Part shown: positions 1 through 64,000 of the stretch, piece after piece
Layout of the letters: each line of letters opens with the position of its first letter
Position numbering within the stretch: the stretch's first letter is position 1
Assembly: GCF_009795845.1 (NCBI RefSeq)
Contig: NZ_WTEX01000004.1
Location: 62,001 to 126,000 of the forward strand
DNA length: 64,000 nt
Direction: 5' to 3'
From: Gilliamella sp. Lep-s35
GTDB taxonomy: Bacteria; Pseudomonadota; Gammaproteobacteria; Enterobacterales; Orbaceae
Program-made: the position numbers and the translations under genes
The notes under the pieces: generated by a model
Database searches by the model: none
Seen by the model: only the letters and a program-made list of their open reading frames with translations
Told to the model about the DNA's origin: nothing

Positions 1-76
1 ATGGATTTTTGATTTTAAATGATATTTTTCGAACAATGAGAAAAACACAAAGCGTTAATGGTAGCATCCATATCAT
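1..76 (-). CDS. yohK: YohK/LrgB-family inner-membrane protein, N-terminal fragment
   Basis: Only the first 25 codons lie in the window; the rest runs off the left edge. The visible start, MIWMLPLTLCVFLIVRK, resembles the hydrophobic N-terminus of YohK (LrgB/CidB family), the usual partner of YohJ. Its ATG overlaps the yohJ stop codon in an ATGA arrangement, so the two genes are probably translationally coupled. LrgAB/CidAB-type pairs are polytopic membrane proteins linked in different bacteria to murein hydrolase control or to export of small organic acids. The identification rests on the short N-terminus plus position. Confidence 0.7.
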   Translation of the reverse strand, partial: MIWMLPLTLCVFLIVRKISFKIKNP

Positions 77-528
77 GGCTGATTATCCTCATTTTTGGGT
101 GATACAATTGGATCTTGAGTTACTGTTTTGTGGAAATGTTCTGTTAAAAAAGCAGTAAAAAGTAGTACGATAAGGGTACCTCCAACACTGCCAAATATAA
201 TTGGCACCCAATTTTGTAATAAAAGTGAATAATTATCCATAATGCCCATTGCTGCAGGAACGAAAAGTAATGTCATGTAGCGCATAAAAAGATTACAACT
301 ATTTTTTATCCAACAAGTGGGAATTAATTGAAAAGCCAGTAAAAAAAATAAAATTAACAATCCAATAATACTACCCGGAATTATTATTGGTAATAATTTA
401 GAGATTATATTACCTATCCATAAACAAAGAGTTAAAACAAGAAGGCCTCGACCATAACTAAAAGCAGTATAGTATAAAGAGTATAGTCGATGTTTAATTG
501 TGGCGTGCTTGGCTAAAAAATGTTTCAT
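73..528 (-). CDS. yohJ: YohJ/LrgA (UPF0299) family inner-membrane protein
   Basis: A 151-residue, strongly hydrophobic protein with about four membrane segments. The central stretch containing PGSIIGLLILFFLLAF followed by a segment with LLFVPAAMGIMDNY is the LrgA/CidA family signature. Family members are holin-like proteins that pair with LrgB/CidB (here yohK, whose ATG overlaps this stop). The C-terminal tail after residue 135 is polar and presumably cytoplasmic. It lies 97 nt downstream of sbcB on the same strand. Family assignment is clear; the physiological role is not settled even for the enteric proteins. Confidence 0.85.
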   Translation of the reverse strand: MKHFLAKHATIKHRLYSLYYTAFSYGRGLLVLTLCLWIGNIISKLLPIIIPGSIIGLLILFFLLAFQLIPTCWIKNSCNLFMRYMTLLFVPAAMGIMDNYSLLLQNWVPIIFGSVGGTLIVLLFTAFLTEHFHKTVTQDPIVSPKNEDNQP

Positions 529-625
529 AATATAAATGCTAATTATCTTAATCTTTAATTATGATGATTATCCCTATAGTTAGGATGAAATATATTTGTC
601 TATATGATACGCCTGCTAAAATTAA

Positions 626-2059
626 TTATCCAACTAAATAATGACAATAGTTATAAAGCTGTTTAATTATTGCTAATTTTTGAGGGTGTTGAATATAGTT
701 TTCAGCAAGTTGTTCTAATGTTAATAAATAATCTTGTATTTTTAATGTATTAAGTTTGTCACGGCAATGATCTAGCCAGATTATTTGTTCTTGTTCTGTT
801 AGTGTTTGTGGGTAATTTCGAGCTTTGTATCTGAAAAATAGAGGGGCTAAGCGAGAATCATCAAATTTTAATGATAAAGTATCTAATAAATTAGCAGGTG
901 TTGTTCGAATTGTTTCGCAACGTAAACTATCTTGTTTATTTAAAAATCCATTATATATTTGGGTATCGACATCAGGATGAGTAGAATAATTTTCATTTAT
1001 TGCAAATAATTCTGCCATTTTATTTTGTAGTATTTTTTGATGTTGGAATAATTTTTTTTGCTTGATTAAACAAAGATCTACATCAATATTAAACCTTTTG
1101 CTATTTTCTGATAATAATGTTTTTATTGGAGCAACAATGGGGCATTTATTAATATGAATTAACTTTAAAGGAATTCGTGATTCATTAAACTCAAGATCTT
1201 CTGTTTTGGTATAGAGCTTTTCTTTAATTTTTTCTACAGGTAGGTCAATAATTGAATCAATATCACCCATTAGGTCACAAACAATCACTGCGTTATTTTG
1301 TAATGGATGCCAAGCAATGGGGCAAACTAATGACATATTGCCACGATAGTTACCGAGCATACCTGATATGTGAATAATGGGTGTCATGTTGACGGTATTA
1401 ATAAGTTCAGCAACTTTATTTTTATTGCGTAATGTAAAAAAATAGTTAAAAAGCTTAGGTTGTTTTTCTTTTATTAATTTGGCTATTGCAATAGTTGCAT
1501 AAACATCTGACATTGCATCATGCGCATGTTCGTGCTCAATGTTATTTGCCTTTGATAAATGTTCTAAACGAAAGCTTGGCAGACCTTCATCATTTATTGG
1601 CCAATTAATTCCTTCTGGTCTAAGTGCATAACAAGCACGAACTACATCAAGAAGATCCCATCTGGAATTTCCATTTTTCCAACTATAGGCATAAGGATCA
1701 TAAAAATTACGATATAAAATATTTCGCGTTACTTCATCGTCAAAGCGAATATTGTTATAACCTAAAATACATGTATTTGGCACACTAAATGCTTGATGGA
1801 TTAAACGAGTAAATTCCGCTTCACACAGGCCTTTTTGATTTGCTTCTTGGGGTGTAATTCCTGTAATTAATGCTGCTTCAGGATTTGGCAAGTAATCTTG
1901 AGCTTGTGAGCAATAAATAACCAATGGTTCTTCAATAATATTAAAATCTTCATCAGTCCGAACACCGGCAAATTGAGCTGGTCTATCTAAAGATGGGTTA
2001 ATCCCAAAGGTTTCATAATCATGGAAGTAAAAACTTGGCTGTTCTTGGTTATTTTTCAT
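626..2059 (-). CDS. sbcB: Exodeoxyribonuclease I
   Basis: A 477-residue protein, essentially the length of E. coli ExoI (475). It digests single-stranded DNA 3' to 5' and acts in recombination and mismatch repair. The N-terminus carries exonuclease motif I, FYFHDYETFG (about residues 10-19, with the metal-binding D and E of the DEDDh superfamily). Motif II is in ILGYNNIRFDDEV, and motif III in the EHAHDAMSDVYAT segment near residue 180. The C-terminal half corresponds to the SH3-like and helical ExoI_C domains. Single gene, with yohJK following it on the same strand. Confidence 0.95.
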   Translation of the reverse strand: MKNNQEQPSFYFHDYETFGINPSLDRPAQFAGVRTDEDFNIIEEPLVIYCSQAQDYLPNPEAALITGITPQEANQKGLCEAEFTRLIHQAFSVPNTCILGYNNIRFDDEVTRNILYRNFYDPYAYSWKNGNSRWDLLDVVRACYALRPEGINWPINDEGLPSFRLEHLSKANNIEHEHAHDAMSDVYATIAIAKLIKEKQPKLFNYFFTLRNKNKVAELINTVNMTPIIHISGMLGNYRGNMSLVCPIAWHPLQNNAVIVCDLMGDIDSIIDLPVEKIKEKLYTKTEDLEFNESRIPLKLIHINKCPIVAPIKTLLSENSKRFNIDVDLCLIKQKKLFQHQKILQNKMAELFAINENYSTHPDVDTQIYNGFLNKQDSLRCETIRTTPANLLDTLSLKFDDSRLAPLFFRYKARNYPQTLTEQEQIIWLDHCRDKLNTLKIQDYLLTLEQLAENYIQHPQKLAIIKQLYNYCHYLVG

Positions 2060-2399
2060 TGTGCTTCTTTGCTCGCAATTGTTCTTTTATTTATTTAAAT
2101 TCAATAAAATATAATAAATTTTTGTTCATTTTTGTTTTTAGCTATTTAAGCATTTTTTAGTTGTTCACTTGCAAATATGTACAGATTGAGTACATAATTA
2201 TACTTTCATGTGTGTACAGAATGTAGAAAATAAAATGGCGTTAAGTGATACAAAATCAATATTAAATAAACCTTGCACAGGGTTGCCTGAGTTAACCGAT
2301 GGTGATAGTTGGGCGTAAGAATATCACAAAAAGTAACAATTGCATTTCAATTTTGTTTCAGATTGAATAAAAAAACTTGGTGAATGACAAGAGAGTGTT

Positions 2400-2972
2400 A
2401 TCATCATTATTTGTCGATCACGTTGCATAGGGATTGTTGAAGATGATGCCTATAGTAGTTTAGCTTTTAAGTGTGATTTACCCATATCGCCTATTAAAAA
2501 GTTTGAACAGTCTAATCAAGTTATCTATTTAGGGGCGTTATCGAAATATATTGGGGGAAATATTCGTGTTGGCTGAATGGTTGCACCTCGGGATATTATC
2601 GAAAACCTAGCCAAAATTCGACAACATATCTATTCTGGGTTAAGCATTTTGCCACAATTATTAGCTCAAGAGTATTTGCAACATCATCATGCAAGTCATC
2701 AACAACAATTATGGCAAGCGTTACAAATCAAAGCCGAACAGTTGATGCTGTGGTTAAATAGTTATTTTGGTGATTAAATTAGCTATCAAGCCCCATTAGG
2801 CGGTTTACATTTTTATGCCCATTTACCAGTAAACACAGTAGCGCAAGAATCAACTTTGCTTAATCAACTGTTATTAGACGGCGTGATTGTGTCACAAGGT
2901 AGTAGTTTTGGCGATAAGCTAGGGATAATTAGGTTAAGTTATGGGCATTTTGAAGGGGAAGTGGTTTGTTAA
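2400..2972 (+). pseudogene. Decayed MocR/GntR-type regulator, aminotransferase-like half
   Basis: One continuous reading frame carries fold-type I aminotransferase motifs: IVEDDAYSSL, then ALSKYIGGNIRVG with the PLP-lysine context, then MVAPRDII, APLGGLHFYAHLP and a C-terminal SFGDKLGIIRLSYGHF. This is the effector-binding half of MocR (PdxR-like) transcription factors. Two in-frame stops break it: TGA at 2574-2576, where the family expects Trp in a GWMVAP motif, and TAA at 2775-2777. The N-terminal winged-helix half is not recognisable. The stretch 2060-2399 holds no convincing ORF, only AT-rich DNA with fragments that might be its eroded 5' end. Recent decay of a single regulator gene is the simplest reading. 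Confidence 0.75.
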
Positions 2973-2996
2973 CTCAGCCGCTTATTACCATGATTG

Positions 2997-3755
2997 TTAG
3001 CTTTTAATTTTGTCGGATAGCATTTTTGTCGCAGCTAACAAATATTGAACAAATTCGCTTATTCTTTCATTTGGCATTTGGAATCGAACCCCTGATATGC
3101 TAATGGCTGCAATGACTTTGCCATTTTTATCATAAACAGGGGCGGCTAAGCAGGTGACTTCGTCAAAGTCTTCACCATTATCAAATGCCCAACCTTGTTG
3201 ACGTATTTTTTGTAGCTCTTTTTTGTACGCTGTTTTTGTGGTGATAGTATTTTGTGTTTTTATAGTTAGATTTTCATTTGGGAACAAGTCATCAATGCGT
3301 TGTTCTGATTCCCAAGCTAAAAGCACTTTACCCAGTGCAGAACAGTGTAAAGAAAGTTTGCGACCTAACCAGCTTTTGACTTGAATGGCACTAGGGCTTT
3401 CAACTTTGGCTAAGTAGATGGCTGAATTACCGTCTAATACACCTAAATGGCAGGCAAGTTGTGTTTTATCCCGTAAAAATGAAAGTGGTTCAAGGGCTAA
3501 ATCTTTTATATTAAATTGTTCGATTGCTTTATTCCCAAATTCATAAAAAACAAGGCCTAAAAAATATTTTCCTTCGTTTTGTCGTAATAATCCGTTAGTC
3601 ACTAAGCTAGCAAGTAGTGCCGATGTTGAGCTTTGAGGTAACGATAACCCTTGATAGATTTGTGTATAGGTTGCACCATCGTGTTTTGCAATAAAGTGAA
3701 ATATTCTGTTTGCTTTATCTATGGCAGGGGCTTGCGTTGTTATTTCGGTTGTCAC
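2997..3755 (-). CDS. IclR-family transcriptional regulator
   Basis: A 252-residue protein with the two IclR parts: an N-terminal winged helix-turn-helix (about residues 10-75, with TYTQIYQGLSLPQSSTSALL as the HTH) and a C-terminal GAF-like effector domain (about 85-250, ending in VIAAISISGVRFQM). It starts at GTG. It is transcribed away from the aldolase-kdgT-fucO operon across a 220-bp intergenic region with a perfect inverted repeat, so it is the probable local regulator. KdgR, the classical regulator of ketodeoxygluconate metabolism, belongs to the same family, but the specific ligand cannot be read from sequence. Confidence 0.85.
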   Translation of the reverse strand: MTTEITTQAPAIDKANRIFHFIAKHDGATYTQIYQGLSLPQSSTSALLASLVTNGLLRQNEGKYFLGLVFYEFGNKAIEQFNIKDLALEPLSFLRDKTQLACHLGVLDGNSAIYLAKVESPSAIQVKSWLGRKLSLHCSALGKVLLAWESEQRIDDLFPNENLTIKTQNTITTKTAYKKELQKIRQQGWAFDNGEDFDEVTCLAAPVYDKNGKVIAAISISGVRFQMPNERISEFVQYLLAATKMLSDKIKS

Positions 3756-3924
3756 AAATTACGCTCATATGTTGAAACTATTGTGATTATAAATATTTTT
3801 TTTATTTTCAACAACAGCAATTTTGTTTTGAACGTTTTGCCTAATATTTGATCGTCATCACATTCTTAATAAATAGTTACTCATTTATGTCTTAATTAAG
3901 TTGAATCACTTTGCTTGCAGCGAT

Positions 3925-3946
3925 ATATTGAAGTTAATTTCAATAT
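3925..3946. promoter_or_regulatory. Candidate operator for the IclR regulator
   Basis: A perfect 8-bp inverted repeat, ATATTGAA and TTCAATAT separated by 6 nt, lies 29 bp upstream of the aldolase start codon. It sits in the divergent region between the regulator and its presumed target operon. Position and symmetry suggest an operator; binding by the adjacent regulator is inferred. Confidence 0.45.
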
Positions 3947-3975
3947 TTTGTTGTAAAATTTAATTAGGAGTCATT

Positions 3976-4866
3976 ATGAATCATTTTCATCCCTACTTTG
4001 GGGCTATTTGCCCGGCTATCACACCATTTAACAGCCAAAATAAAATCGATTTTGCGGCAATGGAAAAACACTACAAAATGCTAACTAATGCAAAAATAAA
4101 CGGTATTTTAGTTATGGGGACTATAGGGGAGTTTGTCACTATGACTATTGATGAGCGTTTAGAAATTATTAAACAATCTCATCAATTTACTGATTTACCT
4201 TTGATTGTTAACGTGTCAACTACGGTTATTGATGATATGGTCAAACTTGCTGATGCAGCATTTGATGCTGGTTATGGCGCTGTAATGGCATTACCTCATT
4301 ACTATTTTGCACAAACATCAAATCAACTATATGAATACTATAAATATTTAGACTCCAAATTTGCTGGCAATTGGTTTATTTATAATTTCCCTGCTAGAAC
4401 AGGTTGTGACGTTGATTCTCAATTGGTTACTCGATTAATGACTGATTTTCCAAAATTCATTGGCATTAAAGATACGGTTGACTGTGCATCGCACACCCGA
4501 TCTATTGTTTTAGCTGCGCAAAAAATTCGTAAGGACTTTGCGGTATTTTCTGGTTTTGATGAGTATTTTGTACCAAATTTAATGAACGGCGGTGCAGGGG
4601 TTTTGTCTGGTCTTAATAATGTAGTTCCTGAGCTTTTTGCTAATGTAATGACCGCTTTTAAACAAAATGATTTTAATGAATTAATGCAGTTACATAAAGA
4701 AATTAGCCGATTATCTAACATTTATAGCATTGGCGATGATTTTGTAACAACTATTAAAGTCGCAGTTGAACAAAAACAACATTATTTAGAACCAATATCA
4801 CGAAATTTTGGTGGAAGCCTAAATAATGAACAAGTTACAAAAATAAAAACACTTTTTAATTGCTAA
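3976..4866 (+). CDS. 2-keto-3-deoxy-sugar-acid aldolase, DHDPS/NAL family
   Basis: A 296-residue (beta/alpha)8-barrel of the dihydrodipicolinate synthase/N-acetylneuraminate lyase family. The pyruvate-binding segment GTIGE is at 48-52, the catalytic Tyr is Y136 (FIYNFP) and the Schiff-base Lys is K165 (GIKDT). The family splits or forms pyruvate-containing keto acids. The next gene is a ketodeoxygluconate permease, so the likely substrate is 2-keto-3-deoxygluconate, as for E. coli YagE/YjhH, rather than dihydrodipicolinate. The linked FucO also makes a 6-deoxy substrate such as 2-keto-3-deoxyfuconate possible. An AGGAG ribosome site lies 5 nt before the ATG. First gene of a three-gene operon. 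Confidence 0.8.
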   Translation: MNHFHPYFGAICPAITPFNSQNKIDFAAMEKHYKMLTNAKINGILVMGTIGEFVTMTIDERLEIIKQSHQFTDLPLIVNVSTTVIDDMVKLADAAFDAGYGAVMALPHYYFAQTSNQLYEYYKYLDSKFAGNWFIYNFPARTGCDVDSQLVTRLMTDFPKFIGIKDTVDCASHTRSIVLAAQKIRKDFAVFSGFDEYFVPNLMNGGAGVLSGLNNVVPELFANVMTAFKQNDFNELMQLHKEISRLSNIYSIGDDFVTTIKVAVEQKQHYLEPISRNFGGSLNNEQVTKIKTLFNC

Positions 4867-4884
4867 TTAAAAGAGAGCTCACTT

Positions 4885-5853
4885 ATGAAAATTAAACAAT
4901 GTATCGACAAAGTGCCAGGAGGCATGATGTTAGTACCTCTTTTTTTAGGTGCGTTATTACATACTTTTGCTCCTGGGACTGCTAAATATTTTGGTTCTTT
5001 CACTAATGGTATTATTACAGGTGTTGTACCTATTTTGGCGGTTTGGTTATTTTGCATGGGAGCATCAATCAATGTCAGTGCAACTGGAACAGTATTGAAA
5101 AAATCAGGCACATTAGTTGTGACAAAGCTAGCAGTAGCATGGGCATGTGCCTTTATTTTTACTCAAATATTGCCTGATAATGGTTTAGTCAAAACGGGGT
5201 TTTTTGCTGGATTATCCGTTTTAGCGATTGTTGCATCGCTAGATATGACTAACGCGGGTTTATATGCGTCGTTGATGCAAGAATATGGCACAAAAGAAGA
5301 AGCAGGTGCGTCAGTATTAATCTCAATGGAATCTGGACCTTTAATGACCATGATCATCCTTGGTTCTGCGGGTTTTGCATCGTTTCAAACAGAACATCTA
5401 GTTGGGGTATTAATTCCTTTTATTGTTGGATTTATATTAGGAAACTTAGATGAAGACCTAAGAAGTTTATTCAGTGTAGGAACAAAAACACTAATTCCTT
5501 TTTTTGCTTTTGCATTAGGTAACACCATTGATTTGGCTGTTATTTTTAAAACAGGATTATTAGGCGTGTTTGTTGCTATTTTTGTTATTGTTGTTTCAGG
5601 CATACCACTTATTTTGGCAGATATATTTATTGGTGGTGGTCGTGGAGTTGCTGGAATTGCCGCATCGGGTACTGCTGGTGCAGCTGTTGCAACACCGTTT
5701 TTAGTGGCTGAAGTTGCACCAACCTTTGCCGAGGCTGCACCAGCGGCAACAACACTTGTTGCTGCATCAGTCGTAATAACCTCGATTGTGGTTCCTATCA
5801 TCACCTCTTTATTTAGTAAGTATATTGCCAAAAATATTAAAATTAAGGAGTAA
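4885..5853 (+). CDS. kdgT: 2-keto-3-deoxygluconate permease
   Basis: A 322-residue, highly hydrophobic carrier of the KdgT family, with about ten membrane segments rich in Gly and Ala. The N-terminal [20 protein letters not shown] and the C-terminal [20 protein letters not shown] are characteristic. The family imports 2-keto-3-deoxygluconate by proton symport across the inner membrane. It starts 18 nt after the aldolase and is followed 4 nt later by fucO, so the three are one transcript. Substrate may extend to related deoxy keto acids. Confidence 0.88.
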
Positions 5854-5857
5854 TAGT

Positions 5858-7009
5858 ATGGCTTATCGTATGATATTAAATGAAACTTCGTACTTTGGTG
5901 CAGGTTCAATTCATCATTTGATTGATGAGGTAAAAAAGCGCCATTTTAAAAAGGCACTTGTCGTTACCGATAAAGATCTTATTCAATTTAACGTTGCCAC
6001 TAAAGTCACCAATTTATTAGATGAATTTGGTTTGAGTTATGATATTTTTGATGAAGTGATTCCAAATCCAACCATTAATATCGTAAAAAAAGGCGTAGAA
6101 ATTTTTAAACAATCAGGTGCGGATTATTTAATTGCTATCGGTGGAGGGTCACCACAAGATACAGCAAAAGCAATTGGTATTATTATTAATAATCCACAGC
6201 ATGCCGATGTGCGTAGTCTAGAAGGGGCAATTAATACCGAAAAACCAGCAGTTCCAATTATTGCTATTCCAACTACAGCAGGCACAGCAGCTGAAGTTAC
6301 CATTAACTATGTTATTACTGATGAAGAAAACAAACGTAAATTTGTTTGTGTCGACCCACACGATATTCCTGTTGTTGCCATTATTGATAGTGAAATGATG
6401 GCATCAATGCCTGCTAGTTTAAAAGCTGCAACAGGTATTGATGCATTAACTCATGCTATTGAAGGTTTTATCACTAAAGGTGCATGGGAACTATCGGATA
6501 TGATGCATTTAAAAGCGATAGAAATCATTAATCGGGCATTACGTGCGTCAGTTAAAGGTGACCCCAAAGGGGTAGAGGATATGGCTCTTGGGCAATATGT
6601 TGCTGGAATGGGATTTTCTAATGTTGGTCTTGGACTTGTGCATGGTATGGCTCATCCTTTAGGCGCTTTTTATGGAACACCTCACGGTGTCGCTAATGCT
6701 GTTTTATTACCTCATATAATGGAATTTAATGCTGAATCAACAGGTGAGAAATATCGTGACATAGCCAAAGCAATGGGATTGAATGATGTTTTAAATCAAC
6801 CAATACAAGAGGTTCGTAAACATGTTGTTGAAGCAGTTAAACAGCTCAATAAAAATGTTGGTATTCCTGAAAGGTTGCGTGATATTGGAGTAAAAGAACA
6901 AGATATTCATGAACTTGCTAAAGCTGCATTTGAAGATGTTTGCACTGGCGGAAATCCACGAGAGGTTAATGAAAAAGAGATTGAAATGTTATATCGCCAT
7001 GTTTATTAG
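5858..7009 (+). CDS. fucO: Lactaldehyde reductase, iron-containing alcohol dehydrogenase
   Basis: A 383-residue group III Fe-dependent alcohol dehydrogenase, colinear with E. coli FucO (383). The ATG at 5858 is chosen because AAGGAG lies 7 nt upstream and the product then begins MAYRMILNET as in FucO; an upstream in-frame ATG would overlap kdgT. The NAD-binding GGGSPQDTAKA is at 95-105; iron ligands are D195, H199 (GIDALTHAIEG), H261 and H275. FucO reduces L-lactaldehyde to 1,2-propanediol with NADH. Paired with an aldolase it would dispose of the aldehyde product, lactaldehyde or glyceraldehyde, and regenerate NAD+ under fermentation. No fucose genes are next to it. Confidence 0.92.
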   Translation: MAYRMILNETSYFGAGSIHHLIDEVKKRHFKKALVVTDKDLIQFNVATKVTNLLDEFGLSYDIFDEVIPNPTINIVKKGVEIFKQSGADYLIAIGGGSPQDTAKAIGIIINNPQHADVRSLEGAINTEKPAVPIIAIPTTAGTAAEVTINYVITDEENKRKFVCVDPHDIPVVAIIDSEMMASMPASLKAATGIDALTHAIEGFITKGAWELSDMMHLKAIEIINRALRASVKGDPKGVEDMALGQYVAGMGFSNVGLGLVHGMAHPLGAFYGTPHGVANAVLLPHIMEFNAESTGEKYRDIAKAMGLNDVLNQPIQEVRKHVVEAVKQLNKNVGIPERLRDIGVKEQDIHELAKAAFEDVCTGGNPREVNEKEIEMLYRHVY

Positions 7010-7064
7010 TTATTAATAAATATTTAATAATTTGTATTTTATAAAAATAAATTCTTGGCCTATT

Positions 7065-7104
7065 GCGATAGTCCATTTGCTGTACTTATGACTATCGCCT
7101 TTTT
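7065..7104 (+). terminator. Intrinsic terminator of the kdgT-fucO operon
   Basis: A 9-bp stem, GCGATAGTC and GACTATCGC, with a 16-nt loop is followed by a T-rich tail. It lies 56 nt after the fucO stop. Confidence 0.75.
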
Positions 7105-7509
7105 GTAGATAGATGTTTTACTATCTGGTTTACTCTTCAATTGAATATTTATTCCAGTGTGCTATTTTGATAAAACATATTAGCTTACCTACCGGACGAA
7201 GGAGTTCAAAAAGGTCAAAAAAAGCTTGCTTTTTTAGTCAAAATAAAATGGATTTCATGGTAATTTAATATTTAATCTTATCAAAAAAACAAATAATAAT
7301 CATTGCATTAAAAATGTTATCAACAGGCTTATTCAGTACTTATTAATCCATATAGTGAATAAATATCTTAAATTGCTTTTGAGTTACCTGCAAAATAAAC
7401 CGTACCTAAAAAGTTGAAGATGAGATTGAGAAAATTAACACCATTTTACCAATTATTGAAATTAGTTTCCTTTTGTTAGATCCTATCCTAAATTTTGTTT
7501 ATTTATCCG

Positions 7510-7640
7510 TTAAAAGTGACGGTGAACTCGGTCACCAAATTCTATCATAAATCGAGTAATCGCGCTTTTCCCATTTTTAATCGGCATTGTCCATTTTTTT
7601 AGATGCTTGTTGTATCGCTAAATAGATCACCTTTTAAGCA
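7510..7640 (-). pseudogene. IS256-family transposase, C-terminal remnant
   Basis: Read on the minus strand, and allowing one frameshift in an A-run, the sequence gives IYLAIQQASKK then WTMPIKNGKSAITRF then MIEFGDRVHRHF and a stop. This is the conserved C-terminus of IS256-family (mutator-like) transposases. Nothing upstream of this remains. The last part of this remnant and its flank (7488-7546) is repeated, inverted, at 21987-22045. Confidence 0.75.
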
Positions 7641-7665
7641 ATTAAAATATCCTTCATACCTAGAT

Positions 7666-7766
7666 TATCATTGAAGTTCAACCTGAAGAATGTGATTTTT
7701 TAAATAATAAATTTTTCTCACATGAAATAGAAGCTATTGCAGTCGGAATCATTCCTTCTTTGTGGT
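7666..7766 (+). pseudogene. Unidentified coding remnant
   Basis: A short open stretch (IIIEVQPEECDFLNNK, then FFSHEIEAIAVGIIPSLW and a stop) has amino-acid composition like real protein but no start codon. It is interrupted by the 189-bp IS-derived element that follows and is succeeded by a hairpin at 7964, as though the 3' end of a lost gene. I do not recognise the family. The rest of the 1-kb gap (7105-7487) shows only AT-rich DNA with a palindrome near 7217-7234. Confidence 0.3.
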
Positions 7767-7955
7767 GATCCTCGCCAAAAAGTGGGACAAAAGTCGCTTC
7801 TATGATATAAACAAAACTCATAGGAGACAAATCTACTATAATCGTATACGCCCTAATTCAATCAACGGCTAGATATCGCCGCAGCAATATGAACAACAAT
7901 ATTACCAAAACGATAAAATTAGAGGTGGGTACTGTCTAATATTTTGGCGAGGTTC
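7767..7955. mobile_element. Internally deleted IS3-family element with 23-bp inverted ends
   Basis: The ends are imperfect inverted repeats: the left begins GATCCTCGCCAAAAAGTGGG and the right arm, reverse complemented, begins GAACCTCGCCAAAATATTAG. Inside, the plus strand encodes QIYYNRIRPNSING, a stop, then ISPQQYEQQYY, which is the C-terminal end of an IS3-family OrfB (the YN..R.HS.IG..SP pattern). At only 189 bp it keeps both ends but almost none of the transposase, so it behaves as a MITE-like relic. No clean target duplication is visible. Confidence 0.65.
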
Positions 7956-7963
7956 AGTCGGGA

Positions 7964-7989
7964 TAAAGAGGTGATTTCACCACTTTTTT
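7964..7989 (+). terminator. Hairpin with T-run, orphan terminator
   Basis: AGAGGTGA and TCACCACT form a stem with one mismatch and are followed by six T. No intact plus-strand gene precedes it, so it probably belonged to the eroded gene at 7666. Confidence 0.5.
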
Positions 7990-8014
7990 GTTGTTATTTA
8001 AACTAAACATTAAT

Positions 8015-8596
8015 TTATAGCTCAATAATCACTCGCCCACGTGTAATGTCTCTAATGGATTTTTGTAGGTGTTGTAATTTATCTTTTGTGATAGCGACGT
8101 TTACTTTTACACCTTCAGCATCAAACTCTTGATTTTCAATAATGGCGTCGAGCTCTTTTAGGCGGTTTTCGATAATTGGCCATTCGTTATAATAACAGTG
8201 AAATTGTAGCGTTATGCGAGCAATAAGTTCAATAAGTTCAGCTTGTTGTAAGCAGTGACTAGCTGATCCACCATAGGCACGAATTAAACCACCAGTGCCG
8301 AGTTTTATGCCTCCAAAATAACGTATTACTACTACTACAACTTGATCGCAATCTTGTCCTTCAATGGCGGAAAGAATAGGGCGACCTGCTGTACTAGTGG
8401 GTTCGCCATCGTCATTAAATCGATATTGTTGACCAATCTTCCATGCCCAACAGTTGTGAGTTGCGTTGGGATCGCTAACGTGATCGATAAATTGCATTGC
8501 TTGATCGGCCGTGGTAATCGGCGCAGCCTTGACAATAAAGCGACTTTTTTTAATCTCTTCTGTTAATTCGGTTAGATTTGCTAATGTATATGGCAT
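8015..8596 (-). CDS. yigZ: YigZ/IMPACT-family protein
   Basis: A 193-residue protein of the UPF0029/IMPACT family. The N-terminal domain contains [14 protein letters not shown] and the family hallmark [19 protein letters not shown] (about residues 57-75), followed by [24 protein letters not shown]. The C-terminal third is the DUF1949 ferredoxin-like domain. E. coli YigZ is about 205 residues. Eukaryotic IMPACT regulates translation through GCN1, but the bacterial function is not established. It is monocistronic and divergent from nfi. Confidence 0.9.
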
Positions 8597-8650
8597 GTTA
8601 ATTCTGGTAAAATCAATTTATTGCGCTTAATAATACTCAGCAGATTTAAA

Positions 8651-9319
8651 ATGTCTATCAATTTACAACAATTAAAGCAAACACAGCAGGCGTTAGCCAA
8701 GCAGGTTAAATGTGCAGATGACTTTAATTCGTCAATAAATTACATTGGTGGTACCGATGTTGGTTTTGAAGATAATGGCAAGATTACTCGAGCGGCAATC
8801 GTCATTTTGCGGTATCCAACTTTCGAGGTTGTTGAGTATCATATTGCTCGGGTTGAGACAGGGTTTCCTTATATTCCTGGTTATTTATCTTTTCGAGAAT
8901 ACCCAGCATTACTTGCCGCTTGGCAGCAGGTAAAACAAAAGCCTGATTTATTATTAGTTGATGGGCAAGGTGTTGCACATCCTAGGCGTTTAGGTATTGC
9001 AAGCCATTTAGGCTTGTTGTTAGATATGCCAACAATTGGGGTTGCTAAAAAAAGGCTTTGCGGTCAATACGAAATATTACCTAAGCAAGCAGGTAATGTA
9101 ACACCTTTACAAGATAAGCAAGAACAGGTTGGTTGGGTTTTATGTAGTAAAGATAATTGCAATCCATTGTTTGTTTCGACAGGGCATAGGATAAGTCAAG
9201 ATAGTGCTTTAAAATGGGTTAATGCTTGTTTACGAGGCTATCGTTTGCCAGAGCCTACTCGCTGGGCCGATGCAATTGCGTCTAATAAACCGTTGTTTAA
9301 GAAGTTTATCCATGAATAA
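8651..9319 (+). CDS. nfi: Endonuclease V
   Basis: A 222-residue protein matching E. coli Nfi (223) along its length. It nicks DNA near deoxyinosine, initiating repair of deaminated adenine. Catalytic metal residues are visible: D36 in GGTDVGFE, the Glu of [11 protein letters not shown] and the Asp of [25 protein letters not shown] and PEPTRWADA complete the family pattern. The ATG at 8651 is preferred over an in-frame TTG at 8621 because it aligns with the family start. Its last 8 nt overlap trmN6, so the two are co-translated. Confidence 0.93.
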
Positions 9320-10058
9320 TAATTCATTATCGTTAAAAAAAGGTGGCTTTACCTTTAAACGTTTTTTTGTGGCACATGATAAAAGTCCAATGAAAGTGAC
9401 AACCGATAGTTGTTTGTTAGGGGCGTGGGTACCGATTGATTCGGCTCCGCAAAAAATACTCGATATTGGCTGTGGTTGTGGCGTAATTGCGTTAATGTTA
9501 GCTCAGCGGTTAGAACATGATAACTGCCAAATTGATGCTATCGATATTGATATGCAGGCAGTAGCACAATGTCAACAAAATAGCCAGCAAGCTGGGTTTG
9601 CTTCAATTAATGCATTTAATATCGATATTAATCAATTTGAGCCAAGTCATGTTGAAGGCTATGATTTAATTGTAACAAATCCCCCTTATTTTGAATCTGC
9701 CGTTGATTGTCGCAATTTGCAAAGACAGTTGGCACGTTATACCGAAAGCTTAAACTTTCAACAGATTATTGACACGGTTAAGCGTTTATTAAACCCTACA
9801 GGTCAATTTTGTTTAGTTTTACCTTATCATTTATCCAATCAGTTTAGGTTTTTATGTGAATCTAATCAGTTATATTTACACCAATTGATGAATGTTAGAT
9901 ATAGTGCAGATAAAGGCTTTTCGTTGTCGTTGATGGCTTTTTCATTAATTCAGTCTAATAAGGTTAATTCGCAGGAATTGTGTATGCGAGATGATGATGG
10001 GCGTTATTCACAAGAGTTTAGACGATTGTTATCTGATTTTTATCTGTTTCGAAAATAA
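9312..10058 (+). CDS. trmN6: tRNA1(Val) (adenine37-N6)-methyltransferase
   Basis: A 248-residue class I SAM-dependent methyltransferase equivalent to E. coli YfiC/TrmN6 (245). It methylates N6 of A37 in tRNA-Val1. The SAM-binding motif I DIGCGCG is at 51-57 and the N6-adenine methylase catalytic motif NPPYF at 123-127. [20 protein letters not shown] at the N-terminus is typical of YfiC. The start chosen is the ATG overlapping the nfi stop; longer in-frame starts would run deep inside nfi. The 227-bp gap that follows, up to 10286, shows no gene. Confidence 0.92.
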
Positions 10059-10285
10059 CGCTTAGATGCTTACTTATTTTTAATTTCATAGTGAATCTAA
10101 CTTATTTAATAGTAAGTAATAAATCTTGATAAAAGAAATTTTCATCCTCAAAAGTTAAAGTATAAAATTAATGTTATATACAAATATAACTTATTATTTA
10201 AGTCGCTTGCATTCCTTTTATATATTCGTATTTTTTGCTCATATGAGGCTTTTTGAGATTGTCAAAAAACCTAGACTAAATATGA

Positions 10286-11686
10286 TCAGATCAAGAAGTA
10301 TAAAATAGCAATGATAGCTAATAGGATAATTGCAATAGCATACACTTTGTCGTGTAAATAACTAAATACTGGTAAAGATCGTTCCTTTCTGGCATAAAGG
10401 TAAAAAAGTAGTCCTACACTATAAAGTATCATTGATAATAATAGATAAGATATGCCCCCAGCATAAATGAGCCATATACCATAAAGCGATCCTAAAGCGC
10501 CAATTATAATTAAATAGGATTTGCCTTGCTTAATGGCTAATTTAAAGACAAAAAGCGCAGAAAGTAAGTAGGGAATCAGCACCATTGAGGTTGACAATTG
10601 AATTAAGGTGTTGTAACCCGATTGGTAGAAATGGGCAAGGATAATTAATACCGTTATTAAGCATGTTGTTAGCCATAATGCGTTGGATGGTGTGCCTGCT
10701 TTGTTGAGTTTTCCAAAACAACTTGGTACTGTGTGTTGTTTGCCTTGACCACTTAAAAATAACATTTCAGCCGCTAGCATTAGCCATGATAATAATCCAC
10801 CACTCACTGATACAATTAAGCCAATATTAATTAAGGTTGCTCCCCAGCTACCAATTACGCGTTCAATTACTAAGGCCATTGATGGATTTTTCATTTGAGC
10901 AAGTTCTTGTTGTGGCACAATGCCAAGCGATAATACAGAGACACAAACAAGTAATAAGCTGGTGATCGCAAAGCCAAAAAAAGTGGCTCGACTAATGCTG
11001 ATGATATTTTTGGCTCTAGCAGCGTACACAGTTGCACTTTCAATCCCTAAATAGACCCATACGGTATAGAGCATGGTGTTTTTTACTTGATCGATAATTG
11101 AGCCTAATTGCGGTGTTCCCCAAAAATCTATCTTAAATGTCGATATTTTAAAGGCAAGGCTAACACAAACTATAAATAAACCAATAGGCACGATTTTCGC
11201 TAATGTTACTAGGCAATTTAATAAAAAGGCACGATATATTCCTTTTAATACAAAATAGTGTACTATCCATAAAAATACGATAGCCGTAATGACGGCAGGT
11301 AATGTGGTACCATGACCAAAGAAGCTCAAACAATCAAAAGATCCCAATGCACTAAATAAAATTACTAGGTAGCTGGTGCACGACATCCATGCCGATATCC
11401 AATATCCCCATGCGGCATTAAAGCCGATATAATCACCAAAACCTTCACGAACATAGCCATATAGCCCATCATTGATTTTGTAAAATCGAATCGATAAATA
11501 CTGAAATATCCGCGTTAGCATAAACATGCCGAATAGAGTTATTACCCATGCAATGAGAATGGCGCCAGTACCTGAACCTTCGGCCATGTTTTGCGGCAGA
11601 CTAAAAATTCCACTTCCTACAATACTGCCAACAACTAATAGAGTAAGGGGAAGTATGCCTAGCTTTTTTCGTATTGGTGTATTCAT
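10286..11686 (-). CDS. APC-family basic amino-acid/polyamine antiporter
   Basis: A 466-residue transporter with about twelve membrane segments, of the basic amino acid/polyamine antiporter (APA) branch of the APC superfamily. TM1 carries the unwound substrate-site motif VGSIVGSGIFSLPQ (about 18-31); YTVWVYLGIESATVYAARAK near 208-227 corresponds to TM6, as in ArcD/YjdE/AdiC-like proteins. It lies 50 nt downstream of a dimethylargininase gene on the same strand, so it probably exchanges arginine-type substrates for citrulline, ornithine or a methylated analogue. The exact substrate cannot be read from sequence. Confidence 0.82.
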   Translation of the reverse strand: MNTPIRKKLGILPLTLLVVGSIVGSGIFSLPQNMAEGSGTGAILIAWVITLFGMFMLTRIFQYLSIRFYKINDGLYGYVREGFGDYIGFNAAWGYWISAWMSCTSYLVILFSALGSFDCLSFFGHGTTLPAVITAIVFLWIVHYFVLKGIYRAFLLNCLVTLAKIVPIGLFIVCVSLAFKISTFKIDFWGTPQLGSIIDQVKNTMLYTVWVYLGIESATVYAARAKNIISISRATFFGFAITSLLLVCVSVLSLGIVPQQELAQMKNPSMALVIERVIGSWGATLINIGLIVSVSGGLLSWLMLAAEMLFLSGQGKQHTVPSCFGKLNKAGTPSNALWLTTCLITVLIILAHFYQSGYNTLIQLSTSMVLIPYLLSALFVFKLAIKQGKSYLIIIGALGSLYGIWLIYAGGISYLLLSMILYSVGLLFYLYARKERSLPVFSYLHDKVYAIAIILLAIIAILYFLI

Positions 11687-11736
11687 CGATTCACTTATTT
11701 TTTAGTTAAATATCAGTTGGTTTTCATTGAGTTATT

Positions 11737-12507
11737 TTAAAATCGCAATGACATGCAACTTACGCCACCATCAATTTTTTGATATTCAGAGGTATCTACT
11801 TCAATTACTTGGTAACCTAGCTTTTCAATTTTTGCTTTTGTTATTGGATAACCCGCTGGCATAATTACTCTATCATTTACCCAAATACAATTGGCCGCAT
11901 AACTTTCTTGTTCAGGAATTTCAATAATATTAAGGTGCCCAAATTCGGGTTTAGTTATAAATTCGCCTGCGGCTAATAAGTTGTTATTTTCTAAATAAGC
12001 AAGTCCTGTTTTTAGGTGAAGAACTTTTTCTAGTGTTACGATAGATCCTGTTAGTCCATACTTTTCTAAAATAGCAATCATTTGCTTGGCACCAGCTTGG
12101 TTGGTTCGTGCTGATAAACCTATGTAGTAGTGGTTTTCAACCATCATTATATCGCCCGCTTCAACGGTACCTGGTGCGGTAATCCTTTCTACTTTATTTG
12201 GATAAAATCTTTCAATGGTATCGACAATGATTTCAGTTTCTTCCCTACGGCTTTCAGCTCCTGGTCTTGTTATAATGGCACAATGCGGTGTACAAAGAAC
12301 GGTATCTTCAACAAATACTGAATCAGGGAAGCGTTCATCGGCAGGTAAGATGGTGATATCGACATCGCACTGTTGTAATGCTCGAATGTAATTATTGTGC
12401 TGATCTAAGGCTTTTTGATAATTTGGTTTGCCTAAGTTGGATGATGTTAAACCATTAATTAGTGATTTAGCTGGTGTTCTTGCAATAATATGACTAAATT
12501 TTTTCAT
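11737..12507 (-). CDS. ddaH: Dimethylarginine dimethylaminohydrolase (dimethylargininase)
   Basis: A 256-residue guanidine-modifying enzyme with the pentein fold. The catalytic triad is visible: E116 in TVEAGDI, H164 in VLHLKTGLAYL, and the nucleophile C251 in GGVSCMSLRF. The substrate-side FVEDT at 65-69 matches bacterial DDAH. The reaction is methylated arginine to citrulline plus methylamine or dimethylamine. Length and the near-terminal Cys separate it from arginine deiminases, which exceed 400 residues. The gene precedes the antiporter in an apparent two-gene operon. A relaxed specificity toward other guanidines remains possible. Confidence 0.85.
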   Translation of the reverse strand: MKKFSHIIARTPAKSLINGLTSSNLGKPNYQKALDQHNNYIRALQQCDVDITILPADERFPDSVFVEDTVLCTPHCAIITRPGAESRREETEIIVDTIERFYPNKVERITAPGTVEAGDIMMVENHYYIGLSARTNQAGAKQMIAILEKYGLTGSIVTLEKVLHLKTGLAYLENNNLLAAGEFITKPEFGHLNIIEIPEQESYAANCIWVNDRVIMPAGYPITKAKIEKLGYQVIEVDTSEYQKIDGGVSCMSLRF

Positions 12508-12691
12508 TTTTAACCCACTCTTATTTATAATTATGCTTTATTTTTGAATAATAATTCACTAAACAAACTAAATCAAGCTTAAATTTGATTTTTTATTCAA
12601 TTTTATTTTGTGGTGTAGTGCTTTGAATTATAGCTGTTCTGAATTGCTGGGATGTTGTGAGTAGGTTACCCATTGATAGTTGTACAGCGGT

Positions 12692-12720
12692 ATAGAAGTG
12701 ATAGAAGTGATAGAAGTGAT
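12692..12720. repeat. Short tandem repeat, 9-bp unit
   Basis: ATAGAAGTG is repeated three times exactly, with a fourth degenerate unit, in the gap between apt and ddaH. It is probably a neutral slippage tract. Confidence 0.8.
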
Positions 12721-12782
12721 AGAGGGTGTATAAATAGGGTAATATAAATTACCCTTAAAAAGATATGTTTTAAATAGATAGA

Positions 12783-13334
12783 TTATTCACCTTCAAAATC
12801 CACTAATGTGAAACAATCAATGCCCATATCTGTGAGTTTAGTTTTACCTTCTAAAGCGGGTAAATTAATTACAAAAGCTGCATCTTGGGCAATGCCGCCA
12901 GCTTTTTGAATCAATTTTGCTGTTGCCGCAACTGTACCGCCAGTAGCCAATAAATCATCGATGATTAATACGCGTTCACCCGCTTTGATAGCATCTGAGT
13001 GAATTTCAAGCGTGTCAGTGCCATATTCTAGTTGATATTCTTCTTTAAATACGTGACGCGGTAACTTATTGGGTTTTCTTACTGGTACAAAACCAATATT
13101 TAATGCTAATGCAATTGGAGCTGCAAAGATAAACCCACGCGCTTCGGTGCCAACCACTTTATCTATTTTTTTATCTTTATAGTGATCGATTAATAGCTCA
13201 ACCGAAGTACGAAATGCAACAGGATCTTCAAGCAGGCTAGTAATATCACGAAATAGAATCCCTTTTTTAGGGTAATCGGGTATGGTGATAATACTATTTT
13301 TAATAAGTGCAAGTTTTTCTTGTAATTGAGTCAT
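12783..13334 (-). CDS. apt: Adenine phosphoribosyltransferase
   Basis: A 183-residue type I PRTase identical in length to E. coli Apt. It converts adenine and PRPP to AMP and diphosphate in purine salvage. The PRPP-binding loop [17 protein letters not shown] lies near residues 123-139; [12 protein letters not shown]-like sequence at the N-terminus and [17 protein letters not shown] are typical. It is a single gene divergent from the VWA operon. Confidence 0.95.
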
Positions 13335-13549
13335 ATTAAATGTTCTCTATATCATTTCTATAAGAATGGACAATTTTTTATTATATACTTTCGCCATTTG
13401 GCATGGCAATAAACAAAAAGCAATATCGGCATAAATTAAAATCCTTGACTTGGTTTTTTACATTTTTTTGCAAATAAATACAATATTCAGACAGTTTATT
13501 TTGTAAAAAGCAGATAATTGAATAAACTTCATATAAAAAAGGAAATAAC

Positions 13550-14902
13550 ATGAAATTTATTAAATCACTTATTTTTGTTGGAATTTCTGTATTGAGTTTT
13601 TGGGGGAATGCCAAAACAAATAATCAAATACAGGTTCGTTCAGAATTGGCATCGCCTATTATCTTAGAAAACTCAGAAGAAAAGAATTATTTAAAAGTGT
13701 CGTTAACTGGAATTGAGTTTGACTCATCTAAGCGTGTACCGATTAATTTAGCTTTAGTCATTGATCGTTCTGGTTCTATGTCTGGTGACCGTATTGAAAA
13801 AGCAAGAGAAGCGGCTATTCTTGCGGTTAATATGCTTAATAATGAAGATATGTTATCAATTGTTGCTTATGATTCTGATGCTAAAGTTATTGTGCCATCT
13901 TCTAAAGTTACTAATAAACAAAAAATTATAAGATTGATTAATAAACACATTGTTGCTGGTGGCGGTACAGCATTATTTGCTGGTTTAAGTAAAGGTATTA
14001 ATCAAGTTGAAAAGCAACTAACTAAAGATAAAGTTAATCGAATTATTTTGTTATCTGATGGGCAAGCTAACATTGGACCATCTTCGGTTGGCGAACTTTC
14101 AGAGTTAGCCATTATTGCAGCTAAAAAGAATATTGCTATTACTACGTTAGGTATTGGTAGTGATTATAATGAGCAGTTAATGTCCTCAATTGCAAGTTAT
14201 AGTGATGGTAATCATGTATTTATTGATGATACAGCAAAGCTTGAAAATGTATTTGTGCGTGAATTTAAAGATGTTATGTCTGCTGTTGCGCAAGATGTAA
14301 TTATTACTATTCATTTGAAAGAAGGTGTTAAGCCTGTGCGTTTACTTGGTCGTGATGGTGTAATTAAAGATAATCAAGTCACAGTTAAAATGAATCAGTT
14401 GTATTCAAATCAAGAAAAATATCTATTATTAGAAGTTATCCCAGAAAAAGGTAAAGTAGGGCAAAATAAAACACTCGCCCAAATTGATTTGCAATATGAT
14501 AATTTATTAGAAAATAAAACCGAAAATGAAACCCAAGTTGTTAAAATTGCTTATACTGATAATCAAGATGTAGTTAATAAAGCCATTGTCCATGAAGTCG
14601 TTGCCGAATCAGAAATACAAAAAGTTACACTTGAAAATGATAAAGCTTTAAAGCTTTATAATGAAGGTAAAGTAGATGAAGCAAGACAGTTATTACAAGA
14701 AAATAGTAAAATGCTTAGTGAACGAGCAGATATGTTAAGCAAAAGTAAGCCAGAAGTAAGTAGTAGATTAAAAGAGCAAATGAATAAAAATAATATAATG
14801 GCTGATGCAATTCTTACTGATGATGAGAACACTTATCGTAAAAAAGTGACTGAAAAACAGTATGAATCCAAGCAAAGTATGAAAAGTGTGATAAAAAAAT
14901 AA
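13550..14902 (+). CDS. Exported von Willebrand factor A domain protein
   Basis: A 450-residue protein with a Sec signal peptide (residues 1-21, cleavage near GNA-K). A VWA domain spans about 65-245 with a complete MIDAS: D72-x-S74-x-S76 (IDRSGSMSG), T140 (GGGTALFAGL) and D170 (LSDGQANIG). The region 250-350 is beta-rich, and the C-terminal 100 residues are charged and probably helical. No C-terminal anchor or sorting signal is seen, so it should be periplasmic or released. It is 3 nt upstream of a histidine kinase gene, suggesting it works with, or is sensed by, that kinase. An AAGGAAA ribosome site precedes the ATG. Its ligand is unknown. Confidence 0.8.
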   Translation: MKFIKSLIFVGISVLSFWGNAKTNNQIQVRSELASPIILENSEEKNYLKVSLTGIEFDSSKRVPINLALVIDRSGSMSGDRIEKAREAAILAVNMLNNEDMLSIVAYDSDAKVIVPSSKVTNKQKIIRLINKHIVAGGGTALFAGLSKGINQVEKQLTKDKVNRIILLSDGQANIGPSSVGELSELAIIAAKKNIAITTLGIGSDYNEQLMSSIASYSDGNHVFIDDTAKLENVFVREFKDVMSAVAQDVIITIHLKEGVKPVRLLGRDGVIKDNQVTVKMNQLYSNQEKYLLLEVIPEKGKVGQNKTLAQIDLQYDNLLENKTENETQVVKIAYTDNQDVVNKAIVHEVVAESEIQKVTLENDKALKLYNEGKVDEARQLLQENSKMLSERADMLSKSKPEVSSRLKEQMNKNNIMADAILTDDENTYRKKVTEKQYESKQSMKSVIKK

Positions 14903-14905
14903 CCT

Positions 14906-16351
14906 ATGAAAAAATTAACAGCGATTTTGTCTTTTTTTATATTAATAGTTGCTTTTAGCTATTTAGGTTGGCGAACTATTGAGCATGAGGCCTTAATGCG
15001 CCAAACTAATCAGAAGCTATTAGCACAAAGTCAAATGAAGAATATAAAATCATCAATTGAATCGCTGTTAAATCAACGAGCTGTTTATTTTAATAGTTTG
15101 GCTCAGTTTTTACATAGCGATCAAACTGATATGGATGGTTTTTTAGCATCACAAACCGATATTAAAAATATCTTTAAGATCAAACATAATAAAATTGTTT
15201 ATTTTAGCAATAAAACCGATCTGCAATGGAGCAATATTGTTGAATCAATTGAATACGATAGTTCAATTTTAGTTAATCATCATTCTCAATCTGAGCAATT
15301 TCAACCTAAATTTGGTTGGTATCAATCCTATGATCATCTTATTTATTGGGTAATTGAATCAGACACGATAATTGGTTTTGAGCTTTCAACCATTAATTTT
15401 TCGTTAAATGTGATTTGTTTATTTGACGATCAAATGTTAGTTGATAATTTTGTGTTATTAGATCACGATAAACAGATTTATGTTAATGGTGAACAATTGG
15501 CTGATAGTATCACTATTACGCTAGATTATCCATTACAGAATTGGAAATTAATTTATTATTATCAATCGCCTAAATTATTAGTATTGTATTTAATTGGTGG
15601 TGGATTTATTGGTTTATTTATCATTGTCATTAGTTTTATTGCTTTGTATTGCTACCGTGAATATACTCGAACATTGCGCTTAGCAAAACAACAAGTTAGC
15701 TTTGTTGGTCAGGTTTCACACGAGTTTAAAACCCCTTTAACTAATATCACACTTTATGCTGAACTATTACAAGAAAGGCTGATTGATGAACCTGTACCAA
15801 TTCCAGATTATTTAGAGGTGATCACGAGTGAAAGCAAAAGATTGACAAGACTAGTACAAAATGTGCTTAATTTTAATAAAACTGCCAATCTAAATATAAA
15901 ACCCGTCAATTTAATACACTTAGTTGAACGAGTTTATACTACTTTTAAACCTGTGTTAGCAAAGAAATCTTTGCAACTTAATTTAATTATTAATTGTGAT
16001 AAAGATTGCATAATTAATACCGATGAAGATAGTGTGTTACAAATTGTTAATAATTTTTTAAGTAATGCCGAAAAATATGCTGCAAGAGGTAAAAAAGTTG
16101 ATTTGTTACTCAATAAAAATGACAAACAAACAATCATTACAGTTCGAGATTATGGTAGTGGTATTCCTAATCATTTAATCAGGCAGATTTTTAAACCATT
16201 TTATCGTATCAATTCATCAATAACAGAAGGTGTTGCTGGTACAGGTATTGGACTTACCATTGCTAATCAATTAGCACAGCAATTGAATGGCACCATTCAG
16301 GTTGTAAATGAAACCCCTGGTGTTGCCTTTTCGTTAATTATTATGGAGTAA
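14906..16351 (+). CDS. Membrane sensor histidine kinase
   Basis: A 481-residue kinase with a membrane segment near residues 5-22, a periplasmic sensor region of about 200 residues with no recognised domain, and a second membrane segment near 225-250. Next come HisKA with phospho-acceptor H272 (QVSHEFKTPLTN) and HATPase_c (N box NNFLSNAEKYA, G1 DYGSGIPNH, G2 GTGIGLTIA). There is no clear HAMP domain. It lies between the VWA gene and an OmpR-type regulator with 3- and 2-nt gaps, so all three are one operon. The periplasmic domain is the obvious candidate to contact the exported VWA protein. Confidence 0.88.
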   Translation: MKKLTAILSFFILIVAFSYLGWRTIEHEALMRQTNQKLLAQSQMKNIKSSIESLLNQRAVYFNSLAQFLHSDQTDMDGFLASQTDIKNIFKIKHNKIVYFSNKTDLQWSNIVESIEYDSSILVNHHSQSEQFQPKFGWYQSYDHLIYWVIESDTIIGFELSTINFSLNVICLFDDQMLVDNFVLLDHDKQIYVNGEQLADSITITLDYPLQNWKLIYYYQSPKLLVLYLIGGGFIGLFIIVISFIALYCYREYTRTLRLAKQQVSFVGQVSHEFKTPLTNITLYAELLQERLIDEPVPIPDYLEVITSESKRLTRLVQNVLNFNKTANLNIKPVNLIHLVERVYTTFKPVLAKKSLQLNLIINCDKDCIINTDEDSVLQIVNNFLSNAEKYAARGKKVDLLLNKNDKQTIITVRDYGSGIPNHLIRQIFKPFYRINSSITEGVAGTGIGLTIANQLAQQLNGTIQVVNETPGVAFSLIIME

Positions 16352-16353
16352 AA

Positions 16354-17037
16354 ATGAAAATTTTAATTGCCGAAGATGATCTACATATCCGTCAAGGTAT
16401 GACCGATCTTTTAGAACAAGAAGGCTATTCAATTATTCAAGCACCTAATGGTAAAGTTGCTCTAGAATTATTTGAGCAAAATCAACCTGATTTTATTATT
16501 TTAGATATTATGATGCCTGAACTTGATGGTTACAGCGTTTGTCGTGAAATACGTAAAATAAATGATGATGTGCCAATTTTATTTTTATCAGCAAAAGATG
16601 AAGAAATCGATCGCGTAATAGGGCTCGAACTAGGTGCTGATGATTATATGAGTAAACCATTTGGTGTACATGAACTAAGGGCAAGAATTAAAGCTATAGC
16701 TAAACGTTATTTAAAATCACAACAATCCAATCCAAAAGTTGATGATTCTTTTGTTTTTGGTGATTTGCAGGTTTATCCAATTGAGTTATGCGCTAAACGT
16801 AGGGAACAAACTATTGAGCTTTCGTTACGAGAAATAAAAATACTGGAATGTTTTTATAAAAATAAAAATAACGTGGTTACCCGTGATATGCTGTTTGATT
16901 ACGCTTGGGGCTATGATTATATGCCAAACAGCCGAACACTAGATCAACATATTTCGAAATTACGCAAACAAATCGAAATTGATCCCTTAAACCCAGTTTT
17001 GATCAAAACAGTTCATGGTGTAGGGTATAGGCATTAA
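16354..17037 (+). CDS. OmpR/PhoB-family response regulator
   Basis: A 227-residue regulator. The receiver domain (1-120) has the acidic pair AEDD at 6-9, phospho-acceptor D51 (ILDIMMPELDG) and the switch Lys in YMSKPF near 101. The winged-helix DNA-binding domain (about 130-227) ends with the typical LDQHISKLRKQIE and VHGVGYRH. It is the cognate partner of the kinase just upstream. Targets are unknown; autoregulation of this operon is common in the family. It converges with ispE with a 39-nt gap. Confidence 0.93.
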   Translation: MKILIAEDDLHIRQGMTDLLEQEGYSIIQAPNGKVALELFEQNQPDFIILDIMMPELDGYSVCREIRKINDDVPILFLSAKDEEIDRVIGLELGADDYMSKPFGVHELRARIKAIAKRYLKSQQSNPKVDDSFVFGDLQVYPIELCAKRREQTIELSLREIKILECFYKNKNNVVTRDMLFDYAWGYDYMPNSRTLDQHISKLRKQIEIDPLNPVLIKTVHGVGYRH

Positions 17038-17076
17038 TCGTACTTTTGATAATAAAAAACTTTATTTTGCATTAGT

Positions 17077-17919
17077 CTAATTTGTGTATAAAGGCGAATT
17101 GTTTAACGATTTTGCGACAAAACTATTAACTGATAGTGCTGCATTAAGTTTGCCTTGAATGGCTAATGCTTGTTGCTTTGATTCACATTGGGTAAAAACA
17201 CATGCACCAGTTCCTGTTAATCGAGTTGTACCATATTGGGAAAGGTAAGTAATTATATTATCTATTGTTGGATAACGTTTCCTAACTACTTCCTCACAAT
17301 TATTTTTTAATTCGTTAAACTTCAATGAAAGTAAATCAGTAATGCTTTGAGCTGGCGTATTGCGAGTTAGCTCAGGATCATTAAATATTTCGACTGTTGA
17401 TATTTCAATATTGGGACAGGCAACTAAATACCAGTATTCAGGAACGTCGACGCTTTGGAATTGATCACCAATGCCTTCAGCAAAAGCTGTATGCCCATGA
17501 ATAAAAATAGGCACATCAGCACCAATGATACGGCCAATTTTGATTAATTCGTCAGTCGATAAGTTAAGTTGCCATAACTGATTTAGTGCGACTAATACAG
17601 TTGCAGCATTCGAAGAAGCTCCGCCTAATCCTCCACCCATTGGGATTTTTTTATCAATTGTAATATCTACACCAAGATTTTTTTTGTTGGTATAGTTTTT
17701 TAATCGTTCCGCGGCGATCATAATTAAATTCTTATCGTCAGGAATGTTGGCAAATGGTGTTAATAACTTTATTTTATCATCTTGACGGACTGTAAACGTC
17801 AAGATGTCATAATAATCTACAAATTGAAATAGCGTTTGTAGATTATGATAATTATCAGCACGACGACCTGTAATGTATAAAAATAAATTTAATTTAGCGG
17901 GGGATAACCATTGTTTCAT
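17077..17919 (-). CDS. ispE: 4-diphosphocytidyl-2-C-methyl-D-erythritol kinase
   Basis: A 280-residue GHMP kinase of the MEP isoprenoid pathway. It phosphorylates CDP-methylerythritol at the 2-hydroxyl with ATP. The N-terminal SPAKLNLFLYITGRR and the ATP-binding glycine-rich loop PMGGGLGGASSNAAT (around 91-105) are diagnostic; TGTGACVFTQ near 237 is GHMP motif 3. It follows lolB by 12 nt, the same pair order as in E. coli, but prs, the usual next gene there, is absent. Confidence 0.95.
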   Translation of the reverse strand: MKQWLSPAKLNLFLYITGRRADNYHNLQTLFQFVDYYDILTFTVRQDDKIKLLTPFANIPDDKNLIMIAAERLKNYTNKKNLGVDITIDKKIPMGGGLGGASSNAATVLVALNQLWQLNLSTDELIKIGRIIGADVPIFIHGHTAFAEGIGDQFQSVDVPEYWYLVACPNIEISTVEIFNDPELTRNTPAQSITDLLSLKFNELKNNCEEVVRKRYPTIDNIITYLSQYGTTRLTGTGACVFTQCESKQQALAIQGKLNAALSVNSFVAKSLNNSPLYTN

Positions 17920-17931
17920 AAATATAATCCG

Positions 17932-18552
17932 TTATTTTAGAACCCAGTCACTAATTTTTAAGCGGACAATTTCATCATCATGGGTTAGTTCAATAATTGC
18001 AGGTAAATCAATTTTTTTATTTTTATAGGTATAAGCTTTATAACTTGGAATTTTTAATATCCATTTATTATTACCTTGCATAAAGGTGGTTGATATTAAT
18101 CGTCCTGAATTGTCTAATTTGTCAGCATTAATATTGTCTGAAAATCCTTTTAACCAATTATGTAAAGAATTTAATGGTATATTTACGTTAGAAATTTTTT
18201 TCATTAGATTTTCAACGTTGACATCTTGATAACTTCCGCCGTTTTTATCGATCAATTGCGCATAATTAGGTTCAGCTTTTAAGGTTAAAATATTGGTACC
18301 AACAGGTGTAGTTAATTTGACTTCGTAATTATCTGTTGACTGTTGGGTAATTAAAAATCGACCATAATTACGGGACTTGTCGCTCATATGAGCAATACTG
18401 CCGTTTACTTGGAATGCATTTATTTGTTGTAGATTTTGTTGGTGAGCTTGCCATTGTTGTTCAATCGAAGCAGCATTTTGCGATTTAGTAGCTTGGCAAG
18501 CTACAATAAATAAAGACAAAATGATAACAAAAGTATATTTGATTTTAGACAT
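17932..18552 (-). CDS. lolB: Outer-membrane lipoprotein receptor LolB
   Basis: A 206-residue lipoprotein (E. coli LolB, 207). The signal peptide ends in the lipobox FIVAC with lipidated C19. The mature part is the single beta-barrel LolB domain with NYGRFLITQ, YEVKLTTPVGTNILTLKAEP and NWLKGF segments. LolB accepts lipoproteins from LolA at the inner face of the outer membrane. It begins the lolB-ispE unit and is divergent from hemA, an arrangement conserved in enterics. Confidence 0.92.
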   Translation of the reverse strand: MSKIKYTFVIILSLFIVACQATKSQNAASIEQQWQAHQQNLQQINAFQVNGSIAHMSDKSRNYGRFLITQQSTDNYEVKLTTPVGTNILTLKAEPNYAQLIDKNGGSYQDVNVENLMKKISNVNIPLNSLHNWLKGFSDNINADKLDNSGRLISTTFMQGNNKWILKIPSYKAYTYKNKKIDLPAIIELTHDDEIVRLKISDWVLK

Positions 18553-18743
18553 GAAATAACTCTTTAGTTGTTAATGTTTTTTGTTAGCTATGTGTGCATT
18601 ATAACCGATAATTATCTGAATAAGAAAAAAGTAACTCTGTAAATTAATCTTTGTTCTTTTTTATGTATAATATAGGCTTAAAGTACATTTAATATAATAA
18701 GATAATTATATCTAATATAACCTTCAAAAAAAGAAGTGATGCA

Positions 18744-20015
18744 ATGTCAATTACAATATTTGGTGTTAATCATAAAACAGCACCAATCGCTTTAAGAGAA
18801 AAGCTGGCTTTTCCTACTGAGATTGTCGATAAGGCACTATATAGCTTATACCAACATCCTTTAGTTGAAGGGTGTGTTATTTTGTCTACTTGTAACCGAA
18901 CAGAAATTTATCTTAGCTATGAACATCAAACTGATTATCTAAAATTAAAACAATCGGTTGAATATTGGTTGGGACAATTTCATCATATTGATCTTGAGCA
19001 TTATCAAAATTCATTTTATTGGTATGACGGTCGACAAGCTGTTGAGCATTTGATGTCGGTTGCTAGCGGTTTAGACTCTATGATCATTGGTGAGCCGCAG
19101 ATCTTAGGACAGGTTAAGCAAGCATATAGTTTTTCACAAAAGCAAAATTGCTTATCAGTTAAATTAGAAAAATTATTTCAGACTATATTTCATGTTGCTA
19201 AAATTGTTCGCAGTGAAACTAATATTGGCGCTAATACCGCATCAGTTGCTTATGCGGCTTGTTTAGTTGCTCGTCGTCTTTTTGTTGATGTGTCACATTT
19301 AAATATCATGCTTGTTGGGGCAGGGGAAACGATAGAGCTTATTTCTCGTTACTTAAAGCCTCATGGATTTAATAAAGTTTTTATTGCTAATCGCACTCGT
19401 GAAAAGGCATTAAAACTTGCGTCTAATATTGATGCAGAAATCATCTCATTACCAGATATTGCTAATCGGTTAAAAGATGTTGATATTGTGATTAGTTCAA
19501 CCGCAAGCCCTTTACCTATCATTGGTAAAGGAATGGTTGAGCGTACTTTATGGGCTAGAAATAATCGTAAAATGTTATTTATTGATTTAGCTGTTCCTCG
19601 TGACGTCGAAGAAGAAATCAATTACCTTGATAATGTACATCTTTATACTATTGATGATTTACAAAAAACGGTTGAAAACAATCTAGAACAACGGGCTATT
19701 GCTGCCAAAGAAGCACAATATATCATTCAAGAACATGCGGAAAATTTTATTGATTGGCTTAAAGCTAGACATGCTGTTGCTTATGTTAAGCAGTATCGTA
19801 GCAATGCAGAAAGTGTTAAACGTGAGTTACAAATAAAGGCTTTAAATGCGATCAAGCAAGGTGCTAATATTGATGATGTACTTTCTGAGTTTTCGCATCG
19901 TTTAACCAATAAATTAATCCATGCACCAACACAAACATTACTTCATGCCGCTAAACATGATTGTGATGATTGTTTTAAGGTGCTGAGTAAAGGGTTAGGG
20001 TTAAAAGAACATTAA
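18744..20015 (+). CDS. hemA: Glutamyl-tRNA reductase
   Basis: A 423-residue enzyme (E. coli HemA, 418) committing glutamyl-tRNA to tetrapyrrole synthesis by reducing it to glutamate-1-semialdehyde. The catalytic C50 is in LSTCNRTEIYL. VASGLDSMIIGEPQILGQVK starts near 107; the NADPH-binding domain follows around 190 with MLVGAGETIELI; the C-terminal dimerisation helices occupy the last 100 residues. Unlike in E. coli, prfA does not follow; a small DUF1289 gene does. Confidence 0.95.
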   Translation: MSITIFGVNHKTAPIALREKLAFPTEIVDKALYSLYQHPLVEGCVILSTCNRTEIYLSYEHQTDYLKLKQSVEYWLGQFHHIDLEHYQNSFYWYDGRQAVEHLMSVASGLDSMIIGEPQILGQVKQAYSFSQKQNCLSVKLEKLFQTIFHVAKIVRSETNIGANTASVAYAACLVARRLFVDVSHLNIMLVGAGETIELISRYLKPHGFNKVFIANRTREKALKLASNIDAEIISLPDIANRLKDVDIVISSTASPLPIIGKGMVERTLWARNNRKMLFIDLAVPRDVEEEINYLDNVHLYTIDDLQKTVENNLEQRAIAAKEAQYIIQEHAENFIDWLKARHAVAYVKQYRSNAESVKRELQIKALNAIKQGANIDDVLSEFSHRLTNKLIHAPTQTLLHAAKHDCDDCFKVLSKGLGLKEH

Positions 20016-20051
20016 CAGAATGACAGTTTTCTTAGTAGGATAAATAATCAA

Positions 20052-20303
20052 TTGGATCAGATCGAATTTTTTGATATCCCAAGTCCTTGTAAACGTATTT
20101 GTGAAACAGACAAGCAAGGTTATTGTATTGCTTGTTATCGTTCCAGACAAGAAAGATTTAATTGGTTAACCTTTAATAATAACCAAAAGAAAGAAGTTTT
20201 ACGCTTATGCAAACAACGAGCATTAAAACGTCATTATTTATTATTACAGCAGCAACGCCAAAAATTAAATTCAATCTCGTCACAAATTGAGCTGAATTTC
20301 TAA
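20052..20303 (+). CDS. DUF1289 family small Cys-rich protein
   Basis: An 83-residue protein with the DUF1289 pattern: PSPCKRICETDKQGYCIACYR has four Cys in a C-x3-C-x7-C-x2-C arrangement likely to bind metal, followed by W and a basic helix. It appears to start at TTG (20052), since no ATG exists between the upstream stop and the motif. It is 36 nt downstream of hemA and may be co-transcribed. E. coli YdhL is a relative; the function is unknown. Confidence 0.75.
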   Translation: MDQIEFFDIPSPCKRICETDKQGYCIACYRSRQERFNWLTFNNNQKKEVLRLCKQRALKRHYLLLQQQRQKLNSISSQIELNF

Positions 20304-20423
20304 AATCTAATTATTTATTTTTAAACTGTGTATTGTAATGTTAGCTAACTCAGAGTAGGATTTTTATACATATAAAGATGGCAATTATTTAGTCACCTTT
20401 TTTAATATTATGGAATTTAAAAT

Positions 20424-20666
20424 ATGAAAATGTGCATTGCTTGTGGCATGCCAATGACCAGTATTGGTGATTATCCATTGCTCGATATGTCTAAAAATTA
20501 TTGTAAACATTGTGCCCATGAAGATGGGGCAATGAAAACATTTGACGAAAAATGGCATGAGGTTGCATTACACTATACTAAAAATCACAATATTGATAAC
20601 TCTGTGGCGAAACAAACTGCGTATGTTATTTTAAAAAAATTACCCGCTTGGAAACGGAAATTTTAG
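20424..20666 (+). CDS. Putative zinc-ribbon protein
   Basis: An 80-residue protein with paired Cys motifs: CIACGMPM at 4-11 and CKHCAHEDG near 27-35, which together resemble the putative zinc ribbon family (Zn_ribbon_2). The C-terminal half is helical and basic and ends in LPAWKRKF. These proteins are usually small stand-alone zinc binders of unknown role. It stands alone with 120 bp before it and tRNA-Leu after it. Confidence 0.7.
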   Translation: MKMCIACGMPMTSIGDYPLLDMSKNYCKHCAHEDGAMKTFDEKWHEVALHYTKNHNIDNSVAKQTAYVILKKLPAWKRKF

Positions 20667-20707
20667 ACGTTTTTTTAGGCAAATAAGTGCTTTATGGATA
20701 ATATCTG

Positions 20708-20735
20708 TTGCAGATATTACAAAGCTTAGTATAAT
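20708..20735 (+). promoter_or_regulatory. Promoter of tRNA-Leu
   Basis: A -35 TTGCAG and a consensus -10 TATAAT are separated by 16 bp. The expected start is about 22 nt before the mature tRNA, leaving a short 5' leader. Confidence 0.65.
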
Positions 20736-20764
20736 GCCAACGTTTACTTATCTACACTTCAAAT

Positions 20765-20851
20765 GCCAGTGTGGCGAAATTGGTAGACGCAGCGGATTCA
20801 AAATCCGCCGCCCTTAAAAGCGTGTCGGTTCGAGTCCGACCACTGGCACCA
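20765..20851 (+). tRNA. tRNA-Leu (anticodon CAA)
   Basis: An 87-nt class II tRNA including the encoded CCA. The acceptor stem pairs GCCAGTG with CACTGGC; the anticodon stem GCGGA/TCCGC encloses TTCAAAA, giving anticodon CAA. A long variable arm and the T-loop GGTTCGAGTCC are present. tRNA-Leu(CAA), leuX in E. coli, is a classic integration site, and the DNA after it is a decayed island. Confidence 0.96.
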
Positions 20852-21130
20852 ATAAAATCAATAGTTTATCTAAATTTTTCTTACGTCGTAAATTACCAAA
20901 AAATAACAAGTGGCGGTAAAATGGCGGTTAAAATTTTCCAAAACTTTTTATTGATAGAGTTTTATCGATTTAACTTACTAAAGTTAATACACGTTATAAA
21001 TTTCAGTTTAATTATTTAATAATTATGCTTTATTTGAAATTTTGATACACCTGTTATTGCTCATATAAAATAAAAATGTTATTATTAGTTATAACATTAA
21101 TTATTCACTCCGATCTTTTTTATAAGTTAA

Positions 21131-21161
21131 AAACTGAAAAATATTTCATTTATTTCAGTTT
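21131..21161 (+). terminator. Hairpin with short T-tail
   Basis: AAACTGAAA and TTTCAGTTT pair around a 13-nt AT loop and lead into TTTTA. No gene ends nearby; the 280 bp between the tRNA and this hairpin contain no convincing ORF. Confidence 0.4.
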
Positions 21162-21240
21162 TATACGATCCTTTAAGATCCTTTTTTCAATAAGCCTTTA
21201 GGTTTTTTAATAAAATCCAACTGAAAAAAATTCATGCAAA

Positions 21241-21600
21241 AACCCCGGAGGTGGGTGAGGTGTAGCCCGGATTAGGTCACCCGATCGATTTTGTCTCCGA
21301 TTATTTATTTTTAATAATTCAGATATAAAAATAGCCAAGAGCTCAGGTTGGTTATTGATTTATTTTGATTTTATTTGAAATATAGTTAGAGAAGTGTTGA
21401 CTTTGTAGGTAGGTGCGCCTATAATTATAAACATCCGCAGGGCGCTGATGAAGCAAACCCCCAGCTTTCGATGGGGGCTTAAGGGAGAAGAAGAATGTAC
21501 AGATTCTTAATTCTCTTGGTTCTATTAACGGTATCTCTACCGGTTTACTAGTTCCAATCAAAGGCGGGGTGGCCGCCCCGCCGATGACCTTAATATAACA
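21241..21600. other. GC-rich structured region of phage or satellite origin
   Basis: Three strong structures stand out against AT-rich surroundings. At 21245-21299, CGGAG...CTCCG encloses GGGTGA...TCACCC. Near 21451-21470, CCCCCA pairs with TGGGGG. At 21564-21584, GGCGGGG pairs with CCCCGCC. No long ORF fits; an 18-codon reading frame starts at 21495 (MYRFLILLVLLTVSLPVY). The layout resembles untranslated control regions of temperate phages or satellites upstream of small early genes. The resemblance is by style only. Confidence 0.4.
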
Positions 21601-21630
21601 ACTGATTAATAAAAAATCAAGGTGGAACAC

Positions 21631-21810
21631 ATGGCGTTATCAAGAGCTGAAATTCAAAAAAGAAGTGATGAAAAAAGAGGAGTAAAACCAAAAGGGTATA
21701 AATTATCAATTAATACAATAGAGATGATTGCGGAGCTAAGCAAAAGCACGGGCAAGGCGCAAGGGGCAATTATCGAAGAAGCAATAAAGTTATATAGAGG
21801 TTCACTATAA
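21631..21810 (+). CDS. Small ribbon-helix-helix-like protein
   Basis: A 59-residue, basic protein. The ATG at 21631 is chosen because AAGGTGG lies 5 nt upstream. The middle (YKLSINTIEMIAELSKSTGKAQGAIIEEAIKLY) has the strand-helix-turn-helix pattern of RHH DNA-binding proteins, with alternating residues in the strand and a G before the second helix. Such proteins are common in phages, plasmids and toxin-antitoxin loci. It sits alone downstream of the GC-rich control region and before a palindromic terminator. A role as a repressor of an island is plausible but unproven. Confidence 0.6.
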   Translation: MALSRAEIQKRSDEKRGVKPKGYKLSINTIEMIAELSKSTGKAQGAIIEEAIKLYRGSL

Positions 21811-21814
21811 AAAA

Positions 21815-21830
21815 GCCCGCGATCGCGGGC
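21815..21830 (-). terminator. Palindromic terminator, best oriented for the minus strand
   Basis: GCCCGCGATCGCGGGC is a perfect 16-bp palindrome. On the minus strand it is followed by a run of T, so it fits a terminator for the truncated minus-strand reading frame ending at 21850. It could also stop the plus-strand gene ending at 21810. Confidence 0.65.
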
Positions 21831-21849
21831 GAGGTGAGGGCACAACGTA

Positions 21850-21985
21850 TTATTTTGCAATTACCGGCGAGTATTTTTTATCTAGATTTATTGCGTCCGT
21901 TTTAACGCCAATGATTGCGCCGGCATTGATTGGCGTGTTCGGGTGTGTGTGTTGCACTGTCAAATGTAGTAGCTCAAACTTAATC
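21850..21985 (-). pseudogene. C-terminal remnant of an unidentified island gene
   Basis: The minus strand reads LTVQHTHPNTPINAGAIIGV, then KTDAINLDKKYSPVIAK and a stop, followed by a good terminator 20 nt later, as expected for the 3' end of a real gene. Codon use is less AT-rich than the chromosome. The 5' part is replaced by an IS end (18-bp repeat at 21971) and an IS256 fragment. The protein family is not recognised; phage origin is likely from the neighbourhood. Confidence 0.4.
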
Positions 21986-21988
21986 TGA
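21971..21988. repeat. IS end repeat, copy 1
   Basis: AGCTCAAACTTAATCTGA, identical to 23025-23042 and in the same orientation. At the second copy it abuts an IS481-type transposase remnant, so it is probably the terminal sequence of that IS. Confidence 0.65.
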
Positions 21989-22045
21989 TAGAATTTGGTG
22001 ACTGAGTTCACCGTCACCTTTAACGGGTAAATACACAAAATTTGG
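21987..22045 (+). pseudogene. IS256-family transposase tail, second remnant
   Basis: Reads IEFGD, a stop, VHRHL and a stop on the plus strand, the same C-terminus as the remnant at 7510, plus what is probably the IS right end. It matches 7488-7546 in inverse orientation with a few substitutions, so two copies of one IS decayed independently. Confidence 0.7.
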
Positions 22046-22052
22046 GATGGAG

Positions 22053-22262
22053 TCAAAAGCTATTTTTTAGGTTATCTGTTGTTTTCCCGATTTTTAGTAT
22101 TTGTTGCATTGTTTGCAATATTTCGAGTCGAGTGTTCATTTTCATAAAAACATTGTTATCAATTAATTCTTCATATTCTTCATACAATTCATGTTGTAAT
22201 TTTTGTAATTTTTGTAATTTTTGAACTTTCTCATCTGGTTTTATCTCGTTAATTTTATTAGC
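22053..22262 (-). pseudogene. Coiled-coil protein remnant
   Basis: An open minus-strand frame without a start codon reads IKPDEKVQKLQKLQKLQHEL, then YEEYEELIDN, NVFMKMNTRLEILQTMQQIL and a stop after KNSF. Hydrophobic spacing and a 9-bp tandem repeat (three QKL units) indicate a coiled coil. A stop codon lies directly before the frame opens, so it is a fragment. The family is not recognised. The rest of this gap, to 22424, is AT-rich promoter-like DNA for the toxin gene. Confidence 0.35.
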
Positions 22263-22424
22263 CTTTTAAAACTTGTTATCTGTTTCAATAACGATAATGC
22301 AACTCTCATCAAAAACACAGTTCAGCTTTATTTTTATATATTAATATAATTTTATTTAAAAGAATAACTTTGCTTTATAATATATAATAGTATTATTAAC
22401 TTAAATAACTGGCGGAGTATTTAA

Positions 22425-22745
22425 GTGTTTAATATAATTATTCATAACCAAGCAAAAGAAGAGCTGTTAGAGCTATCAGATGAGCTAAAAGGTAAAATGG
22501 CTAATCTGATTGACAAATTGGAGGTCAGGGGGCAATTGAGAATGCCCGACAGCAAAGCGTTAGGAAATGGTTTATTTGAACTAAGATGCATAGAACGAAA
22601 TAATATAGCGAGAACTATCTACGCATATCAAAAAGGAAGCGTAATATTTTTACTACATGCATTTGTGAAAAAAACAGAAAAAACACCGAGCGCGTCACTC
22701 AAAATAGCACGTGAAAGATTAAAGGAGATGATTGAAAATGACTAA
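22425..22745 (+). CDS. higB: HigB/RelE-superfamily toxin
   Basis: A 106-residue protein of the phage-derived Gp49-like/HigB family (RelE fold). Typical features are an N-terminal strand, a helix around residues 14-35, then NGLFELRC, RTIYAYQKGSVIFLLHAFVKKTEKTP, and a terminal helix LKIARERLKEMI. Family members are ribosome-dependent mRNA interferases. It starts at GTG (22425), 9 nt after a GGCGGAG-like site. Toxin-first order and overlap with the downstream XRE antitoxin fit higBA. It is the only intact functional unit in the island. Confidence 0.85.
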   Translation: MFNIIIHNQAKEELLELSDELKGKMANLIDKLEVRGQLRMPDSKALGNGLFELRCIERNNIARTIYAYQKGSVIFLLHAFVKKTEKTPSASLKIARERLKEMIEND

Positions 22746-23037
22746 ACATAACACAACATGGGAAGAATTAAAAAAAGAAATGCTCAATTCTCCTGAAGCT
22801 AAAAAAGCGTACGAAGATGCTGACAGGGCTTGGAAATTGCGTGAGGCGTTAATTGAGGCAAGAGAACATGCAAACTTAACACAATCAGAGCTAGCTAGAA
22901 AAATGAACGTCGCACCATCAAACTTAAACAAATTAGAAAAGCATCCAGACAAGGCAAACATGGCGACAATTTTTAAATATTTTGATGCGTGTAACGTAAA
23001 TGTTGATTTTATAATTTCCGCATCAGCTCAAACTTAA
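22738..23037 (+). CDS. higA: HigA-like XRE antitoxin with IS-derived C-terminus
   Basis: A 99-residue protein; the ATG at 22738 overlaps the toxin stop and has AAAGGAG 10 nt upstream, better than the TTG at 22732. An N-terminal helical region (residues 1-40) is followed by an XRE helix-turn-helix (about 45-97) with LTQSELARKMNVAPSNLNKLE. It neutralises the toxin and represses the operon in the family model. The last codons (SAQT and the stop) lie inside the 18-bp IS end at 23025-23042, so the native C-terminus has been replaced. The HTH itself is intact. Confidence 0.82.
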   Translation: MTKHNTTWEELKKEMLNSPEAKKAYEDADRAWKLREALIEAREHANLTQSELARKMNVAPSNLNKLEKHPDKANMATIFKYFDACNVNVDFIISASAQT

Positions 23038-23042
23038 TCTGA
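23025..23042. repeat. IS end repeat, copy 2
   Basis: Second copy of AGCTCAAACTTAATCTGA. It forms the junction between the antitoxin gene and the IS481-type transposase remnant. Confidence 0.65.
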
Positions 23043-23221
23043 CATACACGTATCACTATTTCGGCTTTCCCATTCGTTTGTGGGCAGGTGGGTTTGGTGA
23101 ATTTTTGATTAATACGATGGCTATGGTACGTTTTAACAAATAGGTGTTCACTTGTGCCTTGATATTCACGTTTATTATCGGAATAAATACATGTAGTAGT
23201 ATAAGGACACTGTGCTAACAT
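23043..23221 (-). pseudogene. IS481-type transposase remnant
   Basis: Minus-strand reading gives YSDNKREYQGTSEHLFVKTY, then HSHRINQKFTKPTCPQTNGK followed by AEIVIRV, where the frame runs into the IS end. The SDN.REY...PQTNGKAE pattern is the DDE integrase core of IS481-type transposases. Both ends of the gene are missing; upstream it is fused to the integrase remnant at 23222. Confidence 0.75.
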
Positions 23222-23501
23222 ATCTTTTTGTTAGTCCTGCTTTTTCACCAAGATTTGGATCAGATAAGTATTTATCTAAAAGATTCCCTAATGTTAATTT
23301 TGTTATATCGTTTTTGTGGGATCCCGAATTGCTCTATTTTCGATACCTGGTTTGTTCCCCATGTTTTTGCTATATTTGTTGTTTGCTAAATGTTTTTGAT
23401 TCACGATAAATAATCTTGGTTTTTTCTTTTATTTCAACGGTACAACGACATCGAGGTGTTCCGTCTGCACGAATACGTTTCTCTATGATATAATGAGCCA
23501 T
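23222..23501 (-). pseudogene. Broken tyrosine-recombinase integrase, N-terminal part
   Basis: From an ATG at 23501 the minus strand reads MAHYIIEKRIRADGTPRCRC, TVEIKEKTKIIYRESKTFSK, a stop, and, after a frame change, KNDITKLTLGNLLDKYLSDP then NLGEKAGLTKRY. This is the N-terminal AP2-like and SAM-like region of phage-type site-specific integrases. At least two lesions occur before it is cut off by the IS481 remnant; the catalytic domain is gone. It points away from dusA with its start 150 bp from dusA, as expected of an integrase beside its attachment site. Confidence 0.7.
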
Positions 23502-23649
23502 AAATTGTTTACCCTAAATTATTTTGTCCTATTGCGTGGGAGCCTGTGTGGGATCCTGATGATGAAAAAATATATCAAAATAGGTAAAATAAGCAAAAAT
23601 AATATTTCTGAAATAATCAGTAAAAACAGCTATAAACATTGGTGTGTCA

Positions 23650-24612
23650 ATGAATTCAACAAAAAATAAATTTTCTATCGCTCCTATGCTTGATTGGACT
23701 GATAAACATTGCCGTTATTTTCATAGAATTCTAACAAAACAAACATTGCTATATACAGAAATGGTGACAACTGGCGCCATTTTATTTGGGAAAAGTGATT
23801 ATTTAGATTTCAATCATGAAGAGCATCCTGTTAGTTTACAACTTGGCGGTAGCGATCCCAAAGCATTGGCACAATGTGCAAAATTAGCGCAAGAACGTGG
23901 TTATGATGAAATCAACTTAAACGTAGGTTGCCCATCAGATCGGGTACAAAATGGGATGTTTGGTGCTTGTTTAATGGGTAATGCAAATTTAGTGGCTGAC
24001 TGCGTTGAGCAGATGCAAGCCCAGGTTGATATTCCTGTAACGGTAAAAACAAGAATTGGCATTGATGATTTTGATAGTTATGATTTTTTATGTCACTTCA
24101 TTGAAACTGTAATGCCTTATACTAGTACCTTTATTGTGCATGCTCGTAAAGCTTGGTTATCGGGACTAAGTCCAAAGGAAAATCGAGAAGTGCCTCCACT
24201 TGACTATGATCGTGTTTATAAGCTCAAACAAGATTATCCCAATTTAACGATAGCGATTAATGGAGGCATTAAAACCATTGATGAAATCAAACATCACCTA
24301 CAGCATGTTGATGGTGTGATGGTAGGGCGTGAAGCTTATCAAAATCCGCTTTTACTAACCCAAATTGATTCACAAATTTTTGGATTAAATGCGCCAATAA
24401 TTGAGCCAAAATCAGCAATTCGAACGCTGTATCCCTATATTGAGCAACAATTAACGCAAGGGGCACAACTAAACCACATTATGCGCCATACTTTAGGGTT
24501 ATTTAATGGATTTAAAGGCGCAAAACAATGGCGGCGTTATTTGAGCGAAAATGCTCATAAAAAAGGTGTGGGAATAGAGGTGGTTGAACAGGCCTTAACC
24601 TTCATCCAATAA
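23650..24612 (+). CDS. dusA: tRNA-dihydrouridine synthase A
   Basis: A 320-residue FMN-dependent enzyme reducing uridines 20/20a in the tRNA D-loop. [18 protein letters not shown] near the N-terminus, [20 protein letters not shown] with the catalytic Cys, and [17 protein letters not shown] are DusA hallmarks. The start is ATG 23650 or the in-frame GTG 23644; neither has a strong ribosome site. The 5' end of dusA is a known integration target of phages and islands, and a broken integrase lies just upstream, so the present 5' end may be a recombined one. Confidence 0.93.
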
Positions 24613-24663
24613 TAATTTACAAAATAGCAATGTTCTTCACTTAATAATGTGATAATTGCACGA

Positions 24664-24689
24664 AGCTAGTATATCGTTATATACTAGCT
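24664..24689. repeat. Perfect palindrome between dusA and rep
   Basis: AGCTAGTATAT and ATATACTAGCT form an 11-bp stem with a 4-nt loop. No T-run follows on the plus strand. It lies 26 nt before the rep start, so it may be an operator or a weak terminator for dusA. Confidence 0.6.
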
Positions 24690-24715
24690 CACAATTTTCC
24701 TAATGGTTTTATTCT

Positions 24716-26731
24716 GTGCGTTTAAATTCAAGTCAACAAAAAGCTGTCGAATATGTTTCAGGTCCTTGCCTTGTTTTAGCGGGAGCAGGTTCAGGAAAAA
24801 CTCGAGTTATTATTAACAAAATTGCTTATTTAATTCGTGTTAAAGAGTATTTACCACGGCATATTGTTGCGGTTACCTTTACTAATAAAGCTGCACGTGA
24901 AATGAAAGAACGTATAGCACAATCTCTTAGTAAACAAGAGGCGAGAGGACTTAAAATTTCAACCTTTCATACGCTAGGTTTGGATATTGTTCGCCGAGAA
25001 TATAAGCATTTAGGCATTAAATCCAACTTTTCGTTATTTGATGATCATGATCAAATCGCATTACTCAAAGAGTTAACTCACCAATGGTTAGAAGGTGATA
25101 AAGATCTGATTAATCAATTGCGTTCGACTATTTCTAATTGGAAAAATGATATTGTTGATTCAACGATTGCGATGGCAAGAGCGCAAACAAATAAAGAAAA
25201 ATTATTTGCTCACTGTTATCAGCTTTATGAAAAACAGTTAAAAGCATGTAGTATTCTCGATTTTGATGATCTTATTTTACTTCCTACCCTATTACTAAAA
25301 AATAACGAGGAAGTGCGTGAAAAGTGGCAAAATAAAGTCCGTTATTTATTGGTTGATGAATATCAAGATACTAATACAAGTCAGTATGAGTTTATTAAAT
25401 TGCTAGTTGGTAATCGGGCCAAATTTACAGTTGTTGGTGATGATGATCAATCCATTTACTCATGGCGAGGGGCAAAACCGCAAAATTTAGTATTACTAAA
25501 ACAAGATTTTCCCAATTTAGAAGTCATAAAACTTGAACAAAACTACCGTTCTTCGGGACGAATTTTAAAAGTGGCTAATATTTTAATTGAAAATAATCCA
25601 CATATTTTTGAAAAAAAACTGTTTTCAGAACATGGTTATGGTGAGGCATTAAGAGTTATTTCAGCTGATAGTGAAGAGCAAGAAACGGAAAAAGTTGTTA
25701 ATGACTTAGTGGGTCACCGATTTGCTAATAATAGCCAATATGGTCAATACGCAATATTGTATCGTGGCAATCACCAAGCACGTCTCATTGAAAAAATGTT
25801 AATGCAATATCGCATACCGTATCGAGTATCGGGTGGAACTTCCTTTTTTTCTCGCATAGAAATTAAAGATTTAATGGCATATTTGCGCTTATTGACTAAT
25901 CCTGATGATGATAATGCATTTATTCGTATTATCAACACGCCAAAACGTGAAATTGGTCCTGCAACTGTTCAAAAACTAGGTGAATGGGCAAATCATCGTG
26001 GTGTTAGCTTATACCAAGCTAGCCACGACATGGGCTTAACTGAATTACTTTCTGGTAAACGGATGGAAACGCTGCATACGTTTATCCATTGGTTTGATAC
26101 ACTAATTCAAAAATCACACAGCGAACCAATGAACGCAATTTATGAGCTACTACATGGTATCAATTATGAAAGTTGGATTTATGAAACTTCAACCTCCCCA
26201 AAATCAGGTGAAATGCGTATGCGTAATGTCGAGCAGCTCGTTAGCTGGTTAAATGACATGTTGCAAGGTGATGATATTGATGAAAGTATGACCCTTGAAC
26301 AAGCGGTGGCAAGGTTCACCTTGCGTGACATGTTAGAACGTAACGAAACAGAAGAAGAGCTAGATCAAGTTCAGCTTATGACACTGCATGCATCTAAAGG
26401 ATTAGAATTTCCTTACGTCTATTTAGTTGGTATGTCTGAAGGGTTATTACCACACCAAAACAGTATTGATGAAGATAATATTGAAGAAGAGCGTCGCCTC
26501 GCTTATGTTGGTATTACCCGCGCACAGCAAGAACTAACTTTCTCATTTAGCCGGCAACGTAAACAATTTGGTGAAACAATATATACCGAACCTAGCCGTT
26601 TTTTATTAGAACTGCCTCAAGACGATTTAGTATGGCAAGATCAACGTAACGAACTATCCCACGAAAAGAAAATGCAACAAGGACAAAGCCGATTAGCCAT
26701 GCTAAAAGCACAAATTGCCAAGGCAAAGTGA
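24716..26731 (+). CDS. rep: ATP-dependent DNA helicase Rep
   Basis: A 671-residue superfamily 1A 3'-5' helicase (E. coli Rep, 673). It clears protein roadblocks ahead of the replication fork. Walker A GAGSGKT is at 23-29, motif II DEYQD near 213, the motif III-type [11 protein letters not shown] near 240, and [16 protein letters not shown] near 555. The GTG start gives [18 protein letters not shown], colinear with E. coli Rep and distinguishing it from UvrD. The C-terminus is Lys/Gln-rich, as expected for DnaB contact. Confidence 0.95.
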
Positions 26732-26801
26732 GATGTATGCATTGTTTATATTTTTTAAATAACTTAAGAAAATACAATAATAAAAATGCATAAAAAACTA
26801 A

Positions 26802-26837
26802 CACCTTATCATATGTAAAAGATAGGGTGCTTATATA
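26802..26837 (-). terminator. Hairpin terminator downstream of ubiT
   Basis: CACCTTATC and GATAGGGTG form a 9-bp stem. On the minus strand it is followed after three bases by a T-run, consistent with ending the yjcE-ubiT transcript. Confidence 0.45.
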
Positions 26838-26939
26838 TAAAGTTCCTGATTTGGCTAAATCATTTTATTGTTAGCCTTACGGCCCTAATGACAACAAGAG
26901 TGATTATATTATTCTTAAGATAAAGTGGACAAAATAAAC

Positions 26940-27446
26940 TTAATTAGTTGGTGCACTTTCAATGATGTTTGCAAGCTTTTCAAGCGTTAGTCTTAACAAT
27001 TTAGGCATGGTATCTAATTCAATTGAATCCATTAAATTTTTAACGTAAAGACCTAATTCAGTATCGCCTTCAACAATTAAGCGACGTTGAAAAAATAGGG
27101 TGTCAGGATCTTGTCGTCTGGTTGCTATCATAATTAAATCATTAGCATTACCAGTAAAACTCACATCGGGAATCTCTTCTCGACTCACAACCAATTTATT
27201 GTTGATCAAGCTAACAAACCAGATAAGTCCTAGATCGGTAACTTCTATTTTAAGCCAGCGATTTTCTAAAAAATCAAGATCGCCATCTTCCAGAGAATGC
27301 TTAAATTGTAATTGTAATAATTGCTCAATAACCTGTTTTTTCAAGTTAAATGGAATACAACGTAAGGTAAGCCCCAATGCTTGTGGGGCTTTATCTACAA
27401 ATGCTGAATGTATTTTTCCAATAAAGGAATGATGGTTTTCTATCAT
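26940..27446 (-). CDS. ubiT: Ubiquinone biosynthesis accessory factor UbiT (SCP2 domain)
   Basis: A 168-residue protein with an SCP2 lipid-binding domain, colinear with E. coli UbiT (YhbT). The stretch ARTR-like RRQDPDTLFFQRRLIVEGDT followed by ELGLYVKNLMDSIEL near residues 109-140 is characteristic. UbiT, with UbiU and UbiV, supports O2-independent ubiquinone synthesis. The ATG directly follows the stop of yjcE, so the two are co-transcribed; ubiU and ubiV are not in the window. It fits the other anaerobic functions here. Confidence 0.9.
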   Translation of the reverse strand: MIENHHSFIGKIHSAFVDKAPQALGLTLRCIPFNLKKQVIEQLLQLQFKHSLEDGDLDFLENRWLKIEVTDLGLIWFVSLINNKLVVSREEIPDVSFTGNANDLIMIATRRQDPDTLFFQRRLIVEGDTELGLYVKNLMDSIELDTMPKLLRLTLEKLANIIESAPTN

Positions 27447-29075
27447 TTATACATCTCCAGAAATCATTTTTTCATAAATATCTAAGTCAGTATTTAAATG
27501 CTCAAAAACCTCTTCACTAACTTCATTACGAACTTTCATTTGTAAAAGTGCTGTTCGTTCTGCACCTATAGCAACTAAACGCATACGTCTTTCTAAATTT
27601 TCTGCTTCGAGTGCTTTTTGCTCTAAATCTTTAAGGCCAGTTCTACGTCGTAATGAACCGATAACACGAGATCCAACTTCATGAATAATTTCTTGATCCA
27701 TTCTGTCTTCAGCTGTTTCTTGTAGTAAATTATTTTGCATTTTTTCCAAACTAATAATTGCCTCTTCGGCCATATGACCTTTTACTGTCAATATTTCATT
27801 ATCTTGTTCTGAATTATCTAAAATAACACTACCTCGTAATAAAATAGGTAAGACAATTACTGCTACAATTAACGAGATTAAAATAATACCTGTTGCAATA
27901 AAAACAAGTTGATATCGACCAGCAATTGTCATTGGAATAGATAATACACCAGCTAAAGTTATAGCACCTCGAACCCCTGCAAATGTTGAAATAAGTAGAT
28001 CTCGATTCGAGTATGATTTAAATGCAAGAGGTCGCTTGCTTCCAAATGGCATTGTTGGCATATGTTTCATTGCCCATAGCCAAGCAAAGCGTGTCCCCAT
28101 TAATACAGCAAAAACAAATATAACAATTAAACATAATTGCCATACTTCAATTGATGAGTCAGTTTGGTTTTCGGTAAAGGTATTACTCAAAATTTTTGGT
28201 AATTGAATACCTAATAAGACAAAGACAAATCCATTAAACACAAAAGTTAACATTGACCAAGTGCTATCTGATTGTAAACGTGTAGTTAATGGAGCGTTTC
28301 GCATCATACCTGAATGGTTTACGGTCATGCCTGCACTTACTGCAGCTAAAATACCTGAGCAGTGGCATTCTTCTGCCATAATATAAGCTGCAAATGGAAG
28401 TAAGAATAATAATACAATTTGAATCGCAGGATCATTGTGAGTCAGCTGATTTATTTTACGTAAAATACGTGCATATAGCCAAGTAAATACAACACCAATA
28501 GCTAAACCACCAATCGCAACAACAAAAAAGGTAACACTAATTTGTAATAGATCAAACTGCAATAATCCAGCTGCGATTGCAATGGCAAAATTTAATGAAA
28601 CAAGGCCCGATGCATCGTTCATTAAGGCTTCGCCTTCAATAATTTCCATTTTTTCTTTTTCAATACGACCTTTACCCACAATACCGCTTAATGCTACAGC
28701 ATCGGTTGGAGATAGTACAGCGGCTAAGGCTAACCCTGCTGCTAATTCAACATTTGGTAATATCCAATGAAGAATATAACCCAAGGCAATAATGGAAATA
28801 ACAACTAACACTAAAGCCAGTCCAACAATTTCTCTACTATTATAGATGAAGTCCTTTACCGAGGTTTTGCGTCCATCAGCAAAAAGTAAAGGAGGAATAA
28901 ATAAAACAAGAAATAGTTTAGGATCAAATTCTACATAAACACCAAAGGCAGCTAACATGCAACCTAATAATATTTGCATTAGAGGCAGTGGAATTTGTAT
29001 TGGTAACATTTTAACAACGACACCAGAAAGTGATACAATTAACACAAGAAGTAAAATTATTGAGAAAAGTTCCAT
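27447..29075 (-). CDS. yjcE: CPA1-family Na+/H+ antiporter YjcE
   Basis: A 542-residue membrane protein: about twelve transmembrane segments through residue 400 and a long charged cytoplasmic tail with predicted helices. LAAVLSPTDAVALSGI near 120-135 and GEALMNDASGLVSLNFAI near 148-165 contain the conserved ion-binding Asp residues of the NhaP/CPA1 antiporters. Length and tail match E. coli YjcE (549). It exchanges cytoplasmic Na+ or K+ for protons. First gene of the yjcE-ubiT unit. Confidence 0.88.
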   Translation of the reverse strand: MELFSIILLLVLIVSLSGVVVKMLPIQIPLPLMQILLGCMLAAFGVYVEFDPKLFLVLFIPPLLFADGRKTSVKDFIYNSREIVGLALVLVVISIIALGYILHWILPNVELAAGLALAAVLSPTDAVALSGIVGKGRIEKEKMEIIEGEALMNDASGLVSLNFAIAIAAGLLQFDLLQISVTFFVVAIGGLAIGVVFTWLYARILRKINQLTHNDPAIQIVLLFLLPFAAYIMAEECHCSGILAAVSAGMTVNHSGMMRNAPLTTRLQSDSTWSMLTFVFNGFVFVLLGIQLPKILSNTFTENQTDSSIEVWQLCLIVIFVFAVLMGTRFAWLWAMKHMPTMPFGSKRPLAFKSYSNRDLLISTFAGVRGAITLAGVLSIPMTIAGRYQLVFIATGIILISLIVAVIVLPILLRGSVILDNSEQDNEILTVKGHMAEEAIISLEKMQNNLLQETAEDRMDQEIIHEVGSRVIGSLRRRTGLKDLEQKALEAENLERRMRLVAIGAERTALLQMKVRNEVSEEVFEHLNTDLDIYEKMISGDV

Positions 29076-29230
29076 AGTTTATCTTTTATTTATCCTATAA
29101 TCCTATTTTTTATGTTGATTATACCGGATCTTTAATTAAATTTCAGGTGAAAATTTCATAGAATGATTTAAATTTTGGTCAAATACAATTATTAATCAAA
29201 AAATCGTGATGTAATTAAAAGGCATTATGA

Positions 29231-29923
29231 ATGGAAAATTGGCAAAGAGCATTTATACTACATACTCGTTCTTATACAGAAAGCAGTTTATTGGCCGATC
29301 TGTTTGTTGAAAATGTAGGCAAAGTTACTGTTTTGGCGAAAGGAGCTAGACGCAAAAGTTCTGCATTAAAAGGGATGTTGCAACCTTTTACGCCGTTAAT
29401 AGTACAATATTCAGGGCAAGGGAATATTAAAACGTTGCGGAAAGTTGAAGCTATGTCTCTTGCATTGCCGTTGGTTTCTGTTTTCTTATATAGTGCATTT
29501 TATTTAAATGAGTTATTGCATCGGGTTTTAGTTGCAGAAACTGAAATCCCCACTCTTTTTGATAATTATTTAAAAAGCCTACAGCAATTAGCTCAGCAAA
29601 TACCCGCTGAAAATGTATTGCGTACATTCGAATTATCATTATTAGAAAACTTAGGTTACCAAGTTGATTTTTTCCATTGTTATGTCACTGGTGATGCCAT
29701 TATTGAATCCATGCATTATCAATATCAATCTGAAAAAGGGTTTATGAGTAGTTTATTACAAAATAGTACTAGTTTTACAGGTGAACAAGTTTTAGCTTTA
29801 GGAAAACGTCAATTTAATAATGAAGAGACACTAAAAGCAGCTAAGCGTTTTACCAGAATGGCGTTAAAGCCTTATGTTGGCTCAAAACCTTTTAAAAGTA
29901 GAGAGTTATTTTTAAAAATTTAG
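29231..29923 (+). CDS. recO: DNA repair protein RecO
   Basis: A 230-residue protein (E. coli, 242). The N-terminal OB fold (about 1-80) has AFILHTRSYTESSLLADLF and VLAKGARRKSSALKGMLQPF. The helical C-terminal domain has the FYLNELLHRVL and FELSLLENLGYQVDF segments. RecO, with RecF and RecR, loads RecA on SSB-coated DNA. It stands alone here rather than downstream of era, as is usual in many proteobacteria. Confidence 0.92.
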   Translation: MENWQRAFILHTRSYTESSLLADLFVENVGKVTVLAKGARRKSSALKGMLQPFTPLIVQYSGQGNIKTLRKVEAMSLALPLVSVFLYSAFYLNELLHRVLVAETEIPTLFDNYLKSLQQLAQQIPAENVLRTFELSLLENLGYQVDFFHCYVTGDAIIESMHYQYQSEKGFMSSLLQNSTSFTGEQVLALGKRQFNNEETLKAAKRFTRMALKPYVGSKPFKSRELFLKI

Positions 29924-29959
29924 TTTTGTCAATTTTTAAAATAATGTGTAATAAAATAG

Positions 29960-30415
29960 TTAAACTTTTTTGGATATTTGATTAAGTAATATATCAAGTT
30001 GGTTTGCAAATTTTTCTCGGTCTTTACTGTTAAACGTAGCAGGTCCTTTAGACTGTACTCCGCTGGCACGCATGGTTTCCATGAAATCTCGTATAGTTAA
30101 TCGTTCTTTAATTGTATCAAGTGTATATTTTTCCCCTCGCGGTGTAAGTACAAAAGCACCTTTATTTAAAACATCTGCAGCAAGTGGGATATCAGATGTA
30201 ATAACTAAATCATTTGTTTTGACTAACTCAATAATTTTATTATCAGCAATATCAAACCCTTTCTCTACTTGTAACGCCTTAATATAAGGCGAAAAAGGGA
30301 TTGTTAACCGCTGATTAGCAACCAATGTGGTATTAATTGCTTTACGATTTGCTGCTCGATATAAAATCTCTTTAATTGGGGCAGGGCATGCATCTGCATC
30401 AATCCAAATATTCAT
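29960..30415 (-). CDS. yaiI: YaiI/UPF0178 family protein
   Basis: A 151-residue protein of UPF0178 (YaiI/YqxD). NIWIDADACPAPIKEI at the N-terminus and VITSDIPLAADVLNKGAFVL near 70-90 give the conserved acidic residues of a PIN-like nuclease fold; RDFMETMRASG follows. Biochemical function is not established. It converges with recO and is read toward it. Confidence 0.88.
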   Translation of the reverse strand: MNIWIDADACPAPIKEILYRAANRKAINTTLVANQRLTIPFSPYIKALQVEKGFDIADNKIIELVKTNDLVITSDIPLAADVLNKGAFVLTPRGEKYTLDTIKERLTIRDFMETMRASGVQSKGPATFNSKDREKFANQLDILLNQISKKV

Positions 30416-30939
30416 AGTAGTTATATATTATTAATCCGTATAAAAAAACAATCTGCTCAAGATTCGTTCATGGCTAAAATAATTCACTAAAAACGTATAA
30501 GATGTTTTATCAAAAACTGTTTTATGTGGTTTACGCATGTTATAACTTTTAGCTTTGCATTATATTTTTGAGTCGCTAAATATTTGCTGATTATGCCACA
30601 TCACAATTAAATATGCATGTTACTCTTTTTTTATTTTTTTATCTCCAAACGGTATAGACTCCTGAATATTTTTTACAGGAAATATAATCTAAAAAGGAAC
30701 AGCTGTGTAAATGACTCATGAAAAAATAAAACTTAGGTAGAAAATTGCGTTACTAACTTAGGCGTTTCTTAAATAATATAAGTAAAGTGAGTAATTTCTA
30801 TATTTGTAAATATGTTTCAAGTAACTATGTATTTTAGTTTATGTTTCTAAATTTATTGAGAACGGCATGAAAATGATTTTTTTATTTAAAATCTTGATGA
30901 CAAGTGATAGTATATTTGGTCTATTTTTTATGTATGCAA

Positions 30940-30960
30940 GTGCGCTTTCGTGTGGCGCAC
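30940..30960 (+). promoter_or_regulatory. thrS translational operator: tRNA-Thr anticodon-arm mimic
   Basis: GTGCGC and GCGCAC plus a T.G pair form a 7-bp stem with a 7-nt loop TTCGTGT. Loop positions equivalent to 34-36 of a tRNA are CGT, preceded by TT, exactly like a tRNA-Thr(CGU) anticodon loop. It lies 20-40 nt before the thrS ATG. In E. coli, threonyl-tRNA synthetase binds such a mimic to repress its own translation. The rest of the 564-bp gap from 30416 is AT-rich leader/promoter DNA with no ORF I can support. Confidence 0.75.
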
Positions 30961-30979
30961 CACTGTTTAAGGATTTATT

Positions 30980-32905
30980 ATGCCAATAATTACTCTTCCT
31001 GACGGAAGTCAACGTCAATTTGATAAGCCTGTTACCATTTTAGAAGTCGCTCAAAGTATAGGTGCTGGACTAGCAAAAGCTTGTATAGCAGGGCGTGTAA
31101 ATGGTGAACGTAAAGATGCTTGTGATGTCATTACTGAAGATGCAACATTAGCTATCATTACAGCTAAAGATGAAGATGGACTCGAAATTATTCGTCATTC
31201 TTGTGCACATTTATTGGGTCACGCAATTAAACAACTATGGCCTAATGTGCAAATGGCAATAGGTCCAACAATTGATAATGGCTTTTATTATGATGTTGAT
31301 TTAGATCACTCTTTAACTCAGGAAGACCTTGATGCACTAGAAAAACGCATGCATGAGCTGGCAAAGAAAAACTACGATGTGAAAAAGGAAGTCGTTAGTT
31401 GGGAACAAGCCAGAGAAACTTTTTGGAATCGTCATGAACCTTATAAAATTGCAATTTTAGATGAGAATATCTCTAAAGATGCAACACCAGCACTTTATCA
31501 TCATGAAGAGTATATTGATATGTGTCGTGGACCGCATGTACCTAATATGCGTTTTTGCCATCATTTTAAATTGCAAAAAATTGCTGGAGCTTATTGGCGC
31601 GGTAACAGTGATAATAAAATGTTACAACGTATTTATGGAACAGCATGGGCAGATAAAAAACAACTTGATAGCTATTTACAATTTTTAGAAGAAGCCGCTA
31701 AACGAGATCATCGTAAAATAGGTAAGCAGCTTGATCTTTATCATATGCAAGAAGAAGCGCCAGGCATGGTATTTTGGCATAATGATGGTTGGATTATTTT
31801 CCGTGAACTTGAGGTTTTTGTTCGTACCAAATTAAAGGAATATGATTACCAAGAAGTAAAAGGTCCATTTATGATGGATCGAATTTTGTGGGAAAAAACA
31901 GGACATTGGGGTAACTACAAAGAATTAATGTTTGTAACATCTTCAGAAAACCGCGAATATTGTATTAAACCAATGAACTGCCCAGGACACGTACAGATTT
32001 TTAATCAAGGGTTAAAATCTTACCGTGATTTACCATTACGTATGGCAGAATTTGGTAGTTGTCATCGAAATGAGCCTTCAGGATCTTTACATGGCTTAAT
32101 GCGGGTTCGAGGTTTTACTCAAGATGATGCTCATATTTTCTGTACTGAAAGTCAAATTCGTAGTGAAGTGAATAGTTGTATCAAAATGGTTTATGATACT
32201 TATAGTACTTTTGGTTTTACCGATATTACGGTTAAACTGTCAACTCGCCCAGAAAAACGAATTGGTAAAGATGAAACTTGGGATCTTGCTGAAAAAGATT
32301 TAGCTGAATGTTTAACTGAAAATGGTATCGAATTTGAATATCTACCAGGCGAAGGTGCCTTTTATGGACCCAAAATTGAGTTTACACTACATGACTGTTT
32401 AGGTCGTGCGTGGCAATGTGGTACAGTTCAGCTCGACTTTATGTTACCAGAGCGTTTGGACGCAACTTATGTTGGTGAAGATAATGAACGTCATATTCCT
32501 GTTATGATCCATAGAGCTATTTTAGGGTCAATGGAGCGTTTTATGGGGATTTTAACTGAAAACTGTGCAGGTTTTTTCCCTACTTGGCTTTCTCCACTAC
32601 AAGTTGTTGTAATCAATATTACTGATAATCAAGCTCAATATGCCAAACAATTATCCGAACAATTACAAAAAGTTGGTATTAGAGCAAAAGCAGACTTGAG
32701 AAATGAGAAAATTGGGTTTAAAATTCGTGAGCACACATTGAAACGTGTTCCATATATGTTTGTCTGTGGAGACAAAGAAATGGAATCGGGAACTATTTCA
32801 GTTCGAACTCGCCAAGGTAAAGATCTTGGTAGCTTTGAAGTGAAACATGTTATAGAATTGTTGCTTAACGAAATTCATAGTCGTTCATTAGAACAAATGA
32901 ATTAA
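30980..32905 (+). CDS. thrS: Threonyl-tRNA synthetase
   Basis: A 641-residue class II synthetase (E. coli, 642). The TGS domain spans 1-62. The editing domain has H73, H77, C182 and H186 ([18 protein letters not shown]). The catalytic core has zinc ligand C334 in [11 protein letters not shown], and the anticodon-binding domain begins near 540 ([12 protein letters not shown]). It opens the translation operon with infC, rpmI, rplT and the phe genes. Translational autocontrol is suggested by the upstream hairpin. Confidence 0.97.
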
Positions 32906-32932
32906 TGATAAATTAATTTGGAGGAATAAGAT

Positions 32933-33472
32933 ATTAAAGTCAGTAAACGAATTCAGTCAACACGTGCGCATAAAATTAACGATGAAATTACTGCGCGCGA
33001 GGTGAGGTTAACCGGCGTCGATGGTGAGCAGCTCGGTATTGTAAGCTTAGACGAAGCTTTAAAACAAGCGGAAGAAGCAACTCTTGATTTAGTTGAAATA
33101 AGCCCTAATGCAGAGCCACCTGTTTGTCGAATTATGGATTATGGCAAATTCCTCTACGAAAAGAGTAAAGCAACAAAAGAGCAAAAGAAAAAGCAAAAGG
33201 TTGTTCAGGTCAAGGAAATTAAATTCCGACCTGGTACAGACGAAGGCGATTATCAGGTAAAACTCCGCAGCCTGATTCGCTTTCTTGAAGATGGCGATAA
33301 AGCTAAAGTCACGCTGCGTTTTCGTGGTCGTGAAATGGCTCACCAGCAGTTAGGTTCTGAAATGCTTGATCGCATTAAAGAGGACTTAGCTGATTTGGCA
33401 ATCATTGAATCTTATCCAACTAAGATCGAAGGTCGTCAAATGATAATGGTACTTGCGCCGAAGAAGAAATAA
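32933..33472 (+). CDS. infC: Translation initiation factor IF-3, AUU start
   Basis: A 179-residue factor (E. coli, 180) that checks start-codon pairing on the 30S subunit. No ATG or GTG gives the full N-terminus; in-frame ATT at 32933, with GAGG 8 nt upstream, yields (M)[18 protein letters not shown] and the expected length. A GTG at 33002 would delete 23 residues. The rare AUU start is the known device by which IF-3 limits its own translation in enterics. [20 protein letters not shown] marks the N-domain and [15 protein letters not shown] the linker region. Confidence 0.95.
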
Positions 33473-33556
33473 TGGTTTTACAAGCTAATTTTTGATTTAT
33501 TGAAAGTTACACCATTATTTTATTTTTATTAACAATGCGAAGTGGAAATTAATAAA

Positions 33557-33754
33557 ATGCCTAAAATTAAAACTGTAAGAGGCGCAGCAAAGCGCTTTAA
33601 AAAAACAGCTTCTGGTGGCTTTAAGCATAAGCAAGCTAACAAGAGTCATATCTTAACTAAAAAATCAACCAAACGTAAACGTCATTTACGTGGTTTGACA
33701 ACTGTGTCAAAAGGCGATTTAGGTTTAGTTACTGCGTGTGTTCCATACGCTTAA
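33557..33754 (+). CDS. rpmI: 50S ribosomal protein L35
   Basis: A 65-residue, very basic protein identical in length to E. coli L35. The start is the ATG at 33557 ([15 protein letters not shown]); an in-frame upstream extension lacks family support. [16 protein letters not shown] is typical. It lies between infC and rplT and is probably co-regulated with L20 by L20 binding. Confidence 0.96.
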
Positions 33755-33783
33755 TTTATTGGTTAATTATTTAGAGGATATAG

Positions 33784-34140
<357 letters not shown>

Positions 34141-34150
34141 TATTTATGAG

Positions 34151-34172
34151 AGCCGAGTTATCTCGGCTTTTA
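34151..34172 (+). terminator. Intrinsic terminator after rplT
   Basis: AGCCGAG and CTCGGCT pair around a 4-nt loop, followed by TTTTATTATTTTA. It separates the ribosomal protein genes from the phe genes. Confidence 0.85.
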
Positions 34173-34214
34173 TTATTTTAATTTTTGATTTTTATCATAA
34201 AGAGTAATTTAATT

Positions 34215-35337
<1,123 letters not shown>

Positions 35338-35353
35338 TTCTGGAGATCAAAGC

Positions 35354-37741
35354 ATGAAATTTAGTGAAAGTTGGCTACGTGAATGGATCAATCCAGAAAT
35401 TAGTAGCGAAACGTTAGCCGATCAATTAACAATGGCTGGTTTAGAAGTTGATGATATTGAAAAGGTTGCTGGTGATTTTTCTGGCGTGGTTGTTGGCAAA
35501 GTTGTTGAATGTATGCAGCATCCGAATGCAGATAAATTACGTGTTACAAAAGTTGATATAGGTAAACCAGAATTACTTGATATTGTCTGTGGAGCACCAA
35601 ATTGCCGTCAAGGATTAACCGTTGCTTGTGCTACAGTCGGAGCTATATTACCTGGTGATTTTAAAATTAAAGCAGCCAAACTGCGAGGAGAACCTTCAGA
35701 AGGGATGCTTTGTTCTTATTCTGAGTTGGGTATTTCTGATGATCATAATGGAATTATTGAATTACCTGATGATGCGCCTTTAGGCATGGATATTCGCGAA
35801 TATTTAAATCTTAATGATGTAATAATTGATATTAGTGTAACACCAAACCGTGCAGATTGTTTTGGTATTGTTGGTATTGCTAGAGATATTTCTGCAGTTA
35901 ACAATATAGTTATGAAAGAAATGAAAGTAGACAGCGTTCCAGCAACAATGACCGATACATTACCTATTCAGGTCGATGAAACTAAAGCTGCGCCACGTTA
36001 TTTGGGTAGAGTTATAAAAAATATTAATGTTAATGCTACAACACCGCTTTGGATGAAAGAAAAATTACGTAGAGGTGGAATTCGTTCAATTGATGCTGTT
36101 GTTGATATTACTAACTATGTGTTATTAGAGCTTGGTCATCCAATGCATGCCTTCGATTTGGCTCAGATAGAAAAGGGCATTGTTGTCCGTTATGCTAAAG
36201 AAAATGAAAAACTAGTTTTACTCAATGGTAATGAAGTTAAACTTAATAACAAAACCTTAGTTATTGCTGATCACCAAAAAATTTTAGCATTAGCAGGAAT
36301 TATGGGCGGTGAAAAATCAGGCGTAACTCAATCAACTAAAGATATATTTCTTGAGTCAGCATTTTTTAATCCATTAGCAATAATAGGAAAAGCTCGTGAG
36401 TATGGTCTACATACCGATGCTTCTCACCGTTATGAACGTGGCGTTGATCCAGCTTTACAGTTGGTGGCAATGGAAAGAGCTAGTCAATTAGTAATTGAAA
36501 TTTGTGGTGGTGAAGTAGGTCCAATTATTGATGTCACAAATCAAAATGATCTTCCTACACAGGCAACTATTGAGTTACACCGTAATAAAATTGATCGTAT
36601 CATTGGTTATCAAATCGAAACGCAAAAAATTAGTGATATTTTAAACAGACTTGGTTGTGATGTTGAATATAACAATAATGTTTGGATTGTAAAATCACCA
36701 AGTTGGCGATTTGATTTACAAATTGAAGAAGATCTAGTTGAAGAAATAGCTCGAATTTACGGATATAACAATATCCCAAATGCTAACCTGAAAATTGAAT
36801 CTATAATGAAACCAAAACCAGAAAGTCAAATATCATTACGAAGAGTAAAAGATTTATTGGTTGATAGGGGGTATCAAGAGGCAGTTACATACAGCTTTGT
36901 TGATCCAAAAATTCAGCAAATTCTTCATCCTGAGCAAGATGAAATAAAATTACCTAATCCTATTTCAAGTGAAATGTCAGTTATGCGTTTATCACTATGG
37001 TCAGGCTTATTAGATGCAGCTTTATATAATCAAAACCGTCAGCAAACACGTATTCGATTATTTGAAACTGGTTTACGTTTTGTACCTGATGAAAAATGTG
37101 AATTTGGTGTACATCAAGAATTAATGTTATCAGGCATTGTTTCTGGAAATTTATACGAAGAACATTGGGGACTTCCAAAAAAGAACGTGGATTTTTATGA
37201 TCTTAAAGGTGATATTGAATCAATTTTGTCTCTTTTGGGATGTGCTGATAACGTGCTGTTTAAAAAACCTCAATTATCAGCCTTACATCCAGGACAAAGT
37301 GCTGCGATTTATTTAAATGAAGAACCAATAGGTTATTTTGGTGTCTTACATCCAGAAATTGAAAAAAAACTGTCTTTAAATAGTAAAACTCTTGTTTTTG
37401 AAATAAATTTAGATAAAATTACTGGAAAAAAGGTTCCCGTTGTTCAGGACTTATCCAAATATCCGTCTAATAAACGAGATATTGCTATTATTGTTTCAAA
37501 AACAATATCAGCAGCAGATATTATTTTAGAGTGTAAAAAAGCAGGTGGTGAGCAACTTATTAAAGTTAATCTTTTTGATGTTTATACAGGTGAAAATATC
37601 AAAGAAGATCAAAAAAGCCTTGCTATCAGTTTGATTTTACAAGATAAATCACGTACACTTGAAGATGAAGATATAACAAACATTGTAAACAAGTGCGTTA
37701 TTGCTTTACAAAATCGTTTTAAAGCCTTATTAAGAGAATAA
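35354..37741 (+). CDS. pheT: Phenylalanyl-tRNA synthetase beta subunit
   Basis: A 795-residue subunit, as in E. coli. Domains in order: EMAP/OB-like tRNA-binding (about 40-150, with [20 protein letters not shown]), B3/4 editing (about 210-380), B5 (about 400-475), catalytic-like core, and the C-terminal FDX-ACB anticodon-binding domain ([12 protein letters not shown] from about 700). Co-transcribed with pheS and 4 nt from ihfA. Confidence 0.97.
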
Positions 37742-37745
37742 TAAT

Positions 37746-38039
37746 ATGACATTAACTAAAGCAGATATAGCAGATCGTCTTGCCGAAAAATTTAATATTG
37801 ATCGCCAAGAAGCTAAAGTCCTTGTTGAACTCTTTTTTGAAGAGATCCGCGTGGCTTTAGAAAAAGGGGAGCCAGTAAAATTATCAGGGTTTGGTAATTT
37901 TGCAGTACGTGATAAAAATTCACGCCCAGGTCGTAACCCTAAAACAGGAGAAAGTGTAGATATTTCAGCTCGAAGAGTTGTTACATTTAGGCCAGGAATT
38001 AAATTTAGAGAACGTGTAGAAAAAAACTTAGTCATCTAA
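37746..38039 (+). CDS. ihfA: Integration host factor alpha subunit
   Basis: A 97-residue HU-family protein (E. coli, 99). Starts [20 protein letters not shown]. The DNA-intercalating arm has [22 protein letters not shown] with the key Pro of RPGRNP. With IhfB it makes sharp DNA bends at specific sites. Last gene of the phe operon, as in E. coli. Confidence 0.97.
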
Positions 38040-38123
38040 GTTTATAAATTTATATTTTCAATGCAATGGCCTTTCTTTTGTTAAAATACCTGAAAGGCTA
38101 ATTTCTTTTTTAACAAAAATAAG

Positions 38124-38152
38124 TTGTATTAATTTCTAAAATAAAGCATAAT
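38124..38152 (+). promoter_or_regulatory. Promoter of 4.5S RNA
   Basis: A -35 TTGTAT and a -10 CATAAT separated by 17 bp lie about 15 nt before the mature RNA, leaving a short 5' extension that would need processing. Confidence 0.6.
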
Positions 38153-38166
38153 ATTGCCTCCTCAAT

Positions 38167-38278
38167 GGAGACTCTATGGGTCCTCTTGCAACATTTTTTT
38201 GCTCATCAGGTCAGGTCCGGAAGGAAGCAGCCAAAGTAAAACATATGTGTGTGGGATGTGGCTGATAGGGTTTCCTCC
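38167..38278 (+). ncRNA. ffs: Signal recognition particle 4.5S RNA
   Basis: About 112 nt. The invariant SRP domain IV sequence CAGGTCAGGTCCGGAAGGAA is present, followed by GCAGCCA and the return strand GTGTGGGATGTGGCTGATAG. The 5' GGAG and 3' CTCC ends pair to close the long hairpin. It binds Ffh and targets nascent membrane proteins. It lies between ihfA and htpX. Confidence 0.95.
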
Positions 38279-38471
38279 ATATCATTTTTTAATTTCTATC
38301 TAACCATTCATATTATGTTTGTTAAATAAACAAATATTATCTCATTATAAAATATACTTACGTTGATAGTTGTATCTGTAATTTATTTTTGCGATCATAC
38401 ATAAAATGTATTTTAATTGCAGTATTGCGATTTTTTTATTCAAAATTATTATACCAAAAGAGAGAAAAATT

Positions 38472-39341
38472 ATGATGCGAGTTGGATTGTTTATTCTAAC
38501 TAACTTAGCCGTTATGTTTGTATTTGGAATCATTCTAAGTATCTTAGGCGTTGATTCACATAGTACGCTAGGTTTACTTATTTTTGCAGCAATATTTGGT
38601 TTTGGAGGATCTTTTATATCCCTTCTTTTATCTAAGCGAATGGCTTTGCGGTCAGTAGGGGGAGAGATCATTACTCAACCAAGTAATAGTCAAGAACAAT
38701 GGTTGCTTGATATTGTTCGTCGTTTATCAACAGAACTTAATATAAAAATGCCAGATGTTGCCATCTATCATGCTCAAGATGTTAATGCTTTTGCAACCGG
38801 CGCAACTAAAAATAGTTCTCTTGTTGCAGTAAGTTCTGGCTTATTAAATACTATGACTCAAGATGAAGCTGAAGCGGTAATTGGTCATGAAATGAGTCAT
38901 ATTGCTAATGGTGATATGGTCACTATGACTTTATTACAAGGTGTACTTAATACTTTTGTTATTTTTATTTCAAGAATGTTAGCATCCCTTGTAGCTCAAG
39001 CATTGGATGATCGTAATCGTGGTTTATCACAATTAGCGTATTTCTTGATAGTTATGGTATTTGAAACAGTATTTGGTATTTTAGCAAGCCTTATAGCAAT
39101 GTGGTTTTCTCGTTATCGAGAATTTCACGCTGATGCTGGTTCGGCTAAATTAGTAGGCAGCATAAAGATGATTGCTGCGTTAGAAAAACTAAAAACTAGC
39201 CATGAACCAAGTGAAGATACTTCAATTTTAGCATTCTGCATTAATGGTGCGAAAAAAGCAAAATTTTCTGAATTGTTTATGTCTCATCCGCCATTAGAAA
39301 AACGTATAGAAGCTTTACGGAACCGAACTTATCAAAGTTAA
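38472..39341 (+). CDS. htpX: Membrane zinc metalloprotease HtpX
   Basis: A 289-residue M48 protease from the [10 protein letters not shown] start; in-frame codons upstream are not family-like and the purine-rich AAAGAGAGA precedes this ATG. Two N-terminal membrane segments (about 4-25, 33-55), zinc motif HEMSH at 139-143, further membrane segments around 155-215 and the third ligand in [10 protein letters not shown]. HtpX degrades misfolded inner-membrane proteins and is usually CpxR/heat controlled. The loop after the second pair of membrane segments is shorter than in E. coli. Confidence 0.95.
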
Positions 39342-39476
39342 TAATTAACTAGTTCATAACAGATTTTATACGCAAACACATACTTTCCTGAAACTTTTTT
39401 ACAAGTGTTATTGAATAAATAATGCTTGTAAAATAAAGAACAAACTATCAATTAGCTATATTTCAAAGAGTCAATA

Positions 39477-41414
39477 ATGTCAAATCACATCACCAATAAT
39501 AAATTAGAATTACTTAGTCCTGCCAAAAATATCGAAATAGCAAAGCAGGCAATATTACATGGTGCAGATGCTGTATATATTGGAGGACCAAACTTTGGTG
39601 CTAGGCATAATGCTGGTAATTCGGTAAGTGATATTGCTCAGTTAGTAGAATTTGCTCATCGCTATTATGCAAAAGTTTTTGTAACTTTAAATACCATACT
39701 TCACGATAATGAACTTGAACTAGCAAGGCAATTGATATGGGAATTTTATGATGCGGGTGTGGATGCATTAATTGTGCAAGATATGGGTATTTTGAGTATG
39801 GATATTCCTCCTATTGATTTACATGCTAGTACTCAAATGGATATAAGAACACCTGAAAAAGCCAAATTTTTATCTGATGTAGGATTTTCGCAAATAGTAT
39901 TAGCTCGTGAGCTTAATTTAACTGAGATAGCTAAAATTCATGAGAAAATTGATGCAAAAATAGAATTTTTTATACATGGTGCACTTTGTGTGGCATTTTC
40001 AGGACAGTGTTATATCTCGCATGCACAGACAGGGCGTAGTGCAAATCGAGGCGATTGTTCACAAGCTTGTCGTCTTCCTTTTACTTTAAAAGATGATCAA
40101 GGACGTATTGTTGCTTATGAAAAACATCTATTATCAATGAAAGATAATAATCAATCAGACAATTTGCAAAAATTAATTCAAGCAGGTGTAAGATCGTTTA
40201 AAATAGAAGGGCGTTATAAAGATGTAAGTTATGTTAAAAATATCACTGCATTTTATCGTCAAAAATTAGATAAGATTTTATCTGAATCACCAGACTTATT
40301 TCCAGCCTCAAGCGGTAAGACGGAGCATTTTTTTACGCCAGATCCAAATCGAACATTTCATCGAGGTAGTACTGATTATTTTATTAATGGTAGAAAACCC
40401 AATATTGGTGCATTTGATTCTCCTAAATTTATTGGCTTACAAGTTGGTGAAATAACTAAAGTTACACCTCAATCTATTGAAATCAAGTCAGAAAATACAT
40501 TATCTAATGGTGATGGTTTGAATGTACTTATTAAACGAGAAATTTTTGGTTTTAGAGCTGATAAAGTTGAAAAACTTTCGGTTAACCAATATAGAATTTA
40601 TCCAAATGAAATTCCTGAACCACTTTTATCTGTTAAATTACCTTATTTGGTAAATCGAAACCTTGATCATACCTGGCAACAAAACTTATTAAAAGAATCA
40701 AGCATTCGTCGTATTGGTGTATCATTTATATTAAATAATACTGAAAACGGTATTGAATTAATAGCTAAAAGTGAAGAGGGTATTTGCGTTAATATGGAAC
40801 TAAATGGTTCTTTCGAACTTGCAGAACAACCAGATAAATCACTGAAAAATTTTAAAGATAATTTATCAAAGCTAGGTCAAAGTATCTATTACTTAACAGA
40901 TTTTAAATTAAATTTATCAAAAATTTATTTTATTCCAAGTAGTCAATTAAATCAGCTTAGAAGAGATACTATCGATAAATTAACTATAGCAAGATTAGCA
41001 AGCTATCATCCACAAAAACGTAAACCAGAACAAAAGCCTGTTCCAATTTATCCTGAACATCAGTTGAGTTTTTTGGCCAATGTTTATAATTACAAGGCAA
41101 GAGAATTTTATACACAGCATGGTGTAGAATTAATTGAAAGTGCTTATGAAGCGCATGAGGTTAAAGAAGATGCACCATTAATGATAACCAAACATTGCTT
41201 ACGTTTTGCATTTAATTTATGCCCAAAGCAAGCTAAAGGTATTCAAGGAGTGAAAACTAAAGTAACACCAATGAAATTGATTCAAAATAATGAGGAATTA
41301 TTATTAAAATTCAATTGTAAAGCTTGTGAAATGCAAGTTTGGGGGAAAATCAAAAAACATATTTTAAAAATGCCACTTCCAGGAAGTGAAGTTATTTTAA
41401 TAACTAAAAGTTAA
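39477..41414 (+). CDS. rlhA: 23S rRNA C2501 hydroxylase RlhA (U32 family)
   Basis: A 645-residue peptidase-U32-family protein. Length (E. coli RlhA/YdcP, 653) separates it from shorter relatives YegQ (TrhP) and UbiU/YhbU. LELLSPAKNIEIAKQAILHG near the start, FFIHGALCVAFSGQCYISH (about 163-181) and RGDCSQACRLPF carry conserved Cys residues, and the C-terminal domain has ITKHCLRFAFNLCPKQ and CKACEM. Family members hydroxylate RNA with Cys-bound Fe-S chemistry; RlhA modifies C2501. Confidence 0.9.
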   Translation: MSNHITNNKLELLSPAKNIEIAKQAILHGADAVYIGGPNFGARHNAGNSVSDIAQLVEFAHRYYAKVFVTLNTILHDNELELARQLIWEFYDAGVDALIVQDMGILSMDIPPIDLHASTQMDIRTPEKAKFLSDVGFSQIVLARELNLTEIAKIHEKIDAKIEFFIHGALCVAFSGQCYISHAQTGRSANRGDCSQACRLPFTLKDDQGRIVAYEKHLLSMKDNNQSDNLQKLIQAGVRSFKIEGRYKDVSYVKNITAFYRQKLDKILSESPDLFPASSGKTEHFFTPDPNRTFHRGSTDYFINGRKPNIGAFDSPKFIGLQVGEITKVTPQSIEIKSENTLSNGDGLNVLIKREIFGFRADKVEKLSVNQYRIYPNEIPEPLLSVKLPYLVNRNLDHTWQQNLLKESSIRRIGVSFILNNTENGIELIAKSEEGICVNMELNGSFELAEQPDKSLKNFKDNLSKLGQSIYYLTDFKLNLSKIYFIPSSQLNQLRRDTIDKLTIARLASYHPQKRKPEQKPVPIYPEHQLSFLANVYNYKAREFYTQHGVELIESAYEAHEVKEDAPLMITKHCLRFAFNLCPKQAKGIQGVKTKVTPMKLIQNNEELLLKFNCKACEMQVWGKIKKHILKMPLPGSEVILITKS

Positions 41415-41420
41415 AATATT

Positions 41421-41466
41421 TAATAACAAGTTATAAAGTTCAGATAAATATTATAACTTGTTATTA
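41421..41466 (+). repeat. 16-bp perfect hairpin after rlhA
   Basis: TAATAACAAGTTATAA and its complement enclose a 14-nt loop, 7 nt after the rlhA stop. It may serve as an AT-rich terminator, though it lacks a T-run. It abuts the left arm of the 238-bp element. Confidence 0.6.
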
Positions 41467-41702
41467 AATTCATAGCACCACATATTATTTAACATAATAT
41501 AGATTATTTTAACGTGTTGATTTTATTTGCTTTATTGTCTATGTATTATTAATTTGTAGATTAATTATAAGGTTAGTGGATTTGATGGCTTAATTTGAAT
41601 TGACGGCATGATTTTATGGTTCACATCCACAGAATTCACGTACGTTTATCGTGGTTCGCATAATCTATATTATGTTAAATAATATGTGGTGCTATGAATT
41701 TA
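41465..41702. repeat. 238-bp element with perfect 43-bp inverted repeats
   Basis: The left arm 41465-41507 is the exact reverse complement of the right arm 41660-41702, 43 of 43 bases. The arm contains ATAGCACCACATATTATTTA. The 152-bp centre has no ORF of note. The outermost TA at each end could be a duplicated TA target, as for Tc1/mariner-IS630-type MITEs. It occupies most of the 379-bp gap between rlhA and fnr. Confidence 0.75.
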
Positions 41703-41793
41703 TAGGTAAAATAAAAGTAATGAGTAATTTTTGTTTTATCTACAAAATATGGTAACCTAATATCATAATAAACTATGAATATTTTTTGTTGAT

Positions 41794-42507
41794 ATGCAAA
41801 ACATTTTTAAGAAATTACGTTCAAAAAGCTATTCAGTACCATGTGAATTATGTAGTATAAGTTCTCTTTGTATTCCTAGGTTACTTAATAATAATTTAGG
41901 TAATATATTAGATCGGAAAATGCCTTATGCCAAAGATGAAATACTAGTTACAGAAAATACACCTTTTACAAAATTTTATATTATACATTCAGGTGCATTA
42001 AAAACTTTTGTTACAACTTCAGATAATTACCAACAAATTAATGGCCTTTATTTACCTGGTGATATTGTTGGTTTAGATTCAATTTCAACAAAAAAATATA
42101 ACAATAATATCCAAGCTCTTAGTAATAGTCTTGTCTGCGAACTTTATTATGATGAATTAATGTCTCTAATTGATACACAAAAAAATGTTAGGGATATGAT
42201 ATTTAATTTACTAAGCTCTGATATTTATAATTATCAAAAATTGGTATTATGCTATTCACAAAAAAAAGCAGATGAAAGACTTGCGACTTTTATTTATTCT
42301 CTCTATCGACGTTATGAACAAAAAGGTCATTCTTCATTAAATATAAAGCTTATGATGAGTCGAGCTGATATTGCTAACTATTTGGGGTTAACAATTGAAA
42401 CTATTAGTAGAAGTTTAACAAAATTACAAGAGCAAAATATTTTATCAGCTAAAGGAAAACATATATTTATTAAAGACTTAAATGCTTTGATGAGTTTAGG
42501 TAATTAA
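41794..42507 (+). CDS. fnr: FNR oxygen-responsive regulator
   Basis: A 237-residue CRP/FNR-family regulator. The N-terminal Cys cluster C17, C20, C26 and internal C115 (SLVCEL) match the four [4Fe-4S] ligands of E. coli FNR. The cNMP-like fold spans about 40-150 and the helix-turn-helix contains SRADIANYLGLTIETISRSL with the E..SR recognition residues. It activates anaerobic respiration genes and represses aerobic ones when O2 is absent. E. coli FNR (250) has a slightly longer N-terminus. The upstream inverted-repeat element may contain or displace its promoter. Confidence 0.93.
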   Translation: MQNIFKKLRSKSYSVPCELCSISSLCIPRLLNNNLGNILDRKMPYAKDEILVTENTPFTKFYIIHSGALKTFVTTSDNYQQINGLYLPGDIVGLDSISTKKYNNNIQALSNSLVCELYYDELMSLIDTQKNVRDMIFNLLSSDIYNYQKLVLCYSQKKADERLATFIYSLYRRYEQKGHSSLNIKLMMSRADIANYLGLTIETISRSLTKLQEQNILSAKGKHIFIKDLNALMSLGN

Positions 42508-42557
42508 ATTTATTTATGTTAAAATAATCGCAATAATTTATTGTAAGGTCTTAATGT

Positions 42558-43601
42558 ATGACAAGTTTAAAGAAAACATTTATTTTAGGAACTATGGCTC
42601 TAGCAATCCCTTTTTCCTCGTTTGCGGCTCAACAACTAACTGAGCAACAAGCTAAAGATTTACAGTCGTTTAAGAGCATAACTATTCGTGGTGCATTTTA
42701 TACTGATAGTGATTATGTTTTAGCTATGTCAAAAGCTGCAGATAAGGAAGGTGCAGCTTCCTTTTTTATAACTACAACCAATATTAGCCCCTCTAATGAT
42801 ACTTTACGCATTGTTTACGCTAAATTATATAAAGCTGATGCCCCAAAAGCAGAAGAGCAAGCTGAAAATTTGCGTAAATTTGAAGGTATATATGAATATC
42901 CAAAGTCTAAAGCAATCCGTTTAGAACCTTTTAATATTGTTCGTATTCGTGGATATTTTCCTAATGAATATGATATAAATCAGGCTGTTGCTAAAGAAGC
43001 CTCATCAAAAGGTGCTTATGCTTATTATATTGATTCACGTTCTGAATTTGGTAGTAATATACAAGTTGCTGCTTATTTATTTAAGAAAGATGCACCAGAA
43101 CGTAAACTCCAACCAGAAGATGCTATTCCATACGATTCAGAAGCAGGGCAAAAAGCTCTTGCTCAAGGTGGTGATGCAGCAATGCAAGTTGAAAAACCAG
43201 GTTACTATTCCCCTTCTGCTTTTAATGAAAAATTTTATGCAGATAAATTTAATAATAAAGTAAAAGTTGTTGACCAGCCAAGTAACAAATCTGAAACATC
43301 TATATCAACTAGCACCACTAAATCTGAAGCTACTCCAGTATCAGAACCTCAACGCGTTAATCGTTACACTGTCACACTTCCTGATGGGCGAAAAATTCAA
43401 GAATTGAATGATGCAACTGCAGCAAAAATGGTTGCATTTAATACAATAAAATTTAGAGGATACTATGTCACTGATCAAGAAATTTCTTATCAGGCTGGTA
43501 AACGAGCTATTGATGCGGGTGCTAAATATTATCATATAGCTCGAATTGCTCATGATTCAAATGGCCCAAATATAACTGTTTTTGTTGATCTTTATCGATA
43601 A
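42558..43601 (+). CDS. ydgH: Periplasmic YdgH-like protein with DUF1471 repeats
   Basis: A 347-residue exported protein with a signal peptide (residues 1-23, FSSFAA). Three DUF1471 (BhsA/McbA/YdgH) domains: about 35-95 (ADKEGAASFFITTTN), 115-175 (ASSKGAYAYYIDSR) and 290-345 (AIDAGAKYYHIARIAHD), with the typical YTVTLPDGRKIQELNDATAA before the third. A low-complexity Ser/Thr linker sits at about 245-262. E. coli YdgH has the same three-domain form. Family members are linked to stress and biofilm behaviour; molecular role unclear. Confidence 0.88.
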   Translation: MTSLKKTFILGTMALAIPFSSFAAQQLTEQQAKDLQSFKSITIRGAFYTDSDYVLAMSKAADKEGAASFFITTTNISPSNDTLRIVYAKLYKADAPKAEEQAENLRKFEGIYEYPKSKAIRLEPFNIVRIRGYFPNEYDINQAVAKEASSKGAYAYYIDSRSEFGSNIQVAAYLFKKDAPERKLQPEDAIPYDSEAGQKALAQGGDAAMQVEKPGYYSPSAFNEKFYADKFNNKVKVVDQPSNKSETSISTSTTKSEATPVSEPQRVNRYTVTLPDGRKIQELNDATAAKMVAFNTIKFRGYYVTDQEISYQAGKRAIDAGAKYYHIARIAHDSNGPNITVFVDLYR

Positions 43602-43616
43602 TTTACATAGATAATG

Positions 43617-43640
43617 GGGCGCATATGCGCCCTCTTTTTA
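43617..43640 (+). terminator. Intrinsic terminator of ydgH
   Basis: GGGCGCATATGCGCCC is a perfect 16-bp palindrome followed by TCTTTTT. Confidence 0.85.
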
Positions 43641-43664
43641 TCGAATAAAATATTTTTTATTTGA

Positions 43665-46600
43665 TTATTGTAATTCTGATTTTACCGTATCGATTTGTTG
43701 CTTAATACGTTTTGCTGAAATGGGATATGGTGTACCTAATTGCTGAGCAAATAGGTTTACCCTTAATTCTTCAATCATCCAACGTATATTTATTACTTTT
43801 TCTTGTAATTTTGAATTTTCTGATAAGTTATTAAGCCATTTTTCATATTGATTTTCGATCTCTTCAATTACATTCATCGATTGTTTATCTTTAGTGAAAT
43901 TTAACATCAATTTTTCAATTCTTTTTTCAATTGCAGATAAATATCGAAAAATATCAGGCAATCTCTTGTAACCTGACTGTGCAACAAATCCTTTATAAAC
44001 AAGATGATCGAGTTGTTTTTTTATGTCTGATAACGCGAAGGCCAATGATAAATCAATGCGCCCTTTTAACTTTTTACTAATGTTATAATGTAGAGTTAAA
44101 ATGGATTCGACTTGTTTTGCAATATCGACTACAATTTCATTAATCTTACCTTTGATATAATCCAATAATGCCTGATAGGAATCTTCACTTTGAATAAGTT
44201 GACCATTTTTTTCAATTAAATAATCAATACCACAAGCAATGCAGTCATCAATCAAACTTAGTACCGTCCCAAAACTATTGAAATACAAGCCTAATTTAGA
44301 TTTATTTGGTAGTTTTTCATGTAAGTATTTAATTGGTGATGGTATATTGAGCATAAATAAGCGTCTTAAGCCTAATTTAGTTAATCTTTGTTGTTCATCT
44401 TGATTATCCACTAATTTTATGCTCACAGAATGTTGATTATCAATGATTGCTGGGTAAGCTTTTATCGTATAATTATTGTTAGCTTCTTCATAGACACTAG
44501 GCAAATGACCAAAATTCCAGTCAACTAAATTAGTTCGTTCAAGTTGAGATGCTTTTTTAGTTGTTAAAGAGGATAACACTTGCTGAACTTCATTTTTAAG
44601 TTGTTCTTTTAAGAAAGTTAGGTCTTTATTAGCCGCAATTTCTTTATTATTTTGATCAACAATACTAAAAGTTATTTTTAAATAATCAGGAATTTGATTA
44701 AGCTGCCAATCTTCAGTTGTAATTTTCACACCGGTTATTTTGTGAAATTCAGTTTCCAAACTTTCAAGTAAAGGTATGTCTGTTGAAACGACTCTACTCA
44801 AAAATGCATCAGCATAGTTTGGCGCAGGAACAAAATTTCGGCGCAATGCTTTTGGTAATGATTTTATTAATGCTATAACTAAATCTTTTCTAAAACCTGG
44901 TACTTGCCAATCAAATCCCCTATTTTTAATTTGGTTTAATAGATCAAGTGGTATTTTTATTGTGACACCGTCACGCTTATGTCCAATATCAAATTGATAA
45001 CTCAATGCTAACTTAAAATTATCTTGATACCAAAAATCTGGAAAATCATTTAAATTAACTAGTTCAACCGATTGTTTGATCAACATTTCTTTTTCAACAT
45101 TAAGGAAGTCAGGAGCCAATTTTTGTTTTTGTTTCCACCATGTGTCAAAATGTTTTGATGAAATGACAGACTTATCAATTCGTTTATCATAAAAATCAAA
45201 AAGTTCATTATCATCAATTAAAATATCTTGTCGACGGGACTTATGTTCAAGATCTTCAACTTCATTGATCAATTTTTGATTTTGCTTATAAAATTTATGA
45301 TTTGTTAGCCAATCACCTTCAACTAATGCATGCCGAATAAATAAGCTGCGACTTAAAATAGGATCGATTTTACTATAATTTACAATTCTACTTGCAACAA
45401 TTGGTAAACCAAATAAAGTTACTTTTTCGTTCGCTATTGTGGTGCCCTGCTTTTTTGACCATCTTAGTTCACTATAACTATACTTAACCAGATGTTTTGC
45501 TATCGATTCAATCCATCCAGCATCTATCTTAGCGACAGTTCTTCCCCATAAGCGACTTGTTTCAACCAATTCACTAGCTATACACCATTTAGGCTGATTT
45601 TTGAAAAGAGCTGAATTAGGAAAAATTGCGAATTTAATATTACGAGCACCAATATACTCGTTTTTTTCAAGATCTTTCATACCGATATGGGATAGTAGAC
45701 CACTCAATAAAGCTATATGAAGTGAACGATAATCAGCTAATTGACTATTTATAGGAAAAGCCAATTGTTTTATCGTTTGTCTTATTTGTGTATAAACATC
45801 TTGCCATTCTCGAATACGAAGATAATTTAGAAACTCTTTTTGACATAATCGTCTAAATTGGTTTCCTGATAATATATTTTGCTGTTCTTTAATATAATTC
45901 CATAGATTAATCAAAGAAATAAAATCTGATTCCTTATCAATAAAACGACGATGTTTTTCATCTGAAGCTTGTTGTTTATCAAAAGGTCTTTCTCTTGGAT
46001 CTTGAATCGATAAAGCTGCAGTAATTATCATGATTTCTTTGGTGCAACCTAATCGTCTTGCTTCAACAAGCATTCTGGCCAATCTTGGATCAATTGGTAA
46101 TTGCGCTAAAATTTTTCCTATTTCGGTTAAATGATATCGATGATGCTTGGTAAATATTGCGCCGAGCTCTTCTAATAATCGGATACCATCACGAATATAT
46201 TTTGCGTTAGGTGATTCAACAAAAGGAAAGGCTGTAATGTCACCTAAGCCTAAAGAAGTCATTTGTAATATCACTGATGCTAAATTGGTTCGTAAAATTT
46301 CAGGTTCAGTAAACTCAGGACGTGACAAGAAATCTTGTTCATCATATAAACGTATACAAATACCATCAGAAGTTCGCCCACATCGTCCTTTACGTTGATT
46401 AGCTGATGCTTGGGATATTGGTTCAATGGGCAACCGCTGAACTTTAGTACGGTAACTATAGCGACTAATTCTAGCTAAACCAGGATCAATAACATATTTA
46501 ATTCCAGGTACAGTTAAAGAGGTTTCTGCCACATTAGTCGCTAGAACTATTCGCCTTTTAGTGTGTGACTGAAAAATTCGATTTTGCTCAGATGCTGATA

Positions 46601-47543
46601 ATCTTGCATATAAAGGTAAAATATCTGTATGACGAAGATCTAATTTGTTCAATGTATCAGCAAGATCTCGAATCTCTCTTTCGCCTGTTAAAAAAATCAG
46701 TATATCGCCAGAGCTTTCTGCTGACAGCTCATCAATTGCATTAATAATAGGTTGAAAATCGCTATTTTTATCATCCGAATTATCATCGTTATCTAATATC
46801 GGTGGACGATACCTCACTTCAACAGGATAAGTTCTTCCTGATACTTCAATAATTGGAGCTTGATTAAAATGTTTTGAAAATCGTTCAACATCAATCGTTG
46901 CTGATGTTATTATAACTTTTAAATCAGGGCGCTTCGGTAATAATTGTTTAAGATAACCAAGAATAAAATCAATATTTAAACTACGTTCATGAGCCTCATC
47001 AATAATAATGGTGTCGTATTGTAATAACAGTTTATCTTTTTGAATTTCTGCAAGCAATATGCCATCAGTCATTAATTTGATTAGTGTTGTATCACTAACA
47101 TGATCTGAAAATCTAACTTTGAAACCAACTAACTGCCCTATTTCTGTTTTTAACTCTTCAGCTATACGGTTAGCTACTGAACGTGCTGCTAATCGTCTTG
47201 GTTGCGTATGACCAATATAGCCTTTGACGCCTAAACCTAATTCTAAACAGATTTTGGGAATTTGCGTGGTTTTACCTGAGCCAGTTTCACCCGCAATTAT
47301 GACGACTTGATGATGTTTAATTGCGTTATAAATTTCTTGTTTTTTTTCAACAACAGGTAAATTATTAGGAAATATAATTTGACTTGGTAATAATCTTAAC
47401 CTAGTTTGATAATGTAACACTGCTTGAGTTATATCTAAATCCATTCCAACTCTATTCTGGCTGTTTTTAGACGATCTTAAAATTTTATTCTTATCTAAGA
47501 AAGTCATTGATTCTAAAAATTTTAATTGCTGTTGAGATAACAT
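43665..47543 (-). CDS. hrpA: ATP-dependent RNA helicase HrpA
   Basis: A 1292-residue DEAH-box helicase from the ATG at 47543 (MLSQQQLKFLES), preferred to an ATG 7 codons earlier that adds a hydrophobic stretch foreign to the family. Walker A is GETGSGKTTQ, the DEAH box IIIDEAHERSLN, motif III SATID, then HELICc, HA2, OB (DUF1605) and the long C-terminal DUF3418 region. E. coli HrpA is 1300 residues. It rescues stalled or collided ribosomes and acts in mRNA processing. Convergent with ydgH. Confidence 0.94.
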   Translation of the reverse strand: MLSQQQLKFLESMTFLDKNKILRSSKNSQNRVGMDLDITQAVLHYQTRLRLLPSQIIFPNNLPVVEKKQEIYNAIKHHQVVIIAGETGSGKTTQIPKICLELGLGVKGYIGHTQPRRLAARSVANRIAEELKTEIGQLVGFKVRFSDHVSDTTLIKLMTDGILLAEIQKDKLLLQYDTIIIDEAHERSLNIDFILGYLKQLLPKRPDLKVIITSATIDVERFSKHFNQAPIIEVSGRTYPVEVRYRPPILDNDDNSDDKNSDFQPIINAIDELSAESSGDILIFLTGEREIRDLADTLNKLDLRHTDILPLYARLSASEQNRIFQSHTKRRIVLATNVAETSLTVPGIKYVIDPGLARISRYSYRTKVQRLPIEPISQASANQRKGRCGRTSDGICIRLYDEQDFLSRPEFTEPEILRTNLASVILQMTSLGLGDITAFPFVESPNAKYIRDGIRLLEELGAIFTKHHRYHLTEIGKILAQLPIDPRLARMLVEARRLGCTKEIMIITAALSIQDPRERPFDKQQASDEKHRRFIDKESDFISLINLWNYIKEQQNILSGNQFRRLCQKEFLNYLRIREWQDVYTQIRQTIKQLAFPINSQLADYRSLHIALLSGLLSHIGMKDLEKNEYIGARNIKFAIFPNSALFKNQPKWCIASELVETSRLWGRTVAKIDAGWIESIAKHLVKYSYSELRWSKKQGTTIANEKVTLFGLPIVASRIVNYSKIDPILSRSLFIRHALVEGDWLTNHKFYKQNQKLINEVEDLEHKSRRQDILIDDNELFDFYDKRIDKSVISSKHFDTWWKQKQKLAPDFLNVEKEMLIKQSVELVNLNDFPDFWYQDNFKLALSYQFDIGHKRDGVTIKIPLDLLNQIKNRGFDWQVPGFRKDLVIALIKSLPKALRRNFVPAPNYADAFLSRVVSTDIPLLESLETEFHKITGVKITTEDWQLNQIPDYLKITFSIVDQNNKEIAANKDLTFLKEQLKNEVQQVLSSLTTKKASQLERTNLVDWNFGHLPSVYEEANNNYTIKAYPAIIDNQHSVSIKLVDNQDEQQRLTKLGLRRLFMLNIPSPIKYLHEKLPNKSKLGLYFNSFGTVLSLIDDCIACGIDYLIEKNGQLIQSEDSYQALLDYIKGKINEIVVDIAKQVESILTLHYNISKKLKGRIDLSLAFALSDIKKQLDHLVYKGFVAQSGYKRLPDIFRYLSAIEKRIEKLMLNFTKDKQSMNVIEEIENQYEKWLNNLSENSKLQEKVINIRWMIEELRVNLFAQQLGTPYPISAKRIKQQIDTVKSELQ

Positions 47544-47618
47544 AAAGAGTAAAATAAATATCATGAAATTTTCTATAAGATTAATTATAACAAATTTTAC
47601 CTATCATTAGGAGTTAAT

Positions 47619-48041
47619 ATGAAAAAGACATTAATACTTACCACAACACTATTTGCTAGTACCTTAACTTTGTCTGGCTGCGGTGAAACGAACAAAATAA
47701 AAGCGGAAGATCTTACTCACCATCGTTTTGTGCTAATAAAAGCAAATGGGCAAGATGTTCCTGCTGATAAAGAAACTGAAATAGAATTTGGCGAAAACAT
47801 GAACGTTATTGGAAAAATGTGTAACAGATTTGTTGCTAAAGTGACATTGGAAAACGAAAAAATCAAAGCTCCTAGTGTTGGTATGACTAAAATGATTTGT
47901 AATGATGCTCAGCTAGATAACTTAGATGGTATTATCACAAAACTAATAACAGAAGGGGCGACAGTAAGCTTGGATAAGGGACAGTTAACTTTAAAGAACC
48001 AGGAAAACGAACTTATTTATCAACTCAAAGATTTAATGTAA
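47619..48041 (+). CDS. hslJ: HslJ-like META-domain lipoprotein
   Basis: A 140-residue lipoprotein: signal peptide with lipobox LSGC (C21) and one META domain (about 30-138) with HHRFVLIKANGQDVPADKE, GKMCNRF and GMTKMICNDAQLDNLD, closely matching E. coli HslJ (140). HslJ is heat-inducible and linked to novobiocin tolerance in E. coli; its molecular activity is unknown. Divergent from hrpA and preceded by TAGGAG. Confidence 0.9.
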   Translation: MKKTLILTTTLFASTLTLSGCGETNKIKAEDLTHHRFVLIKANGQDVPADKETEIEFGENMNVIGKMCNRFVAKVTLENEKIKAPSVGMTKMICNDAQLDNLDGIITKLITEGATVSLDKGQLTLKNQENELIYQLKDLM

Positions 48042-48245
48042 TCCATTTAGAAACATCTTATAAACAAATATCAACGCTAAGATGTTTCTCTTCTTAATTT
48101 TCATCAAAGACAATCCCAATTAATGATAAAAAACTTTATTTAAAATGTAGTTAAGGCTATAATATACCCAGTTTTTAAAGGATCCAAATTTTTGATGAAA
48201 GTAGTTAATTTTTCAAATATTGTATGTAAAAAAGTAACCTCCATC

Positions 48246-48295
48246 AGGTACTTATACCTTTTTATATGCCAATGCGTCAGCATTGGTTTTTTTTT
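48246..48295 (+). terminator. Tandem terminator hairpins upstream of pykF
   Basis: A small hairpin AGGTA/TACCT with TTTTTAT is followed 10 bp later by a strong one, CCAATGC/GCATTGG, with nine T. They lie 200 nt after hslJ and 60 nt before pykF. The rest of the 313-bp gap has no ORF. Either a late hslJ terminator or an attenuator in a pykF leader. Confidence 0.8.
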
Positions 48296-48354
48296 GCGCA
48301 AACTCAGTTTATTTAAAATCTAAACATTAACCTTAACTATTAGTAGATAATATT

Positions 48355-49767
48355 ATGAAAAAGACAAAAATTGTTTGTACTATTGGGCCAAAATCTGAAC
48401 CAAAAGAAATGTTAGCAAAATTATTAAATGCAGGCATGAATGTTATGCGTTTAAATTTTTCTCATGGCGATTATGAAGAACATGGCAACCGTATTAAAAA
48501 CTTACGTGAAGTGATGCAAGAAACAGGTTTAAAAGCTGCTATTATGCTAGATACAAAAGGACCTGAAATTCGTACCATAAAGTTAGAAGGTGGTAATGAT
48601 GTATCACTTGTAGCAGGTCAAACATTTACCTTTACCACAGACAAAACCGTTGTTGGAAATGCCCAACGGGTAGCTGTAACTTATGATGGCTTTGCACATG
48701 ACCTTAAACCTGGTAATCGTGTACTTGTCGATGATGGTTTAATTGCAATGGATGTTAAAGAAATCAAAGGTAATGAAGTTATCTGTACGGTTTTAAATAA
48801 TGGTGATCTTGGTGAAAACAAAGGTATTAATTTACCGGGTGTTTCAATTAAGTTACCTGCACTTGCAGAAAAAGACAAAAATGACCTTATTTTTGGTTGT
48901 GAACAAGGTGTTGACTTTATTGCTGCATCATTTATTCGTAAACGTTCTGATGTTGAAGATATTCGTACTCATTTAAAAGCTCACGGTGGAGAAGACATTA
49001 AAATCATTTCTAAAATCGAAAATCAAGAAGGTTTAGATAACTTTGATGAAATTCTTGAAGCTTCTGACGGTATAATGGTTGCTCGTGGTGATTTAGGTGT
49101 TGAAATTGCAGTTGAAGAAGTTATTTTTGCTCAAAAAATGATGATCAAAAAATGTAATAAAGCTTCAAAACCAGTTATTACCGCAACACAAATGCTTGAT
49201 TCAATGATTAAAAATCCACGCCCTACTCGTGCTGAAGCCGGTGATGTGGCTAACGCTATTATTGACGGAACAGATGCTGTTATGCTTTCAGGCGAAAGTG
49301 CTAAAGGTAAATATCCGCTTGAAACAGTCAATGTCATGGCAACTATCTGTAAACGCACAGACAAAACAATTCCTGCTTCGTTAGAATTAACATCAAAAGA
49401 TGAAAAATTAAGTATAACCTCAGCAGTTTGTTGTGGTGCTGTAGAAATCGCAGAACGTTTAAATGCACCGTTAATTGTGGTTGCAACTCGCAGTGGTAAA
49501 TCTGCTCGTGAAGTCCGTCATTACTTCCCAAGAGCTCGTATTTTAGCACTTTCATCAAGTCAAAAAACAGTTAATCAATTAGCTGTAACTAAAGGTGTAG
49601 AACCAATTTTAATTGATTCAATTAACTCAACTGATGATTTTTACCGTTTAGGTAAAGAGATGGCTGTAAAAGTATGTGGTTTACAGCAAGGTGAAATTAT
49701 TGTGATGGTGTCTGGTGCATTGGTACCAAGTGGAACAACTAACACAACATCGGTTCATCGTATTTAA
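48355..49767 (+). CDS. pykF: Pyruvate kinase I
   Basis: A 470-residue glycolytic enzyme, same length as E. coli PykF, converting PEP and ADP to pyruvate and [23 protein letters not shown], active-site [19 protein letters not shown] with the catalytic Lys, and the signature [16 protein letters not shown]. The C-terminal domain includes the fructose-1,6-bisphosphate site region ([20 protein letters not shown]), indicating the FBP-activated type I form. No strong ribosome site is seen before its ATG. Confidence 0.96.
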
Positions 49768-49791
49768 CGTTAAATTTTCTTTATATAAAAT

Positions 49792-49822
49792 AAAAAAAGC
49801 TAGCGACCTGCTAGCTTTTTTA
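49792..49822 (+). terminator. Intrinsic terminator of pykF
   Basis: GCTAGC and GCTAGC flanked by A-run and T-run pair around a 5-nt loop, 25 nt after the pykF stop. Confidence 0.88.
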
Positions 49823-49874
49823 TTTACATAAGTTATTCTGTATGAAATATTATTGATAGAGTTAACACACGACC

Positions 49875-51932
49875 ATGATTGAAGAAAAAGTATATTTACC
49901 TAAAGAACTTAGCTGGTTATCTTTCAATCAGCGAGTTTTACAAGAAGCTGCCGATAAAAGCAATCCGCTTATCGAGCGAATACATTTTCTGGGTATATAC
50001 TCAAGTAACCTTGATGAATTTTATAAAGTCCAGTTTGCCAACTTAAAAAAATATGTACTTATAGAACAAGAACAAGTTCATTCTTCATCTAATGCTAAAA
50101 ATTTATTACGACAAGTAAATCAAAAAGTTATCCAATTAGAACTGCAATTTGATCAGCTTTATAATGAATTATTATTAGAAATGGCTAGGAATCAAATATT
50201 CCTGATTAATGAAAGACAACTTTCATCGTATCAAGAGAATTGGATAAAAAATTATTATAAACAAAATCTTAGACAATATATCACGCCTATTTTGCTTGAT
50301 AGTCATACCGAGCTTATTCAATTTTTAAAAGATGATCATGCCTATTTAGCGGTAGAAATTATTTGTCAGGATAACATCAGTTATGCACTTCTTGAACTAC
50401 CAACCGATAATATCCCTCGTTTTGTATTATTACCGTCAGAAGTATCAACTAAAAATAAGTCTATTATTTTCCTAGATAACATATTACGATACTGTTTATC
50501 AGACATTTTTAAAGAGTTTTTTGATGCTAAAGAATTAAATGCTTATTCAATTAATATCAATAGAGATGCGGAATACGAATTAAATACTGAGTTAGATAGC
50601 TTACTTGAACTCATGTCTCAAGGTTTAAAACAACGCTTAACAGCACAGCCCGTACGTTTTACTTATCAAAAAGATATGCCCAAAGCTTTATTTGAATTAT
50701 TGATCAATAAATTACGATTAACCGAACAAGATGCAATGCCTGGAGGGCGTTATCCTAATTTTAAAGATCTTGTCAGATTTCCTGATTTTGGACAAAAAAG
50801 CCTATTAAATAAAAAAATCCCAAGCCTAAGTTATAATCGATTTAAACAGTTTCGTAATGCATTTGATGCAATTAAAGATAGAGATGTATTGCTCTATTAC
50901 CCTTACTACTCTTTTGGTCATGTTCTAGAAATTATGCGGCAAGCCTCGTTTGATCCCTCTGTTACTCATATTCGAATGAACATTTATCGAGTAGCCAAAG
51001 ACTCACGCTTTATCCATGCTGCAATTAATGCCGCTAATAATGGTAAAAAAGTGACCGTAGTGGTTGAACTACAAGCCCGATTTGACGAAGAAGCAAATAT
51101 AAAATGGGCTAAACGATTAATTAGTAGTGGAATTAAAGTTATCTATTCACAACCAAAGCTCAAAATTCACGCTAAATTATTTTTGATTGATCGTAAAGAA
51201 AACGACGAAATTGTTCGTTATGCTCATATTGGTTCAGGTAACTTTAACGAAAGAACCGCCCGAATTTATACTGATTTTTCACTGTTAACAGCTGATCCTG
51301 CAATTACTGAAGAAGTTAAAAAAGTTTTTAATTTTATCGAAAATCCATTTAAACCGGTAACTTTCAACCATTTACTTGTTTCACCACAAAATACACGATT
51401 ACGCTTTAATGAATTTATTGAACGAGAAATAAATAACGCCAAAGCAGGTAAAAAATCAGGAATTTATCTAAAACTAAATGCCATTACCGATAAAGAAATG
51501 ATCGATGAGCTTTATCGTGCATCGTGTGCTGGTGTAAAAATTAGAATGGTTGTACGGGGAACTTGTGTATTAGTACCACAAATCCCCAATTTGAGTGAGA
51601 ATATTTATGTAACCAGTATTGTGGATCAATTTTTAGAACATGCTCGTGTTTATATTTTTGAAAACGATGGCAAAAAAGATACCTATATCTCTTCTGCCGA
51701 TTGGATGCCTCGTAATATAGATAATCGTATTGAAGTGGGCGTAAAGATTTTTGATCCAATAATAAAATCAACAATTCATAATATTTTTGATATACAGTGC
51801 AATGATAACGTAAAAGCCCGCATCATTGATAAAGATGCAACAAATAATTATGTACAAAGAGGCAATAAGAAAAAAACTAGAGCTCAATATGCTATTTATG
51901 ATTATTTGAAACAGATAGAATCATTTGAATAA
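49875..51932 (+). CDS. ppk: Polyphosphate kinase
   Basis: A 685-residue PPK1 (E. coli, 688) that polymerises the gamma-phosphate of ATP into polyphosphate at the inner membrane. N domain [17 protein letters not shown], head domain, then PLD-like C1/C2 domains. The phosphorylated His is H432 in KIHAKLFL, and [20 protein letters not shown] follows. It lies 11 nt before ppx, so synthesis and breakdown enzymes are co-transcribed. Confidence 0.96.
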
Positions 51933-51943
51933 GGATTTTTAAA

Positions 51944-53473
51944 ATGAAAAAATTCAATGAATATGCGGTAGTCGATCTTGGTTCAAATAGCTTTCATATG
52001 GTAATTGCCCGTTTTATTAATGGTGCGATACAGGTAATTTATAAAAATAAAAAAAATATACATCTCGCGACAGGGCTTAATGCTAATAATGAACTAAGTG
52101 AATCAAGCATAATGCGAGGAGCACAGTGTCTTGCGCTATTTGCTGAGCGACTAAATGGATTTCCTCCAGAACATGTTCGAGTTGTTGCAACTCATACATT
52201 ACGAGTAGCAAAAAATAAGCATAAATTTTTAATGGCTGCAGCTAACGTATTTCCTTTCCCCATTGAAATTATTTCAGGTCAAGAAGAAGCGCGTCTTGTT
52301 TATTTAGGTACAATGACAGCTGAATCAACGTCTTCAACTGATACAAAATTCGTAATTGATATTGGCGGAGGATCGACTGAAATTGCAATAGGAAAAGGAA
52401 ATGATTTAAAACCGTTGATCGCTGCTAGCCGCCCCATGGGGTGTGTCACTTATGCAAAACGTTTTTTTCATGACCAAAAAATTAATGCGGCTTCTTTTCA
52501 ACAAGCAAAACTTGCAGCAGAGCAACAAATTGAAAGCATTGTTAATACCATAAAAAACTTAAATATCACTGTCGCATTTGGTACATCAGGAACCATAAAA
52601 TCGATTTATCAAATATTATTAGATCTTGGTGTCTGTGTCTATGATGGCATTATTACGCCTAAAAGGCTCGATGATTTAATTGGTTATATTTTAGAATTTG
52701 AATCCTTTCACGATATTAACTACCCTTCACTGTCCCAAGAAAGGAAAAATGTCTTTGTTAGTGGGCTAGCTATATTTAGTGGTATTTTTAATGCATTGGG
52801 ATTAAAAACCTTACAATTTAGCCCATGCGCATTACGAGAAGGTGTATTTTATGAATTAATTGGCGGTCCTAATTGCCAAGATATTAGACAAAACACGGCA
52901 CAATCGCTTTCAGAACATTACAACATAGATCAACGCCATGCAAAACAAGTTGTTAAAACTGCAAAATATTTTTTCTCACAATGGCAACAACAAGCGTCAA
53001 TTACCATTCCCCCCAATACTGAATCTATTTTATATTGGGCTGCCCTGTTACATGAAGTGGGGTTAACGATTAACTTTTCTTCAATTCATAAGCATTCAAG
53101 TTATATTTTAAAAAATAGTAATCTACCGGGATTCAATGAAGAACAACAATTATTGCTATCAACTCTTGTTCGTTATCATCGGAAATCGATTAATATTGAT
53201 GCTATACCTTATTTTAGCTTGTTTGAACACAAACATATCATATCATTAATACAAATTTTAAGATTATCTATACTAATAAATAACCAAAGGAATCCCGAAA
53301 TTGATTTGCAGGCATTTCAATTAAAATTATTAAACAATAAACTCACTAAAATCACCTTAGAAATTAATCAAGAATTTGTTGAAAATAATAAATTGATATT
53401 GCTTGATTTAGAACAAGAAAAAAAATATTGGAAAGCAATTAATGATTGGAAACTATCAATTGCCATTAGTTAA
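51944..53473 (+). CDS. ppx: Exopolyphosphatase
   Basis: A 509-residue member of the Ppx/GppA family (E. coli Ppx, 513), releasing phosphate from polyphosphate ends. The ASKHA-fold start AVVDLGSNSFHMVIAR, the second phosphate loop VIDIGGGSTEIAIG near 139-152 and FGTSGTIKSI are present. The C-terminal HD-like domain (about 310-505) includes YWAALLHEVGL. ppk-ppx order is conserved with enterics. Confidence 0.94.
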   Translation: MKKFNEYAVVDLGSNSFHMVIARFINGAIQVIYKNKKNIHLATGLNANNELSESSIMRGAQCLALFAERLNGFPPEHVRVVATHTLRVAKNKHKFLMAAANVFPFPIEIISGQEEARLVYLGTMTAESTSSTDTKFVIDIGGGSTEIAIGKGNDLKPLIAASRPMGCVTYAKRFFHDQKINAASFQQAKLAAEQQIESIVNTIKNLNITVAFGTSGTIKSIYQILLDLGVCVYDGIITPKRLDDLIGYILEFESFHDINYPSLSQERKNVFVSGLAIFSGIFNALGLKTLQFSPCALREGVFYELIGGPNCQDIRQNTAQSLSEHYNIDQRHAKQVVKTAKYFFSQWQQQASITIPPNTESILYWAALLHEVGLTINFSSIHKHSSYILKNSNLPGFNEEQQLLLSTLVRYHRKSINIDAIPYFSLFEHKHIISLIQILRLSILINNQRNPEIDLQAFQLKLLNNKLTKITLEINQEFVENNKLILLDLEQEKKYWKAINDWKLSIAIS

Positions 53474-53499
53474 TTTGCCATACAATTTATTCTATATAT

Positions 53500-53524
53500 A
53501 AAAATACCGCCAAATTGGCGGTAT
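53500..53524 (-). terminator. Terminator of the dicarboxylate carrier gene
   Basis: ATACCGCC and GGCGGTAT pair around a 5-nt loop. On the minus strand a T5 run follows. It lies between convergent ppx and the carrier gene and may act on both. Confidence 0.7.
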
Positions 53525-53559
53525 AAACAATAATTAAAAATATCATTATCTGCTTGTTA

Positions 53560-55020
53560 TTAACCAAGACCAATAATCTTCCACCATAAAATACCAATAG
53601 TAAATACAATAATTAGATTAACAACACTACAAATAAATCCAACTTTCCACCATGTTTTTACGGGAACAAATCCTTCAGCAAATAATAATGGGTTTCTTGC
53701 ATTAGCAAATTGAGTAATAGAACCAAAATAATTAGTACAAATGACTAATGCAAAAATGGCGATTAGTTGTGGTACACCTAGTGTGATAGCGACAGATAAA
53801 AATACTGGAAATAGAGCTGCAATATGGGCATTTCCGCTAGCAAAGAAGTAATGTAAATAGACATAAGCAACAGATAAAACAATTATTACAAATACCCAGC
53901 TACTTTCGCCTAAGTATCCTTGTACTGCACCACCTATAGTGTCACCTAGCCATTTGGTTACCCCAAGTTTATTTACTTGCCCAGCCATCATAAGTAGCGC
54001 AGCAAACCATATTAATGTGTCCCAAGCGGCTTTTTCACCTTTTATATCATCCCAGCTTAATACACCCGTTAAGATCAAAATAGTCAAACCAATAAACGCT
54101 GTAGTTGTTGAATCAATACCAACATTTTTACCAAAAATCCAAAGTACTAATAATAGGATAACAGTACCTGCCATAATAATTTCTTTAGCGGTTACAGCTC
54201 CCATTTTTTTTAATTCTTCTGCTGCTAATTTAGGAGCTTCTGGCGTTTTTTTAAGTTCTGGGTTAGTTAAAAAATAAATAACTAAAGGAATCACAATAAA
54301 TGAAACTAAGCATGGTACTATGGCAGCAACAAACCATTGCCCCCACCCTAATGTAATACCTAATGATGTTGTAACTAGCTTAGCGGCTAATAAATTACCT
54401 GTAAATGCCGTTAAAAACATTGCCGAAGTAATATCATTCACATGACTAATTGTTAGCATTAAAAAAGTGCCAATTCGGTTTCGTGATTCATCTTTAGGGT
54501 TTGAATTAAAATTAATAGCTAATGCTTCGGCTATTGGATAAATAACCCCACCAGCACGCGCTGTAGTACTCGGAATAGCTGGAGCTAGCGCGATATCAGT
54601 TACCGATAAACCATAAGCAAGTCCTAATGTATTTTTTCCTAAAATCTTAACAAGATAATAAGCAATGCGTTTACTTAGTCCTGTTTTTATAAACCCCCTG
54701 GCAATCATAAAAGCAATAACAATCAACCAAATAAGGCTACTATTTAATTCGCTTAAGGCGATTTTAATAGCTGCCGCATTTGTATCTGCACCAGATGGCC
54801 TTAATACAGCAAAAACGGTAATTGCCAATAAGCCAATAGCTCCAATAGGCATTATTTCGGCCACAATGCAGGCAATAGTAGCTACAAAAATAATACTGGT
54901 TTGCCAACCTTGTTGGCTGATACCTTCAGGAGGAGTCACATATAACCAAAGTACGGCAGAAATTGCCGCAATAATGATGAGCGGTAGCCATTTTACTGGC
55001 GGTTTTTTTACTACGTTCAT
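53560..55020 (-). CDS. DASS-family dicarboxylate transporter (CitT/TtdT-like)
   Basis: A 486-residue carrier with about twelve to fourteen membrane segments, of the divalent anion:Na+ symporter family; length equals TtdT (487) and CitT (487). The two substrate-site regions are visible: PAIPSTTARAGGVIYPIAEA near 148-167 (SNT-like motif) and NYFGSITQFANARNPLLF near 430-448. E. coli CitT, TtdT and YbhI are relatives exchanging citrate, tartrate or C4-dicarboxylates for succinate. It is downstream of apbE and the fumarate reductase, so fumarate or malate import against succinate is the best guess. A 240-bp AT-rich gap separates it from apbE and could hold its own promoter. Confidence 0.85.
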   Translation of the reverse strand: MNVVKKPPVKWLPLIIIAAISAVLWLYVTPPEGISQQGWQTSIIFVATIACIVAEIMPIGAIGLLAITVFAVLRPSGADTNAAAIKIALSELNSSLIWLIVIAFMIARGFIKTGLSKRIAYYLVKILGKNTLGLAYGLSVTDIALAPAIPSTTARAGGVIYPIAEALAINFNSNPKDESRNRIGTFLMLTISHVNDITSAMFLTAFTGNLLAAKLVTTSLGITLGWGQWFVAAIVPCLVSFIVIPLVIYFLTNPELKKTPEAPKLAAEELKKMGAVTAKEIIMAGTVILLLVLWIFGKNVGIDSTTTAFIGLTILILTGVLSWDDIKGEKAAWDTLIWFAALLMMAGQVNKLGVTKWLGDTIGGAVQGYLGESSWVFVIIVLSVAYVYLHYFFASGNAHIAALFPVFLSVAITLGVPQLIAIFALVICTNYFGSITQFANARNPLLFAEGFVPVKTWWKVGFICSVVNLIIVFTIGILWWKIIGLG

Positions 55021-55260
55021 AGTATTTTCCTTTTGAATTTAAATATTTTTAATAAGTTAAGATTTAATTCTATTTTTTATTTGATTATTTATTAAGTTTA
55101 TTATTTTAAGAAAAATAAAAACCTAATAGAATCAATAGCTTTTCTAACCATTTTTATTTAGAATTGCTTGTCTTTTAATTAAAATACATCAAAATAAACC
55201 TCAAAAAACTTCAATAAAATCAATACGTTTCCTGACGGCTTTTTGTTGCTATATTTATGT

Positions 55261-56226
55261 TTAATTTAGTTTTATTGTGTATTGTTTATCACTTTTTTGA
55301 AAAATAAAATTATTAGGATTTACCAATGCTATTGTTTTATTTTTTAACAAAAATATGGCTGATAAATTTGGATGCTTTTGCAAATATTCCTTACTTTTAT
55401 CAAGTCCCCATCCATAAAAAACCGTAGAATAAATATCACCTTCTAAAGAAGAATCTGAAATTACAGTCACGCTTTCTAATTCATTATCTAATGGATAGCC
55501 TGTTTGTGGATCGAATATGTGATGATAAAGATGACCATTTTGTATAAAAAATCGCTCATAAATTCCTGATGTGACAACCGACTTATTTATAACTTTAATT
55601 ACACCTGATAACTTATCATCCGTTGAAAATGGTTTTCGAAGCCCAATATGCCAATAGCCGTTATCATCTGTTAAAGATGACCCCAACGCAAATACATTAC
55701 CACCTAAATTAATGATCCCTTTGTAAACTTGATATTGAAGTAAAATCGATTTGATGACATCAGCAATATATCCTTTAGCAATTGCACCTAAGTCAATTTC
55801 CATTCCTGTTTTTTTTAAAAAAACAGTATGTTTATTTGCATCAAGTTCAATATTTTTAGGATCTGTTAATAAAAGTTGTTGTTTAATTAATTTTACAGAA
55901 GGAACTTGATCGCCTTGGAAGCCAATTTTCCAAAGTTTAACTAAAGGACCAATAGCTAAATTAAAACAACTATTAAAGTGTAAACTTATTTTTTGAGCTT
56001 GTTCAATCAAAGAAAAAACAGGTCGACTTACTGTAACAGGATGTTGTCCAGCAGCTAAATTAATTGACATAACTTCAGATAGCGATCTGTTAACTGTTAG
56101 TTTGTCCTCAAGTATTTTTATAGTCTCAAAAACAGTTTTTACTGCGGTTTCATTAGGCTCTAAAAGCATTAATGAAACCGTTGTTCCCATTAAATGTTGA
56201 GTATATTCATAGTTTGCATTTACCAT
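55261..56226 (-). CDS. apbE: ApbE-type FAD:protein FMN transferase
   Basis: About 321 residues. It transfers FMN from FAD to a Thr in target flavoproteins. Family motifs are GTTVSLML, NRSLSEVMSIN, GAIAKGYIADVI near 175, NLGGNVFALGSS, and HIFDPQTGYPLDNELESVTV with the catalytic metal region. There is no signal peptide or lipobox, unlike periplasmic ApbE, so it should act in the cytoplasm. It follows the FMN_bind-containing fumarate reductase by about 14 nt, its obvious substrate. The start is uncertain: ATG 56226 is preferred to TTG 56241. Confidence 0.92.
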   Translation of the reverse strand: MVNANYEYTQHLMGTTVSLMLLEPNETAVKTVFETIKILEDKLTVNRSLSEVMSINLAAGQHPVTVSRPVFSLIEQAQKISLHFNSCFNLAIGPLVKLWKIGFQGDQVPSVKLIKQQLLLTDPKNIELDANKHTVFLKKTGMEIDLGAIAKGYIADVIKSILLQYQVYKGIINLGGNVFALGSSLTDDNGYWHIGLRKPFSTDDKLSGVIKVINKSVVTSGIYERFFIQNGHLYHHIFDPQTGYPLDNELESVTVISDSSLEGDIYSTVFYGWGLDKSKEYLQKHPNLSAIFLLKNKTIALVNPNNFIFQKSDKQYTIKLN

Positions 56227-56255
56227 GCTAAACAAGCTCAAAGAGTTATCACAAA

Positions 56256-59027
56256 TTAATGTTTAATATAATCAGCCGCCTTTTTACCTGCTTGCGTACC
56301 AAATATAATGATATCGGCAACAGCATTACCACCAATACGATTAGCACCATGTACACCGCCCACAACTTCACCAGCTGCAAATACACCTTGGATTATCTGT
56401 TTATCAGCATCTAATACTTGTGTTTGAGTGTTAATTGTTACCCCTCCCATTGTATGATGGACACCTGGTGCAATTTTTATTGCATAAAAAGGTCCTTTTT
56501 GAATTGGATGACGCATACCAGTAGTTCGCCCAAAGTCTTCATCGTGTTTAGCTGTCACAAATTGATTGTAGCGTTCAACCGTTTTCGCTAATGTTTTACT
56601 ATCAATCGATAGTTTTTGGGCTAATTCCTCAAGCGTATTTGCTTGGCTTACAAGTTCGTTTGAAACATATTCCTCAACAGATCTATTTTCATCTCTAACT
56701 TGTTGATCAAATAGGATATAAGCATAATGTTCAGGTAATTTGATAATTTCAGCTGAAACATTGTCTCTTGTATCAAGTTCATTAACAAAACGTTGACCTT
56801 TTTGCGATACCAATATTGCACCACCACCACGAATAGATTCAGAAATTAAATATGATGTTGTTTGTTCAACTGTTGGATGAATTTGTATTTCACCCATATC
56901 AACAGTTCCTGCGCCTAATTTCTCTAATAACATAATACCAGAACCGGTTGCCCCTTTATGATTGGTAGTGACAAATCCTTTAAGATCAGGGCGATATTTT
57001 TCAACCATTGTAGTATTAGCACTAAATCCGCCTGTTGCAATAATAACGGCTTTGGTTTTTATTAAATGAGTTGAACCATCCTCTTCTGAAACTTTAACAC
57101 CAATAACTTTATGGTTTTCGGTTACAATTTCAGTAACAGCAGTATCAAGCATAACTTCAATATTACGTTTATTAATATTTTTAACTAAACCACTAATTAA
57201 AAAACCACCAACAGCAGCACCACTTTCAGGACGATGAGTTCGATCAATGCTCATTCCCCCCGTTGTGGTAATACCACTTAATTCAATACCGTTATCATCT
57301 AACCAATTAATTGCATTTGGCGCATTTTCAACAAAATAACGCAATAACTCGGGATTATTTTTATTTTTTCCCCCAGCCATTGTTTCTTTATAAAAGAGCT
57401 CTTTATTGTCTACAATACCTTTTAGCTTTTGGAATTTGGTTTCTGCAGCATTCATACCTGCCGAGGCTTTATTAGTATTACCACCAATCACAGACATTTG
57501 CTCGATAATAATGACATTTGCACCAAGATCATGTGCTTGAATCGCCGCAGAAAGCCCTGCTCCGCCACTACCAACAACCACAACATCAAAAGCGCGATCA
57601 TTAGGATCACCACCTTCGGCAATAATTGCTTCTTTATTAGATTTTGCCATCGCTTTAGTTACAGCTTTTTTAAATGCCTCACATTGTGTCGTTGCGCCAG
57701 AAATAGCATCAACATGTGGACTGTTAGAGTCAATAATTCGATGCTTAATTTCAGTAAAATTATTTAATACTTCGCTATCAAAGTTGTTAGCATTAACGAG
57801 TTGTATATCTTTGATAAAATCATTTCCTAATTCAACATTAATCAAAAATTCATAAGATTCATCATTAACTTTTTCTTGATAATTGCCTGGTTTGAATTTT
57901 TTAACATTAAGGTTCACATCCCGAATCAAACTTTCAACAAGCGAAAAATGCCATAAAGGTTCAGGAATATTTAGTTCTTCACGCTTATCACTATTGATAA
58001 AAAGTTCAAGCTTCTCACCTTTTTCAATACGGTCAATCCAATCAGGATAAGCAATACAAGCGCGACCAACCGCAACTAAATCATAGCCATTATTAATAGC
58101 ATCTTCTACATCACTTTGATTAACAACATTTCCGACACCAACAACAGGGATTTTCGCTAATGTTTCAGATCGCATTGCCACATATTTTTTAATTAATGGC
58201 GTTGGATCTTGTGTATCAACAATGGATGGCCTAAGTGTTGTTCCCATTGAAAAATGAATATAATCAAGCCCCTTTTCAGCCAATTTTTCAAGCAAATACA
58301 TAGAATCATCAAAACGAATTCCAGGCACTTCTAACTCTTCTGGTGAAAAACGATATCCAACAATAAATTCAGGAGTTGCATATTGTTTAACCATGTTATG
58401 GGTAACATCTAAGATAGCAAGAGGGAACCTTGTACGATTATCACGATTTCCACCCCATTTATCATTTCGTTGATTTGAATTAGGAGAATAAAATTGTTGA
58501 ATTAAATAAGTATTAGCTCCATGGATTTCTACCCCATCAAACCCTGCTTGAATGGCACGACGTACTGCTTGACCAAATTTGTCAATCATTTCGTCTACTT
58601 CTTCTGCCGTTAATGCAATTGGTGTAGGCGCATTTGGACGTGGGGCTGCAATCGCACTAGGCCCTACTGGTGATTGACCTCCAATTAATTTTGGTTCAAC
58701 CATTCTTCCACCATGATAAACTTGAATAATGGCTTTCGATCCTTTTTCTTTGATCACTTGAGCAATTTTAGCTAAGCCTTCAATCTTATCATCACTATCT
58801 AAACCAATAGCACCAGGGAAAGCTAATCCTTTGTCGTCAACAAATCCACATTCAACAATAATAGTGCCGATTGTTCCTGATCTTGCTCGATAATATTCAA
58901 TTAAATCATGCGTAACAGAACCATCATAAAAACCAGAACAAGTTGTCATTGGAGCCATCATAATACGGTTTTTTAGTTCAGCACCATTAGGCAGTGTCAG
59001 CGATTTAAAAATATTTTCATTTTTCAT
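56256..59027 (-). CDS. Soluble three-domain NADH:fumarate reductase
   Basis: A 923-residue flavoprotein (929 if started at ATG 59045). Numbering from 59045: an old-yellow-enzyme/NADH:flavin oxidoreductase domain at about 10-365 (NGAELKNRIMMAPMTT, FDGVEIHGANTYLIQQF); an FMN_bind domain at about 385-465 with the flavinylation motif DAISGAT, predicted FMN-Thr T452; and an FAD_binding_2 fumarate reductase domain from 485 (VVVVGSGGAGLSAA) to the end (HHTMGGVTIN, GGVHGANRIGG). Klebsiella has a cytoplasmic NADH:fumarate oxidoreductase with this architecture and an adjacent ApbE. It would reoxidise NADH with fumarate without the membrane chain. Confidence 0.9.
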   Translation of the reverse strand: MKNENIFKSLTLPNGAELKNRIMMAPMTTCSGFYDGSVTHDLIEYYRARSGTIGTIIVECGFVDDKGLAFPGAIGLDSDDKIEGLAKIAQVIKEKGSKAIIQVYHGGRMVEPKLIGGQSPVGPSAIAAPRPNAPTPIALTAEEVDEMIDKFGQAVRRAIQAGFDGVEIHGANTYLIQQFYSPNSNQRNDKWGGNRDNRTRFPLAILDVTHNMVKQYATPEFIVGYRFSPEELEVPGIRFDDSMYLLEKLAEKGLDYIHFSMGTTLRPSIVDTQDPTPLIKKYVAMRSETLAKIPVVGVGNVVNQSDVEDAINNGYDLVAVGRACIAYPDWIDRIEKGEKLELFINSDKREELNIPEPLWHFSLVESLIRDVNLNVKKFKPGNYQEKVNDESYEFLINVELGNDFIKDIQLVNANNFDSEVLNNFTEIKHRIIDSNSPHVDAISGATTQCEAFKKAVTKAMAKSNKEAIIAEGGDPNDRAFDVVVVGSGGAGLSAAIQAHDLGANVIIIEQMSVIGGNTNKASAGMNAAETKFQKLKGIVDNKELFYKETMAGGKNKNNPELLRYFVENAPNAINWLDDNGIELSGITTTGGMSIDRTHRPESGAAVGGFLISGLVKNINKRNIEVMLDTAVTEIVTENHKVIGVKVSEEDGSTHLIKTKAVIIATGGFSANTTMVEKYRPDLKGFVTTNHKGATGSGIMLLEKLGAGTVDMGEIQIHPTVEQTTSYLISESIRGGGAILVSQKGQRFVNELDTRDNVSAEIIKLPEHYAYILFDQQVRDENRSVEEYVSNELVSQANTLEELAQKLSIDSKTLAKTVERYNQFVTAKHDEDFGRTTGMRHPIQKGPFYAIKIAPGVHHTMGGVTINTQTQVLDADKQIIQGVFAAGEVVGGVHGANRIGGNAVADIIIFGTQAGKKAADYIKH

Positions 59028-59254
59028 TTTTATATACCTAATCATTATTATTTAACCTTAAAAGCTACTGATAATGATAACATTAACAATAGTGATTCTC
59101 CAATTACATTAATTTCATTAATGCCTGTTTTGCTAATAGTAAATAGTGATTAGTATCATTTTTTCGACAAACTTTTTTTAGTTTTATTAGTTAATTAAAA
59201 AATTATTAATATAAATAAAGTAAAATTCTGTCAATTTTTGATGTTTTATTGTGC

Positions 59255-59279
59255 TTTAATTGTCAAATTCACAATTAAA
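59255..59279. promoter_or_regulatory. Candidate operator in the divergent fumarate/pyrD region
   Basis: TTTAATTGT and ACAATTAAA form a perfect 9-bp inverted repeat with a 7-nt spacer. It lies midway between the fumarate reductase gene and the dihydroorotate dehydrogenase leader. It does not match the FNR consensus. The bound factor is unknown. Confidence 0.4.
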
Positions 59280-59339
59280 AATCTAAAAAAAAACACTTTA
59301 ACCTTTTCATTTAGTTATATATTTTTTGTAATTTTCATG

Positions 59340-59367
59340 TTGAACTTTAAATTATCTGAGATAAAAT
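59340..59367 (+). promoter_or_regulatory. Promoter of the dihydroorotate dehydrogenase leader
   Basis: A -35 TTGAAC and a -10 TAAAAT are separated by 16 bp. The predicted start near 59374 gives a leader of about 200 nt containing a leader ORF and a terminator. Confidence 0.5.
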
Positions 59368-59399
59368 ATTTTGAAGTATAACGCCAAGAGACTATCGGA

Positions 59400-59603
59400 A
59401 TGTTTGTAATACCAATTAACAGATTAAAATCAACTTTCGATTTTTTATTTATTCTATTTTTTAATCCTCCTTTATGGAGGATTTTTTTTGGCTTTAAACC
59501 TCATATCTATCCATTTTTCTTTTATTACATATTAATAGTCAATTTTTCGTTGAGAATACGCACAATCAGGAGACAGTATGAAATCTTTAACCCCTTTTTA
59601 TGA
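59400..59603 (+). CDS. Putative leader peptide of a pyrBI-type attenuator
   Basis: A 67-codon ORF begins at ATG 59400 with AAGAG 9 nt upstream. It runs through a U-rich tract (59440-59462) and straight across an intrinsic terminator (59464-59489), ending 26 nt inside the next gene. It is rich in Phe, Ile and Leu because of the U-tracts, and resembles no protein family. In E. coli pyrBI, a leader peptide ORF spans the U-rich pause region and attenuator in the same way, so that ribosomes close behind a UTP-starved polymerase prevent termination. The role is inferred from architecture. Confidence 0.55.
   Translation: MFVIPINRLKSTFDFLFILFFNPPLWRIFFGFKPHIYPFFFYYILIVNFSLRIRTIRRQYEIFNPFL
59464..59489 (+). 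terminator. Attenuator in the dihydroorotate dehydrogenase leader
   Basis: ATCCTCC and GGAGGAT form a perfect 7-bp stem with a 5-nt loop followed by seven T. It stands about 90 nt before the structural gene and about 115 nt after the predicted transcription start, with U-rich RNA directly upstream. Confidence 0.85.
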
Positions 59604-60627
59604 TCCAACTATAAGTTATGAAGATAATTATGCTCAAGGTCCATTTGGACTTTTTAAGCAATTAGATAAAGCACAACAAGTCTCAACAAAACCTTCAAAT
59701 TTTTTAAATGTTGAGGTTAATTTACCATTTGGTCAACCTGCAGGCCCACTACTAAACGCAAACTATATCAAAGCTGCTTTTGCTTATGGATTCGACTTAT
59801 GTGTATATAAGACAGTAAGAACTAAATTACATAAATGTCATCCATTACCTAATGTTTTGTCAGTTCATCCTAACGGTAAATTGTCATCTAACTTAGATAC
59901 TGTGCTAGCCGATACCAATTACAATCAACCATTATCAATAACCAATTCGTTTGGTGTTCCCTCTTTTTCGCCTGATGTTTGGCAACCAGATATGGCTGAT
60001 GCAGTAAAATCTGCGGGTCATGGACAATGTGTTATTGGTAGTTTTCAAGGTACACAAGGTAACGGCGAAATTGAAAAAGATTATGCTTTAGCCGCAAAAT
60101 TAGTTAAAGAAACCAATGCACCTATTCTTGAAGCAAATTTAAGTTGCCCAAATGAAGGTGCTAGCAAGTTACTTTGCTTTGATGTTGATAAAGTTGAACG
60201 AATTGTTAATGAAATTAAAACTGCAGTACCTGATCGTCCACTTATCTTAAAGTTAGCTTATTTTCCTGATGATGAAAGGATCGTTTCTTTATTAACCCGC
60301 GTAGGTTCCATTATCGACGGTTTAAGTGCAATCAACACACTATCAGCTAAACCAGTTGATGCTAAAGGTAATCCTGCTTTAGGTGAAAATAGAAAAGAAG
60401 GCGGTGTCTGTGGCGATGCAATTCGTTGGGCTGGTTTAGATATGGTAAGTCGTTTAGCTAAATATCGTAAACAAATGGATCTAAAATTTGCTATTGTGGG
60501 CGTCGGTGGAGTTAGTTCTAGTGAACATTATCATCAATTTATAAAAAATGGTGCTGATGCAGTTATGAGTGCAACTGGTGCCATGTGGAATCCACTCCTT
60601 GCAATAGAAATAAAAAAGAGTCTTTAG
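59578..60627 (+). CDS. pyrD: Class 1-type dihydroorotate dehydrogenase
   Basis: A 349-residue FMN TIM-barrel protein of the dihydroorotate dehydrogenase superfamily. ANLSCPNEG with C190 matches the Cys catalytic base of class 1 enzymes; class 2 enterics use Ser. FGQPAGPLLNANYIK lies near the N-terminus, and IVGVGGVSSSEHYHQFIKNG with ADAVMSATG forms the FMN phosphate site. There is no N-terminal membrane helix, so it is soluble. Class 1A enzymes pass electrons to fumarate, and a fumarate reductase cassette is divergent from it. The pyrBI-like leader supports a pyrimidine role. Compared with typical 1A (about 311 residues) it has extra N-terminal residues, so another dihydropyrimidine-type activity is not excluded. 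GGAG precedes the ATG. Confidence 0.75.
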   Translation: MKSLTPFYDPTISYEDNYAQGPFGLFKQLDKAQQVSTKPSNFLNVEVNLPFGQPAGPLLNANYIKAAFAYGFDLCVYKTVRTKLHKCHPLPNVLSVHPNGKLSSNLDTVLADTNYNQPLSITNSFGVPSFSPDVWQPDMADAVKSAGHGQCVIGSFQGTQGNGEIEKDYALAAKLVKETNAPILEANLSCPNEGASKLLCFDVDKVERIVNEIKTAVPDRPLILKLAYFPDDERIVSLLTRVGSIIDGLSAINTLSAKPVDAKGNPALGENRKEGGVCGDAIRWAGLDMVSRLAKYRKQMDLKFAIVGVGGVSSSEHYHQFIKNGADAVMSATGAMWNPLLAIEIKKSL

Positions 60628-60658
60628 CCTTAAATAATAAGAAATGAATATTAACCGT

Positions 60659-60681
60659 ACAGGGCATTATGCCCTGTTTTT
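60659..60681 (+). terminator. Intrinsic terminator of pyrD
   Basis: ACAGGGCA and TGCCCTGT pair around a 3-nt loop, followed by TTTT. Confidence 0.88.
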
Positions 60682-60811
60682 ATGATCTAATAAAAAAATG
60701 GTAATCATTTTTCTTAAAGTAAGAATAACAAAAAATAAGGTGTGCTAAAAATACTATTGCTAACATAATTCTGATTGGAATGGCAACACATTTTCAAACA
60801 AAAAAATTAAG

Positions 60812-61637
60812 GGGTAAGTGTTTTTTAAATTCAACGAGAGGCAAGTAGCCTAACGAAGAATGTAATCGTTTATGATTATACCAATAAGCATAAGCCGAAA
60901 AAGCGCGTTGTAACTCAGCTGCTTAGTTAAAACGTTGGCCTTTTACAAATTCCGTTTTAATTGTTTTAAATGTCGCTTCCGCTACCGCATTGTCATAAGG
61001 ACATCTTTTCTTGCTTAATGAATGCGTGATATTAAATGTCTTAAAACAATCCGCTAATAGCCGATTATCAAACTCTTTACCTCGGTCTGAATGAAATAAA
61101 TCTAATTTCGATAATGGCAGTTTAATTTGGCTTAATGCCGACATAACAAGCTCTGCTGTTTTATGTTGACCAACATGGTAACCGACAATTTGCCTATCGG
61201 ATAAGTTCACTAAAACACATAAATAGTTCCAACGTTGCTTAACTTGAATATAGGTTAAATCCGCAACAACAATTTGTTTTTTATCACCGACATCAAATTG
61301 TCGTTGCAGGTGATTTTCTGCGGCGGTTTCATTCACTGCCGTAGTGTGAGATTGATAGCGTTTAACGGTGTATTTTGATACCAGCAATAAAGCTTTCATC
61401 ACCCGAGCAATGTAACGGCGTGACACCCAAATATTCTCTTTCTATAAATCAAAACGAATTCGCCTTGTGCCATAAGACTGATAGCTTTGATTAAATAGTG
61501 TCACGATTTTATCGGCATAAAGCCCTACTGATTTTTGTCTATTCAATTTACACTAATAATAAGCATAATATCTTGATAATCCTAAATATTGACATAGTTT
61601 TGTTATGCTATAACGATGTCGATTTGCTTTTAGGATA
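60812..61637 (-). pseudogene. IS3-family OrfB (DDE transposase), three stops
   Basis: Reads ILKANRHRYSITKLCQYLGL in the HTH_21 region, then after two TAG stops MSRRYIARVMKALLLVSKYT, the integrase core VVADLTYIQVKQRWNYL, LFHSDRGKEFDN and AVAEATFKTIKTE, then a TAA stop and YWYNHKRLHSSLGYLPLVEF. The D-D-E residues remain recognisable. The stops look like single-base changes in an otherwise full-length gene. Confidence 0.85.
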
Positions 61638-61929
61638 GCGATTTTCGCCCTATTATCAGTGCTGCTTGCTTTAGGATATCGTTTTCCATACGGAGTTGTT
61701 TAAGCGCTTTGCGCAACGCGATTAACTCTTGTTCTTGTGGACTGCGATTATCTTTTGTTTTAAATGAGCCGCTTTGGCTTGCTTGCGTTATCCAACGGTC
61801 CAATGCTGATGGTGTCAATTCCTATTTTGCAACGATTTCACTACGTGATTTACCATGTTGATAAAGACTGACCATTTGCTGTTTAAAATCATCTGTGAAT
61901 GTTCGTCTTTTGCGTTTAATCTTATTCAT
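61630..61929 (-). pseudogene. IS3-family OrfA with one internal stop
   Basis: From ATG 61929 the frame reads MNKIKRKRRTFTDDFKQQMV, SLYQHGKSRSEIVAK, a TAG, then ELTPSALDRWITQASQSGSF and a leucine-zipper tail ELIALRKALKQLRMENDIL. This is the HTH_Tnp_1 protein of IS3-family elements. Confidence 0.85.
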
Positions 61930-61973
61930 ATTTGTTCCTTTTTTAGTTGTGATAAGTTTACCTTACCCCTTAA

Positions 61974-62034
61974 AAAAGTTGTATGATTTAGTGTAGCCGA
62001 TCCATACAATTTGGTGTTCAGTCATTTTTTTCAT
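61974..62034 (-). pseudogene. 5' fragment of a gene interrupted by the IS
   Basis: An ATG at 62034 with AAAGGGGAT 8 nt upstream opens MKKMTEHQIVWIGYTKSYN, then meets the IS right end. Beyond the left end, minus-strand frames are short. The ribosome site is one of the strongest in this region, so a small real gene was probably cut. Family unknown. Confidence 0.4.
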
Positions 62035-62086
62035 AATTAAATCCCCTTTACTTTTATTATGGAGAATTTTCTACTTTTTTGCTGTG

Positions 62087-62488
62087 CTATTTTGGGGAGT
62101 GGTTACACTCCACACTATACTTTCCTGTAGTGACTCCAACGCCCATTTCAACAACTTCTGCGTCAGGAGCTTTTAACTCTTGCCCATTTAATAGTAAAAA
62201 TAGATAACCAGAAAACATAGCGGTTCTTTTATTAGCATTTGCAAAAGGGTGATTTCTAATTAAACTCTCAATAAGAACAGCCGCTAACCTAAAAATATCC
62301 TCTGTTTGTTCGTGATACCTGTAAAGACTGGGTCTAGCTTGGGATGAGCCTAAGGTATTCTCATCACGAACATATATAGGCTCTTTAGGTGTCTGTAGTT
62401 TAATTAGCAATGAATTGATAAGCTTTATATCATCAACTGAAAGAAAATTGATTCCATCAACTATTTCCCCAATTTGTGACACTAGCAT
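62087..62488 (-). CDS. doc: Doc (death-on-curing) Fic-family toxin
   Basis: A 133-residue Fic-fold protein (P1 Doc, 126). The active-site motif HPFANANKRT is at 80-89; the Fic/Doc pattern is HxFx(D/N)xNKR. Upstream ARPSLYRYHEQTEDIFRLAAVL is the Doc-type N-terminal segment. Doc phosphorylates EF-Tu in the P1 system. Its ATG is 3 nt after the stop of a 59-codon ORF, the expected place for an antitoxin. The last dozen residues do not resemble the usual Doc C-terminus, so a 3'-end frameshift is possible. Confidence 0.85.
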   Translation of the reverse strand: MLVSQIGEIVDGINFLSVDDIKLINSLLIKLQTPKEPIYVRDENTLGSSQARPSLYRYHEQTEDIFRLAAVLIESLIRNHPFANANKRTAMFSGYLFLLLNGQELKAPDAEVVEMGVGVTTGKYSVECNHSPK

Positions 62489-62491
62489 TCG

Positions 62492-62671
62492 TTAAACCTT
62501 TGATAAGTCTCTCATGGCTTTTTTGTAGCGAGCGAACCCAAAGGCAAAGGCATTTAAAACTTGCTCATTATGATTGCAGTCATTACTTAACGCAGGTTTT
62601 GCTTTAACCTCTACATGTTTGTCACGTGGAGGAATATAAAGACGATGTTCCTTTACTTGTGCGTGACCCAT
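62492..62671 (-). CDS. Small partner of Doc, candidate antitoxin
   Basis: A 59-codon ORF, MGHAQVKEHRLYIPPRDKHV..., with GAGGTG 8 nt before its ATG. The sequence is basic with many His, an N-terminal strand-like half and a C-terminal helix (EQVLNAFAFGFARYKKAMRD). It does not look like Phd/YefM or YhfG. Tight coupling to doc (3-nt gap, antitoxin-first order as in phd-doc) supports an antitoxin role. This is inference from position only. Confidence 0.65.
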   Translation of the reverse strand: MGHAQVKEHRLYIPPRDKHVEVKAKPALSNDCNHNEQVLNAFAFGFARYKKAMRDLSKV

Positions 62672-62921
62672 AAATTCACCTCATTAGTTTTTATATAAGA
62701 ATGGCTGAAAACTAATAAGCTCTCAACCTTAAGTTGATTATAAATACCATAAGGTAAAGAGTAAAGAAAATTTATACTAATCACAAAAATTAATAGGTGC
62801 TATGTATTTGACTGTTACACGCTACTCATAACCCAAATCTAGGTTACCTTACAAATCATCACATTAGCTTTAAGTCGTCTTCATTATGAAGATAACTGAT
62901 AATAAAAATCGCCTGAAAGCG

Positions 62922-62949
62922 GTTTATGTCTGCCTACTCGGCGGTGAAC
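62922..62949. repeat. Solitary type I-F-like CRISPR repeat, left copy
   Basis: On the minus strand it begins GTTCACCGCCGAGTAGGC, the first half of a type I-F direct repeat (GTTCAC start, 5-bp GC hairpin), but its last ten bases diverge from the CTTAGAAA-type end. It lies 4 nt downstream of the DUF3800 stop codon. The 3' 17 bases (plus strand) plus an ATTTTAC 2 nt beyond are shared with the copy at 63935. Confidence 0.6.
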
Positions 62950-62953
62950 TATT

Positions 62954-63679
62954 TTACCTCCACTCAAAGCGAGAGCTACAAGGTTGTCCGTGAACATATA
63001 GCCCATGCTTTATTCCACAATCAAAATCAAAGCAGTGTTCTATAATATAAAAGAACTGATCATCATTTTTCTCGTATTTTCTAAAAATGGAATAAGCGAC
63101 TAAATCCGCTAACTGAATTAATCGTGAAGACTTAGAATCCATAAATAAGGGAACTTCTGCAAACTTTCTCAATTTACCCCATGTATGTCCATCATGTTTA
63201 AATCGTTTTGATAATGATTGTATGGTTTTTTCTGTTGAGGATTCATCAAATATCATGATTCCACGCTGATCATCTTCATATCGATTATGAATTCTTTTGA
63301 GAAAATGATCAAACCTAGTCGATATTTGCTCGAATGCGATTTCTGAAACATCACCTGATTCTACTTTTGATTTATCAATAACAGCAGCAAAAAGCCTGAC
63401 GTTTTTCCCATAATTTGTTTTTACTATGTTTAATGCTTTTTTAATTACATCAATTCTTTCTTCTTTTAAATATTTTCGCCAACTACCTTTTCCTGCCATC
63501 ATTGGCGAACCATGCAGCTCAATAGCATCATAATCTTGGTCAAAACTAGATGCGATTAAATTTAAATCTTTTTCTAACCAATGAGTCTTTTTCTCATGAA
63601 CAGAGATGCCAGCCAACACAAAATGTCTTTGACTATTATCTAAAATATGACCAGATTCATCCACATATAACAGATGCAT
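62954..63679 (-). CDS. DUF3800 family protein
   Basis: A 241-residue protein of DUF3800. YVDESGH at residues 5-11 gives the family's invariant D-E; RGIMIFDESS near 140-149 and LIQLADLVAYSIFRKYE near 188-204 supply further acidic residues in an RNase H-like pattern suggesting a metal-dependent nuclease. Function is unknown; such genes are often found in accessory and defence-rich DNA. GAGGA lies 7 nt before the ATG, directly after a terminator-like hairpin. Two CRISPR-like repeats bracket the gene. Confidence 0.82.
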   Translation of the reverse strand: MHLLYVDESGHILDNSQRHFVLAGISVHEKKTHWLEKDLNLIASSFDQDYDAIELHGSPMMAGKGSWRKYLKEERIDVIKKALNIVKTNYGKNVRLFAAVIDKSKVESGDVSEIAFEQISTRFDHFLKRIHNRYEDDQRGIMIFDESSTEKTIQSLSKRFKHDGHTWGKLRKFAEVPLFMDSKSSRLIQLADLVAYSIFRKYEKNDDQFFYIIEHCFDFDCGIKHGLYVHGQPCSSRFEWR

Positions 63680-63690
63680 AGAAAATCCTC

Positions 63691-63713
63691 AAAAAAAAAG
63701 CCGCAATAGCGAC
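63691..63713 (-). terminator. Terminator-like hairpin just before the DUF3800 gene
   Basis: On the minus strand AGTCGC and GCGGCT pair (one G.U) around TATT and are followed by nine T, ending at the ribosome site, about 12 nt from the ATG. It either ends an upstream transcript beyond the window or attenuates this gene. Confidence 0.65.
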
Positions 63714-63934
63714 TTATATAATTAGGAAAGCCTACTGGAATCATATTCCAACGCGCCAAATTAAGTCAGCACTGTAAGCTCTTGTAAATAATAATAAGCT
63801 TTTTTATTACCAAGTCAATACAAAATTAAAATTAATTTTTGTTAACTTTTTTAATTCTCCATTATTTAACGCATAAAGTTTGCCAAAGTTTTCAAAATTG
63901 ATTCTTCAGATTTTGAGTTTTATTTCTTATTACA

Positions 63935-63962
63935 TTTCTAAACCGCCTACTCGGCGGTGAAA
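63935..63962. repeat. Solitary type I-F-like CRISPR repeat, right copy
   Basis: Minus strand: TTTCACCGCCGAGTAGG, a CGG, then TTTAGAAA, 28 nt in all, close to the type I-F repeat with its CCGCC/GGCGG stem and (C/T)TTAGAAA end. A repeat one 32-nt spacer to the right is not seen in the six bases that remain, and none occurs 60 nt to the left. The rest of 63714-64000 is AT-rich and without an ORF. Confidence 0.65.
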
Positions 63963-64000
63963 AATTTTACAAACGATTTTCCAAAGGCACACTTGGATCA

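Follow-up and report, generated by a model that had tools for sequence, protein, structure and literature searches.

Attenuation by coupling of transcription and translation, without the use of regulatory codons, has its textbook case in the pyrBI operon of E. coli, and the dependence of pyrBI attenuation on UTP is reportedly described in the work of Turnbough. Translation-coupled termination before a pyrimidine gene is also found in the E. coli rph-pyrE attenuator, where the translated open reading frame (ORF) is the full gene rph. The E. coli genes pyrD and pyrC are controlled by start-site switching, which acts on translation via an alternative 5' end and involves neither a leader ORF nor a terminator. 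The attenuators of the trp, his and leu operons combine a leader ORF, pausing and a terminator. For pyrL, the leader of pyrBI, excerpts from two papers state that an advancing ribosome suppresses the terminator and that polymerase and ribosome become coupled through pausing (PMC4824070, PMC5021804), and an excerpt from a third supports a pause in pyrL that is unlikely to depend on an RNA hairpin (PMC9291695).

In E. coli MG1655, pyrL consists of a leader ORF of 44 codons, a pyrimidine-rich tract and an 8-bp hairpin with eight T inside the ORF, which stops 3 nt before the next gene. The layout of the leader in front of a dihydroorotate dehydrogenase-like (DHODH-like) gene in Gilliamella sp. Lep-s35 matches this closely, with an ORF, a tract, an 8-bp hairpin with T8 within the ORF and a stop near the next gene. 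The differences from pyrBI are found in the genes, which in the Orbaceae encode a DHODH-like protein and a CodA-like amidohydrolase and not aspartate carbamoyltransferase (ATCase, which was not found in the Orbaceae), in the distance from the leader start to the hairpin (63 nt in the window versus 88 nt in pyrL), in a stem that joins the leader start to the tract, which a similar test did not find in E. coli pyrL (z +0.47), and in an extra 32-bp element upstream of the promoter.

The other systems are more distant. The leader ORF in E. coli rph-pyrE is the full gene rph, whereas the corresponding Gilliamella stretches show no visible terminator: none was seen by eye between pyrE and the preceding gene, which we take to be rph-like, in five stretches (L212, L209, L211, L230 and L234). 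Two others, L225 and L206, lacked this gene arrangement in the stretch at hand and were left out of the comparison. The switching of E. coli pyrD and pyrC concerns what we take to be the same pathway, but the mechanism differs. Unlike the trp, his and leu attenuators, the Orbaceae leaders have no shared run of cognate codons, their peptide is neutral and no antiterminator was predicted by RNAalifold. New here are the start-tract pairing, the 32-bp element and the lack of an ATCase over the cut-off in the Orbaceae searched. In the open full text of PMC, no paper was found that joins Gilliamella with pyrimidine and dihydroorotate dehydrogenase, none that joins Gilliamella with aspartate carbamoyltransferase, and none that joins pyrimidine biosynthesis, attenuator, pyrD and leader. 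The excerpted text of a survey of premature terminators (PMC2965389) gave no match for pyrimidine or for the queried pyr genes. Judging from the comparisons below, two pyrimidine-linked genes appear to carry, throughout the family, a real attenuator of the pyrBI kind that is coupled to translation.

Leader parts in the window

The window is the whole stretch of 64,000 nt that was analyzed, corresponding to positions 62,001 to 126,000 of contig NZ_WTEX01000004.1. The following features were assigned at the locus.

59286..59317, + strand: conserved 32-bp element 5' of the -35 box, putatively bound by a regulator
59340..59367, + strand: sigma-70-type promoter TTGAAC-16-TAAAAT, with the -35 box TTGAAC at 59340-59345 and the -10 box TAAAAT at 59362-59367
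59386..59391, + strand: Shine-Dalgarno-like AAGAGA of the leader ORF, from the sequence and alignments
59394..59400, + strand: putative stem 5' arm ATCGGAA in the leader start region, from family-level pair counts
59400..59603, + strand: leader ORF of 67 codons with ATG at 59400, running through the terminator and ending 26 nt inside the DHODH-like gene
59434..59462, + strand: U-rich tract with 21 T in 29 nt, candidate UTP-sensitive pause region
59435..59441, + strand: putative stem 3' arm TTTCGAT, pairing with the leader start region
59463..59489, + strand: intrinsic terminator (attenuator) with an 8-bp stem, a 5-nt loop and T8
59578..60627, + strand: DHODH-like gene, 349 aa, with a PF01180 match
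60659..60677, + strand: terminator-like site 3' of the DHODH-like gene

Hexamers similar to those of the promoter are present at the matching position in the alignment of Gilliamella leaders, and the transcription start was estimated to lie near 59374. The attenuator hairpin, AATCCTCC-TTTAT-GGAGGATT, spans 59463-59483 with a predicted energy of -11.4 kcal/mol, and its run of eight T covers 59482-59489. Since the ATG of the gene is located at 59578 and the leader ORF ends at 59603, the two overlap by 26 nt. An earlier note on this sequence had pointed out this overlap together with a promoter-like pair, a leader ORF with its own ribosome site, a U-rich tract and a terminator inside the ORF, and all of these parts were recovered in place. 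The same note had described a perfect GC hairpin with seven T; the hairpin is there, but its stem is not purely GC (4 G-C pairs among the 8 bp) and the run consists of eight T.

Taken alone, the parts in the window are at chance level. Between 59100 and 60900, counted on both strands of this AT-rich stretch, there were 7 promoter-like sites as compared to 10.0 in shuffles, and 2 terminators as compared to 1.0, neither of which is beyond chance. The predicted fold of the whole leader in the window was likewise not beyond chance (z -1.16). The significance of the parts comes from the comparison among relatives. The upstream neighbour at 56256-59045 is divergently oriented and encodes a protein of 929 aa in which an old-yellow-enzyme-like part is fused to a flavocytochrome c part. 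Behind the DHODH-like gene, transposase-like ORFs were seen by eye on the minus strand at window positions 60923-61929.

Conservation of the terminator in the Orbaceae

The hairpin pattern CCTCCN{3,6}GGRGGATTTTTT was searched in 44 Orbaceae genomes, with the reversed pattern as the control. The set includes the window genome (G000) as well as Schmidhempelia (G041), Frischella (G001), Orbus (G037) and Zophobihabitans (G043). The pattern was found in all 44 genomes with 81 matches, as compared to a single match for the reversed control. By coordinates, 79 of the 81 matches are located 42-97 nt ahead of one of two gene types, with 33 before a DHODH-like gene and 46 before a gene for an amidohydrolase of 338-339 aa. 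One more, in G033, was assigned from the sequence to an amidohydrolase start at a contig end. A match in Schmidhempelia (G041:C111) was set aside, since it is a plain terminator that follows a different gene, which by eye resembles a synthase.

Within the genus of the window, the terminator precedes the DHODH-like gene in 32 of the 34 genomes that hold this gene, the exceptions being the diverged G028 and G029, and it is also present before the DHODH-like gene of Schmidhempelia G041. The CodA-like amidohydrolase gene is preceded by the hairpin in each of the 42 Orbaceae genomes that hold it; in the Lep-s35 genome, this second attenuator lies before the gene at G000:C18:37512-38602 (L186). In eight genomes of other genera, the two genes are neighbours, the amidohydrolase gene preceding the DHODH-like gene at a distance of 30-276 nt, and the hairpin lies ahead of the pair. 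In Gilliamella and in G041, the two genes are apart, each with its own attenuator except in G028 and G029. From this arrangement we infer an ancestral operon attenuator that today exists twice. The pyrBI architecture recognized in the earlier note, with the terminator overlapped by the leader ORF, is conserved in the relatives. Its proposal that the pyrBI logic had been placed on a pyrD-type gene agrees with what was found there and is incomplete, since the amidohydrolase gene carries the same attenuator and is the upstream neighbour in those eight genomes.

Open frame and peptide of the leader

Of 78 leaders, 77 contain an ORF that begins with ATG or GTG 45-110 nt before the hairpin and extends up to it, as compared to a mean of 15.6 (sd 3.5, maximum 25) in 100 dinucleotide shuffles; this set consists of related sequences, including five near-identical copies from G029, and leaves out the G033 amidohydrolase leader. 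The sole miss is the amidohydrolase leader of G028 (L266), the ORF of which ends about 11 nt before the hairpin, as judged by eye. For the DHODH-like leaders, the frame is open to the end of the hairpin in 30 of 30, while the other two frames are open in 0 and 4 of 30. Three leaders were dropped from this codon test (L006, L026 and L027), of which L006 is a frame-shifted leader with a different frame that is also open through the hairpin, and L026 is the same leader as L019, still counted in the 33-row T and Shine-Dalgarno counts.

In eight independent close pairs of DHODH-like leaders, the substitutions were spread as 18, 19 and 22 over codon positions 1, 2 and 3, and the synonymous fraction was 0.23 versus a neutral expectation of 0.21. 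These numbers suggest that the leader frame is kept while the peptide drifts neutrally. Because the peptide is neutral and the frame open, the act of translation as such, rather than the peptide, seems to count.

The frame also tends to stay open 3' of the hairpin: in 26 of 30 leaders, no stop codon occurs until at most 10 nt before the DHODH-like start, as compared to 13 of 60 for the other two frames, and 14 of 32 leader stops form an ATGA overlap. Among the amidohydrolase leaders, the frame of the ORF with respect to the hairpin varies, and each of the three possibilities occurs. In seven of them, the stop codon falls precisely on the base of the hairpin, and a ribosome terminating there would still shield the 5' arm. 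A Shine-Dalgarno-like motif 5-16 nt upstream of the leader start was found in only 22 of 33 rows.

U-rich tract and pairing with the leader start

The fraction of T was 0.57 in the 30 nt before the hairpin versus 0.23 in the preceding 30 nt (31 leaders). An excess of T before the hairpin over the sequence further upstream was seen in all 33 DHODH-like rows, of which one is a duplicate, and in 23 of 31 amidohydrolase leaders; in front of the amidohydrolase genes, the tract is weaker and only moderately U-rich. The earlier note had named loss of the leader ORF and U-tract in relatives as evidence against its reading; the two are conserved, with the frame open in 30 of 30 leaders and T enriched throughout the 33 DHODH-like rows.

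In most DHODH-like leaders, the tract is complementary to the Shine-Dalgarno region of the leader (for example AAAGAGAAU with AUUCUCUUU). In the majority of the amidohydrolase leaders, the segment complementary to the tract is formed by codons 4-9 (AUCAACAAU with AUUGUUGAU, or AUCAAUAAU with AUUAUUGAU). The native pairing in 31 DHODH-like leaders (L026 and L027 dropped) was -10.95 versus -9.24 when permuted between genomes, with 0 of 20,000 permutations doing as well; the corresponding numbers were 11 of 50,000 with 20 hand-chosen representatives and 1 of 20,000 for 31 amidohydrolase rows, in which the start used for L182 is an upstream ATG whose ORF ends early. As the leaders are related, these permutations and the counts that follow are non-independent.

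Pair counts were made on alignments A1 (without L006, L012, L016 and L027) and A2 (without L174). The DHODH-like helix is paired in 77.5% of the cells, with a whole-structure covariation of 0.140 versus at most 0.101 for slid versions. The amidohydrolase helix is paired in 78.1% of the cells, with a covariation of 0.319 versus at most 0.210 and with 25 double-change cells versus 10.9 in shuffles. Two of the five pair measures per alignment were within the shuffles (84 and 121 of 500 for the DHODH-like leaders, 487 and 457 of 500 for the amidohydrolase leaders). RNAalifold predicted the terminator alone in both leader alignments, with neither a start-tract stem nor an antiterminator, so the stem rests on the pair counts and permutation tests.

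The stem of the window itself, AUCGGAA with UUUCGAU, is short and not beyond shuffles (z -0.8), although it does form in the fold predicted for the transcript preceding the terminator. The mean z of the 31 leaders was -1.9, with positive values in L003, L019 and L021. In eight amidohydrolase leaders, the divergent L180-L182, L193-L195 and L201 and also L178, the stem is weak or located elsewhere. A start-burying stem that covaries in the relatives is moderately supported by these alignments. It could alternatively be a polymerase pause hairpin, and either role would be compatible with the model proposed below.

The 32-bp upstream element

A search for AAAAAWAAYAYTNYAASNWTTTCATTTANTTA with at most two mismatches gave 80 matches in 43 of the 44 Orbaceae genomes (absent from G002) and none for the reversed control. 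An attenuator hairpin follows at 139-225 nt in 79 of the 80 matches, and the remaining one is at a contig end (G017:C31). Across the Orbaceae, the element is thus almost confined to promoters of DHODH-like or amidohydrolase genes, and it is likely to represent the site of a regulator.

The two genes and the pyrimidine pathway

In the 2.47-Mb genome, no gene other than the DHODH-like one matched PF01180 above the family cut-off. The product of the DHODH-like gene is 99% identical to a protein of Gilliamella sp. Choc5-1, the nearest named relative. Going by its AlphaFold model (pLDDT 91.8), the protein is a DHODH by fold: the first 39 Foldseek matches were DHODHs, with human class 2 DHODHs on top, followed by dihydropyrimidine dehydrogenase. 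The gene had been described in the earlier note as a class 1-type pyrD. This is consistent with the cysteine of the SCPN motif, C190, which is invariant in 31 of 31 chosen homologues and which we take to be the catalytic cysteine and a mark of class 1. However, NCBIfam assigned no class to the protein, its best score of 82.5 bits being far below every class cut-off (269 for that model), and Foldseek placed a human class 2 enzyme first. A second, typical DHODH is present in G028, G029, G042, G043 and four genomes of genus g3. The one in G028, the only one scanned, is class 1-type and adjoins a gene resembling the class 1B electron-transfer subunit, below the cut-off of that model. For the amidohydrolase, the best NCBIfam match was PRK06886, annotated as hypothetical protein, with cytosine deaminases next.

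The genes for the amidohydrolase, the DHODH-like protein, pyrE and pyrF are consecutive in two betaproteobacterial MAGs (L082 scanned, L041 by eye). In the Orbaceae, pyrE was found over the cut-off in 43 of 44 genomes and a match to the OMP decarboxylase family in 44 of 44, whereas aspartate carbamoyltransferase was found over the cut-off in none of the 44. Each of 42 genomes contains one carbamoyltransferase, which in Lep-s35 is of the ornithine type. A PyrC of the TIGR00856 type, the only dihydroorotase type searched, is present in 5 of the 44 genomes and absent from 39. The role of the DHODH-like gene in pyrimidine synthesis, also put forward in the earlier note, is thus partly supported: the gene order with pyrE and pyrF speaks for it, yet ATCase was not detected.

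Proposed mechanism and alternative explanations

Based on the leader anatomy and its conservation, coupling of leader translation to termination is very likely. UTP is the probable signal, as suggested by the function of the genes and by the tract. On balance, we expect the attenuator before the DHODH-like gene to be run by coupled leader translation, as in E. coli pyrBI; the interpretation of the earlier note is, overall, partly supported.

From what can be read in the sequences, namely the parts, their conservation, the open frame with its neutral peptide and the covariation of the stem, we infer a course of termination and read-through with UTP as the signal and the stem as a lock. Transcription would begin near 59374. 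At high UTP, the polymerase would cross the U-rich tract fast with no ribosome close behind, and without a close ribosome the hairpin at 59463 would fold and transcription would stop before the DHODH-like gene. At low UTP, the polymerase would slow down in the tract while a ribosome loads on the leader and follows closely; this ribosome would occupy the 5' arm of the hairpin, and transcription would pass. In most leaders, the frame of the ribosome would then continue to the gene start. The start-tract stem is probably the lock, in that the leader start would be buried if the tract comes out without a loaded ribosome.

A more specific version, which we put forward tentatively, is a nucleotide-timed lock, in which the tract would serve both as a UTP-sensitive brake and as the strand that buries the start, and in which the outcome would be decided by ribosome loading before the polymerase leaves the tract. 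It would act on a dedicated two-gene regulon with its own 32-bp element in a family with no detectable ATCase, and for this last reason the pyrimidine pathway would have to be fed in another way.

It is rather unlikely that the attenuator is translation-coupled and senses an input other than UTP, such as CTP, the general rate of translation or transcription, ppGpp, or a protein acting on pausing. The anatomy reveals the coupling and not the ligand, the tract before the amidohydrolase genes is only moderately U-rich, and the separate 32-bp element suggests another input; however, both genes group with pyrimidine steps, and the U-rich tract is placed where pyrL has its pyrimidine-rich one.

A riboswitch or a protein-bound leader, in which the ORF is incidental, would account for a covarying stem besides the terminator. 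We consider this improbable, since the Rfam scan of the window gave only the SRP RNA and one tRNA, with no match in the leader, the alignments contain little conserved loop sequence, and the ORF is kept open far above the shuffles.

Classical amino-acid attenuation, in which the ribosome would stall at cognate codons, is very improbable, and so is an arrest peptide, for which the Pro-Pro pair in the hairpin would be a candidate. The peptide is neutral, the frame changes between leaders and no run of three of one residue is common (at most 1 of 30 DHODH-like and 4 of 31 amidohydrolase leaders), although the leader ORF and terminator are the usual parts of such systems and two or more Ile are present in all 30 DHODH-like leaders and in 20 of 31 amidohydrolase leaders. 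Pro-Pro is encoded in the hairpin by most DHODH-like leaders, but the pair is a consequence of the hairpin sequence, and leaders read in a different frame do not have it.

Intrinsic terminators are common, and G041:C111 provides a plain one among the 81 matches, but the view that the hairpin simply ends transcription from upstream and that the ORF arose by chance is hardly credible here, given the divergent upstream gene at 56256-59045, the conserved promoter in between and the ORF in 77 of 78 leaders.

With pyrBI-like coupled translation as the preferred explanation, the Orbaceae would offer a second, family-wide coupling attenuator that acts on other genes and in which frames have changed naturally and the leader evolves neutrally. 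Selection appears to keep the open frame and the hairpin strongly, and the tract and the start-burying stem less strictly. The leaders would thus form an independent set for testing the contributions of polymerase speed and ribosome loading to termination. The DHODH-like enzyme and the CodA-like amidohydrolase are marked as a likely regulon in bee-gut bacteria with no detectable ATCase, which may be a clue to an unusual pyrimidine route.

Homologues and duplicated loci

Close homologues of the DHODH-like gene (64-71%) were found in Commensalibacter and Neisseriaceae/Snodgrassella records (L028, L029, L030, L032, L033 and L036), which suggests gene transfer. The hairpin pattern was not found within 400 nt upstream of the DHODH-like gene in these six records. 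Phage records contained distant homologues only, in 15 records and all with less than 60% identity. In G029, five amidohydrolase loci were observed on C1, C2 and C3 (L267-L271), with near-identical leaders that each contain the hairpin; three of the genes are degenerate. The five loci point to a repeated duplication.
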